64,000 nucleotides of DNA from Streptomyces yatensis (lineage in GTDB: Bacteria; Actinomycetota; Actinomycetes; Streptomycetales; Streptomycetaceae), in the NCBI RefSeq assembly GCF_018069625.1, contig NZ_CP072941.1:1550001-1614000 (forward strand). The letters run 5' to 3'. How positions within the stretch are numbered: position 1 is the stretch's first letter; every line of letters begins with the position of its first letter. The notes under the pieces are model-generated. The model saw only the letters and a list, made by a program, of their open reading frames with translations, searched no databases and was not told the origin of the DNA. This document shows, one piece after another, positions 1-64,000 of this stretch. A program made the translations under genes and the position numbers.

Positions 1-1277
1 ATCTGCATGCACAGCTCGTTGTCGGTGACCCCGCCGTCCACCCGCAGGACGTCCAGGTGGATGTCGGCGTCCCGCTCCATGGCCTCGACCACGTCCCGGC
101 TCTGGTAGCAGATGGCCTCCAGGGTGGCCCGGGCGATATGGCCATTGGTGTTGTAGCGGGTGAGGCCGACGATCGCGCCCCGGGCGTCGGAGCGCCAGTA
201 CGGGGCGAAGAGCCCGGAGAAGGCGGGCACGAAGTACACCCCGCCGTTGTCCTCCACGGTGCGGGCGAGCCGCTCGCTCCCGGGGGCGTCGTCGATCATC
301 TTCATCTGGTCGCGCAGCCACTGGACGGCCGAGCCGGTGACGGCGATCGAGCCCTCCAGGGCGTAGACGGGAGGGCTGTCGCCGAACTGGAACGCCACGG
401 TCGTGAGCAGCCCGCTGGTCGAGCGGATCAGCTCCGTCCCGGTGTTGAGCAGCAGGAAGTTACCGGTGCCGTAGGTGTTCTTGGCCTCGCCGGGGGCGAA
501 GCAGACCTGGCCGACCGTGGCCGCCTGCTGGTCGCCGAGGACGCCGGTGATGGGGGTGGCGGTGCGCAGCGGGCGGGAGGTGCGGGCCTGGCCGAACGCC
601 TCGGGGTGGGAGGAGGGGTTGATCGTCGGCAGCATCGCGCGCGGAATGCCGAAGATCTCCAGCAGTTCGTCGTCCCAGTCCAGCGTCTCCAGGTTCATCA
701 GCATGGTGCGGCTGGCGTTGGTGACATCGGTGGCGTGGATGCCGGCGCCGGGGCCGCCGGTGAGGTTCCACAGCACCCAGGCGTCGGTGTTGCCGAAGAG
801 GGCGTGGCCGCGCTCGGCGGCCTCGCGGACGCCCTCGACGTTCTCCAGAATCCATTTGATCTTGCCGCCGGAGAAGTAGGTGGCGGGCGGCAGCCCGGCC
901 TTGCGGCGGATGATCTCCCCACGGCCGTCCCGTTCCAGGGCGGCGGCGATGGTGTCGGTGCGGGTGTCCTGCCAGACGATGGCGTTGTAGTACGGGCGGC
1001 CGTTGCGCGGATCCCAGATCACCGTGGTCTCGCGCTGATTGGTGAGGCCGATCGCGGCCAGGTCGTCGGGCGAGAGGCCGCCCGTGCGCAGGGCGTTCTG
1101 CATCACGGAGTTGGTGCGCTCGTAGATCTCCACCGGATCGTGCTCGACCCACCCGGCACGCGGCAGGATCTGGCGGTGCTCGAGCTGGTACCGAGCCACC
1201 TCGTCGCCGTCGTGGTTGAAGATCATGAAGCGGGTGCTGGTGGTCCCCTGGTCCACCGCACCGACGAATTCCGGCAT
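1..1277 (-). CDS. glpK: Glycerol kinase GlpK, C-terminus beyond window
   Basis: Cytosolic FGGY-family kinase that phosphorylates glycerol to sn-glycerol 3-phosphate with ATP. The 425 readable codons begin with [16 protein letters not shown] (the N-terminal ATP-binding DQGTTSTR motif), followed by [21 protein letters not shown], a KNTYGTGNF block and [12 protein letters not shown] at the window edge. All are standard GlpK landmarks. Family members are about 500-515 residues, so roughly 80 C-terminal residues lie outside the window; no truncation is implied. The ATG at 1277 is preceded by GAGAGG. It lies 38 bp downstream of glpF on the same strand, so the two are probably co-transcribed. Identification is secure. 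Confidence 0.95.
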
Positions 1278-1315
1278 GGTGCCGCCTCTCGTGGGTGGGG
1301 TCCGGCCCGGATCGG

Positions 1316-2170
1316 CTATTCGGGGGCGAGGGTGCGGCCCACCTCCGGTTCGGCCACCGGGAGGTAGCGAGTGATCAGGACCTTGTAGAGGGCGGCGCCG
1401 ATCAGCCCTCCGACCAGCGGGCCCACGATCGGCACCCAGAAGTAGATGTTCCCGAACTGGTCCCGCCAGGCGCTGTCATAGCCGGTGATGTAGCTGGCGA
1501 GCCGGGGGCCGAAGTCGCGGGCCGGGTTGATGGCGTACCCCGCGTCGGCGCCCCATGCCATGCCGATCGCGACCACGATCAGGCCGATGATGAACGGCCC
1601 CAGATTGGCCTTGGGGGCCGAGTTCAGCAGATCGGTGACGGCGAAGATCAGCAGCACCAGGATCGCGGTGCCGATGATCTGGTCGCGCAGCGCGCCCCAT
1701 TCGCTGACCGGGAGGACGCCGTTGCCGGGGAGGGTGGAGAAGACGAACTGGGTCTTGAAGGTGTGCCCCGGGTCGGCGTGGCCCAGCACCTCGGTGTAGT
1801 TCCAGCGCACCAGCAGGGCCCCGACGAACGCGCCGAGGGTCTGGGCCCCCACGTACGGCAGGACCTTGCTCCAGGGGAAGCCCTTGAAGGCCGCCAGCGA
1901 GACGGTGACCGCCGGGTTGATATGGGCCCCGCTGAGCCGCGCCGCCACATACACGCCGAGGGTGACGCCCAGGCCCCAGGACCAGGCGATGGAGTCGTGG
2001 TCGCCGAGAGCGCCCGGGGGCTTGGTGAGGGCGCCACCGGCCACGACCTGGGCCACGACGCCGCAGCCGAAGAGGATCAGCACCATGGTGCCCGCGAACT
2101 CCGCGCAGAGCTCGCCGACCAGTGCCGACCTCGGACGGTTCACCTCCGGAGCAGCCTTCTGGTCGGTCAT
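1316..2170 (-). CDS. glpF: Aquaglyceroporin GlpF (MIP family)
   Basis: Inner-membrane channel for facilitated glycerol uptake that feeds the downstream kinase. The 284-residue protein has the six-helix MIP layout and both NPA half-helix motifs: [16 protein letters not shown] in the first repeat and [14 protein letters not shown] in the second. The Asp after the second NPAR fits a glycerol facilitator rather than a strict aquaporin. I chose the ATG at 2170 ([10 protein letters not shown]) because AGGATG precedes it; an in-frame GTG at 2197 would add nine residues. It heads the glpF-glpK pair; a glpD could follow glpK outside the window. The upstream region has an unusual G-rich repeat and a short tandem repeat, listed separately. 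Confidence 0.93.
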
Positions 2171-2250
2171 GCGCCCATCCTGGGCGCGCGGCGGCACGGC
2201 GGCCCGTCCTGCTGGGCCGTCCGGGGCATGGACGGGTCGGGGGCGGGCCG

Positions 2251-2286
2251 GGGGGGCGGGGCGGGGCGGGGCGGGGCGGGGCGGGG
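2251..2286. repeat. GGGGC pentamer tract, G-quadruplex candidate
   Basis: A run of GGGGGGC followed by repeated GGGGC units ending in GGGG, seven G-blocks separated by single cytosines. It lies about 80-115 bp upstream of glpF. The pattern meets the usual G-quadruplex rule (four or more G-runs with very short loops) and is slippage-prone. Any regulatory role is inference. Confidence 0.8.
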
Positions 2287-2294
2287 AAGCGAAT

Positions 2295-2326
2295 CATCGA
2301 CGGGTCATGGACGGGCCATGGACGGC
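2295..2326. repeat. Three tandem 11-bp CATSGACGGG repeats
   Basis: CATCGACGGGT, CATGGACGGGC and CATGGACGGC start at 2295, 2306 and 2317, exactly 11 bp apart, with a fourth isolated copy (CATGGACGGG) at 2227. They sit between divergent glpF and the alditol oxidase gene. Helical phasing suggests a possible repressor binding array; no regulator is identified. Confidence 0.55.
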
Positions 2327-2417
2327 GAAACCCGGTCTGTACGGATCAGGGTGCGGCCCTGTACCAAGGTCAGGACACCATCACCCATCGCCCTCCAGCG
2401 GAAACAGGACGACACGG

Positions 2418-3689
2418 ATGCCGACCACCCACGCCCCGACCAACTGGGCCGGAAACATCACGTTCTCCGCCGCCCGGCTGCACCACCCGGACACCGTCGA
2501 CGAGCTGCGGCGGATCGTCGGCTCCGCCGACCGGGTGCGGGTGCTCGGCACGGGCCACTCCTTCAACCGCATCGCCGACACCGAGGGCGATCTGGTGAAC
2601 CTGGACCGGCTGCCGCACCGGGTGGAGATCGACGCCGAAAAGCGCACCGCGACCATCGCGGCCGGTATGCGCTACGCCCATGTGGCCCAGGCCCTGCACA
2701 CGGAGGGCCTGGCCCTGGCCAATCTCGCCTCGCTGCCGCACATCACGGTCGCGGGGGCCTGTGCCACCGCCACCCATGGCTCGGGGAGCGCCCAGCGGTG
2801 CCTGGCGGCGGCGGTCGCCGGGCTGGAGATCGTCGGCCCCGACGGCGAGGTGACCCGGATCAGCCGGGACCAGGACCGGGACCGGCTGAACGGGGCCGTG
2901 GTCGGGCTCGGCGGACTGGGCGTCGTCACCGCCATGACGCTGGACATCGAGCCCACCTACGAGGTGGCCCAGTGGCTGTGGACCGGGCTTCCGCTGGACC
3001 GGCTGGACGACAGCTTCGAGGAGATCTTCGGCGCCGCCTACAGCGTCAGCGTCTTCACCGACTGGCACTCGGGCGAGGGGGTGGTGTGGCTGAAGTGCCG
3101 CACCGATCTGCCCGATCCCCCGGAGCCCGGGCAGCCGTGGCTGGGGGCCGTCCCGGCCGACCGCCACCACCACCCGGTGCCCGCGATGCCGCCGCTGCAC
3201 TGCACCGAACAGCTGGGCGCACCGGGGCCGTGGCATGAGCGGCTGCCGCACTTCCGCCCGGACTTCACCCCCAGCAACGGCGATGAGCTGCAGTCGGAGC
3301 TGCTGCTGCCGCGCGAGGCCGCCTCGGCGGCGTTCGCCGCGCTGCGCGGCCTCGGCGACCGGATCGCGCCCGTGGTGCAGGTGTCCGAGGTCCGTACGGT
3401 CGCCGCGGACGAGCTGTGGCTGAGCCCCGCGTACGGCCGGGACAGCGTGGCCTTCCACTTCACCTGGGTCCCCGACCACGAGGCGGTGATCGAGGTGGTG
3501 GCCGCGATGGAGGAGGCGCTGCTGCCGCTGGGGGCGCGGCCGCACTGGGGCAAGCTGACGACGGCCGCCCCCGAGCGGGTCCTCGCCTCGTACGACCGGG
3601 CCGCCGACTTCGCGCGGCTGCTGGCCGAGCACGACCCGGCGGGGAAGTTCCGCAACGCCTATCTGGACGGCTACTTCCCCACCGGGTGA
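2418..3689 (+). CDS. Alditol (xylitol/sorbitol) oxidase, FAD-linked
   Basis: A 423-residue cytosolic flavoprotein of the vanillyl-alcohol oxidase fold that oxidises the terminal hydroxyl of polyols to an aldose and makes H2O2. It strongly resembles the S. coelicolor alditol oxidase AldO: the N-terminal NWAGNITF, GTGHSFN (the His is the covalent FAD attachment site in AldO), LASLPHITVAGACAT, THGSG, CTEQLGAPGPWHERLPHF and the C-terminal ARPHWGKL. Length matches AldO (418). The ATG at 2418 lacks a strong SD. It is divergent from glpF and convergent with the phosphoketolase. Together these genes suggest polyol and glycerol catabolism; substrate preference cannot be read from sequence. Confidence 0.92.
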   Translation: MPTTHAPTNWAGNITFSAARLHHPDTVDELRRIVGSADRVRVLGTGHSFNRIADTEGDLVNLDRLPHRVEIDAEKRTATIAAGMRYAHVAQALHTEGLALANLASLPHITVAGACATATHGSGSAQRCLAAAVAGLEIVGPDGEVTRISRDQDRDRLNGAVVGLGGLGVVTAMTLDIEPTYEVAQWLWTGLPLDRLDDSFEEIFGAAYSVSVFTDWHSGEGVVWLKCRTDLPDPPEPGQPWLGAVPADRHHHPVPAMPPLHCTEQLGAPGPWHERLPHFRPDFTPSNGDELQSELLLPREAASAAFAALRGLGDRIAPVVQVSEVRTVAADELWLSPAYGRDSVAFHFTWVPDHEAVIEVVAAMEEALLPLGARPHWGKLTTAAPERVLASYDRAADFARLLAEHDPAGKFRNAYLDGYFPTG

Positions 3690-3724
3690 GCCCGTCGACC
3701 GTGTGAGAGCGTCCGGGCCGGTCC

Positions 3725-6157
3725 TCAGCCGGTCCAGGACCATTCGGCGACCTCGGGCATATCGGTGCCGTGCTCGCGGATCCAGGCGTGGTGGCGGGTG
3801 CGGGCGTCCTGCATCCGCTGCCGTACGGCCACGGCGCGCGCCGCGAGCCCCGGGGTCCGGTCGATGACGTCCATCACCAGCCGGTAGCGGTCCAGGTCGT
3901 TGCGGACCACCATGTCGAACGGCGTGGTCGTGGTGCCCATCTCCTTGTAGCCGCGCACATGCAGATGCGGGTGGACGGCCCGGCGGTAGGACAGCCGGTG
4001 CACCAGCCACGGATACCCGTGGTAGGCGAAGATGACCGGCCGGTCGCGGGTGAACAGGGCGTCGAACTCATGGTCCGGCATCCCGTGCGGATGCTCCTCC
4101 TTCGGCAGCAGCCGGGTCATGTCGACGACATTGACCACCCGCACGGCCACATCGGGCAGATGGCGGCGGAGGATTCCGGCGGCCGCGACGACCTCCTGGG
4201 TGGGCACGTCACCCGCGCCGGCCAGCACCACGTCCGGCTCCCCCGCGCCGTTCTCGGTACCGGCCCAGTCCCAGGTCCCGGCGCCGCGGGCGCAGTGGGC
4301 GCGCGCCTGGTCGAGATCGAGCCAGTCGAAGCAGGGCTGTTTGCCCGCGACGACGACATTGACGTAGTCGCGGGTGCGCAGGACGTGGTCGGCCACGCTG
4401 AGCAGGGTGTTGGCGTCCGGCGGCAGATAGACCCGCACCACTTCGGGGCTCTTGTTGAGCACATGGTCGACGAAACCGGGGTCCTGGTGCGAGAAGCCGT
4501 TGTGGTCCTGGCGCCACACGTGCGAGGTCAGCAGATAGTTGAGCGAGGCCACGGGGCGCCGCCACGGCAGTGAGCGGGACACCTTCAGCCATTTGATGTG
4601 CTGGTTGACCATGGAGTCGACGATGTGCACGAACGCCTCGTAGCAGGAGAAGAGGCCGTGCCGCCCGGTCAGCAGGTAGCCCTCCAGCCAGCCCTGGCAG
4701 AGGTGCTCGGAGAGGACCTCCATGACCCGGCCGCCCCGGCTGAGGTGCTCATCGGTGGGCAGGACGGCCTCCTGCCACGCCTTGCCGGTGGTGCGGAAGA
4801 GGCCCTCCAGCCGGTTGGAGGCGGTCTCGTCGGGGCCGACCACCCTGAAGTCGCGGCGGGCGCCGGTGTCCGCCATGACCCTCTCCAGCAGCCCGCCGAG
4901 GACCCGGGTCGGCTCGTGCAGGGCCGCACCGGGCTTGTCCACGGGGACCGCGTACCGCTCCAGGTCGGGCAGGGGCAGCGAGCGCAGCAGCAGCCCGCCG
5001 TTGGCGTGCGGATTGGCGCCCAGGCGGCGGTCGCCCTGCGGGACCTCGGCCAGGAGCCGCGGCCGGGGCCGCCCGTCGGCGTCGAAGAGCTCCTCGGGGC
5101 GGTACGAACGCAGCCAGCGCTCCAGCTGCCGCAGATGCTCCGGGTTCTCCCGGACGCCCGGCAGGGGGACCTGATGGGCGCGCCAGGTGCCCTCCACGGG
5201 GAGCCCGTCGACCACCTCGGGCCCGGTCCAGCCCTTGGGCGTACGGAGCACGATCACCGGCCAGCGCGGCCGCTCGACGCGGCCGTCCTCGCGGGCGGTC
5301 TGCTCCTCGCGGGCGGCGCGCTGGAGCAGGGCGATCCGGTCCAGGGCCTCGTCCAGGGCGTCCGCCATGGCTCGGTGCACGTCGAGCGGTTCGTCCCCGG
5401 CGACGTGAATCGGCTCATGGCCGTACCCGCGCAGCAGCTCGTCGAGTTCGGGCCGCGGCAGCCGGGCGAACACCGTGGGATTGGCGATCTTGTATCCGTT
5501 GAGGTGGAGGATCGGCAGTACGGCCCCGTCGTGGACGGGGTCCAGGAACTTGTTCGCGTGCCAGGAGCCGGCCAGCGGGCCGGTCTCGGCCTCGCCGTCG
5601 CCGATGACGCAGGCCACCAGCAGCCCGGGGTTGTCCAGCGCGGCCCCGTAGGCGTGGGCGAGGGAGTAGCCGAGCTCGCCGCCCTCGTGGATCGAGCCGG
5701 GGGTCTCGGGGGCGACATGGCTGGGCACCCCGCCGGGGAAGGAGAACTGCCGGAAGAGCCGGGCCATACCCGCCGCGTCCCGGCCGACGTCCGGATAGAT
5801 CTCGGAGTAGCTGCCGTCCAGCCAGGAGCCGGCGAGCACCGCGGGGCCGCCGTGGCCGGGGCCCCAGACACAGATGGCGTCCAGGTCGCGGTCCTTGATG
5901 ACGCGGTTCAGGTGGGTGTGGACGAGGTTGAGGCCGGGTGAGGTGCCCCAGTGGCCCAGCAGCCGGGGCTTGATGTGGTCCGGGCGCAGCGGCTCGGTCA
6001 GCAGCGGGTTGGCCAGCAGATAGATCTGGCCCGCCGCGAGGTAGTTGGCGGCGCGCCAGTGGGCGTCCAGGGCGCGGATCCGGTCGTCGCCGAGCCCGCT
6101 GTCCGGCGAGCCCGTCGAGCTGTCCGGTGAGCCCGTCGTGGTCGGTGCGTCTGGCAT
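3725..6157 (-). CDS. xfp: Phosphoketolase (Xfp/Xpk)
   Basis: Thiamine-diphosphate enzyme cleaving xylulose 5-phosphate and/or fructose 6-phosphate with phosphate to acetyl-phosphate plus GAP or erythrose 4-phosphate. The 810-residue length is normal. It opens with a short Ser/Pro/Asp-rich tail ([13 protein letters not shown], an internal duplication) and then shows [28 protein letters not shown], the TPP-binding [18 protein letters not shown] and [15 protein letters not shown], all phosphoketolase signatures. ATG at 6157 follows GAGAGAGG. It lies at the edge of the dormancy-type island. Acetyl-phosphate overflow would suit low oxygen, but no OsdR-like dyad is visible in its short leader. Confidence 0.95.
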
Positions 6158-6169
6158 GGACCTCTCTCT

Positions 6170-6203
6170 CCCTCGTGGTGTCCGGTGATGCCCTCGTGGT
6201 GTC
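6170..6203. repeat. 13-bp direct repeat upstream of phosphoketolase
   Basis: CCCTCGTGGTGTC occurs at 6170-6182 and again at 6191-6203, a 21-bp period just upstream of the phosphoketolase RBS. It could be a two-turn-spaced binding site or a simple duplication. Confidence 0.4.
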
Positions 6204-6256
6204 TGTGTCCGGTTGCCTTGCCTTGCGGTCGCGTTCCCTGCCCGCCGGTCGGCCGT

Positions 6257-7135
6257 TCAGACCCACTCCGGCACGATCACCACCGGGCAGGCCGCGTGGT
6301 GCAGTGCCGCGTGGGCGATGCGGCCGAGCTCCAGTCCCACGGCGTGACCGTGGCCGCGCCGGGCGCCGAGGACCAGCAGATCGGCGGTCGCCGCCGCGTG
6401 GAGGAGCGCCTTGCGGGCCGTTCCCTCGACCGTCTCACGGTCGACGGTGACCTCGGGGTGGTCCAGTCCGGGGGCCCGCAGGGCGTGCTCCAGCGTCCGC
6501 TCCGCCCGTGCCCAGTGGGCACGTACCGGGTCCCCCGCCAGCAGCAGATCATCCGCCACCTCACCGGCCGGGGCGCGCCAGGCGCGTACGGCCTCCAGGG
6601 TGCGGCCGCTCACCTCGGCCTCGCGGAAGGCGAACCGGGTCGCGGCCGAGGGTCCGGTCGTCTCGCCCACGCCGAGCACGATCCGGCCGAAGACGCCGCG
6701 CCGGTTGGGCTCGCCGCCGCGGACGACGGTGACCGGGCACGAGGCGCGGGCGGCGACCGCGAGGCTGACCGAGCCGAGGAGCAGCGCGGCGAGTTCGCCC
6801 CGCCCGCGGGAGCCGGTGACCAGGCCCGAGGCGTCCCGGCCGGCCCGCAGCAGCGCGGCGACCGGGTCCTCCGGCAGGACCTCGGCGCAGACCTTCACCT
6901 CGAGTCCGCCCCGGCGGGCGCGCTCCGCGGCGGAGGCGGCGATCTCCTCGTCCCTGATCAGCTCCCAGGGGCGCGCCGGGTCGGCGGCGGGGGCGATGCC
7001 CTCGTACCGCTCCCACAGCGAGGCGTGGATCAGCCGCAGCGGCACGGCGTGCCGGGCCGCGGCGTCCACCGCCCAGTCCACGGCCTGAAGGCTGTGGTGG
7101 GAGCCGTCGACGCCCACGACGAGGGGGAGGTCCAC
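6257..7135 (-). CDS. Universal stress protein, tandem UspA domains
   Basis: A 292-residue protein with two UspA folds. Domain 1 begins LPLVVGVDGSHHSLQAVDWA and carries the ATP-binding signature GSRGRGELAALLLGSVS (G-2x-G-9x-G-S). Domain 2 ends GARRGHGHAVGLELGRIAH and CPVVIVPEWV. Double-domain Usp proteins are typical of DosR-controlled genes. Of the in-frame GTG codons at 7147, 7144 and 7135 I prefer 7135, which follows GGAAGGTGGTGG. It diverges from a CBS-BON gene across a promoter region holding three TTCGGCCC-type sites. ATP binding and a role in survival of hypoxia or stasis are family inference. Confidence 0.9.
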   Translation of the reverse strand: MDLPLVVGVDGSHHSLQAVDWAVDAAARHAVPLRLIHASLWERYEGIAPAADPARPWELIRDEEIAASAAERARRGGLEVKVCAEVLPEDPVAALLRAGRDASGLVTGSRGRGELAALLLGSVSLAVAARASCPVTVVRGGEPNRRGVFGRIVLGVGETTGPSAATRFAFREAEVSGRTLEAVRAWRAPAGEVADDLLLAGDPVRAHWARAERTLEHALRAPGLDHPEVTVDRETVEGTARKALLHAAATADLLVLGARRGHGHAVGLELGRIAHAALHHAACPVVIVPEWV

Positions 7136-7213
7136 CGTTTCCACCACCTTCCGCGCGGCGGCCGTACTGTGCCGGCGCCTTTCACCCTCGCGGCCGTGCG
7201 GGATCCGGCGCGA

Positions 7214-7275
7214 GGGGCGTTTCGGCCCCGCCGGGGGTCGTTCGGCCCAGGGTGCCCATGCGGGCCGAACGGTCC
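7214..7275. promoter_or_regulatory. Three phased OsdR/DosR-like dyads, divergent promoter
   Basis: Three related sites: GGGGCGTTTCGGCCCC (7214-7229), GGGTCGTTCGGCCC (7235-7248) and, inverted, GGGCCGAACGGTCC (7262-7275). The TTCGGCCC cores start at 7221, 7241 and (reverse) 7262, so spacing is 20-21 bp, two helical turns. The same motif recurs upstream of two other gene groups in this island. This layout resembles tandem DosR boxes; that the DosR-like regulator at 15714 binds them is inference. Confidence 0.6.
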
Positions 7276-7316
7276 GCATCGGACCCCGGGCAGCCCAAGA
7301 GGGGGGCCGGGTCGCC

Positions 7317-7331
7317 GTCCCAAGCTGGGAC
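7317..7331. promoter_or_regulatory. GTCCCA-N3-TGGGAC inverted repeat
   Basis: Perfect six-base arms separated by AGC, ending 18 bp before the start of the CBS-BON gene. Possible operator overlapping the transcription start region; no binding protein can be named. Confidence 0.4.
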
Positions 7332-7349
7332 CGGACCGGGGAGGCACGG

Positions 7350-7952
7350 ATGAAGCACCGCAAGATCGGCAACGTGATGACCGACGACGTCGTCCGGGTG
7401 AACTCCATGACCTCGTTCGACGAGGTCGGTGCGCTGCTCTCCCGGCACCGCTTCAACGGGCTGCCCGTGGTGGACGACGACGACAAGGTGGTCGGCATGA
7501 TCACTGGGACCGATCTCAGCGAACCCGCCCCGACGGCCGGGCAGCTGATGTCGCGGCCCGCGGTCACCGTGCGCCCCCAGGACAGCATCGTGGACGCGGC
7601 CCGCGCGATGGACCGCCATCGCGTCGAGCGGCTGCCCGTCGTGGACGAGGAGGAACGGCTGATCGGCATCGTCACCCGCCGGGATCTGCTGCGGGTCTTC
7701 CTCCGCCCGGACGACGAGATCCGGGCCGAGGTGATCGACGAGGTGCTGGTCCGCTCGCTGTGGCTGGGCCCGCAGTCCGTCGCGGTCACCGTGACCGACG
7801 GGATCGTACGGCTGGAGGGCCGGCTGGACCGGCACAGCGAGATCCCCATCGCGGTCCGGATGACCGGACAGGTGGACGGCGTGGTGGCCGTGGTCGACCG
7901 GCTCACCTACCTCATCGACGACTCCGCCGGCCGGGGAGGTGCGCGGCGATGA
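7350..7952 (+). CDS. CBS-pair protein with C-terminal BON domain
   Basis: A 200-residue protein. Two CBS motifs occupy about residues 1-125: GNVMTDDVVRVNSMTSFDEV with FNGLPVVDDDDKVVGMITG, then LMSRPAVTVRPQDSIVDAAR with VERLPVVDEEERLIGIVTRRD. A BON domain follows at about 135-195 (SVAVTVTDGIVRLEGRLD). CBS pairs bind adenosyl ligands and BON domains are membrane- or ligand-associated; the combined function is unknown. ATG at 7350 has GGGAGG upstream. The stop overlaps the next usp start as ATGA, so the two are translationally coupled. CBS proteins such as Rv2626c belong to the mycobacterial DosR regulon, which fits the site. Confidence 0.9.
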   Translation: MKHRKIGNVMTDDVVRVNSMTSFDEVGALLSRHRFNGLPVVDDDDKVVGMITGTDLSEPAPTAGQLMSRPAVTVRPQDSIVDAARAMDRHRVERLPVVDEEERLIGIVTRRDLLRVFLRPDDEIRAEVIDEVLVRSLWLGPQSVAVTVTDGIVRLEGRLDRHSEIPIAVRMTGQVDGVVAVVDRLTYLIDDSAGRGGARR

Positions 7953-8851
7953 TCCACCCGGCCAAGCCGGTGCGGGACGGCCGGGTGGTGGTGGGCCTGG
8001 ACGGCTCGGACAGCGCCTGGGCCGCGCTGGACGGGGCGGTCGCCGAGGCGCGGCGCCGGCACGCCACGCTGGAGATCGTGCACGCCTGGCCGTGGGCGCG
8101 GACCGACCCGCTCGCCTTCGACCCGGACAGCGAACCGCGGCGGCCCGCGGTGGAGATCGCCAGGACCGTGCTGCGGCTGGCCGTGTCGCGGGCCCAGGAG
8201 CAGGATCCGCAGCTGCGGATCGTGCCCACCCTGACGGCGCAGGACGCGGTGCCCGAGCTGTTGCGGATCGGCGGGGACGCCGCGCTGATCGTCATCGGCA
8301 CCCGGGGGCTGGGCGGTTTCACCGGACTGCTGCTCGGCTCGGTCGGGCTGCGGCTGGCCGCCCACACCCGGCGCCCGCTGCTGGTGGTACGCGGCGGGCC
8401 ACCGAAGACGTACGGGCTCGAGAGCCACGGCAAGGTCCTGGTCGGGGTGGAGAGCAGCGCGGACGCGGCGGCGGCCCGGTTCGCCTTCGAGGAGGCCAGG
8501 CGGCGCCGGGCCCGGCTGCGGGTGCTCTACGCCTGGCCGCGGCCCCGGGTCTTCGCGGGCGAGCACGCGCTGCCCGCACGCGAGGTGGTGGCGCTGCGCG
8601 CCGAGCGGGAACAGACGGTGGCCTACGACATGGTGGCCGGCCTGCGCGAGGAGTTCGGGCAGATCCGGGTGCGCGAGCACACCACCCACACCGCCCCCGC
8701 CCAGGCGCTGGTGGAGGCGTCACGAGCGGCCGACGTGCTGGTACTCGCCGTCCACCGGCGAACCCCCCGACTCGGCATGCAACTGGGTCCGGTCACCCAC
8801 GCGGCCCTCCACCATGCGCACTGCCCGGTGGTGCTGGTGCCGGTGGAGTAG
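7949..8851 (+). CDS. Universal stress protein, tandem UspA domains
   Basis: A 300-residue double Usp. Domain 1 starts GRVVVGLDGSDSAWAALDGA and has the nucleotide-binding GTRGLGGFTGLLLGSVG. Domain 2 starts KVLVGVESSADAAAARFAF and ends HHAHCPVVLVPVE. The ATG at 7949 overlaps the preceding CBS-BON stop by four bases (ATGA), so translation is coupled and the pair should share the 7214-7331 regulatory region. Likely a stress or dormancy protein; the specific ligand or partner is unknown. Confidence 0.9.
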   Translation: MIHPAKPVRDGRVVVGLDGSDSAWAALDGAVAEARRRHATLEIVHAWPWARTDPLAFDPDSEPRRPAVEIARTVLRLAVSRAQEQDPQLRIVPTLTAQDAVPELLRIGGDAALIVIGTRGLGGFTGLLLGSVGLRLAAHTRRPLLVVRGGPPKTYGLESHGKVLVGVESSADAAAARFAFEEARRRRARLRVLYAWPRPRVFAGEHALPAREVVALRAEREQTVAYDMVAGLREEFGQIRVREHTTHTAPAQALVEASRAADVLVLAVHRRTPRLGMQLGPVTHAALHHAHCPVVLVPVE

Positions 8852-8879
8852 CGCCGGTCCGGGCGGACCGGGACCCCGG

Positions 8880-8920
8880 CGGCCTCCGCCGCCGGGCGAC
8901 GGCCCCGGCGGCGGAGGCCG
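8880..8920 (+). terminator. 17-bp perfect stem-loop after usp
   Basis: Arms at 8880-8896 (CGGCCTCCGCCGCCGGG) and 8904-8920 are perfect complements around a seven-base loop, 28 bp after the usp stop. There is no U-tract, which is common in Streptomyces terminators. Confidence 0.8.
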
Positions 8921-9539
8921 GATGACGCGTGGAGCTGTGGGAGCAGGGCGAGGCCCGGGCCGTCCTCAACTCCGGCCTCGACCGAATGGGCCGACCGGGG
9001 TCGGCGGCCCGGCTGGGCGGCCGGGCGGCTGGGCCAGGCAGGCACATCAGGCGACCGTGGCGAGCGGCGGTGCCGGGCCACCGCGCCGGGTGTGCAGGTT
9101 GGCCCGGGCCGGGTTCCCGGGGCTGTTTCCGGGCGGTGGAAAGGGCCGGATGACCTGGTCCCTGGGACCTACCCGGGACCGGTCGGCCCTGTCGGTGGGG
9201 GCCCGGTCATGGTCCGCTGGAATTGGCACCGGGGGCATCCGGCAGACGCGGAGAAGCGGACGCACGAGTACCGCGCACCGCGCAATCAGGGCCCGCGAGA
9301 AGTGGGCGCCCCCGGCGCCGCGCCTCGGGCTGGGCGCCTCCCAGCGCCGGCCGCGGCCGTGTCCAGGGGGCGTAGCGCCGCTGCCGTGAGGGCATGCGCA
9401 CGGGCCGCGGTCAGCCATCCGGCCGCGCGTGCGTGACCGAGCACGGCCGGACGGTCGCACCGCTGGCCGGCGGCCGGCGGCTCGTACGCCCCGGAGGCGG
9501 GCCGAGGTGCCGAGCGGGTCTGCCGGGAAGGAGACAGCG
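8921..9539. other. Long intergenic region with stacked palindromes, no gene
   Basis: No reading frame here has convincing codon bias plus a start/RBS. The region holds CCGACC-GG-GGTCGG (8991-9004) and the dyad cluster at 9143-9189. It therefore reads as an unusually long leader/promoter region for the usp-adh-usp-pncB-CBS gene train. Confidence 0.6.
9143..9189. promoter_or_regulatory. Stacked OsdR/DosR-like dyads
   Basis: Contains GGGCCGGATGACC (9143-9155), the perfect palindrome GGTCCC-T-GGGACC (9157-9169) and GGGACCGGTCGGCCC (9175-9189). The last matches the GGGnCCGnTCGGCCC form seen at 15623. About 350-400 bp separate it from the usp start, so either the leader is long or another promoter intervenes. 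Confidence 0.5.
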
Positions 9540-10394
9540 ATGGCGCGCCCCGTCACCGTCGGACTGGACGGTTCCCCCGAGAGTCTGGCCGCCGCCGGCT
9601 GGGCGGCGCACGAGGCCTGTTCGCGCGACGCGCCGCTGCGGCTGGTGAACGCGTGGCCGGGCCCCGATCAGAAAGATCTGACTCCGGGCCGGGAGGCCGG
9701 CTGGCACTACTGGGCCGAACGCGCCCTGGACTCGGCGCGGGCCGAGCTGGACGCCGCCCACCCGGACATGGCGATCCTCACCGACCAGATCCCCGGGCGG
9801 CCCGCGCCCGTTCTGCTGGCCGAGGCGGAGCGCGCCCAGCTGGTGGTGGTGGGGTCCCGCTCGATCGGCGCGGTCGCCGGGTTCTTCCTCGGCTCCGTCG
9901 GCCTGGAGCTCGCCGCACGCGCCGTGACCCCCGTGGTCCTGGTGCGGGCGGACGCGCACGAGGAGCGGCAGGGCGATGTGGTGGTCGGGGTGGAGCCGGG
10001 CGAGCCGGGCGACGACATCCTGGAGTTCGCCTTCGACGCCGCGGCCCGCCGCGCCGGTGTGCTGCGGGCGGTGTACGCCAGCCGGGTCCCCGCCATCCGG
10101 GGCGACGCCCCGTGGGTGGTGGACGTGGGGCTGAGCGACGCGCGCAAGGAGTCCGAGCATGCGCTGGGCGAGGTGCTGGCGCCGTGGCGGGACAAGTACT
10201 CCGAGGTGCGGGTCTTCGAGGAGATCGCGTCGGAGAGCCCGGCCCGGCAGCTGGTGGGCGCGGCGGCCGGGACGGCGCTGATGGTGGTGGGCCGCGGTCC
10301 GCGCCAGGTGGGGTTCGGCCCCCGGCTGGGACCGGTCACCCAGGCGGTGGCGCACCACGCCGCCTGCCCGGTCGCGATCGTGCCCCAGCGATGA
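9540..10394 (+). CDS. Universal stress protein, tandem UspA domains
   Basis: A 284-residue double Usp. Domain 1: RPVTVGLDGSPESLAAAGWA with GSRSIGAVAGFFLGSVG. Domain 2: DVVVGVEPGEPGDDILEFAF, ending GRGPRQVGFGPRLGPVTQ and CPVAIVPQR. ATG at 9540 follows GGAAGGAGA at good spacing, which rules out the longer upstream frame. It is the first gene of a same-strand train (usp, adh, usp, pncB, CBS-BON). Like its neighbours it is a probable hypoxia or stasis protein; the specific role is unknown. Confidence 0.9.
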   Translation: MARPVTVGLDGSPESLAAAGWAAHEACSRDAPLRLVNAWPGPDQKDLTPGREAGWHYWAERALDSARAELDAAHPDMAILTDQIPGRPAPVLLAEAERAQLVVVGSRSIGAVAGFFLGSVGLELAARAVTPVVLVRADAHEERQGDVVVGVEPGEPGDDILEFAFDAAARRAGVLRAVYASRVPAIRGDAPWVVDVGLSDARKESEHALGEVLAPWRDKYSEVRVFEEIASESPARQLVGAAAGTALMVVGRGPRQVGFGPRLGPVTQAVAHHAACPVAIVPQR

Positions 10395-10496
10395 GACCTC
10401 GGGGAGCCCGGCCGCCTCACCACCCACCGCGCGACGAGACGGCCGAGAACCGCGGCGGAAGCCGAAGGCGAACAACCGCAGGAGAGGGAAACGGCC

Positions 10497-11564
10497 ATGA
10501 AAGCACTCGTCTTCCACGGGCCGGAGCGGTCCTCCTGGCAGGAGGTGCCCGACCCGGAACTCGAAGCCAGCACCGACGCGATCGTCCGGATCGGCACCAC
10601 GACCATCTGCGGCACCGATCTGCATATCCTCCGCGGCGAGCTGCCGGACGTCAGCCCCGGCAGGGTGCTCGGCCACGAGGGGGTCGGCGAGGTCGTCGAG
10701 ACCGGTGCCGATGTCCGCGGGGTCCGTCCCGGCGACCGGGTGCTGCTCTCCTGCATCTCGGCCTGCGGCCACTGCCGCTTCTGCCGGGAGCGCAACTACG
10801 GACAGTGCCGTGACGGCGGGGGCTGGATCCTCGGGCGCATGATCGACGGCACCCAGGCCGAGTACGTACGGGTGCCGTTCGCCGATCTGTCCACCCATCC
10901 GCTGACGGGGTCGGCCGAGAGCCATGACGCCGTGCTGCTGGCGGATGTCTTCCCCACCGCCTACGAGGTGGGCGTCCTCAACGGCCGGGTGGGGCCGGGC
11001 GATACGGTCGTGGTGGTGGGCGCCGGGCCGGTCGGGCTGGCCTCGATCGCCACGGCGCACTTCTTCTCGCCCGGCCGGATCATCTCCGTCGATCCGGATC
11101 CGGCCCGGCTGGACGCCGCCAAGCGGGTCGGCGCCGACGCGGTGGCGGATTCCGCCGAGGATCCGGAGCGGCTGGTCGGCGATCTCACCGATGGGCTCGG
11201 CGCCGATGTGGTGATCGAGGCCGTCGGGAGCCCGCGGAGCTTCGAGACCTGCACCCGGATGGTGCGGCCCGGCGGCCGGATCGCCAATGTCGGGGTGCAC
11301 GCCCGGCCCGCGACGCTGCATCTCGAAGAGCTGTGGATCAAGAACGTGACGATTACCACCGGGCTGGTCGACACCTTCTCCACCCCCACCCTGCTCTCCC
11401 TGCTGGCCGCCGGGCGGCTGCCCGCCTCCGCGCTGATCACCCATCTCTTCGAACTGGACCAGATGGAGGAGGCGTACGACGTCTTCGCCCGCGCGGCCGA
11501 CACCGGCGCGATCAAGATCGCGATCGGCGAGGCCGCCCGTCCGCTGGTGGCCCGGGGGACGTGA
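10497..11564 (+). CDS. Zinc-dependent alcohol dehydrogenase (MDR family)
   Basis: A 355-residue medium-chain dehydrogenase. Catalytic zinc residues are in TTTICGTDLHIL (Cys about 38) and GHEGVGEVVE (His-Glu). The structural zinc loop is CGHCRFCRERNYGQC, with four cysteines. The Rossmann motif is VVVGAGPVGLASIA, followed by the NAD-selecting acidic residue in SVDPDPARL. It would interconvert alcohols and aldehydes with NAD(H); the substrate cannot be read. ATG at 10497 has a GGAGAGGG RBS. Lying between two usp genes in a DosR-like island, it could recycle NADH when respiration stalls, which is inference. Confidence 0.9.
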   Translation: MKALVFHGPERSSWQEVPDPELEASTDAIVRIGTTTICGTDLHILRGELPDVSPGRVLGHEGVGEVVETGADVRGVRPGDRVLLSCISACGHCRFCRERNYGQCRDGGGWILGRMIDGTQAEYVRVPFADLSTHPLTGSAESHDAVLLADVFPTAYEVGVLNGRVGPGDTVVVVGAGPVGLASIATAHFFSPGRIISVDPDPARLDAAKRVGADAVADSAEDPERLVGDLTDGLGADVVIEAVGSPRSFETCTRMVRPGGRIANVGVHARPATLHLEELWIKNVTITTGLVDTFSTPTLLSLLAAGRLPASALITHLFELDQMEEAYDVFARAADTGAIKIAIGEAARPLVARGT

Positions 11565-11581
11565 GCGGGGAGGTGACGCGC

Positions 11582-12406
11582 ATGAGAGCGCCCATCGTCG
11601 TCGGCGTCGACGGTTTCGCCGAGAGCCCGCCGGCCGCACACTGGGCGGCCCGCGAGGCGCTGCTGCGGGATCTGCGGCTGCGTCTGATCCACGCCTGGAA
11701 CCCGCCGTCGCCCGAGGCCCCGGCCCTCCCCCACGAGGACGATCTGAACTACTGGGCGCAGCGCTTCCTGACCGACCTGGTGGGCGAGTTGCGCGACGCC
11801 CATCCGGGGCTGCGGGTCTCGGCCGAGCTGGTGCCGCGCGAGACCGTGCCCGCCCTGCTGGACGCGGCCAGGGACGCCGAGATGCTGGTGCTCGGCTCGC
11901 GCGGCCGCGGCACCCCCGGTGGCTTCCTGCTCGGATCGACCGGCCGCCATGTGCTGGCGCACGGGGAACGGCCGGTGGTCATGGTGCACGCCGACGACCA
12001 GCCGCTGACCGCCGATGTGACCGTCGGGGTGCGCCTGCGGGGGGCGAGCGAGGAGACGCTGCGGTTCGCCTTCGACGCCGCCGCCCGGCGCGGCGGCGCC
12101 CTGCGTGCCGTACACGCGGGCGCGGGTACGGGCACGGGCGCGCCGGAAGCGGAGGAAGCCGCGGCGGCGGACGCGCTGGACGCGGCGCTGCGCCCCTGGC
12201 GGGAGAAGTACCCCGGGGTGCCGGTGGCGGAGGCCCTCACCTCCGAGCGCCCGGCCCTCGGGGTGATGCACACCGCGCCGGGCTCCGGGCTGCTCGTGCT
12301 GGGCCGCGAGGAGACGGAGCCGGCCCCCGTCCCCCACCTGGGCTCGGTGATCCACGCGGCGGTGCACCACGCGCCGTGCCCGGTGGCGGTCGTCCCGTGC
12401 AGCTGA
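11582..12406 (+). CDS. Universal stress protein, tandem UspA domains
   Basis: A 274-residue double Usp. Domain 1 has APIVVGVDGFAESPPAAHWA and GSRGRGTPGGFLLGSTG. Domain 2 has VTVGVRLRGASEETLRFAFD and ends HHAPCPVAVVPCS. ATG at 11582 follows GGGGAGGTGACGCGC, 17 bp after adh, so it is in the same transcript. The second domain is shorter than in the other three usp genes and has an Ala/Gly-rich stretch (GAGTGTGAPEAEEAAAADA). The stop codon is inside a tandem duplication listed separately. Confidence 0.88.
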   Translation: MRAPIVVGVDGFAESPPAAHWAAREALLRDLRLRLIHAWNPPSPEAPALPHEDDLNYWAQRFLTDLVGELRDAHPGLRVSAELVPRETVPALLDAARDAEMLVLGSRGRGTPGGFLLGSTGRHVLAHGERPVVMVHADDQPLTADVTVGVRLRGASEETLRFAFDAAARRGGALRAVHAGAGTGTGAPEAEEAAAADALDAALRPWREKYPGVPVAEALTSERPALGVMHTAPGSGLLVLGREETEPAPVPHLGSVIHAAVHHAPCPVAVVPCS

Positions 12407-12441
12407 TGTCCGAAGGGACGTGTAGCTGATGTCCGAAGGGA
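12401..12441. repeat. Tandem 18-bp duplication at usp stop
   Basis: AGCTGATGTCCGAAGGGA occurs at 12401-12418 and 12424-12441, a 23-bp period. The first copy supplies the usp stop codon TGA. The second sits just before the SD of the pncB start. Recent duplication, possibly affecting translational coupling. Confidence 0.75.
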
Positions 12442-12453
12442 GGCGGGAGTGAC

Positions 12454-13812
12454 GTGTCGGAGGCGATGACCACCGACCTCTACGAGGCGACGATGGCCCT
12501 GTCGTATCTGCGCGAGGGCATGACCGGCCCGGCCACCTTCGACCTCTACGCCCGCGACGTGCCGCCCGAGCGGGGCTTCCTGGTCGCCGCGGGCCTGGAG
12601 CCGGCGCTGGACTTTCTGTCCGGCTTCCGTGTGGAGGCCGAGGACGTGGCGGCGTTCGCCGAGGCGATGCACCGTCCGTCCGAGGATCTGGAACCCCTGC
12701 TGGGGCTCGGCTTCGACGGCGAGGTGCGGGCGGTGCCCGAGGGGCGGATCGTCCTGGCCGGGGAGCCGCTGCTGGAGCTGACCGCGCCACTGCCGCAGGC
12801 TCAGCTGGTCGAGACGTATCTGATGGGACAGCTGAGCCATCAGACCACCATCGCCTCCAAGGCGGCCCGGTGCGTGCTGGCCGCGGAGGGGCGCCCGGTG
12901 GTGGACTTCTCGCTGCGCCGCACCCACGGCCCCGGGGCCGGGATGCAGTCGGCGCGGTTGAGCGCGATGACCGGGTTCACGGCGACCAGCAATGTGGCGG
13001 CGGCCGCCGCGTACGGGATCGAGGCCAGCGGGACGATGGCGCATGCGTACATCGAGGCGTTCCCTGACGAGGAGACCGCGTTCCGCGCGTTCGCCCGTAC
13101 CCATCCCGGACCGGTCACCTTCCTGGTGGACACCTACGACACCGCGACCGGGGTGGCCACCGCGGCCCGGGTGCTGCGCGAGCTGGAATCCGGGCCCGGT
13201 GGCGCGATCCGGCTGGACAGCGGCGACCTGGGCGAACAGGCGGTGCGGGCGCGGGCGATCCTCGACGCGGCGGGGCTGCCCGAGGTGCGGATCGTGGCGA
13301 GCGGCGGGCTCGACGAATACGCCCTGGAGGAGCTGGTCCACTCGGGCGCGCCGATCGATGTCTTCGCCGTGGGCACCCGGATGGGGGTGTCGGCCGACGC
13401 CGCCGCCCTCGACACCGCGTACAAGCTGGTCGCCTACGACGGGACCCCGGTGATGAAACTGTCCTCGGCCAAGGCCACCGCCCCCGGGACCAAGCAGGTC
13501 TGGCGCCGCCCCGGCTACGCCGATGTGATCGGCGAACGCGACGAGCTTCCCCCGGGCGGCGGCGCGCCACTGCTGGAGACCGTGATGCGGGAGGGCAGAC
13601 GCACCGGAGCCCCCGACACCCTCGACCGCGCGCGGCGGCGGTTCGCCACCGAACTCGCGGGGCTGCCGCCGCACGCCCGGCGGATCCGCCACCCGGTCCC
13701 GCCCCGGCCGGCCACCTCCGCCGGGCTGGCCGGGCTCGCGGGGCGGGTGCGCCACCGCATCGCGCACCGGCTGGCGGCCGGCGGCGAGGCGGGCGGAAGA
13801 CAGGCAGCGTGA
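12454..13812 (+). CDS. pncB: Nicotinate phosphoribosyltransferase
   Basis: Converts nicotinate and PRPP (with ATP) to nicotinate mononucleotide in NAD salvage. The 452-residue protein begins MSEAMTTDLYEATMALSYLR (the TDLYELTM-type N-terminus of the family). It has FDLYARDVPPERGFLVAAGL, DFSLRRTHGPGAGMQSAR, the PRPP-contact ATSNVAAAAAYGI, and AIRLDSGDLGEQAVRARAIL with IVASGGLDEY. GTG at 12454 follows GGGAGGCGGGAG. It is in the usp/adh train, consistent with NAD maintenance in low-oxygen survival, and its stop overlaps the region of the next gene. Confidence 0.93.
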   Translation: MSEAMTTDLYEATMALSYLREGMTGPATFDLYARDVPPERGFLVAAGLEPALDFLSGFRVEAEDVAAFAEAMHRPSEDLEPLLGLGFDGEVRAVPEGRIVLAGEPLLELTAPLPQAQLVETYLMGQLSHQTTIASKAARCVLAAEGRPVVDFSLRRTHGPGAGMQSARLSAMTGFTATSNVAAAAAYGIEASGTMAHAYIEAFPDEETAFRAFARTHPGPVTFLVDTYDTATGVATAARVLRELESGPGGAIRLDSGDLGEQAVRARAILDAAGLPEVRIVASGGLDEYALEELVHSGAPIDVFAVGTRMGVSADAAALDTAYKLVAYDGTPVMKLSSAKATAPGTKQVWRRPGYADVIGERDELPPGGGAPLLETVMREGRRTGAPDTLDRARRRFATELAGLPPHARRIRHPVPPRPATSAGLAGLAGRVRHRIAHRLAAGGEAGGRQAA

Positions 13813-13826
13813 CCAAGGAGGATGCC

Positions 13827-14492
13827 GTGCCCCGGAGTGCGCACATTGTGAGCGATGTGATGACCCATACCGTCGTCGCCGTCGGCCGCGAAGCGCCGTT
13901 CAAGGAGATCGTCAGAACGCTGGAGCAGTGGCGGGTGAGCGCCCTGCCGGTGCTGGAGGGCGAGGGGCGGGTCATCGGCGTGGTCTCGGAGGCGGATCTG
14001 CTGCCCAAGGAGGAGTTCCGCGACAGCGATCCGGCGCGGGTGGCGCAGCTGCCCGACCTCCCCGGTGTCGCCAAGGCGGGCGCGGTGACGGCGGATGAGC
14101 TGATGACGTCCCCCGCCATCACCGTCCACGCGAGCGCGACGCTCGCCGAGGCCGCGCGGATCATGACCCATAAGCGGGTCAAACGGCTCCCGGTGGTGGA
14201 CGAGGAGGGCCGCCTGGAGGGCATCGTCAGCCGCGCCGACCTGCTGAAGGTGTTTCTGCGGCCGGACGACGACATCGAGGAGGAGGTGCGCCGCGAGGTG
14301 GTGGCCCATCTCTTCCCGGCCGCGGGGGAAACGGTCCGGGTGAGCGTGAACGAGGGCGTGGTCACCCTGACCGGCCGGGTCAAGGAGGCCGTTCTCATCC
14401 CGGCGGCGGCCCGTCTCATCCGGGCGATCGAGGGCGTGGTCGACTTCGACAACCAACTTACGGCGGCGCCTCATACGGCCCAGCGGCGGTAG
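13827..14492 (+). CDS. CBS-pair protein with C-terminal BON domain
   Basis: A 221-residue paralogue of the protein at 7350. CBS 1: SDVMTHTVVAVGREAPFKEI with VSALPVLEGEGRVIGVVSEA. CBS 2: LMTSPAITVHASATLAEAAR with VKRLPVVDEEGRLEGIVSRA. BON: VRVSVNEGVVTLTGRVKEAV. I chose GTG 13827 because AAGGAGG lies five bases upstream. A GTG at 13809 overlapping the pncB stop (GTGA) would add six residues. Last gene of the plus-strand train. Both CBS-BON proteins share the LRPDD linker (KVFLRPDDDIEEEVR here). Ligand unknown. Confidence 0.9.
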   Translation: MPRSAHIVSDVMTHTVVAVGREAPFKEIVRTLEQWRVSALPVLEGEGRVIGVVSEADLLPKEEFRDSDPARVAQLPDLPGVAKAGAVTADELMTSPAITVHASATLAEAARIMTHKRVKRLPVVDEEGRLEGIVSRADLLKVFLRPDDDIEEEVRREVVAHLFPAAGETVRVSVNEGVVTLTGRVKEAVLIPAAARLIRAIEGVVDFDNQLTAAPHTAQRR

Positions 14493-14581
14493 GGATTCGG
14501 CCCGGCGACACTCCTACCGGCCCACGCCGCCCCAGGCTCGGCGGCGGCGCTCGATCAGCCGCCACAGCCGCTGCCGCAGTC

Positions 14582-14624
14582 GCCACTGCCACTGCCACTG
14601 CCACTGCCACTGCCACTGCCACTG
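14582..14624. repeat. GCCACT hexanucleotide tandem repeat, 7 copies
   Basis: Seven perfect GCCACT units (the ACTG steps begin at 14585, 14591, 14597, 14603, 14609, 14615 and 14621). Slippage-prone microsatellite. On the minus strand it would read (Gly-Ser)n or (Gln-Trp)n depending on frame. Confidence 0.9.
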
Positions 14625-14842
14625 CCGGTCGGGACGTCCAACGGCACCGGTCGGTTGTTGGGTGCGGGTTTCGTTTCGCGCCTTCGGCGCCATTGAGCAG
14701 CGGGGCAGGAGGCCTGGGAGCGCGGGCCTCGCCGCCGACCGCCGGGCCGGTGGGGGCAGGGCCGGTGACGGCTTCCGTGCTCGGTGTCCGGAGCCTCTCC
14801 GGACCGCGGTTCGGCGGGGTCCGGCACCCCCTTCCGAAAATT

Positions 14843-14872
14843 GCTTGATCTGGCGCAACTGATTCATCAAGC
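14843..14872. promoter_or_regulatory. FNR/CRP-like half-site inside inverted repeat
   Basis: GCTTGAT (14843-14849) and ATCAAGC (14866-14872) form a seven-base inverted repeat. Within it, TTGATCTGGCGCAA (14845-14858) resembles an FNR/ANR box (TTGAT-N4-ATCAA, degenerate right half). It is an AT-richer patch in very GC-rich DNA. Function is speculative. Confidence 0.35.
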
Positions 14873-14984
14873 GATGCCCAAAGCCCCGCCGGGTCCGCCA
14901 CGCCGGGGTCCTCTCGGGAGCGCGCGCCCCGGCTGCGGCGGCCAGCGGCGGCAAACGCGAAACCGGCCGGGCACGGCCATCGCC

Positions 14985-15566
14985 TCACCGGATGTGGCGG
15001 CTCCAGCGGGGGCCGACCTCGGCCCAGGCGCGGCCCCATTCCTGGGTGCGGGCGCGGTCCAGGCGCCAGCGCGCCACACCGCGTCCGGCCAGCGAGATCG
15101 CGCCCACGCCCGCCGCGGCCGACGTTCCGGCGAGCACCGCGCGGGTGGCGATCTGCTCGGGGGTGGGCGGCCGCTGGACCAGGCGGCCCCGGTCGTCGGT
15201 CCAGACCTCGGTGGCGGTGCCCGCCTTGCTGCCGTCGTGGACCCGGGCCGTGCCGGTGTGGACGGTGCCGTCGGGGCCGGTCCACCGGACGATCGCGCGC
15301 ACCTGGCCGGTGGTGGACCCGTCGCCCGCGGGCTGCGCGACGGGCGCGTCCTCCTTCAGGACCGCCGGCACCCGGTGCCGGTCCGCCCGCTCCTGCCGCA
15401 GCGACGTGTCCACGGCGGTGCCCGCGGCCACCCCCGCCGCCGGGCCGCCGACCGCCATCACCAGGCCGGTGACCAGTACGACCCACGCCTCGATCACATC
15501 CGAGCGGCGTCTGAGCGGGTTGCGACGCCACCGCCATGTCCGCCGCCCCCGCACTTCCGTGCCCAT
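14985..15566 (-). CDS. Rv1733c-like two-helix membrane protein
   Basis: A 193-residue protein with an Arg-rich N-terminus ([16 protein letters not shown]) and a first membrane segment ([20 protein letters not shown]). A roughly 100-residue extracytoplasmic region follows ([45 protein letters not shown]). A second membrane segment ([19 protein letters not shown]) and a basic tail complete it. This layout matches the Rv1733c family, whose founding member is a DosR-regulon protein of M. tuberculosis; the function is unknown. ATG at 15566 has only a weak SD. It diverges from the response regulator across two OsdR-like dyads. Confidence 0.75.
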
Positions 15567-15602
15567 GTCGCGACCGTCGCACGCGCGGGGAGGGCGGGAC
15601 GA

Positions 15603-15637
15603 GGGCCGGGCAGCCCCCTTGAGGGCCCGTTCGGCCC
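15603..15637. promoter_or_regulatory. Two OsdR/DosR-like dyads 20 bp apart
   Basis: GGGCCGGGCAGCCC (15603-15616) and GGGCCCGTTCGGCCC (15623-15637), whose GGG starts are exactly 20 bp apart. They lie between divergent genes for the Rv1733c-like protein and the DosR-like regulator, so autoregulation is plausible. Same motif as at 7214-7275 and 9175-9189. Confidence 0.6.
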
Positions 15638-15713
15638 TGGTACCGCCCTGACCTGCTGCGCCACGATTCCCACCGGGGGCAGGGCGGACGGCGGACGAAC
15701 AGTGCGAGAGCCC

Positions 15714-16409
15714 ATGACCGAGAGACGAGCGACACCGGCGACACCGATCAGGGTGTTCGTACTCGACGACCACGAGGTCGTCCGGCGCGGACTGCACGAT
15801 CTCCTGGACGCCGAACCGGACATCGAGGTGGTCGGCGACGCGGGAACCGTGGACCACGCGCTGGCCCGGGGCCCGGCGCTGCGGCCCGATGTGGCCATCC
15901 TGGACGTCCGGCTGCCGGACGGGGACGGCATCACGGTCTGCCGCGAGTTGCGCTCCCGGATGCCGGACCTGGCCTGTCTGATGCTGACCTCGTTCGACGA
16001 CGACGATGCCCTGCTGGACGCGATCATGGCCGGGGCGGCGGGCTATGTGCTCAAGCAGATCAAGGGGTCGGACCTGGTCTCGGCGGTGCGCACCGTGGCC
16101 TCCGGCCAGTCGATGCTGGACCCGGCCACCACCGCCCGGCTGATGAGCACCCTGCGGGGTGACACCGCCCCGCAGGAGCCCAGGGACGAGGTGCTGGCCG
16201 GGCTGTCCCCGCGCGAGCGGGAAATCCTGGTGCTGATCGGCGACGGGCTCACCAACCGGCAGATCGGCAAGCGGCTCTTCCTGTCCGAGAAGACGGTCAA
16301 GAACCACATCTCCCGGCTGCTGGCCAAGCTGGGCGTGGAGCGCCGTATCCAGGCGGCGGTGCTGGCGACCCACTCGGCCCCGTCACCCGGCGACGACCAT
16401 CCGGGATGA
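15714..16409 (+). CDS. DosR/OsdR-like NarL-family response regulator
   Basis: A 231-residue response regulator. The receiver domain (about residues 12-130) has the acidic pocket [13 protein letters not shown], phosphoacceptor Asp64 in [14 protein letters not shown], Thr92 in LTSFDDD and Lys114 in GYVLKQIKG. The C-terminal LuxR-type HTH is [20 protein letters not shown] then [19 protein letters not shown] and ERRIQAA, very close to mycobacterial DosR. ATG at 15714 follows GCGAGAG. It is likely phosphorylated by the GAF histidine kinase at 17617 and to activate the surrounding usp/CBS/acg genes. Equivalent to the OsdK/OsdR system described in S. coelicolor; orthology is inferred from sequence and context. 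Confidence 0.92.
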
Positions 16410-16504
16410 CCGGGCCCGGAAGCCGCACAGACCCGTCCGTACCCCTCAACCGCCCCGATCCTGACCGCCCACCACCGCTGACGGCCCACCGGCGAGGAGA
16501 CCCC

Positions 16505-17548
16505 ATGCAGCCCGCAATGCTCGACGCGGCGATCCTGGAGAAGCTGATCTCCGCGGCCGTGGCCGCCCCGTCGATGCACAACACCCAGCCGTGGCGCTAT
16601 CGGCTGAACCCCGACACCGTCACGCTGGAGGTCCGGGCCGCCCCCGAGCGGGCGCTGCGGTACGCCGATCCGATGGGCCGGGCGCTGAGCGTCTCCGCCG
16701 GGGCCGCCGTGTTCAATCTGCGGGTCGCCGTGGCCCACTTCGGCTGGGACCCGGTGGTCCGGCTGCTGCCGTACCGGTCGCAGCCCGATCTGCTGGCCAC
16801 GGTGCGCCTGGCCGCGTCGCCCCACGACGGCGCCGGGCACGGTGCCCCGCACCACGGCGGCCGGCACGGTGCCCCGCACGGCGCCCCGCCCGACGATCTG
16901 TACGACGTCATCTGGCGGCGGCACAGCAGCCGCTCCCCCTTCTCCGGGCGCCGACTGCCGCCCCGGGTGCTGTACGAACTGGCGGAGGCGGCGCGGGCAC
17001 ACGGGGCCACGCTGTGGCTGGCGGGCCCCGAGGAGACCTCGCGGCTGCTGCGGCTGACCGCCGAGGCGGAACGGCGCATCTCGGGGGATCCGCGCCGGCT
17101 CGCCGAGAGCCGCGAATGGGTCCGCGAGACCGGGCCGTACGGCATCCCGGCGGCCGCCCTCGGGCCACGGGACGTCACCGGGCGGCTGCCGATGCGCGAC
17201 TACCTCGGCCCGGGGCCGGACGGCCGCCGGGGCGGTGGTTCACCCGCCGCGGCGTTCGAGAGCCATCCGGCCATCGCCGTGCTGGCCACGGACCAGGACC
17301 GGCGCACCGACTGGCTACGGGCCGGGCAGGCGCTGGAACACGTGCTGCTGCTGGCGACCTCGTACACGGTCCGGGCCTCCCTGCTGCACCAGGCGCTGGA
17401 GTGGTCGGATCTGCGGTGGTCGCTGGGCGACGCCCACCGGGCGCCGGGCCATGTGCAGATGCTGATCCGGCTGGGTTACGGACCGGTCGGGCCGGCCACT
17501 CCGCGTGGCGGGGCGGCCGAGATCCTGGACGGGGGCCGCGGCCGCTGA
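16505..17548 (+). CDS. Acg-family FMN-binding nitroreductase-like protein
   Basis: A 347-residue protein of the Acg (Rv2032) type, an atypical nitroreductase with a duplicated fold that binds FMN; in mycobacteria it is DosR-controlled and may sequester flavin. Visible landmarks are ILEKLISAAVAAPSMHNTQP with WRYRL (FMN-phosphate region), RALRYADPMGRALSVSAGAA, the middle-domain start YDVIWRRHSSRSPFSGRRL and the C-terminal VQMLIRLGYGP. A His/Gly/Ala-rich linker lies near residues 113-130 (HDGAGHGAPHHGGRHGAP). ATG at 16505 has GAGGAGA upstream. It follows the response regulator by 95 bp and converges on the kinase. Confidence 0.88.
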   Translation: MQPAMLDAAILEKLISAAVAAPSMHNTQPWRYRLNPDTVTLEVRAAPERALRYADPMGRALSVSAGAAVFNLRVAVAHFGWDPVVRLLPYRSQPDLLATVRLAASPHDGAGHGAPHHGGRHGAPHGAPPDDLYDVIWRRHSSRSPFSGRRLPPRVLYELAEAARAHGATLWLAGPEETSRLLRLTAEAERRISGDPRRLAESREWVRETGPYGIPAAALGPRDVTGRLPMRDYLGPGPDGRRGGGSPAAAFESHPAIAVLATDQDRRTDWLRAGQALEHVLLLATSYTVRASLLHQALEWSDLRWSLGDAHRAPGHVQMLIRLGYGPVGPATPRGGAAEILDGGRGR

Positions 17549-17616
17549 GGCGGCACCACCAGGCGGCAAGCCCACCGCACGCATCACTACCGCAACGGCA
17601 GGCCCACCGCCTACGC

Positions 17617-19329
17617 CTACCGCTCCGGCAGCGGTACGTCCCACACCAGGCGGGTGCCGCCGCCCGGCGGCTCGGCGAGCTCCAGCTCACCGCCGAGCTT
17701 CTCGGCGCGCTCGGCCATGTTCCGCAGTCCGCTGCGACGGCCGCCCTCGGGGATGCCCCTCCCGTTGTCCGTGACCATGAGGGTCAGCCGCCCGGCCGCC
17801 ACGACCAGCGAGATCTCGGCGGCGTCGGCCCGCGCGTGCCGGGCGATGTTCGACATCGCCTCGGCCAGGACGGCGACCATGTCGTCCGCGACGGTGCGCG
17901 GCACATCGGTGTCGACCAGGCCCTCGGTGCGCAGGGAGGGGGTGAAGCCGAGCGCGGGCACGGCCTCCTCGATGGTCTTGGCGGTACGGACCCGCAGCCC
18001 CTGGACGGCGGGGCCCGCCTCGTGCGAGCGCAGCCCGAAGATCGTCGAGCGGATGATCTTGATGGTGTCGTCGAGGTCGTCCACCACCCGCAGCAGCCGT
18101 TCGGAGCCCTCCGGGTGCTGGACGAAGCGCAGCGTGGACTGCAGCGTCATCCCGGCGGCGAAGAGCCGCTGGATGGCCAGGTCGTGCAGATCGCGGGCGA
18201 TCCGGTCGCGGTCCTCCAGCAGCGCGAGCTGCTCCGCGTCGCGCCGCCGCTCGGCCAGTTTCATCGCGATGGCCGCCTGGCCCGCGAAGCCCAGCAGGGT
18301 GTCGGTCTCGATCTGGGTGAAGGCGGGGCTGTCCGCCATGCGGGCCAGCGAGAGCACTCCGCCCACGCCGTCGCTCGTCCGCATCGGCACCGCGACGGCC
18401 GGGCCGAGCCCCTCCCAGCGCTGCGGGCCGACCGTGATCCGCGGGTCGTTCTGGACGTCGGTGCTGGTCACCGGCTCGGAGGCGGTGAAGGCCGCACCGC
18501 CGAAGGTGCCCCGGCGCGGCAGCACCAGACCGCGGTGGGCCTCGGCGTCGGTCCCCGCCGCCAGCGCGACCTGCAGTTCGTCGGTGCCGGCCACCGGCAG
18601 CATCAGCACGCCCAGATCGGCGGAGAGGATCCGGCGGGCGTGCTCGACGATCAGCTCCAGGACCCGGGTCTCGTCCACTCCGGACAGCAGACTGTGGGTG
18701 ACCTCGGCGTTCGCCTCCAGCCAGCGCTGGCGGTGCCGGGCCTCCTCGTACAGCCGGGCGTTCTCGATGGCCACTCCGGCGGCCACGGCGAGGGTGGACA
18801 GCACCGTCTCGTCCTCGCCGTCGAACTCCTTACCGCCACGCTTCTCGGTGAGATACAGGTTGCCGAAGACCTCGTCGCGCACCCGGATGGGCACCCCGAG
18901 GAAGGAGCCCATCGGCGGATGGTTCGGCGGAAAGCCGTAGGAGGCCGGATGCTCCGAGAGTTCGGCCAGCCGCAGCGGCTGGGGGTGGCGGATCAGCTCT
19001 CCCAGGAGGCCGTGGCCGGACGGCAGATGCCCGATCGCCTCGGTCCGGTCCTTGTCGATGCCCACCGGCAGGAATTCGGCCAGCCGCTGATCCTCGCCGA
19101 TCACCCCGAGCGCGCCGTATTCGGCGTCCACGAGCACCACCGCGGCCTCGACGATCCTCCGCAGCACATGGGAAAGATCCAGCTCCCGGCCCACCGACAG
19201 GACGGCCTCCAGCAGGCTGTGCACCCGGTCCTGGGTGCCGCGCACCCCGTCGATGCGCAGCTGCAGCTCCTCCAGCAGCTCGTCCAGTCGCAGCTGGGGC
19301 AGGGACTCCGTACTCCTCGCGCTCTCCAT
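17617..19329 (-). CDS. DosS/OsdK-like GAF-GAF sensor histidine kinase
   Basis: A 570-residue soluble redox/oxygen-sensing kinase with two GAF domains (about residues 50-195 and 225-360), a HisKA_3 dimerisation helix and a HATPase. GAF-A keeps FPPNHPPMGSFLGVPIRVRD; the His before PPM aligns with the haem-ligand His149 of DosS. The phosphoacceptor is in RIARDLHDLAIQRLF. The ATPase N-box is MSNIARHARA and G-box DNGRGIPEGG, ending GTRLVWDVPLPER. ATG at 19329 is preferred (GGAGG ten bases upstream); a GTG at 19335 adds two residues. Partner of the regulator at 15714. Haem binding is inferred from one motif. Confidence 0.93.
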   Translation of the reverse strand: MESARSTESLPQLRLDELLEELQLRIDGVRGTQDRVHSLLEAVLSVGRELDLSHVLRRIVEAAVVLVDAEYGALGVIGEDQRLAEFLPVGIDKDRTEAIGHLPSGHGLLGELIRHPQPLRLAELSEHPASYGFPPNHPPMGSFLGVPIRVRDEVFGNLYLTEKRGGKEFDGEDETVLSTLAVAAGVAIENARLYEEARHRQRWLEANAEVTHSLLSGVDETRVLELIVEHARRILSADLGVLMLPVAGTDELQVALAAGTDAEAHRGLVLPRRGTFGGAAFTASEPVTSTDVQNDPRITVGPQRWEGLGPAVAVPMRTSDGVGGVLSLARMADSPAFTQIETDTLLGFAGQAAIAMKLAERRRDAEQLALLEDRDRIARDLHDLAIQRLFAAGMTLQSTLRFVQHPEGSERLLRVVDDLDDTIKIIRSTIFGLRSHEAGPAVQGLRVRTAKTIEEAVPALGFTPSLRTEGLVDTDVPRTVADDMVAVLAEAMSNIARHARADAAEISLVVAAGRLTLMVTDNGRGIPEGGRRSGLRNMAERAEKLGGELELAEPPGGGTRLVWDVPLPER

Positions 19330-19530
19330 ACCCACGGTGCCTCCGTCGGCCTCACCGCGCCCGGCGCGGCATTCCGCACGGCCCTCACTCTCTTCACGGT
19401 AGCCGCGCCCGGCCGACGGTGAGTCGGTCGGAACATCTTGGCGCGAGAGGACACGTTGGCTAATGTGCGGGCCTGTTCAGGCCTGTTCACTCTGGAGCGT
19501 TTCCACACCCACAGAAGGGTGGACCACCAG

Positions 19531-22500
19531 ATGTCCCGACGCCTCCGTCGTCGTCTCCTCCTCCCCCGGCTCTCCCGGCCACCCCGGCCGCCTCGACCCT
19601 TCCGCCTCTCCCGGCTGGCCGCCTTCGCCCTGGCCCTCGCGCTCGCCGCCCCCGCCGCCCCGGCGGCCGCGGCGAATCCCCCCGATCCGCCCGCGGATGT
19701 CTACAAGCTGCTGGAGGACCCCGAGGTCACCTCGGTCGGCCAGGAGCCCGCCCATGCGCGGCTGACCCCGTACGCCGATACCGCCGGCGCCCTCGACGGC
19801 GGCTCCAGAAGCCCCTGGACCGCCTCGCTCGACGGCAGCTGGAAGCTCCATATGTCCGACCGCCCCGAGGAGGTGCCGAAGGACTTCTTCACCGAGGGCT
19901 ACGACACCTCCAGCAGCGGCTGGCGCAGTGTGAGCGTGCCGCACACCTGGCAGACGGACGGTCTCGACCATCCGGTGTTCCGGAACATCCCCACCGAGAT
20001 GTATCCGGACGCTCCCCCGAAGGTCCCGCATGACGTCAATCCGACCGGGGCCTACGTCAAGACCTTCGAGCTGCCGAAGAGCTGGGAGAAGCGGCGGACG
20101 TTTCTCCGCTTCGAGGGCGTCACCAGCGGCTATCTGCTGTGGGTGAACGGCTCCTACGCCGGCTATGACCAGGGCGGCTACACCCCCGCCGAGTTCGACA
20201 TCAGCGACCGGCTGCACCCGGGCCGCAACACCGTCGCGCTGCAGGTCCACCGCTGGGGTTCGGGGGCGCATCTGGAGGACTACGACCAGTGGCGGTTCTC
20301 GGGCATCTTCCGCTCGGTCGGGCTGTACTCCACCCCGGCCACCCATCTGCGGGACATCACGGTCAAGACCGATCTGGACGCCCGCTACCGCGACGCCCGG
20401 CTGACCGCCGAGGTCGACGTGGCCGCCAAGGGCCCGCGGCGCGCCGCGGATGAGCGCAAGGTCCTCGCCACGCTCTACGACCAGCGCGGACGCAAGGTGA
20501 CAACGATGTCGGGAACGGTGGCCGACGGCAGCGGGTCCACCACCCTCACCGCCGATGTGGCCAATCCGGCCAAGTGGACCGATGAGACGCCGAATCTCTA
20601 CACCCTCGTCGTCCGGCTCACCGACGCCGACGGCACCGTCACCCACACCACGGCCCAGCCGGTGGGCTTCCGCGAGATCGAGATCAAGGACAGACAGCTC
20701 CTCGTCAACGGCGAGCGCGTCCTGATCAAGGGGGTCAACCGCTCCGAGACCGACCCCGGCACCGGCCGCCACGCCACCCGTGAGCGCACCGCCTCGGACG
20801 TCTCCTTGATGAAGCGGCTCAACGTCAACTCCGTGCGCACCTCCCACTACCCCTCGGATCCCTACCTCTACGAACAGGCCGACACCCGCGGTCTGTGGAT
20901 CGACGACGAGGTGGACATCGAGACCCATCACCACGACGCCTGCCCGGACGACTGCCTGGCCGAGCGGCCCGAGTGGCAGGCCGCGTTCATGGACCGCCTC
21001 ACGGCGATGTACGAACGGGACAAGAACCATCCCAGCGTGCTGATGTGGGACACCGGCAACGAGGCCGGACTGGGGAAGGCCCACTACGCGATGGCCGACT
21101 TCCTGGACCGCGAGGACCCGGCCCGGCCGGTCTACCACCAGCCCAACAGCCCGGACGGCGACGCCCCGTTCGCCGATGTGTGGGGCCCGCGCTACCCCTC
21201 CCCCTCGGGTCTGGAGGAGAAGGCGAAGGCCACCACCAAGCCCATCATCATGGGTGAGTACGCCCACGCCATGGGCAACTCGCTCGGCAACTTCCGCGAG
21301 TTCTGGGATGTCGTACGCAAGTATCCCCAGGTCCAGGGCGGCTACATATGGGACTGGGCGGAGCAGAACATCACCCAGCCCCTGCTGACCACCCCCGACA
21401 CCTCCGGCAACGACATCCTGTCCTACGTCTCCGGGAAGCCCGAGCTGGTGGCGGGCCACCGGGGCAAGGCGCTCGAGCTGTCCGGTCTCGACGACTTCGT
21501 GGAGGTCTACCGCGACCCGAAGCTGGACGCGGTCTCGGACGCGCTCACCCTGGACGCCTGGGTGAAACCCGCCGACTGGACCGGCTCCTTCACCGTGATC
21601 GCCAAGGGCGACCACAGCTACGCGCTGAAGATGCGCGACAAGGACACCCTGGAGTTCTTCGTCTACGGGGACGGCGACTGGCACACGGTCGCGGCCGATG
21701 TCCCCGACGGCTGGTACGGCTCATGGCATCGCGTCTCGGGCACCTTCGACGGCCGGACGCTCCGGCTGCTCGTCGACGGGAAGCAGACCGCGTCGGCCGA
21801 CTGGACCGGCACCGTCGGCTCCTCCGCGCAGCCGGTGAACATCGGCCGCAACCCGGAGACCGAGCAGGAGAACATCCGCACCCGGATGGCCCACGGCACC
21901 GTCGACCAGGTCCGCGTCTACCACCAGGCGCTGAGCGCCGATCAGCTCGCCGCCGACCCCAGCGCGGACGCGGTGCTCGCGCTCGACTTCGACCGGCTCG
22001 ACCGGAAGGGGGAGTTCCTGTCCTATGGCGCCGGGACCGGCGGGGTCGACGGGGTGGTCTCCTCCGACCGCACCGTCCAGCCCGAGGCCCGCGCCATGGC
22101 GGCGGTCCACGCCCCGATCCGCATCTCGGGTGACGAGGCCCGCGCGGGGCGGATCGAGGTGCGCAACGAGCGGTCCTTCACCGGCACCGACGACCTCCGG
22201 CTGCGCTGGCGCATCACCGAGGGCGCCCGCACCCTGGCCCAGGGCAGTCGCGCGCTCGGCCTGGCCGCCGGTGGGCGGACCACCCTCCAGCTGCCGAAGC
22301 CGCCCGCCAATCCCCAGGACGCCGACCGGCAGCTGACCGTGGAGGCGGTACGGGCCACGGACACGTCCTGGGCCAAGGCGGGAGACCGGGTGGCCGTCGA
22401 GCAGTTCGACATCGGCGGCCGGCAACTCGCGGGCACGGTACCGGCGCGGGCGCCGGGGAAGGTCGAGGCCACCACGTCCGGCGACCGCCTCACGGTCACC

Positions 22501-24147
22501 GGCGACGGCTTCTCGTACGGCTTCGACCGGGCCAGTGGCGAGCTGGTCTCCATGAAGTCCGGCGGGCGGGAACTGCTCGGCTCCGGCCCCGAGCTGGACG
22601 CCTGGCGCGCCCCGCTCAGCAATGAGATCGGCTCCGAGGAGGGGCCCTGGCGCGAGGCGGGCCTGGACCGGCTGCACACCGAGCCGGGCAAGGTCACGGT
22701 GGACGAGCGGGACGGCGAGGTCGTCGTCACGGTACCCTCGTCCGCCGCCGCGCCCGGTGTGAAGGACTCCTCGTTCGCCCAGACCCTGCGGTACACCGTC
22801 AGCGGCACCGGGGAGCTGCGCCTCGATCACCGCGTCGAGGCCCGGGGCGCGGCGCGCACGGTGCCCTATCTGCCTCGCATCGGGCTCTCGCTCCGGCTGC
22901 CCGACCGCTACGACCGGTTCACCTGGTACGGGCGCGGGCCGCAGGAGAACTACACCGACCGCGAGGACGGCGCCCCCGTGGGGGTGTACTCCACGGACGT
23001 GGACAAGCAGTTCGCCGGATACACCAGGCCGCAGGACTACGGGAACCACGAGGACGTCCGCTGGGCCTCGCTGTCCGACGGCAGCGGCGGGCTCCTGGTG
23101 TCGGGCGACTTCTCGGCCGGGGTGACCCCCTACACCGGGATCGACCGCGCCGCCTATCCGTTCGCCCTCCGCAAGGACCCGGGAGGCAACACCCTGCACC
23201 TGGACCACGCGGTGAGCGGGGTGAGCGAGACGTTCCACACCGTGCTGCCCGAATACCAGCTGCGCCCCGCCAAGGAGTACGCCTACACCCTGCGGCTGCG
23301 CCCGCTGACCGGCGCCGAGGCCCGCACCGGCACCCCGCACGGCCCGGTGGTCTGCGCCCCCGAGGCCAAGCTCACCGCCGCCGACACCACGGTGGCGGCG
23401 GGCGAGTCCACCTCGACCGAGCTGACCGTCACCAACCCCTGCGACACCCCGCTGCGCGAGGTCACGGCGGCCTTCGGCCTGGCCGAGGGGTGGACCGCCG
23501 AGCCCGGCACCCTCGACCTCGGCGACCTCGCGGCGGGCCGGACCGCGACCGTACGGACCGAGATCACCCGCGGCGAGGGCACCCCGGACGGCCTGCGGCC
23601 CGCCGTCGCCGACGTCCGGGCGACCTCGGCCGGCGGCGCGCGGGTGAGCGGCTCGGCGTCGGCCGAGATCGACGGCACGCCTCCCCCGCCGCGCGGCGAC
23701 GTGGCGGTGTCCACGCTCGATTTCCTCACCGCGGACAACGGCTGGGGCCCGGTCGAACGCGACCACAGCAACGGCGAGGCCGCCCCCGGCGACGGCACGA
23801 CCCTGACCGTCGGCGGTACGACCTACGAGCGCGGCCTCGGCACGCACGCCGAGGCGACGGTCGAGGTCTTCCTGGGCGGCAACTGCTCGTCCTTCACGGC
23901 CGACACGGGCCTGGACGACGAGGTGGGGGCCGACGGCAGCGTGGTCTTCGAGGTCTACGCCGACGGCGAGCGGGTGTACCGGGGTGAGACGGTGCGCGGC
24001 CCGGACGCGGCCGTACCGGTGAAGGCCGACATCGAGGGCGCGCAGCGGCTCCGGCTGCGGGTCACCGACGGCGGCGACGGCAACGCGCATGACCACGCCG
24101 ACTGGGGAGCGGCCACGGTGCGCTGCGGAACGGGAGGAACGGGGTGA
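19531..24147 (+). CDS. Secreted GH2 beta-galactosidase-like enzyme, multidomain
   Basis: A 1538-residue exported glycosidase. An Arg-rich signal peptide (RLAAFALALALAAPAAPAAA) is followed by the GH2 sugar-binding domain (SVSVPHTWQTDG; WVNGSYAGYDQGGYTPAEFD), the Ig-like domain and the catalytic barrel. The acid/base Glu is about 511 (WDTGNEAGLG) and the nucleophile about 576 (IMGEYAHAMGNS). A LamG-like domain is inserted after the barrel (about 630-780; ALTLDAWVKPADWTG). Then come the LacZ-type small-chain region (WYGRGPQENYTDRE), a NEW3-like domain and a C-terminal NPCBM domain (GLGTHAEATVEV). ATG 19531 has GAAGGGTGG upstream. It stands alone between the kinase and NUDIX genes; substrate is unknown beyond a likely beta-galactoside. 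Confidence 0.92.
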   Translation: MSRRLRRRLLLPRLSRPPRPPRPFRLSRLAAFALALALAAPAAPAAAANPPDPPADVYKLLEDPEVTSVGQEPAHARLTPYADTAGALDGGSRSPWTASLDGSWKLHMSDRPEEVPKDFFTEGYDTSSSGWRSVSVPHTWQTDGLDHPVFRNIPTEMYPDAPPKVPHDVNPTGAYVKTFELPKSWEKRRTFLRFEGVTSGYLLWVNGSYAGYDQGGYTPAEFDISDRLHPGRNTVALQVHRWGSGAHLEDYDQWRFSGIFRSVGLYSTPATHLRDITVKTDLDARYRDARLTAEVDVAAKGPRRAADERKVLATLYDQRGRKVTTMSGTVADGSGSTTLTADVANPAKWTDETPNLYTLVVRLTDADGTVTHTTAQPVGFREIEIKDRQLLVNGERVLIKGVNRSETDPGTGRHATRERTASDVSLMKRLNVNSVRTSHYPSDPYLYEQADTRGLWIDDEVDIETHHHDACPDDCLAERPEWQAAFMDRLTAMYERDKNHPSVLMWDTGNEAGLGKAHYAMADFLDREDPARPVYHQPNSPDGDAPFADVWGPRYPSPSGLEEKAKATTKPIIMGEYAHAMGNSLGNFREFWDVVRKYPQVQGGYIWDWAEQNITQPLLTTPDTSGNDILSYVSGKPELVAGHRGKALELSGLDDFVEVYRDPKLDAVSDALTLDAWVKPADWTGSFTVIAKGDHSYALKMRDKDTLEFFVYGDGDWHTVAADVPDGWYGSWHRVSGTFDGRTLRLLVDGKQTASADWTGTVGSSAQPVNIGRNPETEQENIRTRMAHGTVDQVRVYHQALSADQLAADPSADAVLALDFDRLDRKGEFLSYGAGTGGVDGVVSSDRTVQPEARAMAAVHAPIRISGDEARAGRIEVRNERSFTGTDDLRLRWRITEGARTLAQGSRALGLAAGGRTTLQLPKPPANPQDADRQLTVEAVRATDTSWAKAGDRVAVEQFDIGGRQLAGTVPARAPGKVEATTSGDRLTVTGDGFSYGFDRASGELVSMKSGGRELLGSGPELDAWRAPLSNEIGSEEGPWREAGLDRLHTEPGKVTVDERDGEVVVTVPSSAAAPGVKDSSFAQTLRYTVSGTGELRLDHRVEARGAARTVPYLPRIGLSLRLPDRYDRFTWYGRGPQENYTDREDGAPVGVYSTDVDKQFAGYTRPQDYGNHEDVRWASLSDGSGGLLVSGDFSAGVTPYTGIDRAAYPFALRKDPGGNTLHLDHAVSGVSETFHTVLPEYQLRPAKEYAYTLRLRPLTGAEARTGTPHGPVVCAPEAKLTAADTTVAAGESTSTELTVTNPCDTPLREVTAAFGLAEGWTAEPGTLDLGDLAAGRTATVRTEITRGEGTPDGLRPAVADVRATSAGGARVSGSASAEIDGTPPPPRGDVAVSTLDFLTADNGWGPVERDHSNGEAAPGDGTTLTVGGTTYERGLGTHAEATVEVFLGGNCSSFTADTGLDDEVGADGSVVFEVYADGERVYRGETVRGPDAAVPVKADIEGAQRLRLRVTDGGDGNAHDHADWGAATVRCGTGGTG

Positions 24148-24175
24148 CCTGACGGCGGACGGCCGCGGGCCCCGG

Positions 24176-24727
24176 TCACGCACGCCCGGGGCCCGCGCCG
24201 TCCGTCCGGTCCCCGGGGCCCTCACCAGGCGTCCGGTCACCGCCGGGGCCCGCACCGTCCGTCCCCTGGAGCAGTTCCTCGAGCCGGTCCAGGAAGACCC
24301 GCTGCTTGGTCACGATCTTCCGGCGGGCCTCGTCGGGGCCGAACCAGGCGACCCGGTCGATCTCGGGGAACTCCCGCATCCGGCCGGACCCCTTCGGCCA
24401 CTCCATGGTGAACGTGCCGGGTGTGATCCGCTCCGGGTCCAGATCGCCCGCGAGCGCCCAGACGGTGACCTCCTTGCCCCCGGTCTGCGTCACGGAGCCG
24501 AGCGGAATCGGCTCGCCGCCGGGCGGGGGCACGCCGAGCTCCTCCTCGAACTCCCGGCGGGCGGCGGCCTCCGGGGTCTCGTCCTCGTCGTACTCCCCCT
24601 TGGGCACGCTCCAGGCGCCCGCGTCCTTGGCGGCCCAGAACGGGCCTCCCATATGGGCGAGCAGTACCTCGACGGCCGGGCCCGCACCGCGGTACAGCAG
24701 GAGTCCGGCGCTGCGCTTACGCGTCAC
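24176..24727 (-). CDS. NUDIX hydrolase
   Basis: A 183-residue cytosolic NUDIX protein. The Nudix box starts at GEYDEDETPEAAARREFEEE and continues LG (G-5x-E-7x-REUxEExGU complete, so catalysis should be intact). The preceding WSVPKG and the N-terminal SAGLLLYRG fit MutT/diadenosine-polyphosphate hydrolase relatives. The C-terminus is an odd Gly/Pro/Asp-rich tail with internal repeats (GTDGAGPGGDRTPGEGPGDR) that is probably disordered. It converges on the GH2 gene and shares a strand with the methyltransferase upstream. Exact substrate cannot be assigned. Confidence 0.9.
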   Translation of the reverse strand: MTRKRSAGLLLYRGAGPAVEVLLAHMGGPFWAAKDAGAWSVPKGEYDEDETPEAAARREFEEELGVPPPGGEPIPLGSVTQTGGKEVTVWALAGDLDPERITPGTFTMEWPKGSGRMREFPEIDRVAWFGPDEARRKIVTKQRVFLDRLEELLQGTDGAGPGGDRTPGEGPGDRTDGAGPGRA

Positions 24728-24799
24728 AGCGACCAGTGTGCGCCCACCCCGCCGGGGTGGTGTGCCGGGCTCGCCGGGTCAGACCTCGCGGGCGCCAGG

Positions 24800-25570
24800 T
24801 CAGCCCTTGCGGGCGTAGCCGAGGTAGGTGACCAGCGGCCGGGCGTCGGGGGCCAGGACGAAGTCGACGATCGGCGGGATCTGCTCATCGCTGATCTGCC
24901 CCTTGCGGCGCGCCATGGTGGCCTTGACCAGGCTGCGCGGGTCCTTGGGCTTGAAGTCGCAGATGTCCTCGTTGCGCAGCCCCTGCCGGTCCAGGGCGGC
25001 GGTCAGTTCGGCGGGGGTGCGCAGCCGGGCCGCCGTGTAGCGGCCGGCCGGCATGATCCGGGTCATCGGGACGCGCTGGAAGGCGCCGAGGTAGATCAGC
25101 CGGGAGAGAAAGGTGCGGTTGACGGTGTCGTAGATGAGCACACCGCCGGGCCGCAGCACCCGGGCGGCCTCCGCGAGCACCCGGTCGAGATCCGAGGTGA
25201 TCTCGAAGGTGTCCGCGTAGTAGGCGAGGTCGAACGCCCCGTCGGCGAGGCCGAGTTGCTCGGCGGGCGCGGTGCGGTACTCGATCCCGGGGTGCTCTCC
25301 CCCGCCCGCCTCGCGCGCCATCTCGGTCGCGGTGGCGGAGGGGTCGACGGCGACGACGTCGAAGCCGAGCCCGGCCAGTCCGCGGGCCAGCAGCCCGCGG
25401 CCGCTGCCCACGACCACGGCGCGGCTGCCGGACGCGGAGAGTTCCGCGCTCTTGAGCGTGGTGCGGACGTACTCCAGGCGGCTGTCCTGGAAGGTGACGG
25501 CCCGGATCTGTCGGCCGTCGACGGCCTCCGGCGACCGTGAGTCCAGTTCGATGTGCGGGGCGGCGGCCAT
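24800..25570 (-). CDS. Class I SAM-dependent methyltransferase
   Basis: A 256-residue methyltransferase of the UbiG/UbiE-like group. Motif I is AVVVGSGRGLLARGLAGLGF, followed by the acidic VVAVDPSA. Motif II/III are in GAFDLAYYADTFEI and AARVLRPGGVLIYDTVN. A UbiG-like order (glycine loop, DP, RVLRPGG) suggests a small-molecule or lipid substrate. ATG at 25570 follows GGGAGAAG and excludes an upstream in-frame extension. It diverges from an HxlR-type regulator across two palindromes, so it is the probable target of that regulator. Substrate unknown. Confidence 0.88.
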   Translation of the reverse strand: MAAAPHIELDSRSPEAVDGRQIRAVTFQDSRLEYVRTTLKSAELSASGSRAVVVGSGRGLLARGLAGLGFDVVAVDPSATATEMAREAGGGEHPGIEYRTAPAEQLGLADGAFDLAYYADTFEITSDLDRVLAEAARVLRPGGVLIYDTVNRTFLSRLIYLGAFQRVPMTRIMPAGRYTAARLRTPAELTAALDRQGLRNEDICDFKPKDPRSLVKATMARRKGQISDEQIPPIVDFVLAPDARPLVTYLGYARKG

Positions 25571-25641
25571 CGTCTTCTCCCTCACGGGTGCGCGGATTCG
25601 CGGATTCACCGGTGCCTGGGGCGGGCCGGACGGGCTCGCCC

Positions 25642-25686
25642 GGTTCCCCGAGGAAACCTAACATCCTCAAGTTCCCTCAGGGAACT
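25642..25686. promoter_or_regulatory. Two operator-like palindromes, methyltransferase/hxlR
   Basis: AGTTCCC-TCA-GGGAACT (25670-25686) is a perfect 7+3+7 dyad; GGTTCCC-CGA-GGAAACC (25642-25658) is the same pattern with one mismatch, centres 28 bp apart. They lie between the divergent methyltransferase and HxlR-family genes, so they are the likely operators of the regulator. Confidence 0.7.
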
Positions 25687-25690
25687 CGGC

Positions 25691-25696
25691 TAGGGT
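25691..25696 (+). promoter_or_regulatory. -10 element TAGGGT, leaderless hxlR
   Basis: TAGGGT ends six bases before the ATG at 25703 and no SD is visible, so transcription probably starts at the start codon. The perfect palindrome at 25670-25686 covers the -35 region, which suits repression. Confidence 0.5.
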
Positions 25697-25702
25697 TGTG
25701 TC

Positions 25703-26236
25703 ATGACCCGTACTCCGCTCGCCGATGTGGCCTGCTCGATCGCCCGCGCCACCGATCTGTTCGGCGACGCCTGGACGGCGCTGATCATGCGAGATGTGCT
25801 CACCGGGGTCACCCGCTTCGACGATCTCGCCCATGACCTGGGCATATCGCGGAAGGTCCTGGCCGCCCGGCTGTCCCGGCTGGTCGAGGAGGGGGTGCTG
25901 ATCCGGGAGCGATACCAGGAGCGGCCGCCGCGTGAGCACTATCGCGCCACCGCGAAGGGCGAGGAGCTCTATCCGGTGCTGCTCGCCCTGATGGACTGGG
26001 GCGACCGCTGGTACGCGGGCCCCGCCGGGCCGCCGGCCCGGATCCGCCATCTCGGCTGCGGACAGGACACCACGCCGGTGTCCGCGTGCGCCCACTGCGG
26101 GGAGCCCCTGACGGTCGGCAACACCACCCAGCTCCCGGGCCCCGGCGGGCGCACCGGGCCCGGCACCCGGGTGCTCGGGCCGCTGCTCGCCGCGCGGGAG
26201 GACGCCCCGGAGACCGGGCACCCGGCGACGGTTTGA
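25703..26236 (+). CDS. HxlR-family transcriptional regulator
   Basis: A 177-residue DNA-binding protein. The HxlR winged helix is residues about 8-100: CSIARATDLFGDAWTALIMR, FDDLAHDLGISRKVLAARLS, LVEEGVLIRERYQERPPREH and YRATAKGEELYPVLLALMDW. The C-terminal section has a possible metal-binding pair (CGQDTTPVSACAHCGEPL, with CxxC), a frequent add-on in actinobacterial HxlR proteins. Divergent from the methyltransferase, with palindromic operators between them, so it probably represses both genes. HxlR proteins often sense reactive electrophiles or redox; the signal here is unknown. Confidence 0.9.
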   Translation: MTRTPLADVACSIARATDLFGDAWTALIMRDVLTGVTRFDDLAHDLGISRKVLAARLSRLVEEGVLIRERYQERPPREHYRATAKGEELYPVLLALMDWGDRWYAGPAGPPARIRHLGCGQDTTPVSACAHCGEPLTVGNTTQLPGPGGRTGPGTRVLGPLLAAREDAPETGHPATV

Positions 26237-26296
26237 GCGAACGGCACGGGGCACTCGGCACAGCAGCCGGGCATCCGACCACGAGGAGCGCCGACC

Positions 26297-26785
26297 ATGC
26301 GCTACGAAGAACTGACGGGCCTGGTCCAGGCCCGGGCCCAGCTCCCCGACCGGCAGTCGGCCGAGCGGGCGATACGGGCGACGCTCGAGACCCTCGCCGA
26401 GCGCATCCCGGGCGGACTGGCGGACCATATGGCGGCACAGCTGCCGCGGGAGGCGGGCGAGCCCCTGCGCCGGGTCGCCGCCGCACACGAGGGCTCACCC
26501 GAGGAGCGGGCGCACCGGCGGGACCACGGCGAGCGGTTCGACCTCACCGGTTTCGCGGGCCGGGTCGCCTGGCGCACCGAGCACACCGAGGAGGAGGCGC
26601 TGCGCGAGGCGGCCGCCTTCTTCGAGGTGCTGGACTCGGCCGTGGACCCGGAGCTGATGGAGAAGCTCTACGGCGTGCTGCCGAGCGACATCCGGGAGCT
26701 GCTGCCGGAGGCACGGGCCGAGCAGGACGCGCCTCGCTCCGAGCGGGGCCGGCGACCGGACCCCCAGGGCCCGCGGGAGCGGTAG
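26297..26785 (+). CDS. DUF2267 domain protein
   Basis: A 162-residue soluble, mostly helical protein. The recognisable DUF2267 pattern covers residues 1-140: ELTGLVQARAQLPDRQSAER, AIRATLETLAERIPGGLADH, MAAQLP and later VAWRTEHTEEEALREAAAFF with LYGVLPSDIRELLPEA. The charged C-terminus is probably disordered. ATG at 26297 follows GAGGAG. DUF2267 proteins often lie near stress genes in actinobacteria but have no assigned activity. Convergent with the small protein at 26795. Confidence 0.85.
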   Translation: MRYEELTGLVQARAQLPDRQSAERAIRATLETLAERIPGGLADHMAAQLPREAGEPLRRVAAAHEGSPEERAHRRDHGERFDLTGFAGRVAWRTEHTEEEALREAAAFFEVLDSAVDPELMEKLYGVLPSDIRELLPEARAEQDAPRSERGRRPDPQGPRER

Positions 26786-26794
26786 GAGCGCGGT

Positions 26795-27133
26795 TCACTT
26801 CGACTGCCCCGGGTGGTCGGGATGACCGTGGCGCGGCGGCGGGCTCGGCTCGGCCGCCGTCTGCGGGGTCACCGGCGATCCGCCCTGCGGCGGAGAGGGC
26901 CGCTCGGGGAGCGGCTCGGCATCCGGCTCACCGGGCGAGGGGGTGGCGCCGCCCTCCAGCTGGTGCAGGCGCGCCGTCACCACCTCGATGACCGGAAGGC
27001 GGTTGGCATGGGAGCGCTCGTACTCCAGCAGCTGCCGCAGCTGCTCCTCGGTGAGGGCGCGGATGCGGTGCTGCAGGGCACTGAGCGGAAGATGGTCGTA
27101 GTCGGCGAGCGGCAGGTCGTCGTGGGTGCTCAT
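26795..27133 (-). CDS. Small conserved actinobacterial protein, unknown function
   Basis: A 112-residue protein. The first 60 residues are a conserved helical module (DYDHLPLSALQHRIRALTEE, QLRQLLEYERSHANRLPVIE, VVTARLHQLEGG) that I recall from short Streptomyces proteins, sometimes listed as DUF8129 (number uncertain). The rest is Pro/Ser/Gly-rich and probably disordered. Its ATG overlaps the ChaB stop by four bases (ATGA), so it is translationally coupled to ChaB. No function is assigned. Confidence 0.75.
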   Translation of the reverse strand: MSTHDDLPLADYDHLPLSALQHRIRALTEEQLRQLLEYERSHANRLPVIEVVTARLHQLEGGATPSPGEPDAEPLPERPSPPQGGSPVTPQTAAEPSPPPRHGHPDHPGQSK

Positions 27134-27540
27134 CCGTTCTCCTCCCGGGCCCGCCGGGTGCGCATGCGGTTGGCCTTGCGGATGGCGTCCAGCAGCTCCG
27201 GCCGGCTCATCCGCGAGCGACCCTCGATGCCCAGCCGCTGTGCCACGTCATAGAGGTGCTGTTTGGTGGCCCGCTCGTCGACGCCCTCGCCGGTACGGCC
27301 ACCGAGCTGCCGTGGCCGTGCGGACCGCGGATCGGAGGGGCCCTTGCGCCCCTTCTCCTTGCGTTCCCAGTGGTCGCCGATCTTCTCGTACTTGTGCTTC
27401 AGGGCCCCGTAGGCCACCCGGTGGGCCCGCTCGCCCTCGCCGTACTGCTCGACGGCCGAGTCATGGGCCTTGATCCAGGTGCGCCGCGCGTCCTCCGGGG
27501 AGCGCTCCAGGGTCGACGGAAGCTCTTCCCGTCCCGGCAT
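27130..27540 (-). CDS. ChaB-like protein with C-terminal SAP/Rho-N-like motif
   Basis: A 136-residue protein. The ChaB domain spans about residues 1-65: LPSTLERSPEDARRTWIKAH, DSAVEQYGEGERAHRVAYGA and LKHKYEKIGDHWERK. A Lys/Arg-rich linker follows, then a SAP/Rho-N-like helix-loop-helix (TKQHLYDVAQRLGIEGRSRM, SRPELLDAIRKANR). ChaB was named for a cation-transport link in E. coli, but the function is unproven; the SAP-like end suggests nucleic-acid contact. The 3' end overlaps the next small gene. Upstream is a 316-bp gap shared with the divergent deformylase gene. Confidence 0.85.
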   Translation of the reverse strand: MPGREELPSTLERSPEDARRTWIKAHDSAVEQYGEGERAHRVAYGALKHKYEKIGDHWERKEKGRKGPSDPRSARPRQLGGRTGEGVDERATKQHLYDVAQRLGIEGRSRMSRPELLDAIRKANRMRTRRAREENG

Positions 27541-27856
27541 GGCCGATCACCTCCACTGCTGAGCGCCGAGCGGGTACCCGCGCACATGCGGCGAAAACGA
27601 CATAGCGGATGAAAGGCGGCCGGAAGGGCTGCCGCCCCGGCGTGCACAACGGGGGGAGCACCGCGGGGCGGCAGCGACCGAGCCGGGAGGACTCGGCCGA
27701 GCCGCGGGGGCGTGGGATGTTCCCGGCGGCTCATCGGGGTCTACGGACCCCATCGGTGCCCCGTTCACCTTTTGTCCGATGGTGAGCACCCGCTGGCGAG
27801 CACCCGCCGCTCGAGCACCGGCCACGCCCCCCGTGATCGTCTGTCAGGCTGTCCCC
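27541..27856. other. Divergent intergenic region, promoters only
   Basis: No gene seen. It must hold promoters for the ChaB pair (minus) and deformylase (plus). A -10-like CAGGCT lies close to the deformylase ATG at 27857 with no SD, suggesting a leaderless start. Confidence 0.5.
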
Positions 27857-28537
27857 ATGCCGACCACCACCGTCTCCGAACTCGTCGACGAACTGCTCTC
27901 CGGGACCCGCCCGCTGCCGATCATCTCCGCGGGCGTCCCCGTCCTCCGGCAGCCGGCCCTGCCGTACGAGGGCCAGCTGGCCGCGGACCAGCTGGACCGG
28001 CTGCTGGCGGCGATGCGGGAGACGATGCACTCCGCGCCCGGAGTGGGGCTCGCCGCCCCGCAGATCGGTGTGCCGCTGCGGCTCGCGGTGATCGAGGACC
28101 CGGCGGAGGTGGCGGACGAGGTACGTCAGGTGCGCGGCCGGGTGCCCCAGCCGTACCGGGTGCTGGTCAACCCCGCCTACGAACCGGTCGGTGACGGCCG
28201 GGCGGCGTTCTTCGAGGGGTGCCTGAGCATCCCCGGCTGGCAGGCCGTGGTCAGCCGCCCGGACCGGATCCGGCTGCGCGGGCAGGACGAGACGGGGCGG
28301 GAGCTGGACGAGGAGTTCACCGGCTGGCCCGCGCGGATCGTCCAGCACGAGACCGACCATCTGGACGGCGTCCTCTATCTGGATCTGGCCGAAACTCGTT
28401 CCCTGTCCTCGGCCCAGGCCGTCAGCGACTACTGGTCCCAGCCCACCCCCGCCACCGCCGCCCACTCACTGGGCTTCCCGCTCCGGACCACCACGGGCAC
28501 CGATGACAACGGCGGCACCGTCGCTACCGCTCCGTAA
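27857..28537 (+). CDS. def: Peptide deformylase
   Basis: Metalloenzyme that removes the N-formyl group from nascent proteins. The 226-residue protein has all three PDF motifs: I, GVGLAAPQIG; II, EGCLSIPG (metal Cys); III, QHETDHLDGVLY (HExxH-type metal His pair and catalytic Glu). The N-terminal 30 residues and the C-terminal tail (after RSLSSAQAVSDY) are longer than in E. coli PDF, normal for actinobacterial class members. ATG 27857 (MPTTTVSELVDELL) lacks an SD and follows CAGGCT closely; a GTG far upstream would add 26 unlikely residues. Streptomyces often has several PDF copies, so this may be an accessory one. Confidence 0.94.
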   Translation: MPTTTVSELVDELLSGTRPLPIISAGVPVLRQPALPYEGQLAADQLDRLLAAMRETMHSAPGVGLAAPQIGVPLRLAVIEDPAEVADEVRQVRGRVPQPYRVLVNPAYEPVGDGRAAFFEGCLSIPGWQAVVSRPDRIRLRGQDETGRELDEEFTGWPARIVQHETDHLDGVLYLDLAETRSLSSAQAVSDYWSQPTPATAAHSLGFPLRTTTGTDDNGGTVATAP

Positions 28538-28742
28538 CCACGCGCCGACCAGCGGCATGTGTTCGTCATCGACTGGCAGTCGCCGAATCACCACACGGAC
28601 ACTGTGACGTACGTCGCCACGGCAAGACTGGTGAACGCCCGCAGTGCGCGCCGCCTCAGCGCACCGCACGGCGAGTGAGGCGTTTCTTTCCGCTCTTCCC
28701 CAGTCCCCACCGCTCCTGACTTCCCTTGAACGGAGAACAGGA

Positions 28743-29501
28743 ATGTCCGTGCTCACGACGTCCTCGACGACGGCGCCCACCAGCTCGTACGTCACCTCGA
28801 TCGCCCACACCCAGGAGCAGATCCACGCCGCGCAGCGGCTGCGCTACCAGGTGTTCGGCGAGGAGAGGGGCGGCCGGCTGGACGCCGCGGTCGACGGCCG
28901 CGACGTGGACGAGTTCGACGAGGTCATGGACCATCTGATCGTCACGGACACGGCGACGGGCACCGTGGTCGGCACCTACCGGCTGCTTCCCCCCGGGCGC
29001 AGCGAGCGGCTCTACTCGGACACCGAGTTCGATCTGCGCGGCCTTCCGACCGAGGTCCGCTCGTCCATGGTCGAGACCGGCCGGGCCTGTGTCCACGCCG
29101 ATCACCGCACGGGCGCGGTCATCAACCTCATGTGGGCCGGCCTGGCCCGCTATGTGCTGCTGTCCGGGCATCGCTACCTCGCGGGTTGTGCCTCGGTTCC
29201 GCTCGCCGAGGGCGAGGGGGCGGCCGCCAACGCCTGGCTGCTGGGCACCACCAAGCACGCCGCCCCGGCCGAGATGCGGGTCCACCCGCTCGACCCGTGG
29301 ATACCCTCGCGGCCGCTGGACGGCGAGCCCAGCTACGCGGACCTGCCGCCGCTGCTCCGCGGCTATCTGCGGGTCGGCGCCTGGATGTGCGGCTCCCCGC
29401 AGCACGACCGGGCCTTCAACGACGCCGACTTCTTCGTGCTGCTGGACACCGAGCGGATGAACGACCGCTACCGCCGCTACTTCCTGGGTGAATCCCAGTG
29501 A
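28743..29501 (+). CDS. GNAT-type N-acyltransferase, OlsB-like
   Basis: A 252-residue acyltransferase. The core (AHTQEQIHAAQRLRYQVFGE, EFDEVMDHLIVTDTATGTVV, GTYRLLPP and VETGRACVHADHRTGAVINL) is that of OlsB-like ornithine-acyl-ACP N-acyltransferases, which transfer a 3-hydroxyacyl chain to ornithine to give lyso-ornithine lipid. ATG at 28743 follows GGAGAACAGG. The stop overlaps the next gene, a PlsC-type acyltransferase, as GTGA; this is the OlsB-OlsA arrangement. Ornithine lipids are known in S. coelicolor, and the pair is the best explanation, though the head-group amino acid could differ. Confidence 0.8.
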   Translation: MSVLTTSSTTAPTSSYVTSIAHTQEQIHAAQRLRYQVFGEERGGRLDAAVDGRDVDEFDEVMDHLIVTDTATGTVVGTYRLLPPGRSERLYSDTEFDLRGLPTEVRSSMVETGRACVHADHRTGAVINLMWAGLARYVLLSGHRYLAGCASVPLAEGEGAAANAWLLGTTKHAAPAEMRVHPLDPWIPSRPLDGEPSYADLPPLLRGYLRVGAWMCGSPQHDRAFNDADFFVLLDTERMNDRYRRYFLGESQ

Positions 29502-30355
29502 CCGACGCGGCCGCGATGAGTCTGCCCGAGCACGCCTGGGCTGGCTGGTCCCCGTGCACTCCCGGCTGTGTCACCCACGCCGCCGACCGCGTCCCGGCCT
29601 CCCGGGGCGCCCGGCGGGCCGCGGTCTTCGTCCGGGCGGTGATGGGCGCGATGGTCTCCGGCCGGCGGATCGCCGAGCCCGAGACGTTGCGGGCGCGGGC
29701 GGCGACACTGCTGGACTCCCTCGGCATCCGGCTGGAGGTGACGGGCGACAGCACGCTGAGCGCGCCCGGCGGCACCGGCACGCTCGTCGTGGCGAACCAC
29801 ATCTCCTGGCTGGACATCCTCGCGCTGCTCGCGGTGGAGCCCGTGGTGATGCTGGCCAAGCGGGAGATCGCGGGCTGGCCGCTGATCGGCTCGCTGGCCA
29901 CCCGCGCGGGCACGATGTACATCGACCGCGGTTCGCTGCGCGAACTCCCCGACACCGTACGGGAGATGGCGGCCCGGCTGCGTGACGGCCAGTCGGTGAT
30001 GGCCTTTCCCCAGGGCATCACCTGGTGTTCGGGCACGGGCGGCAGCTTCCGGCGGGCCACCTTCCAGGCCGCGCTGGACGCGGGCGCGCCGGTGCGCCCG
30101 GTGACGCTGGAGTACGTCCAGCACGGCGTCCCGACCACGGTGGCCGCCTTCGTCGGCGAGGACGACTTCGGCGGCTCGCTGCGCCGGGTGCTGCGCGCCG
30201 ACGGGCTCACGGTGCGGGTGGCCGTGCACCGTGTGCTGCGGCCGATGCGGGACGTCGACGACCGCCGCAGGGTCGCGGCACAGGCCCAGGCGACCGTCTG
30301 CGGGGCGCGGTTGCCCCTGCATCAGGAGATCCCCGCCCTCGAACTGGCACGCTGA
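29498..30355 (+). CDS. PlsC-family acyltransferase, OlsA-like
   Basis: A 285-residue 1-acyl-glycerol-3-phosphate-type acyltransferase. The catalytic HX4D is in VVANHISWLDILALL; the second block is YIDRGS. The FPEGT-like block reads FPQGITWCSGTG, with Gln replacing the usual Glu. In OlsA the second acyl chain is esterified onto lyso-ornithine lipid. GTG at 29498 overlaps the OlsB-like stop by four bases. One hydrophobic segment (about TLVVANHISWLDILALLAVE) suggests membrane association. The Glu-to-Gln change deserves comparison with close relatives. Confidence 0.8.
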   Translation: MTDAAAMSLPEHAWAGWSPCTPGCVTHAADRVPASRGARRAAVFVRAVMGAMVSGRRIAEPETLRARAATLLDSLGIRLEVTGDSTLSAPGGTGTLVVANHISWLDILALLAVEPVVMLAKREIAGWPLIGSLATRAGTMYIDRGSLRELPDTVREMAARLRDGQSVMAFPQGITWCSGTGGSFRRATFQAALDAGAPVRPVTLEYVQHGVPTTVAAFVGEDDFGGSLRRVLRADGLTVRVAVHRVLRPMRDVDDRRRVAAQAQATVCGARLPLHQEIPALELAR

Positions 30356-30389
30356 GCCCGTCCGCTGCGGGCCCGCCGTACACCGGAGG

Positions 30390-30441
30390 CCGCGTCCCGG
30401 GCGCTCCCTCCGTAAACCGGACGCCGCGTCCCGGGCGCTCC
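30390..30441. repeat. 18-bp direct repeat before terminator
   Basis: CCGCGTCCCGGGCGCTCC occurs at 30390-30407 and 30424-30441. The second copy forms the left arm of the terminator hairpin, so the first is probably a partial duplication of it. Confidence 0.6.
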
Positions 30442-30467
30442 GTCCCGTGCACGGATGGAGCGCCCGG
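30431..30467. terminator. 15-bp bidirectional terminator hairpin
   Basis: CCGGGCGCTCCGTCC (30431-30445) pairs with GGATGGAGCGCCCGG (30453-30467) around a seven-base loop; one G.U pair, no mismatches. It sits between convergent olsA-like and paaK genes and can serve both. Confidence 0.85.
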
Positions 30468-30475
30468 GGCGGTGC

Positions 30476-31783
30476 TCAGCTCTCCGTCCGCCGGTCCTTG
30501 ACCCGGCGGATCTTGCCCACGGAGCGCTCCAGCGTCTCCGGGTCCACGACCTCCACCTCGACCGTGAGCCCCACCCCGTCCTTCACTCCCCGCGCGATCG
30601 CCGCCGCGGCGGCCACGCGCTGCTCGGGACCGGCGCCGGGGCGGGCCTCGATCCGCACCGTCATATGGTCCATCCGGCCGCGCCGGGTCAGCTCGAGCTG
30701 GAAGTGCGGGGCCACCGCCGGGACCCGCAGCACGATCTCCTCGACCTGGCTGGGGAAGACATTGACCCCGCGCACGATGAGCATGTCGTCACAGCGGCCG
30801 GTGATCTTCTGGATGCGCCGGAAGGCGGGGCGGGCGGTGCCGGGCAGCAGCCGGGTCAGATCGCGGGTGCGGTAGCGGATGACGGGGAGCGCCTCCTTGG
30901 TGAGGGTGGTGAAGGTCAGCTCCCCCTCCTCACCGCCGGGCAGCACCGTGTCGCCGAGCGGGTCGACGATCTCCGGGTAGAAGTGGTCCTCCCAGACGTG
31001 CAGCCCGTCCTTGGTCTCCACGCACTCCTGGGCCACCCCGGGGCCGATCACCTCCGAGAGCCCGTATATGTCCACCGCGTGGATGTCCATGCGCTCCTCG
31101 ATCTCCCGGCGCATCTCCTCCGTCCAGGGTTCGGCGCCGAAGATGCCGACCTGGAGGGAGGTGGAGCGGGGATCGACGCCCTGCCGCTCGAACTCGTCGA
31201 GGAGCGTCAGCAGATAGGACGGCGTGATCATGATGATCTCGGGCCCGAGGTCCTGGATGAGCCGCACCTGCCGGGCGGTCATGCCCCCGGAGGCGGGGAT
31301 GACGGTGCAGCCGAGCCGCTCGGCGCCGTAGTGGGCGCCGAGGCCGCCGGTGAACAGCCCGTAGCCGTAGGAGATGTGCACCTTGTGGCCGGGCCGGCCG
31401 CCGGCCGCGCGGATCGAGCGGGCGATCACCTCCGCCCAGACCGCCAGGTCGCGCTCGGTGTAGCCGACGAGGGTGGGACGGCCGGTGGTGCCGCTGGAGG
31501 CGTGGAGCCGCCGCACCTCGCTCTGCTCGACGCCGAACATCCCGAAGGGGTACGTGTCGCGCAGATCGTCCTTGGTGGTGAAGGGGAACCGGGCCAGGTC
31601 CTCCAGGGTGCGGCAGTCCTCGGGGCCGACCCCGGCCGCGCGGAACTTCTTGCGGTACAGCTCGACATGGTCGTACGCATGGCGCAAGGTGGCGCGCAGC
31701 CGGGTGAGCTGGAGCGCTTTCAGCTCCTCGGGGCTCATCCGCTCGGCGTCATCGAGCGGAGCCACGCTCAGGGATTCCGCCAT
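30476..31783 (-). CDS. paaK: Phenylacetate-CoA ligase
   Basis: Adenylate-forming enzyme converting phenylacetate, ATP and CoA to phenylacetyl-CoA. The 435-residue length is typical. Visible motifs are FPFTTKDDLRDTYPFGMFG, the AMP-binding LHASSGTTGRPTLVGYT, SYGYGLFTGGLGAHYGAER, VDIYGLSEVIGPGVAQEC, RYRTRDLTRLLPG and the hinge ITGRCDDMLIVRGVNVFPSQ. ATG at 31783 follows GGAGGTGG. A TetR/PaaR-like palindrome lies 25 bp upstream. No paaABCDE genes are in the window, so this is an orphan or satellite paaK, which may feed secondary metabolism or signal removal. Confidence 0.94.
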   Translation of the reverse strand: MAESLSVAPLDDAERMSPEELKALQLTRLRATLRHAYDHVELYRKKFRAAGVGPEDCRTLEDLARFPFTTKDDLRDTYPFGMFGVEQSEVRRLHASSGTTGRPTLVGYTERDLAVWAEVIARSIRAAGGRPGHKVHISYGYGLFTGGLGAHYGAERLGCTVIPASGGMTARQVRLIQDLGPEIIMITPSYLLTLLDEFERQGVDPRSTSLQVGIFGAEPWTEEMRREIEERMDIHAVDIYGLSEVIGPGVAQECVETKDGLHVWEDHFYPEIVDPLGDTVLPGGEEGELTFTTLTKEALPVIRYRTRDLTRLLPGTARPAFRRIQKITGRCDDMLIVRGVNVFPSQVEEIVLRVPAVAPHFQLELTRRGRMDHMTVRIEARPGAGPEQRVAAAAAIARGVKDGVGLTVEVEVVDPETLERSVGKIRRVKDRRTES

Positions 31784-31808
31784 GGGCCGTCCACCACCTC
31801 CGCTTGCC

Positions 31809-31824
31809 GACCGAACATTCGGTC
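31809..31824. promoter_or_regulatory. PaaR-like TetR operator upstream of paaK
   Basis: GACCGAA-CA-TTCGGTC is a perfect 7+2+7 inverted repeat 25 bp before the paaK start. The ACCGA...TCGGT core resembles operators of actinobacterial PaaR-type TetR repressors. The regulator itself is not in the window. Confidence 0.65.
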
Positions 31825-31914
31825 ACCGTTCGGGCGCGGTCCAGTAATCCAGCATCCGACCTGGCTGTCAAGGGTCGGGACGGCCCGGCCGCGCTGTTCC
31901 GCACCCGGCCGGAC

Positions 31915-31957
31915 GCGGAAGGGCGCGGAAGGGCGCGGAAGGATGCGGAAGGATGCG
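31915..31957. repeat. 10-bp tandem repeat GCGGAAGG(GC/AT)
   Basis: GCGGAAGGGC twice, then GCGGAAGGAT twice, then a partial unit, in the leader between divergent paaK and the lipoprotein gene. The GGAAGG content mimics SD sequence. Probably slippage-prone. Confidence 0.8.
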
Positions 31958-32043
31958 AGGGGGTGAACGATCGGCGCGGCCCCTCCGTATCCGTAGATGC
32001 GATGGACGCAGCCGCGACCGGATCCGATGCGAGAGGGCCTTTC

Positions 32044-32574
32044 ATGTACGACGCCGCCGACGCCGACGCTCCGCACCCGTTCCGGCCCGCCGGCCGCCCC
32101 CCGCGCCGCCACGGTCCGCGCGCGGTGGCGGTCGCGGCTGCGGTCGCGGCGGCGGTGGGCGCGCTGCTGACCGTCGCCGGATGCGGCGGCGGGGACGGTA
32201 AGGCGGACGCCAAAGCGGAGACCGGGGGGAACGCCGCCCAGCCGAGCGCGAGCCCCGCGCCCAAGGCCGCGCGGGTGGAGCGGCTCGCCTCGGCCGCCGG
32301 TTGCACGCCGCAGTTCACCACCAAGGTGGACGACTACCGCCAGGCCGTGTGCAAGACCGCCAAGGGCAAGTTCGTCTTCCTCGACTTCGTCACCGCCAAG
32401 GGGCAGCGCGACTGGCTGGAGACCGCGCAGATGTACGGCGGGGTCTACCTGGTCGGCAACCGCTGGGTGCTGTCGTCCTCGCCCCGGAAGAACATGGAGA
32501 CGCTCCGGGAGGAGTTCGGCGGCACCATCGAGGAGGGCACCTCCTACGGGGGCGCCTCCCGCGGCCCTCGGTGA
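32044..32574 (+). CDS. Small lipoprotein, paralogue of the one at 54049
   Basis: A 176-residue exported protein. After an Arg-rich N-terminus (RPAGRPPRRHGPRAVA) comes a hydrophobic stretch and the lipobox LLTVAGC, so it is probably lipid-anchored. A short Ala/Pro linker leads to the globular domain of about 90 residues: GCTPQFTTKVDDYRQAVC, GKFVFLDFVTAKGQRDWLET, YGGVYLVGNRWVLS and ETLREEFGGTIEEG. This domain is shared with the lipoprotein at 54049 (see there), including the paired cysteines. ATG at 32044 is chosen for the lipobox distance; SD is weak. Function unknown. Confidence 0.78.
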   Translation: MYDAADADAPHPFRPAGRPPRRHGPRAVAVAAAVAAAVGALLTVAGCGGGDGKADAKAETGGNAAQPSASPAPKAARVERLASAAGCTPQFTTKVDDYRQAVCKTAKGKFVFLDFVTAKGQRDWLETAQMYGGVYLVGNRWVLSSSPRKNMETLREEFGGTIEEGTSYGGASRGPR

Positions 32575-32627
32575 TCACTCGCCCATCGCCCATCGCTCGC
32601 CGCCGATCCCGTGTCCGGCGGCTCTTT

Positions 32628-32675
32628 CCCCTCCCCGCCCCTTCCCGAACCGAGGGCTCCGCCCCCGGACCCCGG
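32628..32675 (-). repeat. REP-like element, copy 1
   Basis: Read on the minus strand it is GGGGTCCGGGGGCGGAGCCC, TCGGTTCGGGAAGGGGCGGG, GAGGGG. Its GGGGCGGAGCCC core forms a hairpin. Closely similar to 59262-59311; part recurs at 33317-33353. Confidence 0.75.
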
Positions 32676-32731
32676 GGCCAGCGGCGAATGCGCATACCGA
32701 TCCCGCGGGAAGGGGCGAAGCCCCGGTCGGA

Positions 32732-33337
32732 GGTCTGGGGCCGCAGCCCCGACTGCGGGCCTGGAACGCAGCCCCGGGCGCGCGGCCTGGACCTCGGCCC
32801 CAGTTGCGGGGCCTGGAGCTCCGAACTCCGCCCCGGGTGCAGGGCCTGGGACGCAGCCCCGGGCGCGCGGCCTGGAACTCCGCCCCAGGTGCGTGGCATG
32901 GGACGCAGCCCCAGGTGCGGCGGCCTAGAACTCCGCCCCAGGTGCGGAGCCTGGGGCACAGCCCCGGCTGCGCGGCCTGGGACGCAGCCCCGGGCACACA
33001 GCCTGGAACTCCGCCCCGCCTGCCGGACCTGAGGCGCAGCCCCAGGTCCGGGGCATGGGGCACAGCCCGGGCGCGCGGCCCGGAACTCCGCCCCAGCTGC
33101 CGGACCTGAGGCGCAGCCCCAGGTGCGCGGCCTGAAACTCCGCCCCAGCTGCGGAGCCTGGGGCACAGCCCCGGATGCGCGGCCTGGGACGCAGCCCCAG
33201 GTGCGCAGCCTGAAACTCCGCCCCGCCTGCCGGACCTGAGGCGCAGCCCCGGATGCGCAGCCTGGGGCGCAGCCCCAGTTGCCGAGCCTGGGGCGCAGCC
33301 CCAGTTGCCGAGCCTGGGGCGGAGCTCCAGTTGTGGG
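32732..33337. repeat. Array of about 22 degenerate 26-bp hairpin units
   Basis: Units such as CCTGGGGCGCAGCCCCAGTT + GCCGAG repeat at a 26-bp period; three successive copies begin at 33261, 33287 and 33313. Two alternating variants exist: ...ACGCAGCCCC... and ...AACTCCGCCCC.... Each unit contains a GGGGC...GCCCC mini-hairpin like that of the flanking REP-like elements, so the array may have grown from one. Confidence 0.88.
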
Positions 33338-33353
33338 AAGGGGCGGGGAGGGG
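33317..33353 (+). repeat. REP-like element end, inverted to copy 1
   Basis: GGGAAGGGGCGGGGAGGGG (33335-33353) is the exact reverse complement of 32628-32646, giving a 19-bp perfect inverted repeat around the 26-bp array. The preceding GGGGCGGAGCTCC matches the REP core. Confidence 0.8.
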
Positions 33354-33393
33354 AGCAGCCCGCCGCAGGCGTCACGACCCGCCGGACACCGCG

Positions 33394-34188
33394 TCACGAC
33401 CCCCCGGGCACCCCCTGAACGTCGGCGAGCGCCCGCAGCGTGGCCGCCTCCCGTGGCAGCAGCCGCTCGTCGTCCCCCGGTACGAACTCCAGCAGGACAT
33501 CCAGCGGCGGGCCGCCGGACACCGCGGCGCGGTGGGTGAGCAGCCGCTCGAAGGCGCTGCGCCACAGTGGGGCGCGGGCGGTCAGCGGCAGCCGGGTGGT
33601 CCCCGGCCACCAGGAGAAGGCGTGCACCGCGGCGACCCGGTCCCCCAGCGCGTCCAGTCCCTTCAGCGCCTCGGCGTCGGGCATGTCGACGGGCGGCTGC
33701 CAGTAGGTGGCGACCTCGGCGCGGTCCACCTCGTCCAGCAGCCGGAGGGTGTGGTCCGCGCCGTCGGTCAGGGTGTTGCGGTGGAATTCGTAGGCGAGTT
33801 CCACGCCCGCGTCCGCGGCGAGCGCGGCCGCGCGCCGGGTGTCCTCGACGACCGCGCGGCGCGCCTCGGGCGGGGTCTCCCGGGTGCCGGTGGCGCCCGC
33901 CCAGATCCGGATGCGCGGGGCGCCGAGCGCCACGGCGGAGCGGAGCACCGCGTCGAACTCCTCCGGGTCGCCGTGCCCGGCACGGTAGTAGGAGCCGTAC
34001 GAGGCGACGGCGAGCCCGGCGGCCATGGTGGCGTCGCGGACCCGTCGGGCGGTGTCCTCGTCGCCGGGCGGCACATGGACGTCACCGCCCCATTCGACGC
34101 ACTCCAGGCCCGCTCCGGCCACGGCGGCGATCACCCGGTCCGGGGCGAGCCCGCGCAGCGTCACCGAGCAGATGCCGAGCCGCGTCAT
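33394..34188 (-). CDS. Xylose-isomerase-like TIM-barrel protein
   Basis: A 264-residue AP-endonuclease-2/xylose-isomerase-like barrel protein. Opening strand TRLGICSVTLRGL, then LECVEWGGDVHVPPGDEDTA, GLAVASYGSYYRAG, ALGAPRIRIWAG, the metal-site-like VELAYEFHRNTLTDG, VATYWQPPVDMPDAEAL and VHAFSWWPGTT, DVLLEFVPGDDE. The Glu/His in EWGGDVH, EFHRN, VHAF and LEFV are the usual metal ligands. ATG overlaps the DUF2264 stop by four bases (ATGA). It is the last gene of a carbohydrate operon and may isomerise or epimerise the released sugar; the substrate is unknown. Confidence 0.82.
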   Translation of the reverse strand: MTRLGICSVTLRGLAPDRVIAAVAGAGLECVEWGGDVHVPPGDEDTARRVRDATMAAGLAVASYGSYYRAGHGDPEEFDAVLRSAVALGAPRIRIWAGATGTRETPPEARRAVVEDTRRAAALAADAGVELAYEFHRNTLTDGADHTLRLLDEVDRAEVATYWQPPVDMPDAEALKGLDALGDRVAAVHAFSWWPGTTRLPLTARAPLWRSAFERLLTHRAAVSGGPPLDVLLEFVPGDDERLLPREAATLRALADVQGVPGGS

Positions 34189-36128
34189 GCGCCCGCCTCC
34201 GTGACAGTGGGCGCGTCGCCCGCGCCGAAGTCCACCACGACGCCTTGGCCGTCCGGCAGCCGTACGGTGACCGCGAGTCCGTTCACCTCGGCGGTGGCGA
34301 GATCGGCCAGGGGGGCCGGGTCGCGTTCGCCGGTGAGCGAGGCCAGTGCGACGAAGAGGGTGCCGGCCGGGTCCTCGCCGACGGTGCCGGTGAGTTCGGG
34401 GACCAGGGCCCACGGCCCGTACGCGGTGCCCTGCGGCGCCCGGACCGCGGTGGCGCTCTGCCAGCCGTGCAGTCCGAGGAGCTGACCGGTCACCTCCTCC
34501 CCGTCCAGCCGTATCTCGGCGCCCTGTTCGGTCTCCGCCGGGGTGCCCGGGGGCAGCGCGACGGCCCAGCCGCTGTGGTGGATCCGGGTTCCGGCGGGGA
34601 CGCCCACCGCGCGGTGGACGCGCACTTCGAGCCGGCCGCGGACGAGGGTGAGGCTGTCGACGCGGATCGAGGGCACCTTGGGGCCGGCGTCGGGGAAGGC
34701 GGGGGTGTGGGAGGAGGCGAGCCAGTCGGGGCCCGCGGCCAGGGGGTGGATGCGCAGCCGGGCGCTGCGCACTCCGCGCACCTCGATGGCGATGTGGTTG
34801 TCGGGGGTGTTGTCCGCGCTGGTGGGCCCGGTGCGGGTGGAGTAGGCGAGCCGGGCGTAGAGCGGGTCGGCGGGCCCGTGCTCGGACTCCCAGGGGCGGA
34901 GCTTGTAGCTGCCGTGGTTGTGCAGCCGCACCAGCCCGTCCCGGCCGGTGGTCTGGACGAGGAACCCGGCGGCGGGCAGCGCCACCGCCCGGTCCGGCCC
35001 CTCGGCGGGCGCGGCCTCCTCGGTGGCGGTCCACACCGGGTGGTCGGGCGGGAGCAGCAGGCCGAGGAATCCCTTGGAGGCCCAGTAGGGCGAGCCGGGC
35101 CCGGAGTAGCGCTGGAGGGTCGCGGCGTGCGGCCCGTACCAGCCCAGGCTCAGCACCCCGTCCTCGGTCAGCGCCCCGCGGTCCAGGAAGTGGCGCAGCG
35201 CTCCGCTGAGGATGCGACGGGTGGCCCCGGGGGCGAGCGGGGTGTGGTCGGTGAGGGCGCCGAGGGCCACCGAGGCGACGGCGGCGAAGCGGTAGGTGAG
35301 GGAGCGGCCGTGGTGGATGGGGGCGCCGTCGGCGTCGAAGAGCAGCGAGAAGCCCTCGAGGAAGGTGCGCAGCCGCGGTCCGAGCCGGTCCAGCAGCGCT
35401 CGGTCGCCGGCCAGATGGGCGTGGAGCAGCGGGTACATGTGCAGCGCCCAGCCGTTGTAGTGGTCGAACGACCGACCGTCGCCGTCGGAGTACCAGCCCT
35501 GGCCCTCGTACCAGCCCTCCAGGAGGCCGAGCCCCCGCTCGATGGCGTGGGCCGTCTCGGCGTCGCCGCGTCCGACGGCCTGAAGGAAACCGGCGACGGT
35601 GAGGGGGAAGAGATACCAGTTGTTGGGGGCCGGCTGGTGGCGCAGCGCGCCGCGCAGCCACTCCTCGGTGCGGTCCTGGGCGTCGGACGGCAGGGCGTCC
35701 CAGGTCCATGGCGCGGTCAGCCGCAGGCCCAGGGCCACGGACGCGGACTCCACCATGGGCTGGCCGTGGGCGCCGTGATGGCCGATCACCGGCCAGGACT
35801 CGGCGTCCTCGCGCCCGGGGGTGAGGGTGCCGCGGGCGATGCCTTCGGTGTAGCGCTCCAGGAAGCCGTGCTGGTCCTTGCCCGAGGCCCCGGCGGTGCG
35901 GAAGGCGGCGAGGAGGAAGGTGCGGGCGAACCCTTCGAGCCCGTCGGAGCGCACCCCGGACCTCGACGGGGGGCCGGGCAGGTCGATCAGGCCCTGGCCG
36001 GGGGTGGCGTAGCGGAGGGCGGCGTGCAGCATGCCGTCCGCGGCGGCCTCCCAGTGGGCGCGGGTGTAGCCGGTGTGGGGGCTGAGGGTGCGGTCGTCGG
36101 CGGGGAGGAGGAAGGGGAGCTCGGGCAT
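34185..36128 (-). CDS. DUF2264 domain protein, candidate glycan-active enzyme
   Basis: A 647-residue cytosolic protein (no signal peptide). Recognisable DUF2264 features are in the first 400 residues: HTGYTRAHWEAAADGMLHAA, SDGLEGFARTFLLAAFRTAG, NNWYLFPLTVAGFLQAVG, GWYSDGDGRSFDHYNGWALH and FDADGAPIHHGRSLTYRFAA. These Trp/Tyr/His-rich blocks suggest an alpha/alpha-toroid glycan enzyme, followed by a beta-rich C-terminal part (HNHGSYKLRPWESEHG). No characterised activity is known to me for this family. It lies between a 2-hydroxyacid dehydrogenase and a sugar-isomerase-like protein in a sugar ABC transporter operon, so an intracellular hydrolase or lyase acting on an imported saccharide is the best inference. 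Confidence 0.85.
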   Translation of the reverse strand: MPELPFLLPADDRTLSPHTGYTRAHWEAAADGMLHAALRYATPGQGLIDLPGPPSRSGVRSDGLEGFARTFLLAAFRTAGASGKDQHGFLERYTEGIARGTLTPGREDAESWPVIGHHGAHGQPMVESASVALGLRLTAPWTWDALPSDAQDRTEEWLRGALRHQPAPNNWYLFPLTVAGFLQAVGRGDAETAHAIERGLGLLEGWYEGQGWYSDGDGRSFDHYNGWALHMYPLLHAHLAGDRALLDRLGPRLRTFLEGFSLLFDADGAPIHHGRSLTYRFAAVASVALGALTDHTPLAPGATRRILSGALRHFLDRGALTEDGVLSLGWYGPHAATLQRYSGPGSPYWASKGFLGLLLPPDHPVWTATEEAAPAEGPDRAVALPAAGFLVQTTGRDGLVRLHNHGSYKLRPWESEHGPADPLYARLAYSTRTGPTSADNTPDNHIAIEVRGVRSARLRIHPLAAGPDWLASSHTPAFPDAGPKVPSIRVDSLTLVRGRLEVRVHRAVGVPAGTRIHHSGWAVALPPGTPAETEQGAEIRLDGEEVTGQLLGLHGWQSATAVRAPQGTAYGPWALVPELTGTVGEDPAGTLFVALASLTGERDPAPLADLATAEVNGLAVTVRLPDGQGVVVDFGAGDAPTVTEAGA

Positions 36129-36185
36129 GGCGGGGTGGGCCTCCTGGGGTCGCGGGGCGTGAGAGGGCGCGGAGGGCGCGTCCTG

Positions 36186-37217
36186 TCACGCCGAGCGGTC
36201 GAGGATCTCCGGTCGTACGGGGTGGGCGAAGTCGCGGCCGGTGACGTACTTCTCGATCTCGCCGATGGCCAGGTCGGCCAGCCGGCGCAGCTCACCGCTC
36301 TTGGATCCGGCGATATGCGGGGTGATCAGCGCGTTGTCGCAGTCGTACAGCGGTGAGGCGGCGGGCAGCAGCTCCGGCACGGTGACGTCGAGGACGGCGC
36401 GGATCCGCCCGGCCACCAGTTCCTCGGTCAGCGCCTCCTGGTCCACCACCGCACCCCGCGCGGTGTTGATGAGCGTGGCGCCGTCCGGCATGGCGGCCAG
36501 CAGCTCCCGGCTGACCAGCCCCTCGGTGGCCGGCAGCAGGGGGGTGTGGACGCTGATGACATCGCTGCCGGCGAAGAGTTCCCGCAGGCCGACCTGGACC
36601 GCGCCGAGTTCCTCCGCCTCCTGGGCCGTGACATACGGGTCGTACAGCCGCAGGTCGAGGTCGTACGGGCGCAGCAGCTCGAGCACCCGGCGGCCGATGA
36701 CGGAGGCGCTGAGGATGCCCACCGTCCGGCGGTAGTTGCCGGCGTCCGGATAGCGCTCGTTCCAGTCGATCGTGCGCCGCTCGGCGCGGTAGTCCCGGGC
36801 GATGTCCAGGATCCGCTTGTTGGACAGAAGGATCATGGCGACGGTGTACTCGGCGACGGGTACGGCGTTGGCCGCGGCCGCCGAGGAGACCGCGATGCCG
36901 CGCTCCCAGCAGGCGTCGGTGATGTGGTGGCGCACGGTGCCCGCGGTGTGGACGACGGCGCGCAGCCGGGGCGCGGCGTCGAGCGCGCGGCGGTCCAGGG
37001 GCGGGCAGCCCCAGCCGGTGACCAGCAGTTCGGCATCGGCGAGGGCACGGCGCGCGGCCGGGGTGGTGAAGTCGTCGAGAACGAGGCCGGGGTCGAGATC
37101 GAGGAGTTCGGTGAGCCGGTCCATACGTCCGGATCCGAGCACCTGCCGGGCGGAGCGCTCGGCCATGGCCAGGGCGGCTCGGGGGCGGTGGCGGGCGGAG
37201 ATGTGCGGGTCGGTCAC
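36186..37217 (-). CDS. D-isomer 2-hydroxyacid dehydrogenase family protein
   Basis: A 343-residue NAD(P)-dependent dehydrogenase. The NAD-binding domain is central: RRTVGILSASVIGRRVLELL then LRLYDPY. The loop reads GILSASVIG instead of the classic GxGxxG. Catalytic residues are visible in INTARGAVVDQEAL (Arg) and ALITPHIAGSKSGE (His), with Glu in VTVPELLPAASPL. GTG at 37217 overlaps the permease stop (GTGA). It probably oxidises or reduces a sugar-derived 2-hydroxy acid in the operon's pathway. The altered glycine loop and substrate need testing. Confidence 0.85.
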   Translation of the reverse strand: MTDPHISARHRPRAALAMAERSARQVLGSGRMDRLTELLDLDPGLVLDDFTTPAARRALADAELLVTGWGCPPLDRRALDAAPRLRAVVHTAGTVRHHITDACWERGIAVSSAAAANAVPVAEYTVAMILLSNKRILDIARDYRAERRTIDWNERYPDAGNYRRTVGILSASVIGRRVLELLRPYDLDLRLYDPYVTAQEAEELGAVQVGLRELFAGSDVISVHTPLLPATEGLVSRELLAAMPDGATLINTARGAVVDQEALTEELVAGRIRAVLDVTVPELLPAASPLYDCDNALITPHIAGSKSGELRRLADLAIGEIEKYVTGRDFAHPVRPEILDRSA

Positions 37218-38131
37218 TTCACGCTCCCTGCGGTCAGTCCGGACTTCCAGTAGCGCTGCAGCATCACGAACGCCACGATCAGCGGCACGACGGCGAGCAG
37301 TGAGCCGATGACCACGAGGGGGTAGTACTCGGGCGAGACGGTGGCGGCGCTGTTCCAGGTGTAGAGGCCGAGGCTGAGCGGATACAGGTGCTGGTCGGAG
37401 AGCATCACCATCGGAAGGAAGAAGTTGTTCCAGATGGCCGTGAGCTGAAAGAGGAAGACGGTCACGAACCCGGGCCCGAGCATCCGCAGGCTGACCCGCA
37501 CATAGGTCTGCAACTCCCCGGCGCCGTCGACCCGGGACGCCTCCAGCACCTCGTTGGGTACGTAGCCGCTGCTGAGCAGGCGGGCGAGGTAGACGCCGAA
37601 GGGGTTGAAGAGCACCGGGATGAAGACCGACCAGAAGGTGTTGACCATGCCGATGTTGGAGGCCACCAGATAGAGCGGCAGGGCCAGCACGGTCGGCGGC
37701 ACCATGACGCCGGTGAGCACGAGGCCGAACAGCTTCTCCTTGTGCCGGAACTCGTACTTGTCGAAGGCGTAGCCCGCGGCGACGCTGATCAGCGAGCCGA
37801 CCAGGGCGCCGACGACCGCGTACAGCAGGCTGTTGACGTACCACTCGCCGTAGAGCCCGCCGTCCATGGAGAACAGGTCGGAGAGGTTGCGTCCGAAGGA
37901 GAAGTCGCCGAAGGAGAGGATGTCGCTGCCGAAGAGGGCGTCGGCGTTCTTGGTGGACGCCAGCAGCAGCCACAGCGCGGGCAGCATGGTGTAGAGGGCG
38001 GCGATCAGGACCACCGCGTTGGCGATGCCACGGCTGGTCAGCTTGGAGCGGCCGAAGGGCTTGCCGAGCGGTCTGGCCGGCGGTCCCTGGGGGGCTTTCA
38101 CGGGGGTGGTGGGTGTGCTCGTGGTCATCAC
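37214..38131 (-). CDS. Carbohydrate ABC transporter permease, MalG type
   Basis: A 305-residue inner-membrane permease with six predicted helices. The N-terminal helix is VVLIAALYTMLPALWLLLAS. The EAA loop is NEVLEASRVDGAGELQTYVR (EAA-3x-G-like) with the following helix VTVFLFQLTAIWNNFFLPMV, and the C-terminus is VPLIVAFVMLQRYWKSGLTA then GSVK, the usual MalG-type ending. Overlaps the upstream permease (ATGA) and downstream dehydrogenase (GTGA). Forms the heterodimer with the next gene; no ATPase is in the operon, so a shared MsiK-type ATPase is expected, as for other Streptomyces sugar transporters. Confidence 0.92.
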   Translation of the reverse strand: MMTTSTPTTPVKAPQGPPARPLGKPFGRSKLTSRGIANAVVLIAALYTMLPALWLLLASTKNADALFGSDILSFGDFSFGRNLSDLFSMDGGLYGEWYVNSLLYAVVGALVGSLISVAAGYAFDKYEFRHKEKLFGLVLTGVMVPPTVLALPLYLVASNIGMVNTFWSVFIPVLFNPFGVYLARLLSSGYVPNEVLEASRVDGAGELQTYVRVSLRMLGPGFVTVFLFQLTAIWNNFFLPMVMLSDQHLYPLSLGLYTWNSAATVSPEYYPLVVIGSLLAVVPLIVAFVMLQRYWKSGLTAGSVK

Positions 38132-39087
38132 GCTCTCCGTTCCCGGCGGCCCGACCAGCGCGTCACGGCGTATGACAGAACACAGGTGACGATCAGGAGG
38201 ATGACGGAGGCCGCGGAGGCGAGTCCGTAGTTGTTGCGGCGGAAGGCCGCGTCATAGATGTACATGTTCGGGGTGAAGCGGGAGTTGACCATCGGGGTGG
38301 CCTGGTTCATCAGCATGGGTTCGGTGAACAGCTGGAGCGCGCCGATCAGGGAGAACATGCACACCATGACGACGGAGCCCCTGATGATGGGCACCTTGAC
38401 CTGGAGCGCGGTGCGGATGCCCCCGGCGCCGTCGATGGTCGCCGCCTCGATCACCTCACGCGGCAGCGCCTGGAGCGCGGCGTAGAAGATGATCATGTTG
38501 TAGCCGAGTCCGCTCCACAGGGCGATGTTGACGATCGACGGGAGCACGGTGTGCAGCCCGAGGAAGTCGATGGTGATGTCGGCCTGGGCGAAGAGCTTGA
38601 TGACCGGGCTGAGCCCGGGGGTGTAGAGGTACAGCCAGATGACGGCCGCGATGATGCCGGGCACGGCGTGCGGCAGATAGACCAGCATCTGCGCGGTCCG
38701 CCGCATCCGGACCAGGCCCGAGTCGAGCAGCAGGGCGAGCGCGAGCGCGCTGATGACCACGAGCGGGACGAAGATCACGCAGTAGAGGGCGATGGTGCCG
38801 AACCCGGTGAGGAAGCTGGGGTCCTGCAGCACCGAGAGATAGCTGCGCAATCCGGTGAACACGGTGCGCCCGCCGCCGAAGCCGAGTCCCTCGTGGTCCT
38901 CGGAGAAGAGGCTGAGGTAGATGGCGTAGCCGACGGGGACCAGGAACACGGCGACGAGCAGCGCCGTGAAGGGGGTCAGCAGAACGGCGGCGGCGACCCT
39001 CTGTTCGCGTCGTCCGGTTCTGCGGGGCGGGTCGGCGGCGGCCGCCGATGGCGGTGCCGCCCCTTTCGAGGACATGACGGTGCTCAC
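38128..39087 (-). CDS. Carbohydrate ABC transporter permease, MalF/UgpA type
   Basis: A 319-residue permease with six helices. Visible are the first helix VAAAVLLTPFTALLVAVFLV, the periplasmic YLSLFSEDHEGLGFGGGRTV, the helix IAAVIWLYLYTPGLSPVIKL, the EAA loop LPREVIEAATIDGAGGIRTA and VPIIRGSVVMVCMFSLIGAL. The Arg-rich N-terminus (PPRRTGRREQR) is cytoplasmic. It overlaps the MalG-type gene by four bases and follows the binding-protein gene by 58 bp. Imports the sugar captured by the lipoprotein at 39146. Confidence 0.92.
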   Translation of the reverse strand: MSTVMSSKGAAPPSAAAADPPRRTGRREQRVAAAVLLTPFTALLVAVFLVPVGYAIYLSLFSEDHEGLGFGGGRTVFTGLRSYLSVLQDPSFLTGFGTIALYCVIFVPLVVISALALALLLDSGLVRMRRTAQMLVYLPHAVPGIIAAVIWLYLYTPGLSPVIKLFAQADITIDFLGLHTVLPSIVNIALWSGLGYNMIIFYAALQALPREVIEAATIDGAGGIRTALQVKVPIIRGSVVMVCMFSLIGALQLFTEPMLMNQATPMVNSRFTPNMYIYDAAFRRNNYGLASAASVILLIVTCVLSYAVTRWSGRRERRA

Positions 39088-39145
39088 GGATACCTCGGCT
39101 TCGACGGGAAGAGGTGCGGCTCGGGGTGGGACGGGGAGAGGGGGT

Positions 39146-40495
39146 TCAGCGGGTGGTGACCGACAGGCCGAGGCTCTTCAGATCGGGCATCGTCCGGCTC
39201 TGGGCGTCGCGCAGGGCCTTGAGGATGTCGCCGCTGCCGGCCCCCGCCTTCGCCAGCCCGTCGTCACCGGAGCTGGTGGTCGAGGTCATCCGCGGGCCCC
39301 ACTTCCAGGTGGGCGCGATCCGCTCGGCCTCCTTCTGGAAGAGACCGAAGATGTCCTGGCCGGAGTAGTAGCTGGTGTCCATCTCCTTGCGGGCGACCGG
39401 CACCAGGCCGGGCACGGACGGGAAGGCGCTGCTGACGCCGCTGGCGAGCTTGGCCTTCAGGGCGCCGGGGCTGGTCACCATCCAGGAGATGAACTCCATG
39501 GCCTCCTTGGGGTGCCGGCTGTCCTTGGTGACCAGGAAGGTCGAGCCGCCCTGGGTGCTCACCTTGGGTTTCGCCGGATCCCACTGCGGCATCGGCGCGA
39601 TGGCCCATTTGCCCTTGCCGTCGGGGGTGGACGCCATCATCGAGCCCGCGGCCCAGGCGCCGGCCAGATACCCGGCCGTCTCCCCGCTGCGCAGATGGGC
39701 CCGCCACTGCTGACTGGCCCCGGGCTCGACCCGCACCAGATCGTCGTCCATCAGCCGCTGCCAGTAGCCGGCGACCTTACGGGTGGGGGCGTCGTCCATG
39801 GAGATCTGCCAGGTGTCCCCGACGGTGTCGTACCACTTCGCCCCGGCCTGCCAGGCGTAGCCCGCCATATAGAGGGTGCCGCCGGTGGTGAAGAGGCTGG
39901 CGATACGGGACCGGGGCTGGGCCTGCTTGAGCTTGCGGGCCGAACTCTCGAACTGCGCCCAGGTCTTGGGGACCGGGATGTGGTTCTTGGTGAAGATGTC
40001 CTTGCGGTACAGGAAGACCATCGGCTCGATGTCCACCGGCACGGCGTAGGTGCGCCCGTCGAAGGTGGTGAGGTCCAGCGCCTGCGGCAGGATCTTCTTG
40101 CGGACCGAGTCGGGGATCAGCTTGGTGATGTCCCGGGGTACGCCGTCGATGGTGAACCCGGGCAGCTGGGGGTATTCGATGGTGGCGACGTCGGGGGAGT
40201 TGCCCGCGCGCGCCGCGTTGCTGAGCTTGGTCCAGCCGCCCTGCTCCCCGGAGGGGACCTGCTGGAACTCGACTTTGATGGTGTCGTGGGTGCGGTTGAA
40301 CTCGTCCACGACCTCCTGACTGCCGCGCAGCGCCGACCAGAAGGTCAGGCGTACGGGACCGTCGCCGACGGTGTCGGACCCGCGGTTTGTGGAGCAGCCC
40401 GCCAGAACGAGGGCGAGCAGCGTGAGCAGTGCGGTGGTGCCCGCCGTCGCCCGGCGTCCGGTTGCCGAGCGACCTGGGCTTCTATGACCAGGCAT
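39146..40495 (-). CDS. Sugar ABC transporter substrate-binding lipoprotein
   Basis: A 449-residue extracellular binding protein. The signal peptide ends in the lipobox LALVLAGCSTN. The mature protein has the SBP_bac_1 (MalE-like) signature: VRLTFWSALRGSQEVVDEFN, SPDVATIEYPQLPGFTIDG, YAVPVDIEPMVFLYRKDIFT, VPKTWAQFESSARKLKQAQ and GSTFLVTKDSRHPKEAMEFI. ATG at 40495 follows a leader hairpin. A -35/-10 pair (40531-40560) and a candidate operator (40586-40600) lie upstream. First gene of the DUF2264 operon. Cargo is probably an oligosaccharide; identity unknown. Confidence 0.93.
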   Translation of the reverse strand: MPGHRSPGRSATGRRATAGTTALLTLLALVLAGCSTNRGSDTVGDGPVRLTFWSALRGSQEVVDEFNRTHDTIKVEFQQVPSGEQGGWTKLSNAARAGNSPDVATIEYPQLPGFTIDGVPRDITKLIPDSVRKKILPQALDLTTFDGRTYAVPVDIEPMVFLYRKDIFTKNHIPVPKTWAQFESSARKLKQAQPRSRIASLFTTGGTLYMAGYAWQAGAKWYDTVGDTWQISMDDAPTRKVAGYWQRLMDDDLVRVEPGASQQWRAHLRSGETAGYLAGAWAAGSMMASTPDGKGKWAIAPMPQWDPAKPKVSTQGGSTFLVTKDSRHPKEAMEFISWMVTSPGALKAKLASGVSSAFPSVPGLVPVARKEMDTSYYSGQDIFGLFQKEAERIAPTWKWGPRMTSTTSSGDDGLAKAGAGSGDILKALRDAQSRTMPDLKSLGLSVTTR

Positions 40496-40502
40496 GGGCC
40501 CT

Positions 40503-40529
40503 CCCCTGAGTCAGCGGTGGAGTCAGGGG
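40503..40529 (-). other. Leader hairpin before sugar-binding gene
   Basis: CCCCTGA (40503-40509) pairs with TCAGGGG (40523-40529), loop 13, covering the expected RBS area of the gene starting at 40495. May restrain translation; inference only. Confidence 0.45.
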
Positions 40530-40530
40530 A

Positions 40531-40560
40531 ATCTTGAGCGCTTGACTGAAAAGCCGTCAA
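40531..40560 (-). promoter_or_regulatory. Sigma-70-like promoter TTGACG-N18-CAAGAT
   Basis: On the minus strand, TTGACG (40555-40560) and CAAGAT (40531-40536) are 18 bp apart, 35 bp before the sugar-binding start. The surrounding DNA is AT-richer than the window. Confidence 0.55.
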
Positions 40561-40585
40561 TACATCGAACAGAAGAAACCAAAGC

Positions 40586-40600
40586 GGTCAATCGATCAGA
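40586..40600. promoter_or_regulatory. Candidate operator GGTCAATCGATCAGA
   Basis: Thirteen of 15 bases match GATCATTCGATCAGA at 41737-41751, upstream of the regulator gene. One copy precedes the transporter operon, the other the regulator, so they are likely binding sites of the regulator encoded between them. This copy overlaps the regulator's stop codon. Confidence 0.55.
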
Positions 40601-41678
40601 GAAGTGGGGCGGTGGAATCCCGGACCACCAGCTCCGGCAGCAGCTCCAGATGGCGGGCGGCACCGGCCCACCGCCCGGTCCGCGTCCGCTCCAGCTGGCG
40701 GGTCAGCAGCTCCAGCGCGGCCTGCCCGACCTCGCCCTTGGGCGGGGCCACGGCCGTCAGCGCGATCTGCCCCATGTCGGCGACCACATCGTTGTACGCG
40801 ACCACCGAGCAGTCGCGCGGCACCTCGACACCCGCCTCCCGCAGCCGCTGGACCAGCACCAGCGCATCCATGTCGCCGTGGATCAGCGCGGCGGTGGCCC
40901 CGGCGCGGCGCACCGCGTCGGCCAGGTCGGCCGCCCCCGCGTCACGCGGGCGCGGATCGGGCCCGGCGGTGCGCGAACTGAGCATCACCGGGCACCCTTC
41001 ACGGATGCCACGGGCCGCGGTCTGCGCGGCGAACTCCGACCGGATCACCCGGGCGGTCGGGCTGTCGTCGCGCGCCGCCAGCACGATGCGCCGATGCCCC
41101 AGCGAGATCAGATGCTCCAGCGCCAGATGCACCCCGTGGGCGTGGTCCGACCGCACACAGTCCAGGCCGTAGATGGCGCTGCCCCGGTGGGGCCGGCGCT
41201 CCACCAGCACCACGGGGAGCTCCAGGGCGCCGAGCCACGCGTGGTCCGCCCGCTCCTCCGCCTCGGTGCGCCAGCGCGGTGAGAGCAGCAGGCCCCGCGC
41301 GCCCGCGTCCAGCGCCTGGCGGACCGCGCGCTCGGTGCCGCGCTCGTCCGCGGCGATGTGCAGCGCGAGCCGCAGCCCGGCCTTCTCGGCGGCCTCGCGC
41401 GCCGCCTGGACGGCCTCGGTCAGATAGGTGTTGCGCTCGGGGACCACCATGCCGATCGTGTCGCCGGTGGCGGTGGACTCCTGGGCCATCGGCCGCAGCG
41501 AGCGCGCCACCCCGTGGCCGCGGCGCACCTCCCCGCGCTGGGCCAGGTCCTCCACGTCCCGCCGTACGGTGACGACGGACACGGCCAGCTCATCCGCGAG
41601 ATCGGTGATCCGCGCGCTGCCCCGGGCCTCCACCAGTGCCGCGATCCGCGCCTGCCGCTTCCGCGCCGACTCCCGCAT
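40596..41678 (-). CDS. Transcriptional regulator, DeoR HTH with LacI-type sensor
   Basis: A 360-residue chimeric repressor. N-terminal DeoR-type winged HTH: RQARIAALVEARGSARITDL then ADELAVSVVTVRRDVEDLAQ and GEVRRGHGVA. C-terminal LacI/periplasmic-binding-like sensor: GDTIGMVVPERNTYLTEAVQ, ARGLLLSPRW, LPVVLVERRPHRG, SDHAHGVHLALEHLISLGHR and VVAYNDVVADMG. ATG at 41678 follows AGGGGTGGGG; a GTG at 41687 adds three residues. Lies just upstream of, and co-oriented with, the sugar operon; inducer is probably the imported sugar. Two similar motifs (40586, 41737) flank it as likely operators. Confidence 0.9.
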   Translation of the reverse strand: MRESARKRQARIAALVEARGSARITDLADELAVSVVTVRRDVEDLAQRGEVRRGHGVARSLRPMAQESTATGDTIGMVVPERNTYLTEAVQAAREAAEKAGLRLALHIAADERGTERAVRQALDAGARGLLLSPRWRTEAEERADHAWLGALELPVVLVERRPHRGSAIYGLDCVRSDHAHGVHLALEHLISLGHRRIVLAARDDSPTARVIRSEFAAQTAARGIREGCPVMLSSRTAGPDPRPRDAGAADLADAVRRAGATAALIHGDMDALVLVQRLREAGVEVPRDCSVVAYNDVVADMGQIALTAVAPPKGEVGQAALELLTRQLERTRTGRWAGAARHLELLPELVVRDSTAPLL

Positions 41679-41736
41679 GTTCCCCACCCCTGACGCGATC
41701 GGCTTTCGTCCGCACTCGAAACACCGCCATAGTAGC

Positions 41737-41751
41737 GATCATTCGATCAGA
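41737..41751. promoter_or_regulatory. Candidate operator GATCATTCGATCAGA
   Basis: Lies 59 bp upstream of the DeoR/LacI regulator start, in an AT-richer patch with a CGATCA-TT-CGATCA direct repeat. Matches the site at 40586-40600 in 13 of 15 bases; suggests autoregulation. Confidence 0.55.
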
Positions 41752-41778
41752 AAGCAGTCGGCGGGTGTCCGGAGGAGA

Positions 41779-42318
41779 TCAGCACTCGGTGACGCCGCGC
41801 GCCCGCAGGGCCGTCCGCAGGGCCCGAGTCGCGTAGTACGTGCGCGATTTGACGGTTCCGGGAGGCACCCCGAGCGCCCTGGCGGCCTGGCTGACGCTGC
41901 GGTCCAGATAGTGCAGATGCAGCAGCACTTCCCGTTGCGGAGGCGCCAGGTCCGCCAGCGCGTCCCACACCAGCTGGGCGGTGAGCGCCTGATCGACCGC
42001 GTCCGGCGCGGCAGGCAGCGCCATCTCCGCCTCACCGGCCAACTCCACCGGCCCCTCCACCTGGTCCTGGTGGCCATCGGTCACCAGGTCGCCGACCACG
42101 GTGAACAACCGGTTACGGACGGTGTCGTCCATGGGGCCGACGTCCATCGGGCGCTGCCAGGCGTGGATCGCCACCTCCTGCACGATGTCCTCGGCCCGGT
42201 GCCAGTCCCCTCCCAGCATCCGGGCCGCCAGGCGGTGCAGTGCCGAGCCGTGTCGTCGGTACAGCGTCCTTAAGTAGGTGTCGGCGTCGGTCGTGACGGC
42301 CGCCGTGCGGATGTTCAT
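41779..42318 (-). CDS. ECF-type RNA polymerase sigma factor
   Basis: A 179-residue group-4 sigma factor. Region 2 spans LRTLYRRHGSALHRLAARML and HRAEDIVQEVAIHAWQRP. Region 4 is LADLAPPQREVLLHLHYLDR then SVSQAARALGVPPGTVKSRT and YYATRALR, ending in Cys. No anti-sigma gene is adjacent. The ATG at 42318 has GGGGGG/GAACGAG upstream. Diverges from an AfsR-type regulator. Regulon and signal are not readable. Confidence 0.9.
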   Translation of the reverse strand: MNIRTAAVTTDADTYLRTLYRRHGSALHRLAARMLGGDWHRAEDIVQEVAIHAWQRPMDVGPMDDTVRNRLFTVVGDLVTDGHQDQVEGPVELAGEAEMALPAAPDAVDQALTAQLVWDALADLAPPQREVLLHLHYLDRSVSQAARALGVPPGTVKSRTYYATRALRTALRARGVTEC

Positions 42319-42427
42319 CGTCTCGTTCCCCCCGAGGCTGATGTGTCAATGGCGCGAGCGTAAGAGAAGGGCGACGCCGATTGAGTGACGAAAGTCTGAC
42401 GTCGCATGGCGGCCGGAAGAACGCGGT

Positions 42428-42451
42428 GCCCGAAACGGGCTCGACTAAGAT
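42428..42451 (+). promoter_or_regulatory. Leaderless promoter of AfsR-like gene with dyad
   Basis: TAAGAT (42446-42451) lies eight bases before the GTG at 42460 and no SD is present, so the transcript is probably leaderless. GCCCG-AAA-CGGGC (42428-42440) overlaps the upstream side of the -10 and could be an operator. Confidence 0.5.
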
Positions 42452-42459
42452 CCCTAGTT

Positions 42460-45324
42460 GTGCGATTTACGGTGGTAGGCCCGGTCAGGGCGTGGCGTGG
42501 CGAGGTGGAACTGGAGCTGGGTCCGCCCAAACAACGAGCGCTGCTCGCACTGCTGCTGGTGCGGGCGGGACAGCCGGTGGCGCTCAGCGAAATCGTCGAC
42601 GTCCTCTGGGCGCAGGATCCGCCGAGCACCGCGGTGAACGTGGTCCACCGCCATGTGGGGTCGGTGCGCCGGCTGCTGGAACCCGGGCTGCCGTCGCGGG
42701 CGGAGGGCAGCCGGCTGGTGCGCAGCTCGGGCGGCTACCGGCTGAACGCCGACGCGGACGCGCTGGATCTGCTGCGCTTCCGGGAGCTGAGCGCGTCGGC
42801 GCGGCTCACCGCCGCCGCGGGCGAGCCGGAGCGGGCGGCCGAGCTCTTCTCACAGGCGCTCGCCCTGTGGCAGGGGCCGACCGCCACCGGAGTCCCCTCC
42901 GACATCCAGACCCATCCCGTCTTCTCCGGTGTCGACCGGGAACTTCTGGCCATCGCCAAGGAGGCCGCCACGACGGCGCTGGCCTCCCAGGTCCCGGAGC
43001 AGCTGCCCACCGTGCTCCAGCAGTTCGCCGCCCACCATGCGCTGGACGAGACCCTGCAGGCCCAGCTGATCCGGCTGCTCGCCGCCACCGGACGGCGGGC
43101 CGAGGCGCTGGAGGTCTTCTCGACCGCGCGCGACCGGCTGGCCGATCAGCTCGGCGTCCCGCCCGGCCGGGAGCTGCGCGCCGCCCATCGCGAGGTGGTG
43201 CCCCGGTCGACCCCGGCCCCCGCGGAGCCGGTCCAGCCGGTCCCTCCGGCGGTGCCGCCCGCCCCGGCGGTCCGTCCGGCGCAGCTCCCGCCCGACCTGC
43301 CCGCGTTCAGCGGCCGCCATACCGAACTCGCCGGTGTCCATACTCTGCTGCCCGAGGGCGCCGAGGGCGGGTCACCGGGTCCGGTGGTGATCAGCGCGAT
43401 CGACGGGATGGCCGGGATCGGGAAGACCACGCTGGCCGTGCACTGGGCCCATCGGATCGCCCACCGCTTTCCGGACGGGCAGCTCTACGCCAATCTGCGC
43501 GGCTTCGATCCGACCGGTTCGATGATGTCGCCGAACGAGGCGCTGCGGGCGTTCCTCCACGCGCTGGGGATTCCGCCGAACCGGGTGCCCACGGGTCTTG
43601 ACGCCAAGACAGCGCTGTACCGCAGTCTGCTGGCCGGGCGGCGGATGCTGATCCTGCTGGACAATGTGGTGGACTCCCAGCACGTGCGGCCGCTGCTGCC
43701 CGGCTCCCCCGGCTGTCTGACCATCGTCACCAGCCGCAATCAGCTCCACGGTCTGATAGCGAGTGAGGGGGCCCGTCCTCTTACTCTGGGGCCGCTGTCC
43801 CCGGCCGAGTCGCATGAGGCGCTGGTCCGGCGGCTGGGCACGGACCGGGTCGCCGCGGAGCCGCAGGCGGTGGCGACCATCGTCCGGCTGTGCGGGCGGC
43901 TGCCGCTCGCGCTGGCGGTGGTGGCCGCCCGGGCCGCGACCCGTCCGTCCTTTCCCCTTTCTTCTGTCGCCGCGGAGTTGCGCGAGAGCCAGGGGAACCT
44001 CGACGCGTTCGCGGGCGCCGATCCGAGCACCGACGCGCGGAGCGTCTTCTCCTGGTCCTACCGGGCCCTGGACCGGGAGGCCGCCCGGCTGTTCCGGCTG
44101 CTCGCCCTGCATCCGGGGCCCGAGGTCTCGGCCGCCGCGGCCGCGAGCCTGGCCGGGCTCCCGCTGCGGGTCACCCGTGCCCTGCTGACCGCGCTCACCC
44201 GCGCCCATCTGCTGGTGGAGCAGGCCCCGGGCCGCTACACCTTCCACGATCTGCTGCGGGCCTACGCCATGGAGCTGGTCCAGGACCACGACCCGGACGA
44301 GATCCGCCAGGACGCCCGGCACCGGATGTTCGACCACTATCTGCACACCGCGCGCACCGCCGCCACGCTGCTCGCCCCGCGCCGGACCGAACCGCTGCCG
44401 CTGTCCCCGGCCCGGCCCGACGCCGCGCCCGAGCACCTCGGCGGTCAGGACCGCGCCGAGGCATGGCTCTCGGCCGAGCGGGTCGTTCTGCTGTCGGTCG
44501 TCGAGCACGCCCGCGACCATGGCTTCCCGTCCCACGCCTGGAAGTTGGCCGTGACGCTGGAGCTCTTCCTGGACCGGCGCGGCCACTGGCAGGAGCAGAC
44601 CGCGATCCAGCGCACCGCGCTGGGGGCGGCCCGGGCGCTGTCGGATCGGCTCGGCCAGGCGCACAGCCACCGCACCCTGGGGTTCGCCGAGGGACGGCTG
44701 GGCCGGTACGAGGAGGGGTACGGCCATCTGGAGCGGGCGCTGGAGCTGTTCACGGAGCTCGGCGAGGCGGGCGGGCAGGCCCGCACCCTGCGCGCCCTGG
44801 CCTTTCTGGCCAACAGTCAGAGCCGCTGCCAGGAGGCGCTGGACCACTACCGGCCCGCGCTCGACCACTACCGCGCCGCGGAACACCTCAGCGGACAGGC
44901 CAGCGTGCTCAACGAGATCGGCTGGACCCATATCCTCCGCGGTGAGTACGAGCACGCGCTGGCCCACTGCCGCCAGGCCGTCGAACTGCACCGGCGGATC
45001 GGCGACTCGGCCGGCGAGGCCGCCGCGCTGGACAGCGTGGGGTACGCGTACCACCACCTCGGACGGTATGAGCACGCCCTCACCTCGTACGGCCGGGCGC
45101 TCGCCATCTACCGCGAGATCAGCGACCGGTATCTGGAGGCCGACACCCTGCACCACCAGGGGGACACCCGCCTGGCCCAGGGCGACCTGGCCACCGCGCT
45201 CACCGACTGGCGCGGGGCCCTGGAGATTCTCCAGGAGCTGAACCACCCCGATGCCCGGGTCCTCGACGGCAAACTGGGGCAGTACCGGCAGTCATCGCAT
45301 CCGGCCTCGGCTCTCAGCGGATGA
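42460..45324 (+). CDS. AfsR/SARP-type regulator with NB-ARC and TPR
   Basis: A 954-residue activator of the AfsR type that controls secondary metabolism. The OmpR-like winged helix is at 1-95 (GPPKQRALLALLLVRAGQPV, VNVVHRHVGSVRRLLEPGLP). A BTAD domain (about 100-245) ends ADQLGVPPGRELRAAHREVV. After a Pro-rich linker comes an NB-ARC ATPase with Walker A GMAGIGKTTLAVHWAHR (about 317), GRRMLILLDNVVDSQHVRPL (Walker B), TIVTSRNQL and GRLPLALAVVAAR. C-terminal TPRs (about 740-940) include GRYEEGYGHLERALELFTEL and GEYEHALAHCRQAVELHRR. GTG 42460 (MRFTVVGPVRAWRGEVELEL) is the family start. No biosynthetic cluster lies in the window, so targets are unknown. Confidence 0.92.
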   Translation: MRFTVVGPVRAWRGEVELELGPPKQRALLALLLVRAGQPVALSEIVDVLWAQDPPSTAVNVVHRHVGSVRRLLEPGLPSRAEGSRLVRSSGGYRLNADADALDLLRFRELSASARLTAAAGEPERAAELFSQALALWQGPTATGVPSDIQTHPVFSGVDRELLAIAKEAATTALASQVPEQLPTVLQQFAAHHALDETLQAQLIRLLAATGRRAEALEVFSTARDRLADQLGVPPGRELRAAHREVVPRSTPAPAEPVQPVPPAVPPAPAVRPAQLPPDLPAFSGRHTELAGVHTLLPEGAEGGSPGPVVISAIDGMAGIGKTTLAVHWAHRIAHRFPDGQLYANLRGFDPTGSMMSPNEALRAFLHALGIPPNRVPTGLDAKTALYRSLLAGRRMLILLDNVVDSQHVRPLLPGSPGCLTIVTSRNQLHGLIASEGARPLTLGPLSPAESHEALVRRLGTDRVAAEPQAVATIVRLCGRLPLALAVVAARAATRPSFPLSSVAAELRESQGNLDAFAGADPSTDARSVFSWSYRALDREAARLFRLLALHPGPEVSAAAAASLAGLPLRVTRALLTALTRAHLLVEQAPGRYTFHDLLRAYAMELVQDHDPDEIRQDARHRMFDHYLHTARTAATLLAPRRTEPLPLSPARPDAAPEHLGGQDRAEAWLSAERVVLLSVVEHARDHGFPSHAWKLAVTLELFLDRRGHWQEQTAIQRTALGAARALSDRLGQAHSHRTLGFAEGRLGRYEEGYGHLERALELFTELGEAGGQARTLRALAFLANSQSRCQEALDHYRPALDHYRAAEHLSGQASVLNEIGWTHILRGEYEHALAHCRQAVELHRRIGDSAGEAAALDSVGYAYHHLGRYEHALTSYGRALAIYREISDRYLEADTLHHQGDTRLAQGDLATALTDWRGALEILQELNHPDARVLDGKLGQYRQSSHPASALSG

Positions 45325-45633
45325 CGGGGCCTGGTGGGCGTGGTCTTCCGCGCTGTCGTATCCACGGCGGGGCGCCTCCGGGTCGTCGGGACGGTGCGCG
45401 GCGGGCCGCTGGGGCGCGGCCGGGCACCGGGTTCTCCCTGCCGTACGTACGGGCCCGGTGAGTTGCTCAACCGGGCGGGAAAAAATTTCTCAACGCCCCC
45501 GCGCATCGCGGCCGCGCAGGGTAGCAGCCGGAAGTGATCTCTGTCCCGGCTTTATTCACTGGTGATGAGGTCTCCACGACCGAGCCACACGAGGTACTAG
45601 CGTCCGGTGTCACTCCGAACCAAGGAGGGCGCT
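45325..45633. other. Intergenic region with weak terminator-like hairpin
   Basis: No gene. AGCCGG (45526-45531) can pair with CCGGCT (45546-45551) before TTATT, a weak terminator-like element. GGGAAAAAATTTCTC at about 45477 is an AT patch that may hold the promoter for the DUF4142 gene. Confidence 0.4.
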
Positions 45634-46275
45634 GTGCCACCAGCAAACCTCACCAGACCCATCGCCTCCAGCCGAACCATCGGCACCGGGCTCATCATTG
45701 GGGCACTCGCCGTCACACTGGCGGCGATCCTCATCCCGGTGTCGCTGTTCGGCGAGAGCAGCGCGGCCCTGCCGCGCAACGGCGTCACGGACGACGGCGG
45801 TGGGACGGTCAGCACCCAGTACGGGCCGCTCACGGCCACTGACCGGGACTTTGTCCGCAAAGTCAGGCTCGCCGGAACGTGGGAGCTCCCCGCCGGACGC
45901 CTCGCCCAGGAGCGGGGCGGCCGGGACGCGGTGAAGACCGCCGGTGAGCATCTCATCGAGGGACACACCGAACTCGACCGCCGCTCCGAGGAGGTCGGCC
46001 GGGCACTCGGGATCCAGCTGCCCAACCAGCCCAACGCGCAGCAACAGGGCTGGCTGAACGAGATGACCAGCGCCGGCAGCAGCGCCCAGTTCGAGCGGGT
46101 GTTCGCAAACCGGTTGCGCGCCGCTCACGGCAAGGTGTTCAACCTTGTGGCGCAGGTGCGCGCCGAGAGCCGCAACTCCATGGTCAGATCTCTGGCCACC
46201 AGGGCCAATGCCATCGTTCTCGACCACATCACGGTCCTCGAGGACACCGGGCTTGTCGACTTCGACACCCTCTAA
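45634..46275 (+). CDS. DUF4142 exported protein
   Basis: A 213-residue protein with a membrane-spanning or signal helix (IGTGLIIGALAVTLAAILIP) and an extracytoplasmic four-helix, ferritin-like DUF4142 domain: LTATDRDFVRKVRLAGTWEL, GRLAQERGGRDAVKTAGEHL, IEGHTELDRRSEEVGRALGI and SSAQFERVFANRLRAAHGKV. GTG at 45634 follows CCAAGGAGGG; a GTG at 45607 adds nine residues. Function of DUF4142 is unproven. It precedes the DUF1996 gene by 20 bp and probably shares its transcript. Confidence 0.88.
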   Translation: MPPANLTRPIASSRTIGTGLIIGALAVTLAAILIPVSLFGESSAALPRNGVTDDGGGTVSTQYGPLTATDRDFVRKVRLAGTWELPAGRLAQERGGRDAVKTAGEHLIEGHTELDRRSEEVGRALGIQLPNQPNAQQQGWLNEMTSAGSSAQFERVFANRLRAAHGKVFNLVAQVRAESRNSMVRSLATRANAIVLDHITVLEDTGLVDFDTL

Positions 46276-46295
46276 CGACTAAGTGAAGTGATCTT

Positions 46296-47801
46296 ATGAG
46301 GCAACAGACCCACAAACGCGGGCGGTTCACCAATAAGACCGTCGCCATCGTCGCCGCCCTGGCGCTCGGCGGCGGCGGGGCCGCGATCATCGCCGCCAAC
46401 GCGTCCGCCCACGGCGACAAGGGCGACTCCGGCCAGAACCACACCGTGGCCGCGAAGGCGGGGACGATCCAGTGCCCCGATGTGGGGCAGAAGCTGAGTG
46501 ATGTGCCGGAGAAGGCCAGGCCCGAGGTCGACAAGAACCTGGCCGAGCTGGACAACCAGGTGGCCAAGGCCTACCAGCAGATGAACCAGCAGCAGGGTTC
46601 GAGCGACGCGGTGCTCTCCAAGCTCAACGACGAGCGCTCCCGGACGATGGACAACATCGGTTCTGCCATGGGCGGCGACAACTCCCAGCTGCAGGGGATG
46701 AACGACTGCAAGTGGCAGGAGATCGCCACCCAGGGCGGTCAGCAGCAGGGTGGTCAGCAGCAAGGCGGCGACCAGCAAGGCGACCAGCAAGGCGACCAGC
46801 AGAGTGGTCAGCAGGGCGGCGGCGACCAGCAGGGCGGCGACCAGCAAGGCGGCGGCGACCAGGGCGGCGAGGGCGCCAACGAGGTGCCCGGCAACGCGGG
46901 CGGCCAGGCGGGCAACGGTCCCTCGCAGGACGACTTCGTCGACATCACCAAGGTGCAGCCGAACGTCCAGCAGCCGCCGCAGGCCCAGCAGAACGGCTCC
47001 AGCGGCACCTTCACCACCGAGTGCGGCGTCGGCGACCCCAAACTGCGCAACAGCGACAACGTGATCGTCGCGCCCGGTGTCGGCAACGGCGCTCACCACA
47101 CCCACGACTACGTGGGCAACGACAGCAACGACGCCTTCGCCAACAACCAGACCTTCGAGCAGGGCGGCACCTCCTGCGAGAACCAGGACGACAAGTCGAC
47201 CTACTACTGGCCGGTGGTCCGCGCCCAGGACGGCAAGGACGAGGCGGACGCCAATGAGCTCGGCGGTGGCCAGGAGGGCAACGTCGGCACGATCCTGACC
47301 CCCACCAGCTCCAAGATCGAGTTCAAGGGCAACGCGCAGAGCAAGGTCACCGCGATGCCGAAGTTCCTGCGCATCATCACCGGTGACGCCAAGGCGTTCA
47401 CCAACGGCGACGCCAACGCCAACGCCTCCTGGAGCTGCACCGGCTTCGAGGACCGGCAGCTGACCGACAAGTACCCGCTCTGCCCCGAGGGCAGCTCCGT
47501 CACCCGGACCTTCGACTTCCAGAGCTGCTGGGACGGCAAGAACATCGACAGCGCCAACCACCGTGACCACGTGGCCTTCGCGAACGAGGACGGCTCCTGC
47601 CCCAACGGCTTCCAGGCCATCCCGCAGCTGGTGAACACGATCACCTACGATGTGCCGGCCAACACCCCGTTCGCCGTGGACGGCTTCCCCGAGCAGTTGC
47701 ACAAGCCCATCACCGACCACGACGACTTCATCAACGTGATGTCGGAGGACCTGATGAACGAGGCGGTGGACTGCATCAACAGCGGCAAGCAGTGCGGCTG
47801 A
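46296..47801 (+). CDS. DUF1996 secreted protein with Gln/Gly repeat
   Basis: A 501-residue exported protein. A signal peptide (NKTVAIVAALALGGGGAAII) is followed by a helical region with several Gln/Gly repeats (QQQGGQQQGGDQQGDQQGDQ, about 147-190). A conserved DUF1996 domain (about 225-500) contains DNVIVAPGVGNGAHHTHDYV (His cluster), STYYWPVVRAQDGKD, NASWSCTGF, CPEGSSVTRTFDFQSCWDGK, NHRDHVAF and LDINSG-like DCINSGKQCG. Several His/Cys pairs suggest metal or disulphide use. No activity is known for the family, which occurs in fungi and actinomycetes and may act on cell walls or glycans. Its TGA overlaps the sigma factor's ATG (TGATG). Confidence 0.9.
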   Translation: MRQQTHKRGRFTNKTVAIVAALALGGGGAAIIAANASAHGDKGDSGQNHTVAAKAGTIQCPDVGQKLSDVPEKARPEVDKNLAELDNQVAKAYQQMNQQQGSSDAVLSKLNDERSRTMDNIGSAMGGDNSQLQGMNDCKWQEIATQGGQQQGGQQQGGDQQGDQQGDQQSGQQGGGDQQGGDQQGGGDQGGEGANEVPGNAGGQAGNGPSQDDFVDITKVQPNVQQPPQAQQNGSSGTFTTECGVGDPKLRNSDNVIVAPGVGNGAHHTHDYVGNDSNDAFANNQTFEQGGTSCENQDDKSTYYWPVVRAQDGKDEADANELGGGQEGNVGTILTPTSSKIEFKGNAQSKVTAMPKFLRIITGDAKAFTNGDANANASWSCTGFEDRQLTDKYPLCPEGSSVTRTFDFQSCWDGKNIDSANHRDHVAFANEDGSCPNGFQAIPQLVNTITYDVPANTPFAVDGFPEQLHKPITDHDDFINVMSEDLMNEAVDCINSGKQCG

Positions 47802-48736
47802 TGGAACACGATCACCAGGCGCGCGTCGGCCGTTCGGCCGGCGCGCGTCGCGCTGCCACCGCGCACTTACACGAGGCCGCGGACGACGACGCGGCCACCG
47901 ATCCTCCGGCGGCGGGACATCCGGACACCGAGGGGTTCCAGGGCCGGGAGCATACCGACCGCCCGGTCCGCCCCCTCTCGGACCACGAGCTCACCCGGCA
48001 ATTGGCGGAGGGTTACCGGTCGGGCAGCAGCAGCCCGGCGGCGGGCGACCTGCTCTACCGCCGCCACCACGCGGCGACCCTGCGCTACGCCCTGACCTGC
48101 TGCCGTGACCCGCATGACGCCGAGGACCTGGCCTCCGAGGCGTTCTTCCGCACCTTCGAGGCCGTGCGCGCCGGGGGCGGGCCCCGGGGTCCCTGGCGGC
48201 CGTATCTGCTCACGGTGGTGCGCCATACGGCGACGGAGTGGAGCGCCGGGGAGCGCCGGGTGCTGCTGACCGCAGACTTCGAGTCCTGGCGGCAGTACGC
48301 GCCCACGGCCGATCCCCAGCAGTATCTGGTGGCCCGGGAGGACCGCCGGTTGCTCATCCGCAGCTTCCGGGGGCTTCCCGAGCGCTGGCAGACCGTGCTG
48401 TGGCTGACCCTCGTCGAGGAGGAGTCCCCGCACCGGGTGGCCGTGGTCCTGGGCATCTCCCCCAGCGGGGTGACGTCGCTGGCCTTCCGGGCCCGGGAGG
48501 GGCTGCGGGAGTCGTATCTGCGGGCCCATCTGGAGTCGGCGCGCGACGACCGGTGCCGGCACTACAGCGGCCTGATCGGCGCCTCGGTGCGCCGGGGCGG
48601 GGTGCGTGGCCGGGCGCTCGCGCGCCATCTGGCCGGATGCGCCTTCTGCTCCCACGCCTACGGCGAACTGCTCGGTCTGAACGCGGCGATGCGCACGGCC
48701 CCGCGTACGGCGGCACCGGCGGGGGCGCGGCGATAG
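47801..48736 (+). CDS. Sigma-70 family factor with C-terminal zinc-finger-like tail
   Basis: A 311-residue ECF-type sigma factor. An 80-residue Asp/Ala-rich N-terminus precedes region 2 (GDLLYRRHHAATLRYALTCC, RDPHDAEDLASEAFFRTFEA). Region 4 is RSFRGLPERWQTVLWLTLVE then ESPHRVAVVLGISPSGVTSL and AFRAREGLRES. The C-terminus has an anti-sigma-like Cys/His motif (CRHYSGLIG, RHLAGCAFCSHAYGELL) as in ZAS-fused sigma factors. ATG 47801 overlaps the DUF1996 stop by one base (TGATG), so translation is coupled. Likely controls envelope genes, possibly DUF1996/DUF4142; inference. Confidence 0.85.
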   Translation: MEHDHQARVGRSAGARRAATAHLHEAADDDAATDPPAAGHPDTEGFQGREHTDRPVRPLSDHELTRQLAEGYRSGSSSPAAGDLLYRRHHAATLRYALTCCRDPHDAEDLASEAFFRTFEAVRAGGGPRGPWRPYLLTVVRHTATEWSAGERRVLLTADFESWRQYAPTADPQQYLVAREDRRLLIRSFRGLPERWQTVLWLTLVEEESPHRVAVVLGISPSGVTSLAFRAREGLRESYLRAHLESARDDRCRHYSGLIGASVRRGGVRGRALARHLAGCAFCSHAYGELLGLNAAMRTAPRTAAPAGARR

Positions 48737-48794
48737 GACCTTCCCGCGGCGGTCCGCGTCGTCCGAGCGGCGGGCGCCGGACCGGCCCGTGAGA

Positions 48795-48834
48795 GCGAAA
48801 ACCGCCGACCGCGTGAGCGCGGCCGGCGGTTCGC
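48795..48834. terminator. Bidirectional terminator hairpin
   Basis: AACCGCCG (48800-48807) pairs with CGGCGGTT (48824-48831); inside it CCGCG (48809-48813) pairs with CGCGG (48818-48822) around TGAG, with one A/C mismatch. GCGAA before and TTCGC after can extend it. Lies between convergent sigma and PucR-like genes. Confidence 0.85.
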
Positions 48835-48844
48835 CTGCTGCGGG

Positions 48845-50095
48845 TCAGAGTCCGTTGACGCGCGCCTCCCTGGCGATGCCCAGCGGCCGGACACCGGGGG
48901 GCGCACCGGCCCGGGTCCGGCGGCCGACCCGGGACGCCTGGCGCCGGATCCGGTCCATCTGCGCCATCAGCCTGCGGCCGCGCAGCGCCATCTCCAGCTC
49001 GAAGCGTATTCGGGGGTCCCGCAGGCCCGGCCCGAAGAGCTTTTCGATCTGGCGCAGCCGGTAACGCACGGTCTGCGGATGCACCTTGAGGGCCTTGGCC
49101 GCCTCGGGCGCGCCACCGCCCTCCAGCCAGGCCAGCAGCGTCATCTGCAGCCGCTCGCTCTGCCGGGGGGTCAGCCCGACCAGCGGCTTGAGCCACCGGG
49201 CGGCCAGCGCCCGGACCAGCGACTCGTCCTGCAGGAGCAGCAGCATCGACAGATGGTCGTCGACGAAGAGCACCCGGGCCTCGGGGCCGGGGCGGGCGGG
49301 CGCCAGGGTCAGCAGGCGCCGTGCCCACCGCACCGACGAGGACGCGTCGTTGAGCGGCACCACATGGCCCACGGCCGCGGTGCGGCCGCGCAGCGCGGTC
49401 TCCAGCGCCGCCCGGGTGCCGGGCTCGGCGGGCGCCTCGCGCTCCGGCTCCCGGTCGCCTTCCGGGGTGGCGGCGGTGGCGGCGGTCTCCACCGTGGGGC
49501 CCGGGTCCGCGTCCGGGTCGGGGATCAGCAGGCACAGCTCGTCGCCGACCGCGCCGATGAGGGTGTCTCCCAGCACGGTGGCCAACTGCGGCGCCTCGCC
49601 CGGCGTGGGCAGGGCGATGGCCTGCACCGTCTCGGGAAGCGGCCACCGGGCCGCCCGGGAGAGCTCCATCAGGGTGCGCTCGGAGACCGCCACTTCACCG
49701 ATGAGGGCCTCGAACAGATCGCGCCGGGCCCGCTCGGGCGGCACCTCGGCCAGCGCCTCCTCACCGGAGGCGGGGGTCGCGGCCTGCTCGCCCGCGCCGT
49801 CCTCGACCGCCTTGCGGTGGCCGAGTGCCGTCAGGAGAGCCTGCTCGACTCCCCCTCGGACCTTGTCTCGCTCAGAGTCCTCCAGAAGTTCGGCGAATCC
49901 CGGAATTCTGTGCCGAAGGTTCTCAACCACCTCGTCGGCCAGGGACGGGAGTTCATTGCGCAGCACTCGGGTCCACTCACCACGGGGGCGGGACCAGATG
50001 CGGTTCACGAGTTCGCCCATCATTACCTCGTTCTTGCCGGGGGGAGACCTGGCCGTTGGGGGGTCGGCCAGGTCCGTGGAGGTTGCCTCCGTCAC
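48845..50095 (-). CDS. PucR/CdaR-like helix-turn-helix regulator
   Basis: A 416-residue regulator. The C-terminal PucR-type HTH is near residues 315-385: LTPRQSERLQMTLLAWLEGG, GAPEAAKALKVHPQTVRYRL and RQIEKLFGPGLRDPRIRFEL. The preceding GGDEF-like/linker region has VLFVDDHLSMLLLLQDESLV. The N-terminal helical domain starts MGELVNRIWSRPRGEWTRVL. GTG at 50095 gives the longest frame, but an ATG at residue 25-26 with GAGGTA just upstream could be the true start. Diverges from the cytochrome-b-like/NuoF-like genes and may regulate them. Ligand unknown. Confidence 0.82.
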   Translation of the reverse strand: MTEATSTDLADPPTARSPPGKNEVMMGELVNRIWSRPRGEWTRVLRNELPSLADEVVENLRHRIPGFAELLEDSERDKVRGGVEQALLTALGHRKAVEDGAGEQAATPASGEEALAEVPPERARRDLFEALIGEVAVSERTLMELSRAARWPLPETVQAIALPTPGEAPQLATVLGDTLIGAVGDELCLLIPDPDADPGPTVETAATAATPEGDREPEREAPAEPGTRAALETALRGRTAAVGHVVPLNDASSSVRWARRLLTLAPARPGPEARVLFVDDHLSMLLLLQDESLVRALAARWLKPLVGLTPRQSERLQMTLLAWLEGGGAPEAAKALKVHPQTVRYRLRQIEKLFGPGLRDPRIRFELEMALRGRRLMAQMDRIRRQASRVGRRTRAGAPPGVRPLGIAREARVNGL

Positions 50096-50249
50096 CGGTT
50101 CGTCCAGTACCGGTCAGGGAGTCGAGGGTCCTCCGCTACGTCATAGAGGACCCCGCCCCCTCCCGGTCCCGTCACTTTGCCGGTTCTTTGCCAATGAAAC
50201 GACAGTGGATCAGCCGGGGACGGCGCGGGCAGGGTCCGTCCACTAGAAG

Positions 50250-50266
50250 TTGTCACGTTACGACAA
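50250..50266. promoter_or_regulatory. TTGTC-N7-GACAA palindrome upstream of redox operon
   Basis: TTGTC-ACGTTAC-GACAA (5+7+5) lies 100 bp before the cytochrome-b-like start in an AT-richer stretch between divergent genes. A candidate operator, perhaps of the PucR-like protein. Confidence 0.45.
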
Positions 50267-50366
50267 ATCTTATGGAGATCACGTGTACTTCCGAGAAGCT
50301 GCTGCCCCCAAGACGACTTTGACGTATCTCGTCACCCGCGCGAATCCGCGCGATCGGGAGGCTCCA

Positions 50367-51266
50367 ATGTCCATGTCCCAAACGCCGCTCCCCTCCTCGC
50401 AGGGGCGTCACGGGGGACGCCGGGCTCGAGGCGGACGACGGGCCGCTCGCCGGACTCAGCAGCGTGATCCATCCGGGATGGGATGGCCACGCCACATCCG
50501 GCTCTACGCCATTCTCGGCTCCATCGCGCTGTCCCTGTACGTGGCCTGGGACGCCGGCGCGTTCGCCAAGACCTTCGTGTTCCTCGACTTCGGCGCGGGT
50601 GTGCTCGCGCTGGTCTGTCTGACGTCGGCGGTGCTGTGGGGGCTCGCCGCGACCGACCAGCTGATCCTGCACACCAGGCAGCGGCTGATGGCCCAGGCCG
50701 TCCACCGGGCGGCCGCGGTCGCCGGCCTGCTCTTCCTGGCCGTTCACATCTGGGTCAAGATCGCGGAGAGCCACACCAACGCCGCGTCCATCGTGCTGCC
50801 GTTCGCTGACGCAAATCAGCCGGTGCTGATCGGGCTCGGCACCATCGCCGGCTATCTCTTCGTCATCGCCGCGGTGACCGGCGCGGTGCGCAGCTCGTTC
50901 GCCTCGGCCGGCAACTCCCGCTGGCGGTACCGCTGGTGGCGGGCGCTGCATGTGGGCGCCTATCCGGCGTGGTGCGCCGCGCTGATCCACGGTCTGAAGG
51001 CGGGACGCGCCGCCAAGACCTGGGCCACCTACGGCTACATCGCCGCCCTGGCCGGTGTGGCCATCGCGCTGTGGCTGCGGCTGGTCGCGCGGCGGCGCCA
51101 GGACGTCGACCGGGCGGACGGCATCGAGGTCAGGAACCCTCCCGCCCGCAGCATGCAGGAGGGCCGGACCCGGCGGGCCGGTCCCACCGTGCCGCGCCCC
51201 CGTTCGGCCGAACCCGGCTCGCGTGACAGTCAGCCGCTCGGTGCCTCTCGCGGGTGGGACCGGTGA
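50367..51266 (+). CDS. Six-helix cytochrome-b-like/ferric-reductase-like protein
   Basis: A 299-residue membrane protein. Arg-rich cytoplasmic N-terminus; helices about IRLYAILGSIALSLYVAWD, FLDFGAGVLALVCLTSAVLW, AAAVAGLLFLAVHIWVKIAE, VLIGLGTIAGYLFVIAAVTG, LHVGAYPAWCAALIHGLKAG and YGYIAALAGVAIALWLRLVA. His residues in helix 3 (AVHRAA and AVHIW) and helix 5 (ALHVG, LIHGL) could ligate two haems, as in ferric-reductase/YedZ-like proteins. ATG 50367 follows CGGGAGG. Stop overlaps the NuoF-like gene (GTGA). Probably passes electrons across the membrane; acceptor unknown. Confidence 0.8.
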   Translation: MSMSQTPLPSSQGRHGGRRARGGRRAARRTQQRDPSGMGWPRHIRLYAILGSIALSLYVAWDAGAFAKTFVFLDFGAGVLALVCLTSAVLWGLAATDQLILHTRQRLMAQAVHRAAAVAGLLFLAVHIWVKIAESHTNAASIVLPFADANQPVLIGLGTIAGYLFVIAAVTGAVRSSFASAGNSRWRYRWWRALHVGAYPAWCAALIHGLKAGRAAKTWATYGYIAALAGVAIALWLRLVARRRQDVDRADGIEVRNPPARSMQEGRTRRAGPTVPRPRSAEPGSRDSQPLGASRGWDR

Positions 51267-52777
51267 TCACGACCAAACCCAGGCTCGCCTGTGTCGATCC
51301 GCCCCGGCTGCTGGCCGGGCTCGACGAGGTGTACCGGCTCGACCGGGTCGGCCATCTGACCGTTCACGGCACCATGCCCGCCCTTAGGGCCGATGAACTC
51401 GTGGCGCTCGCCGAGAACATCGATCTGCGCGGGCGCGGCGGCGCCGGATTCCCCTTCGCCACCAAGGTCCAGGCCGTCGTGGAGTCGGCCGGCCGGCGCG
51501 AGGGCCGTTGCACCGTGGTGGTCAACGGCAGCGAGGGCGAGCCCAGCTGCCTCAAGGACACCGCGCTGCTGCTGCACACCCCGCATCTGGTGATCGACGG
51601 CGCCGTGCTGGCCGCCGAGGCGCTCGGTGCCGAGGAGGTCGCCATCGCGGTGCACCGTACGGATGTCGAGGAGTCCGTGGCCGCCGCGATCGCCGAACGC
51701 GGCCCCAGCGGGGTCCCGGTGAGCGTGAACCGCACCCCGGACCGGTTCGTCGCCGGTGAGGGCGGCGCGGTCATCAACGGCATCAGCGGCGCCCCGGCCA
51801 TCCCCAACGGCCGGAAGATCCGGACCAGCGACAGCGGGCTCAGCGGACTGCCCACCCTGCTGTCCAACACCGAGACCTTCGCCCAGCTCGCGGTGGCGGC
51901 GCGGATGGGCGCGCTGCCGTACCGCTCGGTGGGGCTGCCCACCGAACCGGGCACCACGCTGCTGACGGTCGGCGGGAAGTACGTGATGGAGACGCCCACC
52001 GGGGTGCCGCTGACGTACGTCCTGGAGCTGTGCGGTCTGACCCCGGGCCAGGCGGTGCTGGTGGGCGGCTACCACGGCAAGTGGCTGGACCCCCGGAGCA
52101 TCAACGCCGCCACGATCTCCCGGGAGTCCATGAAGAAGCACGGCGCCCGGCTGGGCGCCGGGGCGGTGCTGCCCATCCCGGAGAACACCTGCCCGCTCGG
52201 CGAGACCGCGCGGGTGGCGCGCTGGCTGGCCGCCGAGACGGCCGGTCAGTGCGGGCCCTGCTTCATCGGGCTGCCGGCGCTCGCGGACGCCATCGGCCAG
52301 GTGGAGCGCGGCGGCGGTCAGGCCTCGATCGACAATGTGCGCGCCTACGTCAACTCGGTGCGGGGGCGCGGGGCCTGCAGCCATCCCGACGGCACCGCCG
52401 GTTTCGTGACCACCGCGCTGGACGCGTTCCCCGAGGAGTTCGAGGCGCATGCGCTCGGCGCCGGCTGCGGACGGCCCACGATGGGCGTGCTGCCGCTGCC
52501 GGAGGACGGGCTGCGGCCGGCCCTGCCGCCCGCCCCGCTGAACCCCGGGGCGCGCGACGAGCGCCCCCAGCGGGGGCCGATGGAAAAGCTCCTGGTGGAC
52601 TGGTCGCTGTGCCAGGGCCACGGGCTGTGCGCGGACATCCTGCCGCCCGAGGTGCTGACGCTCGGGATCGACGGCTATCCGGCCTCGGCCAAGATGGATG
52701 TGCCCCGGCAGCTGCGGGCCCAGGCGGTCCGCGCGGTACGCCGCTGCCCCGCCCTGGCGCTGCGTATCGAGGAGTAG
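51263..52777 (+). CDS. NuoF-like flavoprotein with fused ferredoxin domain
   Basis: A 504-residue cytosolic NADH-dehydrogenase-like protein. FMN/NAD domain: DLRGRGGAGFPFATKVQAVV and VNGSEGEPSCLKDTALLLHT. SLBB-type block near TLLTVGGKYVMETPTGVPLT. The NuoF iron-sulphur site reads ETAGQCGPCFIG with a distal Cys in RGACSHPDG: the first Cys of the usual CGxCxPC is Ala, leaving three ligands. From about 440 a 3Fe-4S-type ferredoxin follows (SLCQGHGLCAD, RRCPALAL). GTG 51263 overlaps the membrane protein's stop; a GTG at 51254 is possible. Likely oxidises NAD(P)H or a flavin donor and feeds electrons to the cytochrome-b-like partner. Confidence 0.85.
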   Translation: MITTKPRLACVDPPRLLAGLDEVYRLDRVGHLTVHGTMPALRADELVALAENIDLRGRGGAGFPFATKVQAVVESAGRREGRCTVVVNGSEGEPSCLKDTALLLHTPHLVIDGAVLAAEALGAEEVAIAVHRTDVEESVAAAIAERGPSGVPVSVNRTPDRFVAGEGGAVINGISGAPAIPNGRKIRTSDSGLSGLPTLLSNTETFAQLAVAARMGALPYRSVGLPTEPGTTLLTVGGKYVMETPTGVPLTYVLELCGLTPGQAVLVGGYHGKWLDPRSINAATISRESMKKHGARLGAGAVLPIPENTCPLGETARVARWLAAETAGQCGPCFIGLPALADAIGQVERGGGQASIDNVRAYVNSVRGRGACSHPDGTAGFVTTALDAFPEEFEAHALGAGCGRPTMGVLPLPEDGLRPALPPAPLNPGARDERPQRGPMEKLLVDWSLCQGHGLCADILPPEVLTLGIDGYPASAKMDVPRQLRAQAVRAVRRCPALALRIEE

Positions 52778-52812
52778 ACCGCAGGGTGATCCACCGCACC
52801 ATCCGACACCAC

Positions 52813-52835
52813 GACGGCCGTGCGCAACGGCCGTC
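52813..52835 (+). terminator. GACGGCCGT-N5-ACGGCCGTC hairpin
   Basis: A nine-base perfect stem with loop GCGCA, 36 bp after the NuoF-like stop; a T6 run occurs at 52863. Good terminator between the redox pair and the lipoprotein genes. Confidence 0.75.
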
Positions 52836-52979
52836 GACTGCTGTGCGCTCAGGGATCCGGCGTTTTTTGCGTCAGGTGACAAATTCGGAAGCCGCTGAGC
52901 GCCGGTCCGCGCGGGCTCCGTATGGACATGACGTCGGCGCAATCACCGCCGGACCGATCGAGATTGCAGAGGGATGGTC

Positions 52980-53957
52980 ATGGAGAAGCGTCACATCGCG
53001 TTCGCCGGGGTGTCGGTAGCGATGGTTCTGCTGACGGCGGCTTGCGGCAGCAGCAAGGACAACTCCGCGGGCAGCGCCAATGTGCAGCCGGCGGGCGGCA
53101 GTCAGACCGTGGGTGCGGGGGCCTCCGCGTCGGCGGGCGCGGGCGCGGTGGCCGGCGCGACCGGCGGCTACGAGGCGGGCGGCGACACCGGTGCCGCCGC
53201 GGGCGGCGAGGCCGAGCGCACCGGTCCGGCCAAGCAGCTGGCGGTCAAGGAGGACGCCAAGCTGGGCAAGTTCGTCACCGACAGCAAGGGCTGGACCCTC
53301 TACCGGTTCGACGAGGACACCCCCAAGCCCGCCAAGTCCAACTGCAACGACGACTGCGCCACCAAGTGGCCCGCGGTGCCCGCTGACGACGCCGCGGCCA
53401 CCACCGGTATCGAGTCGAGCAAGCTGGGCTCGGTCACCCGCTCCGACGGCACCAAGCAGCTGACGCTGGCGGGCTGGCCGGTCTACCGCTTCGCGGGCGA
53501 CGCCAAGCCGGGTGACACCAAGGGCCAGGGCGTGGGCGGCACCTGGAACGCGCTGGCGCCCGACGGAAAGCCGGCCGGCAAGACCGCGGCCGCGGACGAC
53601 AGCCTCCAGCTGATGGTCAACAACAACGCCGAGCTCGGCAAGATCATCGTGGACGGCAAGGGCATGACCGTCTACCGGTTCAACAAGGACAGCGCCTGGC
53701 CGATGAAGACCGGCTGCCTCGGTGCCTGCCTGGACACCTGGAAGCCCGTCAAGGCCGTGGACACCACGAAGGTCGCCGGGCTCGACGCCGCGAAGGTCAC
53801 CTCCTTCAAGCGCCCCGACGGCACCAAGCAGGCGGCGTTCGACTGCTGGCTGCTGTACACCTTCACCGGGGACAAGAAGCCCGGTGACATCAACGGACAG
53901 GGCGTGAAGGGCACCTGGTTCGCGGTCACCGACAAGGGCAAGAAGGCGGGCCAGTAG
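52980..53957 (+). CDS. SCO0930-type lipoprotein with two secreted repeats
   Basis: A 325-residue lipoprotein. Signal peptide and lipobox are AFAGVSVAMVLLTAACGSS. After an Ala/Gly linker come two COG4315/PF03640-type repeats: LGKFVTDSKGWTLYRFDEDT ... NCNDDCATKWP ... LTLAGWPVYRFAGD and LGKIIVDGKGMTVYRFNKDS ... GCLGACLDTWKP ... CWLLYTFTGDKKPGDINGQG. Paired Cys residues suggest disulphides or metal binding. ATG 52980 follows GAGGG at six bases; an ATG at 52974 adds two residues. Function of these repeats is unknown. Follows the cytochrome-b/NuoF-like pair after a terminator, so an extracytoplasmic redox partner is possible but unproven. Confidence 0.88.
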   Translation: MEKRHIAFAGVSVAMVLLTAACGSSKDNSAGSANVQPAGGSQTVGAGASASAGAGAVAGATGGYEAGGDTGAAAGGEAERTGPAKQLAVKEDAKLGKFVTDSKGWTLYRFDEDTPKPAKSNCNDDCATKWPAVPADDAAATTGIESSKLGSVTRSDGTKQLTLAGWPVYRFAGDAKPGDTKGQGVGGTWNALAPDGKPAGKTAAADDSLQLMVNNNAELGKIIVDGKGMTVYRFNKDSAWPMKTGCLGACLDTWKPVKAVDTTKVAGLDAAKVTSFKRPDGTKQAAFDCWLLYTFTGDKKPGDINGQGVKGTWFAVTDKGKKAGQ

Positions 53958-54048
53958 GACAGACTCCATCACGTACGGTCCACCGCGGCGGGTGGCCCGA
54001 GGCCGTCCGGCCCGGGCCGCCCCGCCGGATTTTCCACGGGAGGTTGAT

Positions 54049-54573
54049 GTGTCACTCGCACTGCGTGCCACCGCGGTCGGCGCGGCCCTGCTGTTCCTGG
54101 CCGGCTGTGGTGGAGGCGATCAGGCACACGGCGCCAAGCACGAGCAGAAGAAGGTCTCCCCCGCCACCAAGGAGTTCGCCGAGCCCGGCAAGCCGGCGCC
54201 GCTGACGAAGATCGCGGACGCCATCGGCTGCAAGGCCACGGTCATCACCGAGGCGGACGAACTGCGCCAGGGCGCCTGCGGGTCCGGCGGGAAGCGGTTC
54301 ACGATGGTCACTTTCGCCACCGACAAGGGCCAGCACGACTGGCTGACGACGTCGAAGGACTACGGGGGCATGTACCTGGTCGGCAAGCGCTGGTCGGTCA
54401 CCGGCCTGTCCATGAGCTCACTGGAGCCCCTGCGCGAGAAGCTCGGCGGTTCCCTCGAGAAGGGGATGTCCCACGGCGCGTCCCATGACGGGATGAAGCA
54501 CGGGGACGGGATGGACGGCATGGAGGGCATGGACGGCTCGGCGAGCCATACGGGCCACGACGGGAAGAAGTGA
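54049..54573 (+). CDS. Small lipoprotein, paralogue of the one at 32044
   Basis: A 174-residue lipoprotein. Lipobox ALLFLAGCGGG; then a domain homologous to the protein at 32044: GCKATVITEADELRQGAC, KRFTMVTFATDKGQHDWLTT, YGGMYLVGKRWSVTG and LEPLREKLGGSLEKG. The two Cys (IGCKA and QGACG) are conserved in both. The C-terminus is a Met/His/Asp/Gly-rich tail (MKHGDGMDGMEGMDGSASHT) suggestive of copper or other metal binding. GTG at 54049 follows GGGAGG. Follows the SCO0930-type lipoprotein gene by 91 bp. Function unknown. Confidence 0.82.
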   Translation: MSLALRATAVGAALLFLAGCGGGDQAHGAKHEQKKVSPATKEFAEPGKPAPLTKIADAIGCKATVITEADELRQGACGSGGKRFTMVTFATDKGQHDWLTTSKDYGGMYLVGKRWSVTGLSMSSLEPLREKLGGSLEKGMSHGASHDGMKHGDGMDGMEGMDGSASHTGHDGKK

Positions 54574-54616
54574 CGCGCGGCACCCGCCGACCAGGCGGTG
54601 GGCGTGGGTCAGCCGC

Positions 54617-55294
54617 TCAGGCCGCCCGGGAGTCCGCCCACTTGACCAACTCCGGGTCGGCCAGGGTGGAGACCCACACATCCACCGGCGGGGGCTCGTC
54701 CACCGGCTTCCGCGGCCCGACGCCGAGCACCCTCAGTCCGGCGCGCGAGGCGGACAGAAACCCGCAGTGGGAGTCCTCCACCGCGAGGGCGTCCTCGGGG
54801 GCCGCGCCGCACAGCCGGGCGGCCTCCAGATAGACGTCGGGATACGGCTTGGGCCGCACCGGACCCTCGGGGACCAGCACATGGCCGAAGTACCGCAGCA
54901 GCCCGGCCTTGGCGAGCCCGTCCTCGACCACGTCGCGCGGGCAGTTGCTGGCCACGGCCAGCGGGGCGAACGTCGCCGCCTTCGCCACCAGTTGGGGCGC
55001 TCCCGGCATGGTGACCGGGTCCTCGGCCACCAGCCGGCGGAAGGCGTCGAGGAGTTGTTCGGTCATCTCGTCCGCGAGTTCGGGGCGGCCGGCGAATTCG
55101 GCCAGCATGCGGCCGCATTCGGTGTAGTGGAGCCCCTTCGTGCTTTGCGCGAACTCCTCGTCGGGGGCGGTTCCGTGGTTTCTGAGGACCACTTCGCGCG
55201 CCTCCACCCAGTGTCGTTCGGAATCCATCAGGGTGCCGTCGCAGTCGAAGACGATGGCGGCTGGGGTCCATCCGAGAAACTTTTCGGCTGTCAT
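54617..55294 (-). CDS. HAD-superfamily phosphatase
   Basis: A 225-residue HAD subfamily IA hydrolase. Motif I is AIVFDCDGTLMDSERHWVEA (nucleophile Asp), motif II PLAVASNCPRD, motif III RPKPYPDVYLEAARLCGAAP (Lys) and motif IV ALAVEDSHCGFLSASRAG. The alpha-helical cap is between I and II. It is of beta-phosphoglucomutase/phosphatase type. It lies beside afsA- and arpA-like genes, on the same strand as afsA. The final dephosphorylation in gamma-butyrolactone synthesis has no dedicated enzyme in many clusters, so this is a candidate. An AT-rich palindrome lies upstream (55449-55465). Confidence 0.87.
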   Translation of the reverse strand: MTAEKFLGWTPAAIVFDCDGTLMDSERHWVEAREVVLRNHGTAPDEEFAQSTKGLHYTECGRMLAEFAGRPELADEMTEQLLDAFRRLVAEDPVTMPGAPQLVAKAATFAPLAVASNCPRDVVEDGLAKAGLLRYFGHVLVPEGPVRPKPYPDVYLEAARLCGAAPEDALAVEDSHCGFLSASRAGLRVLGVGPRKPVDEPPPVDVWVSTLADPELVKWADSRAA

Positions 55295-55448
55295 CTGTCT
55301 GCCGTTCCATGGGAGGTGGAGGAATCGGCGCAGGAAGTGCCTGTACGTGCGGGGAACCGCTCAGTGGAAATGTCCTGGCGGCTCGGAAGTGGCGCCGTGC
55401 GCCGACCGCTGCTGTCGTACAGGCCGTGTGCTTCGCCTGCCCGAAACA

Positions 55449-55465
55449 TAACGATCACTACGTTA
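55449..55465. promoter_or_regulatory. TAACG-N7-CGTTA palindrome upstream of HAD gene
   Basis: TAACG-ATCACTA-CGTTA (5+7+5) sits in an AT-rich stretch about 155 bp before the HAD start. It could be the binding site of the nearby ArpA-like receptor, but it does not match a textbook ARE closely. Confidence 0.4.
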
Positions 55466-55568
55466 GTTAGATGACCCGCAGTAAGCAAGGGGTCACTCAG
55501 TGTCGGCGGTTTGTTCGTCGTTCAGACCGTTCGTCGCCCATGAGTTCGTCGCACAGCGTGTTCGTCGC

Positions 55569-56501
55569 TCAGAGGTACTGGAGCACGCCGACCGCCGTGC
55601 AGATTTCGGCCTGGCGCAGCCGGAAGACGCATGTCCGGCCGTGGGAGGTGCACTCGACCACGGCCGGCGGAAACGACTCGGTGAAGCGGATCGCCTTCAT
55701 GCGGCAGGCGACGGGCCGGGTCAGCGTTCCGCCGGTGGCCAGCGCCGCCGCCTGACGGGCGCCCTCCAGCAGCACCAGGCCCGGCACATGGTCGCTCCAG
55801 TGGTCGAAGAAGAACGGATGCCGGGGGTCGGCGGGGTCGAGGTAGACCACTCCCCCGTCCTGTACCACCAGCACGTCCCGGGCCGCGGGAACGGCCAGTT
55901 GCGCAGGTGAGGGCCGCACCGCGGCGCGCAGCCTGCGGCGTGCGGTGTGCCCGTGGAAGGCGGATCGGGTCTCCGCGTAGGCCGTGCCGTCGAGGAAGCG
56001 CGCGGTGCCCCCGGCCCAGGCGAAGAGCTTGCCGCCCGCCGACAGCACGACGTCCAGCCGCATCCCGGAGACGAAGCGTCCGCAGGGGGTGGTGCGGATG
56101 TCGGTGACGGCGGCCCGGCAGGTGATGTCGGAGGCGCCGTACGGGGCCCGGGGTTCGGTCTCGGGGTCCAGCCGGTAGGAGATGTCCCGGATCAGGAAGT
56201 GCGCCCCCGCGGGCACCGCGTAGTACCGCGTGGGGATGTAGATCCCCAGCTCGCGCAGGGTTTCCGCGATCATCAGCGGATGGTGGCGGCCGTCTCCGCC
56301 GTGCGGGAAGGTGGGATGGGACCGCGGCCACTGGGCGGCGGCCTCGAAGCGGTTGTCACCGTGCGTACGCACGTCGGTGAGCAGCACCTCGGCCACCGAG
56401 ACCCGGTGCACCGCCTCCCGCGCCACGGTGCGGGACCAGCTGAGCGGCCGCCCGGTGGGACCGGACGGCTCCGAAAGGCCATGAGCCTCACGAACGATCA
56501 C
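55569..56501 (-). CDS. afsA: AfsA-family gamma-butyrolactone synthase
   Basis: A 310-residue A-factor biosynthesis protein. AfsA joins a beta-ketoacyl-ACP with dihydroxyacetone phosphate to make the butenolide phosphate precursor of A-factor-type signals. Two AfsA repeats are visible: HRVSVAEVLLTDVRTHGDNR with WPRSHPTFPHGGDGRHHPLM and IAETLRELGIYIPTRYY, then DPADPRHPFFFDHWSDHVPG with LVLLEGARQAAAL. GTG 56501 is preferred; TAGTAT six bases upstream on its strand suggests a leaderless transcript. Divergent from the receptor gene, the standard scbA/scbR layout. Symbol is by family; the exact signal is unknown. Confidence 0.92.
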   Translation of the reverse strand: MIVREAHGLSEPSGPTGRPLSWSRTVAREAVHRVSVAEVLLTDVRTHGDNRFEAAAQWPRSHPTFPHGGDGRHHPLMIAETLRELGIYIPTRYYAVPAGAHFLIRDISYRLDPETEPRAPYGASDITCRAAVTDIRTTPCGRFVSGMRLDVVLSAGGKLFAWAGGTARFLDGTAYAETRSAFHGHTARRRLRAAVRPSPAQLAVPAARDVLVVQDGGVVYLDPADPRHPFFFDHWSDHVPGLVLLEGARQAAALATGGTLTRPVACRMKAIRFTESFPPAVVECTSHGRTCVFRLRQAEICTAVGVLQYL

Positions 56502-56507
56502 CTTAAA

Positions 56508-56513
56508 ATACTA
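56508..56513 (-). promoter_or_regulatory. -10 element TAGTAT, leaderless afsA-like gene
   Basis: TAGTAT lies six bases before the GTG at 56501 with no spaced SD; the AT-rich flank (TTAAAATACTAATAATGTTT, 56503-56522) is likely where the ArpA-like repressor acts. Confidence 0.5.
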
Positions 56514-56611
56514 ATAATGTTTGACCTGTCTCGCCTCATCACCATGACCGGCCGAAAGTCCGCTAAGTTCTCCCCGTCACATCCGACGGGCTGCTGAAGG
56601 ACGGCGAACAC

Positions 56612-57253
56612 GTGCAAGAACGGGCCGAGCAAACACGCCGATCCCTTCTGGAGGCCGCCGCGTTCCTTTTCGACGAACGGGGATACGCCGGCACGAGCAT
56701 CAGCGACATCACCGCCCGGTCCGGTCACACCAGCGGCGCCATCTATTTCCATTACACGAGCAAGGAAAGGCTCGCCCTCGCCGTGGTGGAGGAACACTTC
56801 GCCACCTGGCCCCCGCTGATCGAGCGCTACACCGCCCTCGACGCGCCGCCCCTGGAGCAACTGGTGCGCCTCAGCTTCGCGGTGGCCCGCGCCTTCCGCG
56901 ATGACCTCGTGGTCCGCGCCGGGGCCCGGCTGTGGACCGAGCGCACCCTGATCGAAGCGCCCATGCCACCGCCCTTCGTGGGGTGGATGGACGCCGTGGG
57001 GCAGATGATGGAGAAGGCCCGGGCCGAGGGCGATCTGGCCCCGCATGTCGATCCGCTGCCCGCCGCCCGGACCGTCGTCTTCGCCTTCTTCGGGCTGCAC
57101 ACCGTCTCCGAGGCCCTCGACGGGCGGCGGCTGGTCGAGGACCATCTGGCCGATCTGTGGACCCTGCTGCTGCCCTCGCTCCAGGCCCGGCCCGGGGACA
57201 CCGCGAGGCTGCTGGCGCTCGCCCGCCCGGACACCCCGCCCCCGTCAGAGTGA
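56612..57253 (+). CDS. scbR: Gamma-butyrolactone receptor, ArpA/ScbR-like TetR
   Basis: A 213-residue TetR-family receptor. The N-terminal HTH is RAEQTRRSLLEAAAFLFDER, GYAGTSISDITARSGHTSGA and IYFHYTSKERLALAVVEEHF, very close to ArpA/ScbR. The ligand domain keeps the pocket Trp (ATWPPLIERY; GARLWTERTLIEAPMPPPF). It represses target genes until a gamma-butyrolactone binds. GTG 56612 follows GAAGGA. Divergent from the AfsA-like gene, so mutual regulation is expected. The last nine bases overlap the 3' end of the convergent SDR gene. Symbol by family. Confidence 0.93.
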   Translation: MQERAEQTRRSLLEAAAFLFDERGYAGTSISDITARSGHTSGAIYFHYTSKERLALAVVEEHFATWPPLIERYTALDAPPLEQLVRLSFAVARAFRDDLVVRAGARLWTERTLIEAPMPPPFVGWMDAVGQMMEKARAEGDLAPHVDPLPAARTVVFAFFGLHTVSEALDGRRLVEDHLADLWTLLLPSLQARPGDTARLLALARPDTPPPSE

Positions 57254-57928
57254 GGCGCCCGCGCACATCACCAGCGTCTGCCCGGTGACCGCGCCGCCCT
57301 CCGGGCCCAGCAGGAACGACGTCAGCCCCGCCACCTCCTCGGGACGGACCAGCCGGCCCAGCGGTGGCAGCACCGGCGGGGTGCCGGCGCGGCCCGGATC
57401 GCGCAGCATGGGGGTGTCCGTGGGCCCGGGCGCCACCACGTTGACCGTGACCGCCCGGGGCGCCAGCTCGGCGGCCCAGGACCGGGCCAGGGCGGGCAGC
57501 GCGGCCTTGGTGGCGGCGTACTGGCTCTTGCCCGGCACGCCCGTCATCGTGCGGCTGCCCACCAGCACCACCCGGCCGCCGTCCGCCACCCGGTCCACCA
57601 GCGTGTCGACCAGGACGCCCGCCGCCTGCACATGGATCCGCCACATGAGCGACCCGTCCTCGGGCGCCAGCTCCCCCAGCCACGCCGAGCGCTGAACGCC
57701 CGCCGCGTGCACGATCGCGTCCACCCCGGACACCGGGCCGAGCACCTCGGGGAGCTCCTCCGGCCGGGACAGATCGGCCGGGATCCAGTGCAGCCCCGCG
57801 ACCGGGCGCGCCGGGGCCGTACGGCTGATCCCGGTGATCCGCCACCCCTCCTCCAGCAGCCGGGTGGCGATCGCGGCGCCGATGCCGGAGCTGACACCGG
57901 TGACCACGGCGTGCCGGGGCTCAGACAT
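57245..57928 (-). CDS. Short-chain dehydrogenase/reductase
   Basis: A 227-residue SDR. The NAD(P) loop is AVVTGVSSGIGAAIATRLLE, then VHAAGVQ in place of NNAG, catalytic Ser in VLVGSRTMTG and YxxxK in GKSQYAATKAALPALAR, with PGPTDTPM. The ATG at 57928 overlaps the sialidase-like stop by eight bases, which ties it to that operon. But it also abuts the ArpA-like gene 3' to 3' and may equally be the ketoreductase that makes the gamma-butyrolactone hydroxyl (as BarS1 or ScbB do). Either role is possible from sequence. Confidence 0.9.
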   Translation of the reverse strand: MSEPRHAVVTGVSSGIGAAIATRLLEEGWRITGISRTAPARPVAGLHWIPADLSRPEELPEVLGPVSGVDAIVHAAGVQRSAWLGELAPEDGSLMWRIHVQAAGVLVDTLVDRVADGGRVVLVGSRTMTGVPGKSQYAATKAALPALARSWAAELAPRAVTVNVVAPGPTDTPMLRDPGRAGTPPVLPPLGRLVRPEEVAGLTSFLLGPEGGAVTGQTLVMCAGASL

Positions 57929-59126
57929 CGGCCGCCCAATCCGGTGTGACCCGGACGTACTTGATGGCCCGGCGGTGGTAGGTGTACGCGATGTGCAGCG
58001 TGCCGTCATCGCCCTGTCGGATGGTGGGGTAGGACAGCTCGCGGTTGAGCCGGTCGCGTGAGTTGTTGGTCAGGCAGTGGCCGTCGCCGGTGTCCAGATC
58101 GCGCCGTACGGGCCAGGTCAGGCCGTTGTCGGAGGAGAGCGCGAGGGTCATCGGTGCGCGCGGCGCGCCCCAGAAGGCACCGGGTGCCGCGTCGTCCCGC
58201 GAGGCGGCCGGGGCGGGGGGCTCTCCGGTCCGTCCCTCGTCGTCGATCTCGTCGTAGAGGGAGACGCGGCGGGCCGTGGCATCGGCCCGGCTGCTGTGGT
58301 TGTAGACCAGTGCGAGCCGTCCGTCGGCGAGCGGGACGTACTGCACGGAGGAGTTGTTGTTGGGCAGTTCGGTGCGGACCGGCTCACTCCAGGTCTCCCC
58401 GCCGTCGGTGCTGTGCGCGCGGTGGACCGCGTCCGCCCAGCGGCTGCGGAAGAGGGCCAGCACGGTGGTGTCCGGCAGTTGGTGGACGTTCATGTGCACA
58501 CAGCCGGTCGAGCCGGGCACGGGCCGCTCGCGCCAGGTCCGCCCCTGGTCGTCGCTGATCATCACCGCGCTGGTGTCGTGGTCGCCGACCCACTTGACCC
58601 CGGGGGTGGCCACGCAGTGGAACACCGGCAGCAGCCATCGCCCGGAGTCCAGGACGGCCACCGGCTGACGGATGAACACCCCGCCCGCCTCGGTGGCCGG
58701 GAAGAGGGTGCGCGGCGCGCCCCAGGTGGCGCCCGCGTCGGCGGACACCCGCAGCCGGACCTCCGCCGTGTCCTGGTCGCCAGCCCGCTGGGCGGTGTAG
58801 AGCAGCCACAGCTCCCCGGCCGGGGTGGGGAACAGCAGCGGGTTCTGCTCCGAGCGGGTGTCGTCGCCGGAGAGCCGGACCGGCTCGGTCCAGGTGCCGG
58901 ACCCGGGGGCGAGCCGGGAGAACCACACGGAGATGTCCGGTACGCCCTCCTGGGTGCCGCCGAACCACACACAGCCGAGGTCCCCGCCCGGCAGCACGGT
59001 GAGATTGGCGGCGTGGTTCTGGACGGCGGGCGCCGGCAGGAACGCCTCCTGGCGCGCCGGGTCGCCCGGGCGCGGCCGGAGCCGGCCGTCCGTCGGCGGC
59101 ATCGCGGTGTCATGGTCGGCGGTCAT
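57921..59126 (-). CDS. Exo-sialidase-like protein (BNR/six-blade propeller)
   Basis: A 401-residue non-secreted sialidase-fold protein. BNR/Asp-box-like blocks recur: SADAGATWGAPRTLFP, SDDQGRTWRERPVPG, STDGGETWSEPVRTELPNNN and SSDNGLTWPVRRD (SxDxGxTW). Conserved blocks include NHAANLTVLPGGDLGCVWFG, EQNPLLFPTPAGELWLLYTA and RQGDDGTLHIAYTYHRRAIK. ATG 59126 is chosen (GAGGAG 11 bases upstream). No signal peptide, so it probably acts in the cytosol on an imported glycoside, or has an unrelated activity. Overlaps the SDR gene by eight bases. Confidence 0.85.
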   Translation of the reverse strand: MTADHDTAMPPTDGRLRPRPGDPARQEAFLPAPAVQNHAANLTVLPGGDLGCVWFGGTQEGVPDISVWFSRLAPGSGTWTEPVRLSGDDTRSEQNPLLFPTPAGELWLLYTAQRAGDQDTAEVRLRVSADAGATWGAPRTLFPATEAGGVFIRQPVAVLDSGRWLLPVFHCVATPGVKWVGDHDTSAVMISDDQGRTWRERPVPGSTGCVHMNVHQLPDTTVLALFRSRWADAVHRAHSTDGGETWSEPVRTELPNNNSSVQYVPLADGRLALVYNHSSRADATARRVSLYDEIDDEGRTGEPPAPAASRDDAAPGAFWGAPRAPMTLALSSDNGLTWPVRRDLDTGDGHCLTNNSRDRLNRELSYPTIRQGDDGTLHIAYTYHRRAIKYVRVTPDWAADV

Positions 59127-59257
59127 GGGCGCCGGGCTCCTCGTGGTTGCGGGGTTACGGGGATGTCCGCGGTCGGGGCCGCAAGGCACCGACCGACCGG
59201 GCCGCGCGGCCCGATGCCCCTCCGGAACCCCGGTCCGGAAGGACTCGCCCGAAGGGC

Positions 59258-59313
59258 GTTCGGGGTCCAGGGGCGGAGCCCCTTGGTTCGGGAAGGGGCG
59301 GGGTGGGGGAAAA
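59258..59313 (+). repeat. REP-like element, copy 2, between AKR and sialidase
   Basis: GGGGTCCAGGGGCGGAGCCC, CTTGGTTCGGGAAGGGGCGG and GGTGGGGG closely match the reverse complement of 32628-32675. The core AGGGGC-GGA-GCCCCT (59269-59283) is a perfect hairpin. An extra GCCC-GAA-GGGC hairpin lies just upstream. It sits within an operon and may attenuate or stabilise the mRNA. Confidence 0.75.
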
Positions 59314-59321
59314 CCACCGGC

Positions 59322-60350
59322 CTACCGGTTGTACGCGGGCATCGGGCCACGCAGCCGCGCGCCCACCTCGTCGCACGCCGCCGTCACATCCGCCGGAAGA
59401 GGGCCCGCGGACGCGGCGGCCAGATTGGCGCGGAGGTGTTCCACGCGGGAGCCGCCGAGCAGCAGCGCGTCCACCCCGTCCCGGCCGAGCAGCCAGCGCA
59501 GCGAGAGGTCGACGAGCGGGATGCCCGCCTCCTCGGCGATCCCGGACAGGGTCCGTACGGCCTCGAAGAGCCCGGCGTCCCAGTAGCGCTGCCGGTACAT
59601 GGCGGCCACCCGGGAGTCGCCGAAACGGCCCGACTCCGGCTGCTCCTCGAAGGTGTGACGGCCCGTCAGCAGCCCGCCGCCGAGCGGGTTGTAGACCATG
59701 GTGCGCAGTCCGCTGGTGGCGGCGTACGCCGCGTATTCCACGTATTCCTCCTCAATACGCCGCGCCAACAGGTTGTAGAGCTGCTGGGCCACCACCGGGC
59801 GCGGCGCGCCGACCCGTTCGGCGGTGTGGGTGATCTCGGCGATCTGCCAGGCGGCGTAGTTGGAGACGCCGAGCGCCCGGATCTTGCCCTCGGCCACGAA
59901 CTCGGCGACCGTGCCCAGCGTCTCCTCCAGCGGCGTGGAGCGGTCGGGCTGGTGCAGATAGAACAGGTCGACATGGTCGGTGCCCAGGCGGCGCAGGCTG
60001 CCTTCGAGGGCCGCGCGCATCCCGCGCGCGGACAGCGGTGAGTTCTCGCCGGCGTCGGGGTGCGGCATGCCGGCCTTGGTGGCGAGCACGATCCGGTCGC
60101 GCCGGCCGGGGAGCAGCTCGGCCAGGATCGTCTCGGTGGCGCCGCCCGCGTAGGCGTTGGCGGTGTCCACCCCGGTCACCCCGGCGTCCAGCGCGGTGTC
60201 CAGCATCGCGGCGGCGCCCGCGCGGTCCACCGTGTCGCCGAAGGTCATGGTGCCCAGCACCAGCCGCGAGAGCGGCACCGGGATCCCCGGCAGGGCGACC
60301 CCACCGGGCGACGCCTGGGTGGTGGTGTGGGGCTGCGGATGCGCGTTCAC
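59322..60350 (-). CDS. Aldo/keto reductase
   Basis: A 342-residue NAD(P)H-dependent (alpha/beta)8 oxidoreductase. Signatures: RLVLGTMTFGDTVDRAG, the tetrad Asp/Tyr in GVDTANAYAGGATETILAEL, the Lys in IVLATKAGMP, the His in HVDLFYLHQPDRSTPLEETL, and GKIRALGVSNYAAWQ. The C-terminal nucleotide contacts are in GGSRVEHLRANL. GTG at 60350 overlaps the ABC ATPase stop (GTGA). It is in the sialidase-like/ABC transporter operon and probably oxidises or reduces the released sugar. Substrate not readable. Confidence 0.92.
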   Translation of the reverse strand: MNAHPQPHTTTQASPGGVALPGIPVPLSRLVLGTMTFGDTVDRAGAAAMLDTALDAGVTGVDTANAYAGGATETILAELLPGRRDRIVLATKAGMPHPDAGENSPLSARGMRAALEGSLRRLGTDHVDLFYLHQPDRSTPLEETLGTVAEFVAEGKIRALGVSNYAAWQIAEITHTAERVGAPRPVVAQQLYNLLARRIEEEYVEYAAYAATSGLRTMVYNPLGGGLLTGRHTFEEQPESGRFGDSRVAAMYRQRYWDAGLFEAVRTLSGIAEEAGIPLVDLSLRWLLGRDGVDALLLGGSRVEHLRANLAAASAGPLPADVTAACDEVGARLRGPMPAYNR

Positions 60351-61189
60351 TGCGTTGCTCCTGGTTCCTGGTCGGTCGCGATCGCGGATACGAGGGCGCG
60401 CGGTTTGCGTCCCCGCATGGTCGTCGGGTCGAGCGCCGCCCGTCGCAGCGCCCTGGTGTACGGGTCGGCGGGCGCGGAGAGCACCGTGCCGGTCGGCCCG
60501 GACTCGATGATCCTCCCGGCGCGCATCACCACCACCTCGGAGCTGATCTCGCGGACCACTCCGAGGTTGTGGGAGATGACGATGTAGGCGAGCCCCTGCT
60601 CGGCCTGGAGTTCCCGCAGCAGCTGGAGCACCTGGGCCTGTACGGAGACGTCCAGCGCGGAGGTGGCCTCGTCGCACACCAGCAGTTCGGGGCCGGCGGC
60701 CAGGGCGCGCGCGATGCCGATCCGCTGGCGCTGACCGCCGGAGAACTCGGCCGGGCGCCGCTGGAGCGCGCCGGAGTCCAGCCCCACCTGGTCGATGAGG
60801 ACGGCGGCGCGGCGGGCGCGTTCGGCCCGTGAGCGCATGCCGTTGAGCCTCAGCGGCTCGGCCACGATCTCCTCGGCCGTCAGATGCGGGTCCAGCGAGC
60901 CGTACGGATCCTGGAAGACCATCTGCACTCGCTTGCGCAGCGGGCGCAGCCGCCGCTCGGGCAGGCCCGCGATATCGGTTCCGTCGAGGAGGATCCGACC
61001 CTGGGTGGGGCGCAGCAGGCGGACGAGGGAGCGGGCGACGGTGGACTTGCCGCAGCCGGATTCGCCGACGACGCCGAGCGCCCCACCGGGCGGGACGCAG
61101 AAGCTGACGCCGTCCACCGCGCGGAAGACACCGCCGGGGACCGGGTATTCGACCACCAGGTCCTCGACGGCCAGCAGGGGTGTGGTCAC
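60347..61189 (-). CDS. Oligopeptide-type ABC transporter ATPase, OppF/DppF-like
   Basis: A 280-residue ATP-binding subunit. Walker A is LGVVGESGCGKSTVARSLVR, Q-loop MVFQDPYGSLDPHLTAEEI, ABC signature FSGGQRQRIGIARALA, Walker B ELLVCDEATSALDVSVQAQ and H-loop VISHNLGVVREIS, all intact. ATG 61189 overlaps the stop of the OppD-like gene (ATGA). With the OppD-like subunit it would power the DppB/DppC permeases for uptake of a peptide, or in this context a glycoside. Downstream it overlaps the aldo/keto reductase. Confidence 0.94.
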   Translation of the reverse strand: MTTPLLAVEDLVVEYPVPGGVFRAVDGVSFCVPPGGALGVVGESGCGKSTVARSLVRLLRPTQGRILLDGTDIAGLPERRLRPLRKRVQMVFQDPYGSLDPHLTAEEIVAEPLRLNGMRSRAERARRAAVLIDQVGLDSGALQRRPAEFSGGQRQRIGIARALAAGPELLVCDEATSALDVSVQAQVLQLLRELQAEQGLAYIVISHNLGVVREISSEVVVMRAGRIIESGPTGTVLSAPADPYTRALRRAALDPTTMRGRKPRALVSAIATDQEPGATQ

Positions 61190-62793
61190 AGCGCCTCCTC
61201 GGTGGCGGTGGCGGTGGCGGCTGCGGTGGCGCCTGCTGGGGCGGTGGCGCCTGCTGGGGCGGTGGCGCCTGCTGGGGCGGTGGCGCCTGCTGGGGCGGTG
61301 GCGCCTGCTGGGGCTGGGGTCTCGTGCCAGGGGCCCAGGGTGGGCACGGCGGCGAGCAGATCGCGGGTGTACCGCTCGCGGGGGTGGTCCACGATCTGTT
61401 CGACCGGCCCCGACTCCACGAAGCGGCCGCCGCGCATGACGTGGATGCGGTCGGAGACCAACCGGGCCACGCCCAGATCGTGGGTGATCATCAGGATGCC
61501 GATGCCGGTGCGCTCCTGGAGCTCCATCAGCAGGTCGAGGACGCCTGCCTGGACGGTGACGTCGAGCGCGGAGGTCGGCTCGTCGGCCACCAGCAGCCGG
61601 GGCTCGGCGGCCAGCGCGATGGCGATGAGGACGCGCTGCAGCATGCCGCCGGAGAACTGGTGGGGGTAGGCGCCCCAGCGGGTCTCGGGGTGGGGGATCC
61701 GTACCCGGCCGAGCAGTTCGACGCCCTTGGCGCGGGCGTCGGCGCGGGTCATGCCCGGGTGGCGCAGCCGGAGCGCCTCGCCCAGCTGGCGGCCGATGGT
61801 GTGCACCGGACTGAGCGCGGTCATCGGGTCCTGCGGGACCAGGGACACCCCGCGGCCGCGGATCCGCCCGGCCGCCTTGGGGTCGGCGATGACGTCGGCG
61901 CCGAAGATCCGGGCCGTCCCGGAGAGGACGGCGAGCCCGTCGGGCAGCAGCCGCAGCAGGCCCATCGCGGTGGTGGACTTGCCGGAGCCGGACTCGCCGA
62001 TGATCGTCACCGTCTCGCCGGGGCCGATGGTGAAGCCGACCCCGTCGACCGCGCGCACCACCCCGCGGTCGGTGATCAGCTCGATCTGCAGGTCCTCGAC
62101 CTCCACCAGGGGGTCCGGGGCGCGGGTGTCGCGGGGGTCGGGGGTGCCGTTGGTGTCGGGGGCGCCGCGGGTGTCGCGGGCGCCGTCGGCGCCGTTCGTG
62201 TCGCGGGCGGCGTCGGTGCCGCGGGGGCCGTCGGTGCCGTTGGTGTCGTTGGTCTCGCGGGTGCCGTCGGCGCCGTCGGTGTCGCGGGGGCCGTCCGTAT
62301 CGCGGGGGCCGTTGGTGTCGCGAGGGCCGCGGATGCCGCGGGCGCCGTCAGTGCCGTCGGTGTCGCGGGCGGCGTCGGTGTCGTTGGCGTCGCGGGAGCC
62401 GCTGGCGCCGTCGGTGTCGCGGGGGCCGTTGGTATCGCGGGCGCCGCGGATGCCGCGGGCGCCGTCAGTGCCGTCGGTGCCGCGGGCGCCGTCAGTGTCG
62501 CGGGCAGCGTCGGCGCCGTCGATGTCGCGGGAGCCGCTGGCGCCGTCGATGTCGCGGAGGCCGTTGGTATCGCGGGCGCCGCGGATGCCGCGGGCGCCGT
62601 CAGTGCCGTTGGCGTCGCGGGCGCCGTTGGCGTCGCGGGCGCCATTGGCGTCGCGGGCGCCATCGGTGTCGCGGGCGCCATCGGTGTCGCGGGTGTCGCG
62701 GGCGCCGTCGACGCCATTCGTGTCGCGGGCGGCGTCGGTGCCGTCGGTGTCGCGGGCGCCGTTGGCGCCGTCGGTGTCGCGGGTTTCGCTCAT
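61186..62793 (-). CDS. OppD/DppD-like ABC ATPase with 228-residue repeat extension
   Basis: A 535-residue protein. From residue 229 (LVEVEDLQIELITDRGVV) it is a normal ATPase: Walker A ETVTIIGESGSGKSTTAMGL, Q-loop LVPQDPMTALSPVHTIG, signature FSGGMLQRVLIAIALA, Walker B RLLVADEPTSALDVTVQAG and H-loop MITHDLGVARLV. The first 228 residues are degenerate (A/P)RDTDG/ARDTNG-type repeats (GARDTDGARDANGARDANGA), almost certainly disordered. The C-terminus has five APAGAT units. ATG 62793 is the only start in the frame consistent with the overlap to the upstream permease (ATGA). GTGs inside the repeat could give a shorter form. Confidence 0.88.
   Translation of the reverse strand: MSETRDTDGANGARDTDGTDAARDTNGVDGARDTRDTDGARDTDGARDANGARDANGARDANGTDGARGIRGARDTNGLRDIDGASGSRDIDGADAARDTDGARGTDGTDGARGIRGARDTNGPRDTDGASGSRDANDTDAARDTDGTDGARGIRGPRDTNGPRDTDGPRDTDGADGTRETNDTNGTDGPRGTDAARDTNGADGARDTRGAPDTNGTPDPRDTRAPDPLVEVEDLQIELITDRGVVRAVDGVGFTIGPGETVTIIGESGSGKSTTAMGLLRLLPDGLAVLSGTARIFGADVIADPKAAGRIRGRGVSLVPQDPMTALSPVHTIGRQLGEALRLRHPGMTRADARAKGVELLGRVRIPHPETRWGAYPHQFSGGMLQRVLIAIALAAEPRLLVADEPTSALDVTVQAGVLDLLMELQERTGIGILMITHDLGVARLVSDRIHVMRGGRFVESGPVEQIVDHPRERYTRDLLAAVPTLGPWHETPAPAGATAPAGATAPAGATAPAGATAPAGATAAATATATEEAL
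61225..61314. repeat. Five perfect 18-bp repeats in the ATPase C-terminus
   Basis: GGTGGCGCCTGCTGGGGC occurs five times without mismatch (61225, 61243, 61261, 61279, 61297), encoding APAGAT hexapeptides on the minus strand. Perfect identity implies recent slippage. Confidence 0.95.
62110..62790. repeat. In-frame minisatellite encoding RDTDG/RDTNG repeats
   Basis: About 680 bp of GC-rich degenerate in-frame repeats (core GTGTCGCGGG/GCCGTCGGTG). A higher-order copy starting GCCGCGGATGCCGCGGGCGC recurs at 62326, 62443 and 62578, spaced 117 and 135 bp, both multiples of three. Codes the ATPase N-terminal extension. Confidence 0.9.
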
Positions 62794-63749
62794 CGGGAGC
62801 CCTCCGTCGCACGTCGGCGGGTACGGTCGCGCAGTCCGTCGCCCAGCAGATTGACCCCGACCACCAGCAGCACGATGACGAGGCCGGGCAGGGTCACCAG
62901 CCACCAGGAGGTGGTGATGTAGTCCTGGCCGTCGGAGATGATCCGGCCCCAGGTGGCGAACGGCCGCTGGGGGCCCGCGCCGAGGTAGCTCAGCGCGCTC
63001 TCCAGCAGCACCGCCTGGGCGAGCAGCAGCAGGACCACGAGCGAGGCCTGGCGGACGATGTTGGGGATGATGTGGCGGGCCAGGATGGCGATCCGGGGCA
63101 GCCCCAGCACCTGGGCGGCGGCCACATACGGCTTCTCCCGCTCGACCAGCACCAGGGACCGGGTCAGCCGGGCCACCTCGGGCCACTGGGCGATCGCGAT
63201 GACGCAGGTGATGACGGTGACGGAGGGGCCGAAGAGGGCCACCACGAGCAGCAGCATCATCAGCAGCGGCAGCGACATCTGGGCCTCCAGCAGGCGGGAG
63301 ACGACGGCGTCCACCCAGCGGCCGTAGTACCCGGCGGCGGCGCCCGCGACGATGCCGATGAGGCCGGAGACGACGACGGCGAGCACACCGATCGACAGCG
63401 AGACCTGGCCGCCGTGCAGCACCCGCGAGAGCACATCGCGGCCGAGCTGGTCGGTGCCGAGGAGATGGCCGTCGGTCAGCGGGGCCAGCCGGCGCCGGGA
63501 GAGGTCCTGGTCGCCCGCGCCGGGCAGCGGCAGCACCTGGGCGAGGGCGACGGGAACCACCACCAGCAGGGTGCACACCGCGCCCGCCCACAGTTTCAGG
63601 CTCGCGCTGCGGCGGCGCCGGGTGGCGGTGGCGCGCGCCAGGTCCCTGGCGGTGACGGCGCTGGGCCGGGGCGCGGGGCCGGACTTCGCGGGGGCCGGGG
63701 GTTCGGCGGGGGCCGGGGGTTCGGCGGGGGTTTCGAGGGCGCCTTTCAT
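62790..63749 (-). CDS. Oligopeptide-type ABC permease, OppC/DppC-like
   Basis: A 319-residue inner-membrane permease. The N-terminus has a Pro/Ala repeat (PAEPPAPAEPPAPAKSG) before the first helix (VCTLLVVVPVALAQVL). Then come HLLGTDQLGRDVLSRVLHGG (DppC signature), SIGVLAVVVSGLIGIVAGAA, the EAA loop YVAAAQVLGLPRIAILARHI and QPRPFATWG-type GAGPQRPFATWGRIISDGQD. ATG 63749 is one base from the DppB-like stop, so they are coupled. Carries the solute through the membrane with DppB. Confidence 0.93.
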   Translation of the reverse strand: MKGALETPAEPPAPAEPPAPAKSGPAPRPSAVTARDLARATATRRRRSASLKLWAGAVCTLLVVVPVALAQVLPLPGAGDQDLSRRRLAPLTDGHLLGTDQLGRDVLSRVLHGGQVSLSIGVLAVVVSGLIGIVAGAAAGYYGRWVDAVVSRLLEAQMSLPLLMMLLLVVALFGPSVTVITCVIAIAQWPEVARLTRSLVLVEREKPYVAAAQVLGLPRIAILARHIIPNIVRQASLVVLLLLAQAVLLESALSYLGAGPQRPFATWGRIISDGQDYITTSWWLVTLPGLVIVLLVVGVNLLGDGLRDRTRRRATEGSR

Positions 63750-63750
63750 C

Positions 63751-64000
63751 TCAGGCCGCCTTTCCCAGGCGTACCCGCGGATCGAGCAGCGGGTAGGCCA
63801 GGTCGATGAGGAGTTGGACGAGGACCGCCAGGGCGGCGGTGACCAGGACGGTCGCCTGGATCAGCGGATAGTCGCGGGTCTCCAGGGCGCGGACGACCAG
63901 CGAGCCGACACCGGGCCAGCCGAAGACCACCTCGACCACCACGACGCCGTTGAGCATGGCGGCGAAGCGGGTGCCGAGCGCGGTGAGCACCGGGATGGCG
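63751..64000 (-). CDS. Oligopeptide-type ABC permease, OppB/DppB-like, N-terminus beyond window
   Basis: The last 82 or so residues of a DppB-like permease: LTALGTRFAAMLNGVVVVEV, VFGWPGVGSLVVRALETRDY, PLIQATVLVTAALAVLVQLL and IDLAYPLLDPRVRLGKAA. VVVVEVVFGWPGVGSLVV is the signature motif near the end of DppB. The gene runs past 64000; the rest of the operon, including a binding protein, should lie beyond. Confidence 0.93.
   Translation of the reverse strand, partial: AIPVLTALGTRFAAMLNGVVVVEVVFGWPGVGSLVVRALETRDYPLIQATVLVTAALAVLVQLLIDLAYPLLDPRVRLGKAA

Follow-up and report, generated by a model that had tools for sequence, protein, structure and literature searches.

Minisatellites within bacterial coding sequences, or intragenic VNTRs, are a well-known class: their units keep the reading frame, their copy number changes between strains, and the resulting protein segment is disordered. 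Familiar cases lie mostly in surface or secreted proteins. Here we describe two such arrays in Streptomyces yatensis, carried at both ends of a cytoplasmic transporter ATPase encoded in a 64,000-nucleotide stretch of DNA (the window). They are an extreme case of this known type, the coding minisatellite in a disordered terminus. Among the papers listed by a literature search, none dealt with such tails on transporter ATPases of Streptomyces; this is weak evidence of absence, subscription papers being poorly covered.

Importers of the Opp/Dpp type (peptide/nickel class) comprise a family-5 binding protein, two permeases and two ATPases encoded by adjoining genes. The S. yatensis locus is arranged likewise (Table 1). 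The ATPase gene overlaps the permease gene on one side and that of its partner ATPase on the other, both joints being formed by overlapping start and stop codons, and the first permease and a family-5 binding protein lie upstream, outside the window. The first-pass annotation had the open reading frame right in strand and coordinates: 535 aa, from an ATG at 62793 to a TGA ending at 61186. PF00005 matches residues 250-408 (E 3e-22), and the protein contains GESGSGKST, SGGML, LLVADEP and ITHD, which we take to be the Walker A, signature, Walker B and H-loop motifs; nearly all of their residues are invariant or at least 90% conserved among 30 aligned proteins. The best NCBIfam matches are OppD, GsiA, YejF, NikD and DppD-type models, all under their curated cut-offs. 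Unlike that of Opp/Dpp ATPases, the C-terminal oligo_HPY region (PF08352) is partial, covering profile positions 1-42 of 65 at 24.5 bits, under the Pfam cut-off of 27.1; the precomputed PF08352 label is borne by about 98 of 120 homologues among the matches listed (counted by eye). The domain with its motifs and the gene neighbours both fit, and on this basis the ATPase would belong to the Opp/Dpp-type ABC importers. Mycobacterial OppD (Rv1281c, 8j5q) and DppD (8wd9) align from their residues 4-9 onward with the S. yatensis protein from 229-230, and only the latter has a 228-aa repeat tail at the N-terminus and a 44-aa repeat tail at the C-terminus. Further neighbours of the transporter are a BNR_2 sialidase-like gene (57921-59189, minus strand), an SDR gene (57245-58009) and an aldo/keto reductase gene reaching to about 60338. 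The BNR and reductase genes recur near the operon in six relatives, with a partial reductase match in two of them (G120 and G204).

Table 1. Features of the ATPase locus and its surroundings (window positions, except for the kinase relative).
Feature	Position	Strand	Remarks
Opp/Dpp-type ABC transporter ATPase (DppD/OppD-like), 535 aa	61186..62793	-	ABC_tran PF00005; mycobacterial OppD/DppD are the best PDB matches
Second permease, Opp/Dpp C type	62790..63749	-	same operon; stop overlaps ATPase start (ATGA)
Partner ABC ATPase (DppF/OppF-like)	60347..61189	-	start overlaps ATPase stop
N-terminal linker slot: in-frame minisatellite, 9-bp base unit, 18/27/117/135-bp higher-order copies	62110..62793	-	codons 1-228
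Higher-order copy 1, residues 52-93	62515..62640	-	pairs with residues 97-138, lag 135 bp, 90.5% identity
Higher-order copy 2, residues 97-138	62380..62505	-	
Higher-order copy 3, residues 136-169	62287..62388	-	pairs with residues 97-130, lag 117 bp, 88.3% identity
Conserved ATPase core, residues 229-491	61321..62109	-	pLDDT mostly above 85
C-terminal tail array: five perfect 18-bp copies, APAGAT, residues 494-523	61223..61314	-	
18-bp repeat in permease N-terminus (EPPAPA)	63673..63730	-	one copy more than G079 and G189
Four-carbon acid-sugar (threonate-type) kinase relative	L132:13363-16143	+	about 2.4-5.1 kb past the right end of the window

The N-terminal tail had been described as 228 residues of an RDTDG/RDTNG-type repeat. 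The array itself stands; the proposed unit turns out to be a composite of a 9-bp, three-codon unit. Read from codon 2, a tripeptide register [R/D/N][G/D][T/A/P/I] runs unbroken over 75 units, the first position being mostly R, D or N, the second mostly G or D and the third mostly T or A. Because a single register is held for 75 tripeptides, 9 bp is the base unit. Larger blocks recur on top of this unit, and the higher-order copies reported at 62578, 62443 and 62326 are spaced exactly by the 135- and 117-bp lags. Tandem Repeats Finder scores the array at 534 in the window and at 581 when excised, compared with a maximum of 213 and a mean of 91 for 100 codon shuffles; the ATPase core scores 0. 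The copies have diverged, with 65-81% matches across overlapping Tandem Repeats Finder rows. Raw counts over six overlapping, non-independent pairs of block segments give 9 synonymous and 39 nonsynonymous codon differences, and since the differences are mostly amino acid-changing, purifying selection on the repeat residues is not visible. The D/G/R/A/T/N alphabet, the 9-bp register and a near-constant C at third positions nevertheless persist across all 228 codons, which could reflect some constraint on composition.

Other identities were considered for the N-terminal array and rejected. Besides itself, the array has 15 DNA matches in its own genome, all weak (best E 2.8e-7 over 47 bp; longest about 300 bp at 70%; one in the permease N-terminus), which speaks against a mobile origin. 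The plus strand is open across it, with frames of 580 and 375 aa, as is normal for a stop-free repeat with a codon-sized period, and no antisense gene is proposed. An RNA element was dismissed as well: Rfam has no match at gathering scores within 57000-64000, and the RNA of the array folds barely better than its shuffled versions do (z -1.74; 1 of 20 equal or better).

At the other end of the protein, the five perfect 18-bp APAGAT repeats of the first-pass annotation were recovered exactly (Tandem Repeats Finder period 18, 5.1 copies, 100% matches). Both base units, 9 and 18 bp, are in frame and, as claimed, multiples of three; the tandem in-frame units exceed chance, as in coding minisatellites. 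The two arrays had also been called unrelated, which is true of their units; both, however, occupy slots that vary among relatives. Pfam Collagen matches the tail, centred on APAGAT, at 32.5 bits (cut-off 27.2). This was set aside as a similarity of low complexity.

Between the tails lies a core of ordinary appearance. Compared with the nearest relative (G079, 99% identical), it has 15 synonymous and 3 nonsynonymous codon differences, and 13 of 176 four-fold sites differ (about 7% divergence); the core is intact and, judged from its codon differences, under purifying selection. Disorder of the extensions, suggested earlier, agrees with AlphaFold modelling on 30 sequences, in which both tails are predicted to be unstructured: pLDDT is below 50 at residues 1-224 and 487-535, and about 27-38 per 10-residue block over residues 1-220.

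How unusual the tails are can be judged from relatives. Among 392 genomes of the genus, 18 including that of S. yatensis have a match to the ATPase at E <= 1e-95; four matches from a further search of 323 genus genomes were all already in this set. Linker lengths were obtained for 14 of the 18 loci, those without a recognisable ATGA or GTGA start (L025, L029, L034 and L035) being left out; L024, with an X stretch in its C-tail, was left out of the tail lengths. Seven of the genomes, at 90-100% identity, form a clade set in which the ATPase frame is intact throughout and the linker before the core measures 228 aa in S. yatensis and 39, 30, 24, 18, 12 and 11 aa in the others. That of G079 reads MSDTRDTRDTRDTRDTRDTRDTSDPRGTHDTSDTGAPGP; here six RDT units follow one another, and their 9-bp register is that of the S. 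yatensis array. No relative found has an allele intermediate between the 39- and 228-aa linkers. Proteins give a similar picture. Of 129 homologues (P0001-P0129), 96 could be parsed and 33 failed a motif or length filter; in the 95 parsed proteins other than that of S. yatensis, the linker has a median of 12 aa (range 3-54) and the tail, 44 aa in S. yatensis, a median of 11 aa (range 7-99). "Very rare", as such extensions had been called, is accordingly fair for this N-terminus, as none of the 95 exceeds 54 aa. It is too strong in general: the C-tail of P0090 is repetitive over 99 aa, and the S. yatensis genome frequently shows arrays of comparable strength. P0059 shares such a 99-aa tail with P0090 (cores alike by eye), and judging from the protein sequences the two appear to be one repeat in two frames; the C-tail may therefore tolerate a change of frame.

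Homologues from the S. hygroscopicus/violaceusniger group (P0002-P0009) share 252-253 of 263 core residues with the S. yatensis ATPase. They have the same two variable slots, with micro-repeats (SDT, TPASA) in some, and linkers of 9-24 aa and tails of 11-32 aa, against 228 and 44 aa. Several pairs differ in little else. P0002 and P0003, identical in 263 of 263 core residues, differ in tail length (32 against 22 aa); P0003 and P0005 (262 of 263) have linkers of 18 and 15 aa, one SDT apart; and P0004 and P0006 (262 of 263) have linkers of 9 and 15 aa, six residues apart. Repeat copy number varies between near-identical related strains, as in a VNTR. The expectation that the extensions would be length-variable was borne out for strains with near-identical cores and for species, S. 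yatensis itself being represented by a single genome. By eye, P0123 (S. antimycoticus) opens with a 24-aa linker in a similar style. Two low-identity matches, P0122 and P0124, are multi-module ATPases.

The reading we favour, at a probability of roughly 85%, is that in-frame minisatellites expanded in two flexible, unconstrained ends of an Opp/Dpp ATPase with an intact core, giving nearly neutral disordered tails. The seed would have been a short 9-bp Arg-Asp-Thr array of the kind still visible in G079. It would have lengthened to about 75 units in multiples of 9 bp, probably through slippage or unequal recombination, with point diversification and amplification of 117-135-bp blocks, and the C-terminal 18-bp array would have arisen separately. 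Either process, acting on a terminus that tolerates it, accounts for the register, the one-unit steps between strains and the block structure. Selection would maintain frame and core and leave the repeat sequence free, and for this reason the tails are most likely nearly neutral. We infer the direction of growth and the copying mechanism from these comparisons; the long protein is presumably produced and presumably works normally in transport. What counts against the expansion is how far the linker would have had to grow, 39 to 228 aa, over about 7% divergence at four-fold sites.

Arrays of this strength are not confined to the locus. In 1.2 Mb sampled from the S. yatensis genome as 60 pieces, 49 arrays score at least 150 (28 with a period divisible by three) and seven at least 450 (six, about 5 per Mb), a period divisible by three being a stand-in for coding position; at least one array (L163, 51 bp) looks to be of an intergenic type. 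At a score of at least 150 and with 380-400 kb sampled per genome, densities are 27.5 per Mb in S. yatensis, 28.9 in G079 (19 of 20 pieces, the one holding the ATPase locus, L091, being left out) and 12.5 and 10.0 in two other Streptomyces genomes; with two genomes per side, too few for the purpose, we claim no effect of clade. The densest of the 60 pieces, among the top arrays listed, is L149 (G000:C1:5300001-5320000, that is, S. yatensis itself), with five arrays scoring at least 250 in 20 kb. The window also holds about 22 copies of a 26-bp repeat at 32738-33325 (52-bp higher order, not a codon multiple), a GC-rich unit partly similar to it recurring with a 26-bp period at L055:9813-10213, and a short tandem array at 46743-46870 with periods of 12, 15 and 54 bp. 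Slipped loops of at least 9 bp may escape any mismatch repair. A NucS C-terminal domain was found in the S. yatensis genome, and a MutL domain, looked for in the same genome, was not; NucS lends the mechanism weak support, because 9-bp loops may evade other repair too. PMC8228993 states that the NucS mismatch repair pathway of Actinobacteria leaves indels uncorrected, and PMC11109965 reports no considerable change in indel rate on loss of NucS in Streptomyces ambofaciens; the indels in both studies were short ones.

Two rival accounts would take the long N-terminus out of the protein or out of the genome. Translation could begin at about residue 228-230, making the repeat an untranslated or spurious leader, and there is indeed a GTG in frame at codon 230; the linkers of homologues are also mostly short. 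However, L229, invariant across the 30 aligned proteins, would be removed by a start at 230, which counts against it, and nothing resembling a Shine-Dalgarno sequence directly precedes that codon. Inside the repeat, too, a start has nothing to use, as no in-frame ATG, GTG or TTG occurs between codons 1 and 230. The upstream start context, CGTGCGACGGAGGGCTCCCG-ATGAGCGA, with its ATGA overlapping the permease stop, is shared letter for letter with G079; the other five clade relatives show one to a few base changes in it, the GGAGGG stretch and the ATGA overlap being conserved in the clade. Translation very probably starts at 62793, to judge from this context, and the downstream start, on which the first-pass annotation would have given up the extension, is the least probable of all the readings. 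It had named assembly error in the same way, and we consider a wrong array length or content very improbable, if slightly less so than the downstream start. Long GC-rich arrays are prone to such errors, and the five identical C-terminal copies could have been miscounted. The assembly, by contrast, is a single contig of 10,360,357 bases (10.36 Mb; completeness 100, contamination 0.6), the frame is intact over 684 bp and relatives have related shorter arrays. Above all, the copies of the N-terminal array have diverged and are not duplicates of one unit, so that error is unlikely there.

The remaining alternatives accept the tails and give them a use. They might be disordered linkers of tunable length, selected cluster-wide, through which the uptake system adjusts its assembly, turnover or localisation; the presence of arrays in several genes of the cluster (both ends of the ATPase, the permease N-terminus and a neighbouring kinase) and the intact ATPase frame in seven of seven clade genomes speak for this. 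The kinase relative reads as 927 aa with SBD_N and NBD_C domains, its match to a D-threonate kinase model being far under the cut-off; a PdxA-type dehydrogenase gene lies beside it, both outside the window and divergent to the transporter operon. These neighbours suggest a possible link to acid-sugar catabolism. The kinase gene has in-frame repeats of 144 bp (3.5 copies) and 48 bp (3.2 copies) between and inside its domains; counted from the methionine before the conserved ADDLSG motif, the shortest product among the seven clade genomes has 539 aa and the longest 883, and in the six that could be parsed (G204 left out) the linkers are long and differ in repeat content. With the two ATPase arrays excluded, the 19-kb cluster holds two strong arrays of period divisible by three where 0.44 are expected (P about 0.07), an excess that is suggestive and not significant. 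This weakens the case for functional tails, as do the absence of a purifying signal on the repeat residues, the variation of unit sequence, length and apparently even frame (P0059/P0090) among relatives, and a median linker of only 12 aa in the parsed homologues. We regard such a function as improbable. Slightly less probable again is the wider proposal that the uptake and kinase genes together form a hot spot in which species-specific repeat linkers are selected as fast-evolving tuning elements; if it were true, disordered tails on proteins that work together would tune acid-sugar or peptide uptake.

Under the preferred reading, expansion of nearly neutral minisatellites at the two ends of the ATPase, the repeat tails are nothing out of the ordinary in kind, being one more form of genome drift. 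The locus makes it possible to follow how a coding minisatellite may originate, from a 9-bp seed in the sister species through one-unit steps between strains with near-identical cores to a 75-unit array with higher-order blocks, the ATPase itself staying almost unchanged. It is also a warning to gene callers and to models that trust such N-termini. For the family, it means that an Opp/Dpp ATPase gene can keep its reading frame and its conservation while carrying a tail of almost the length of the core.
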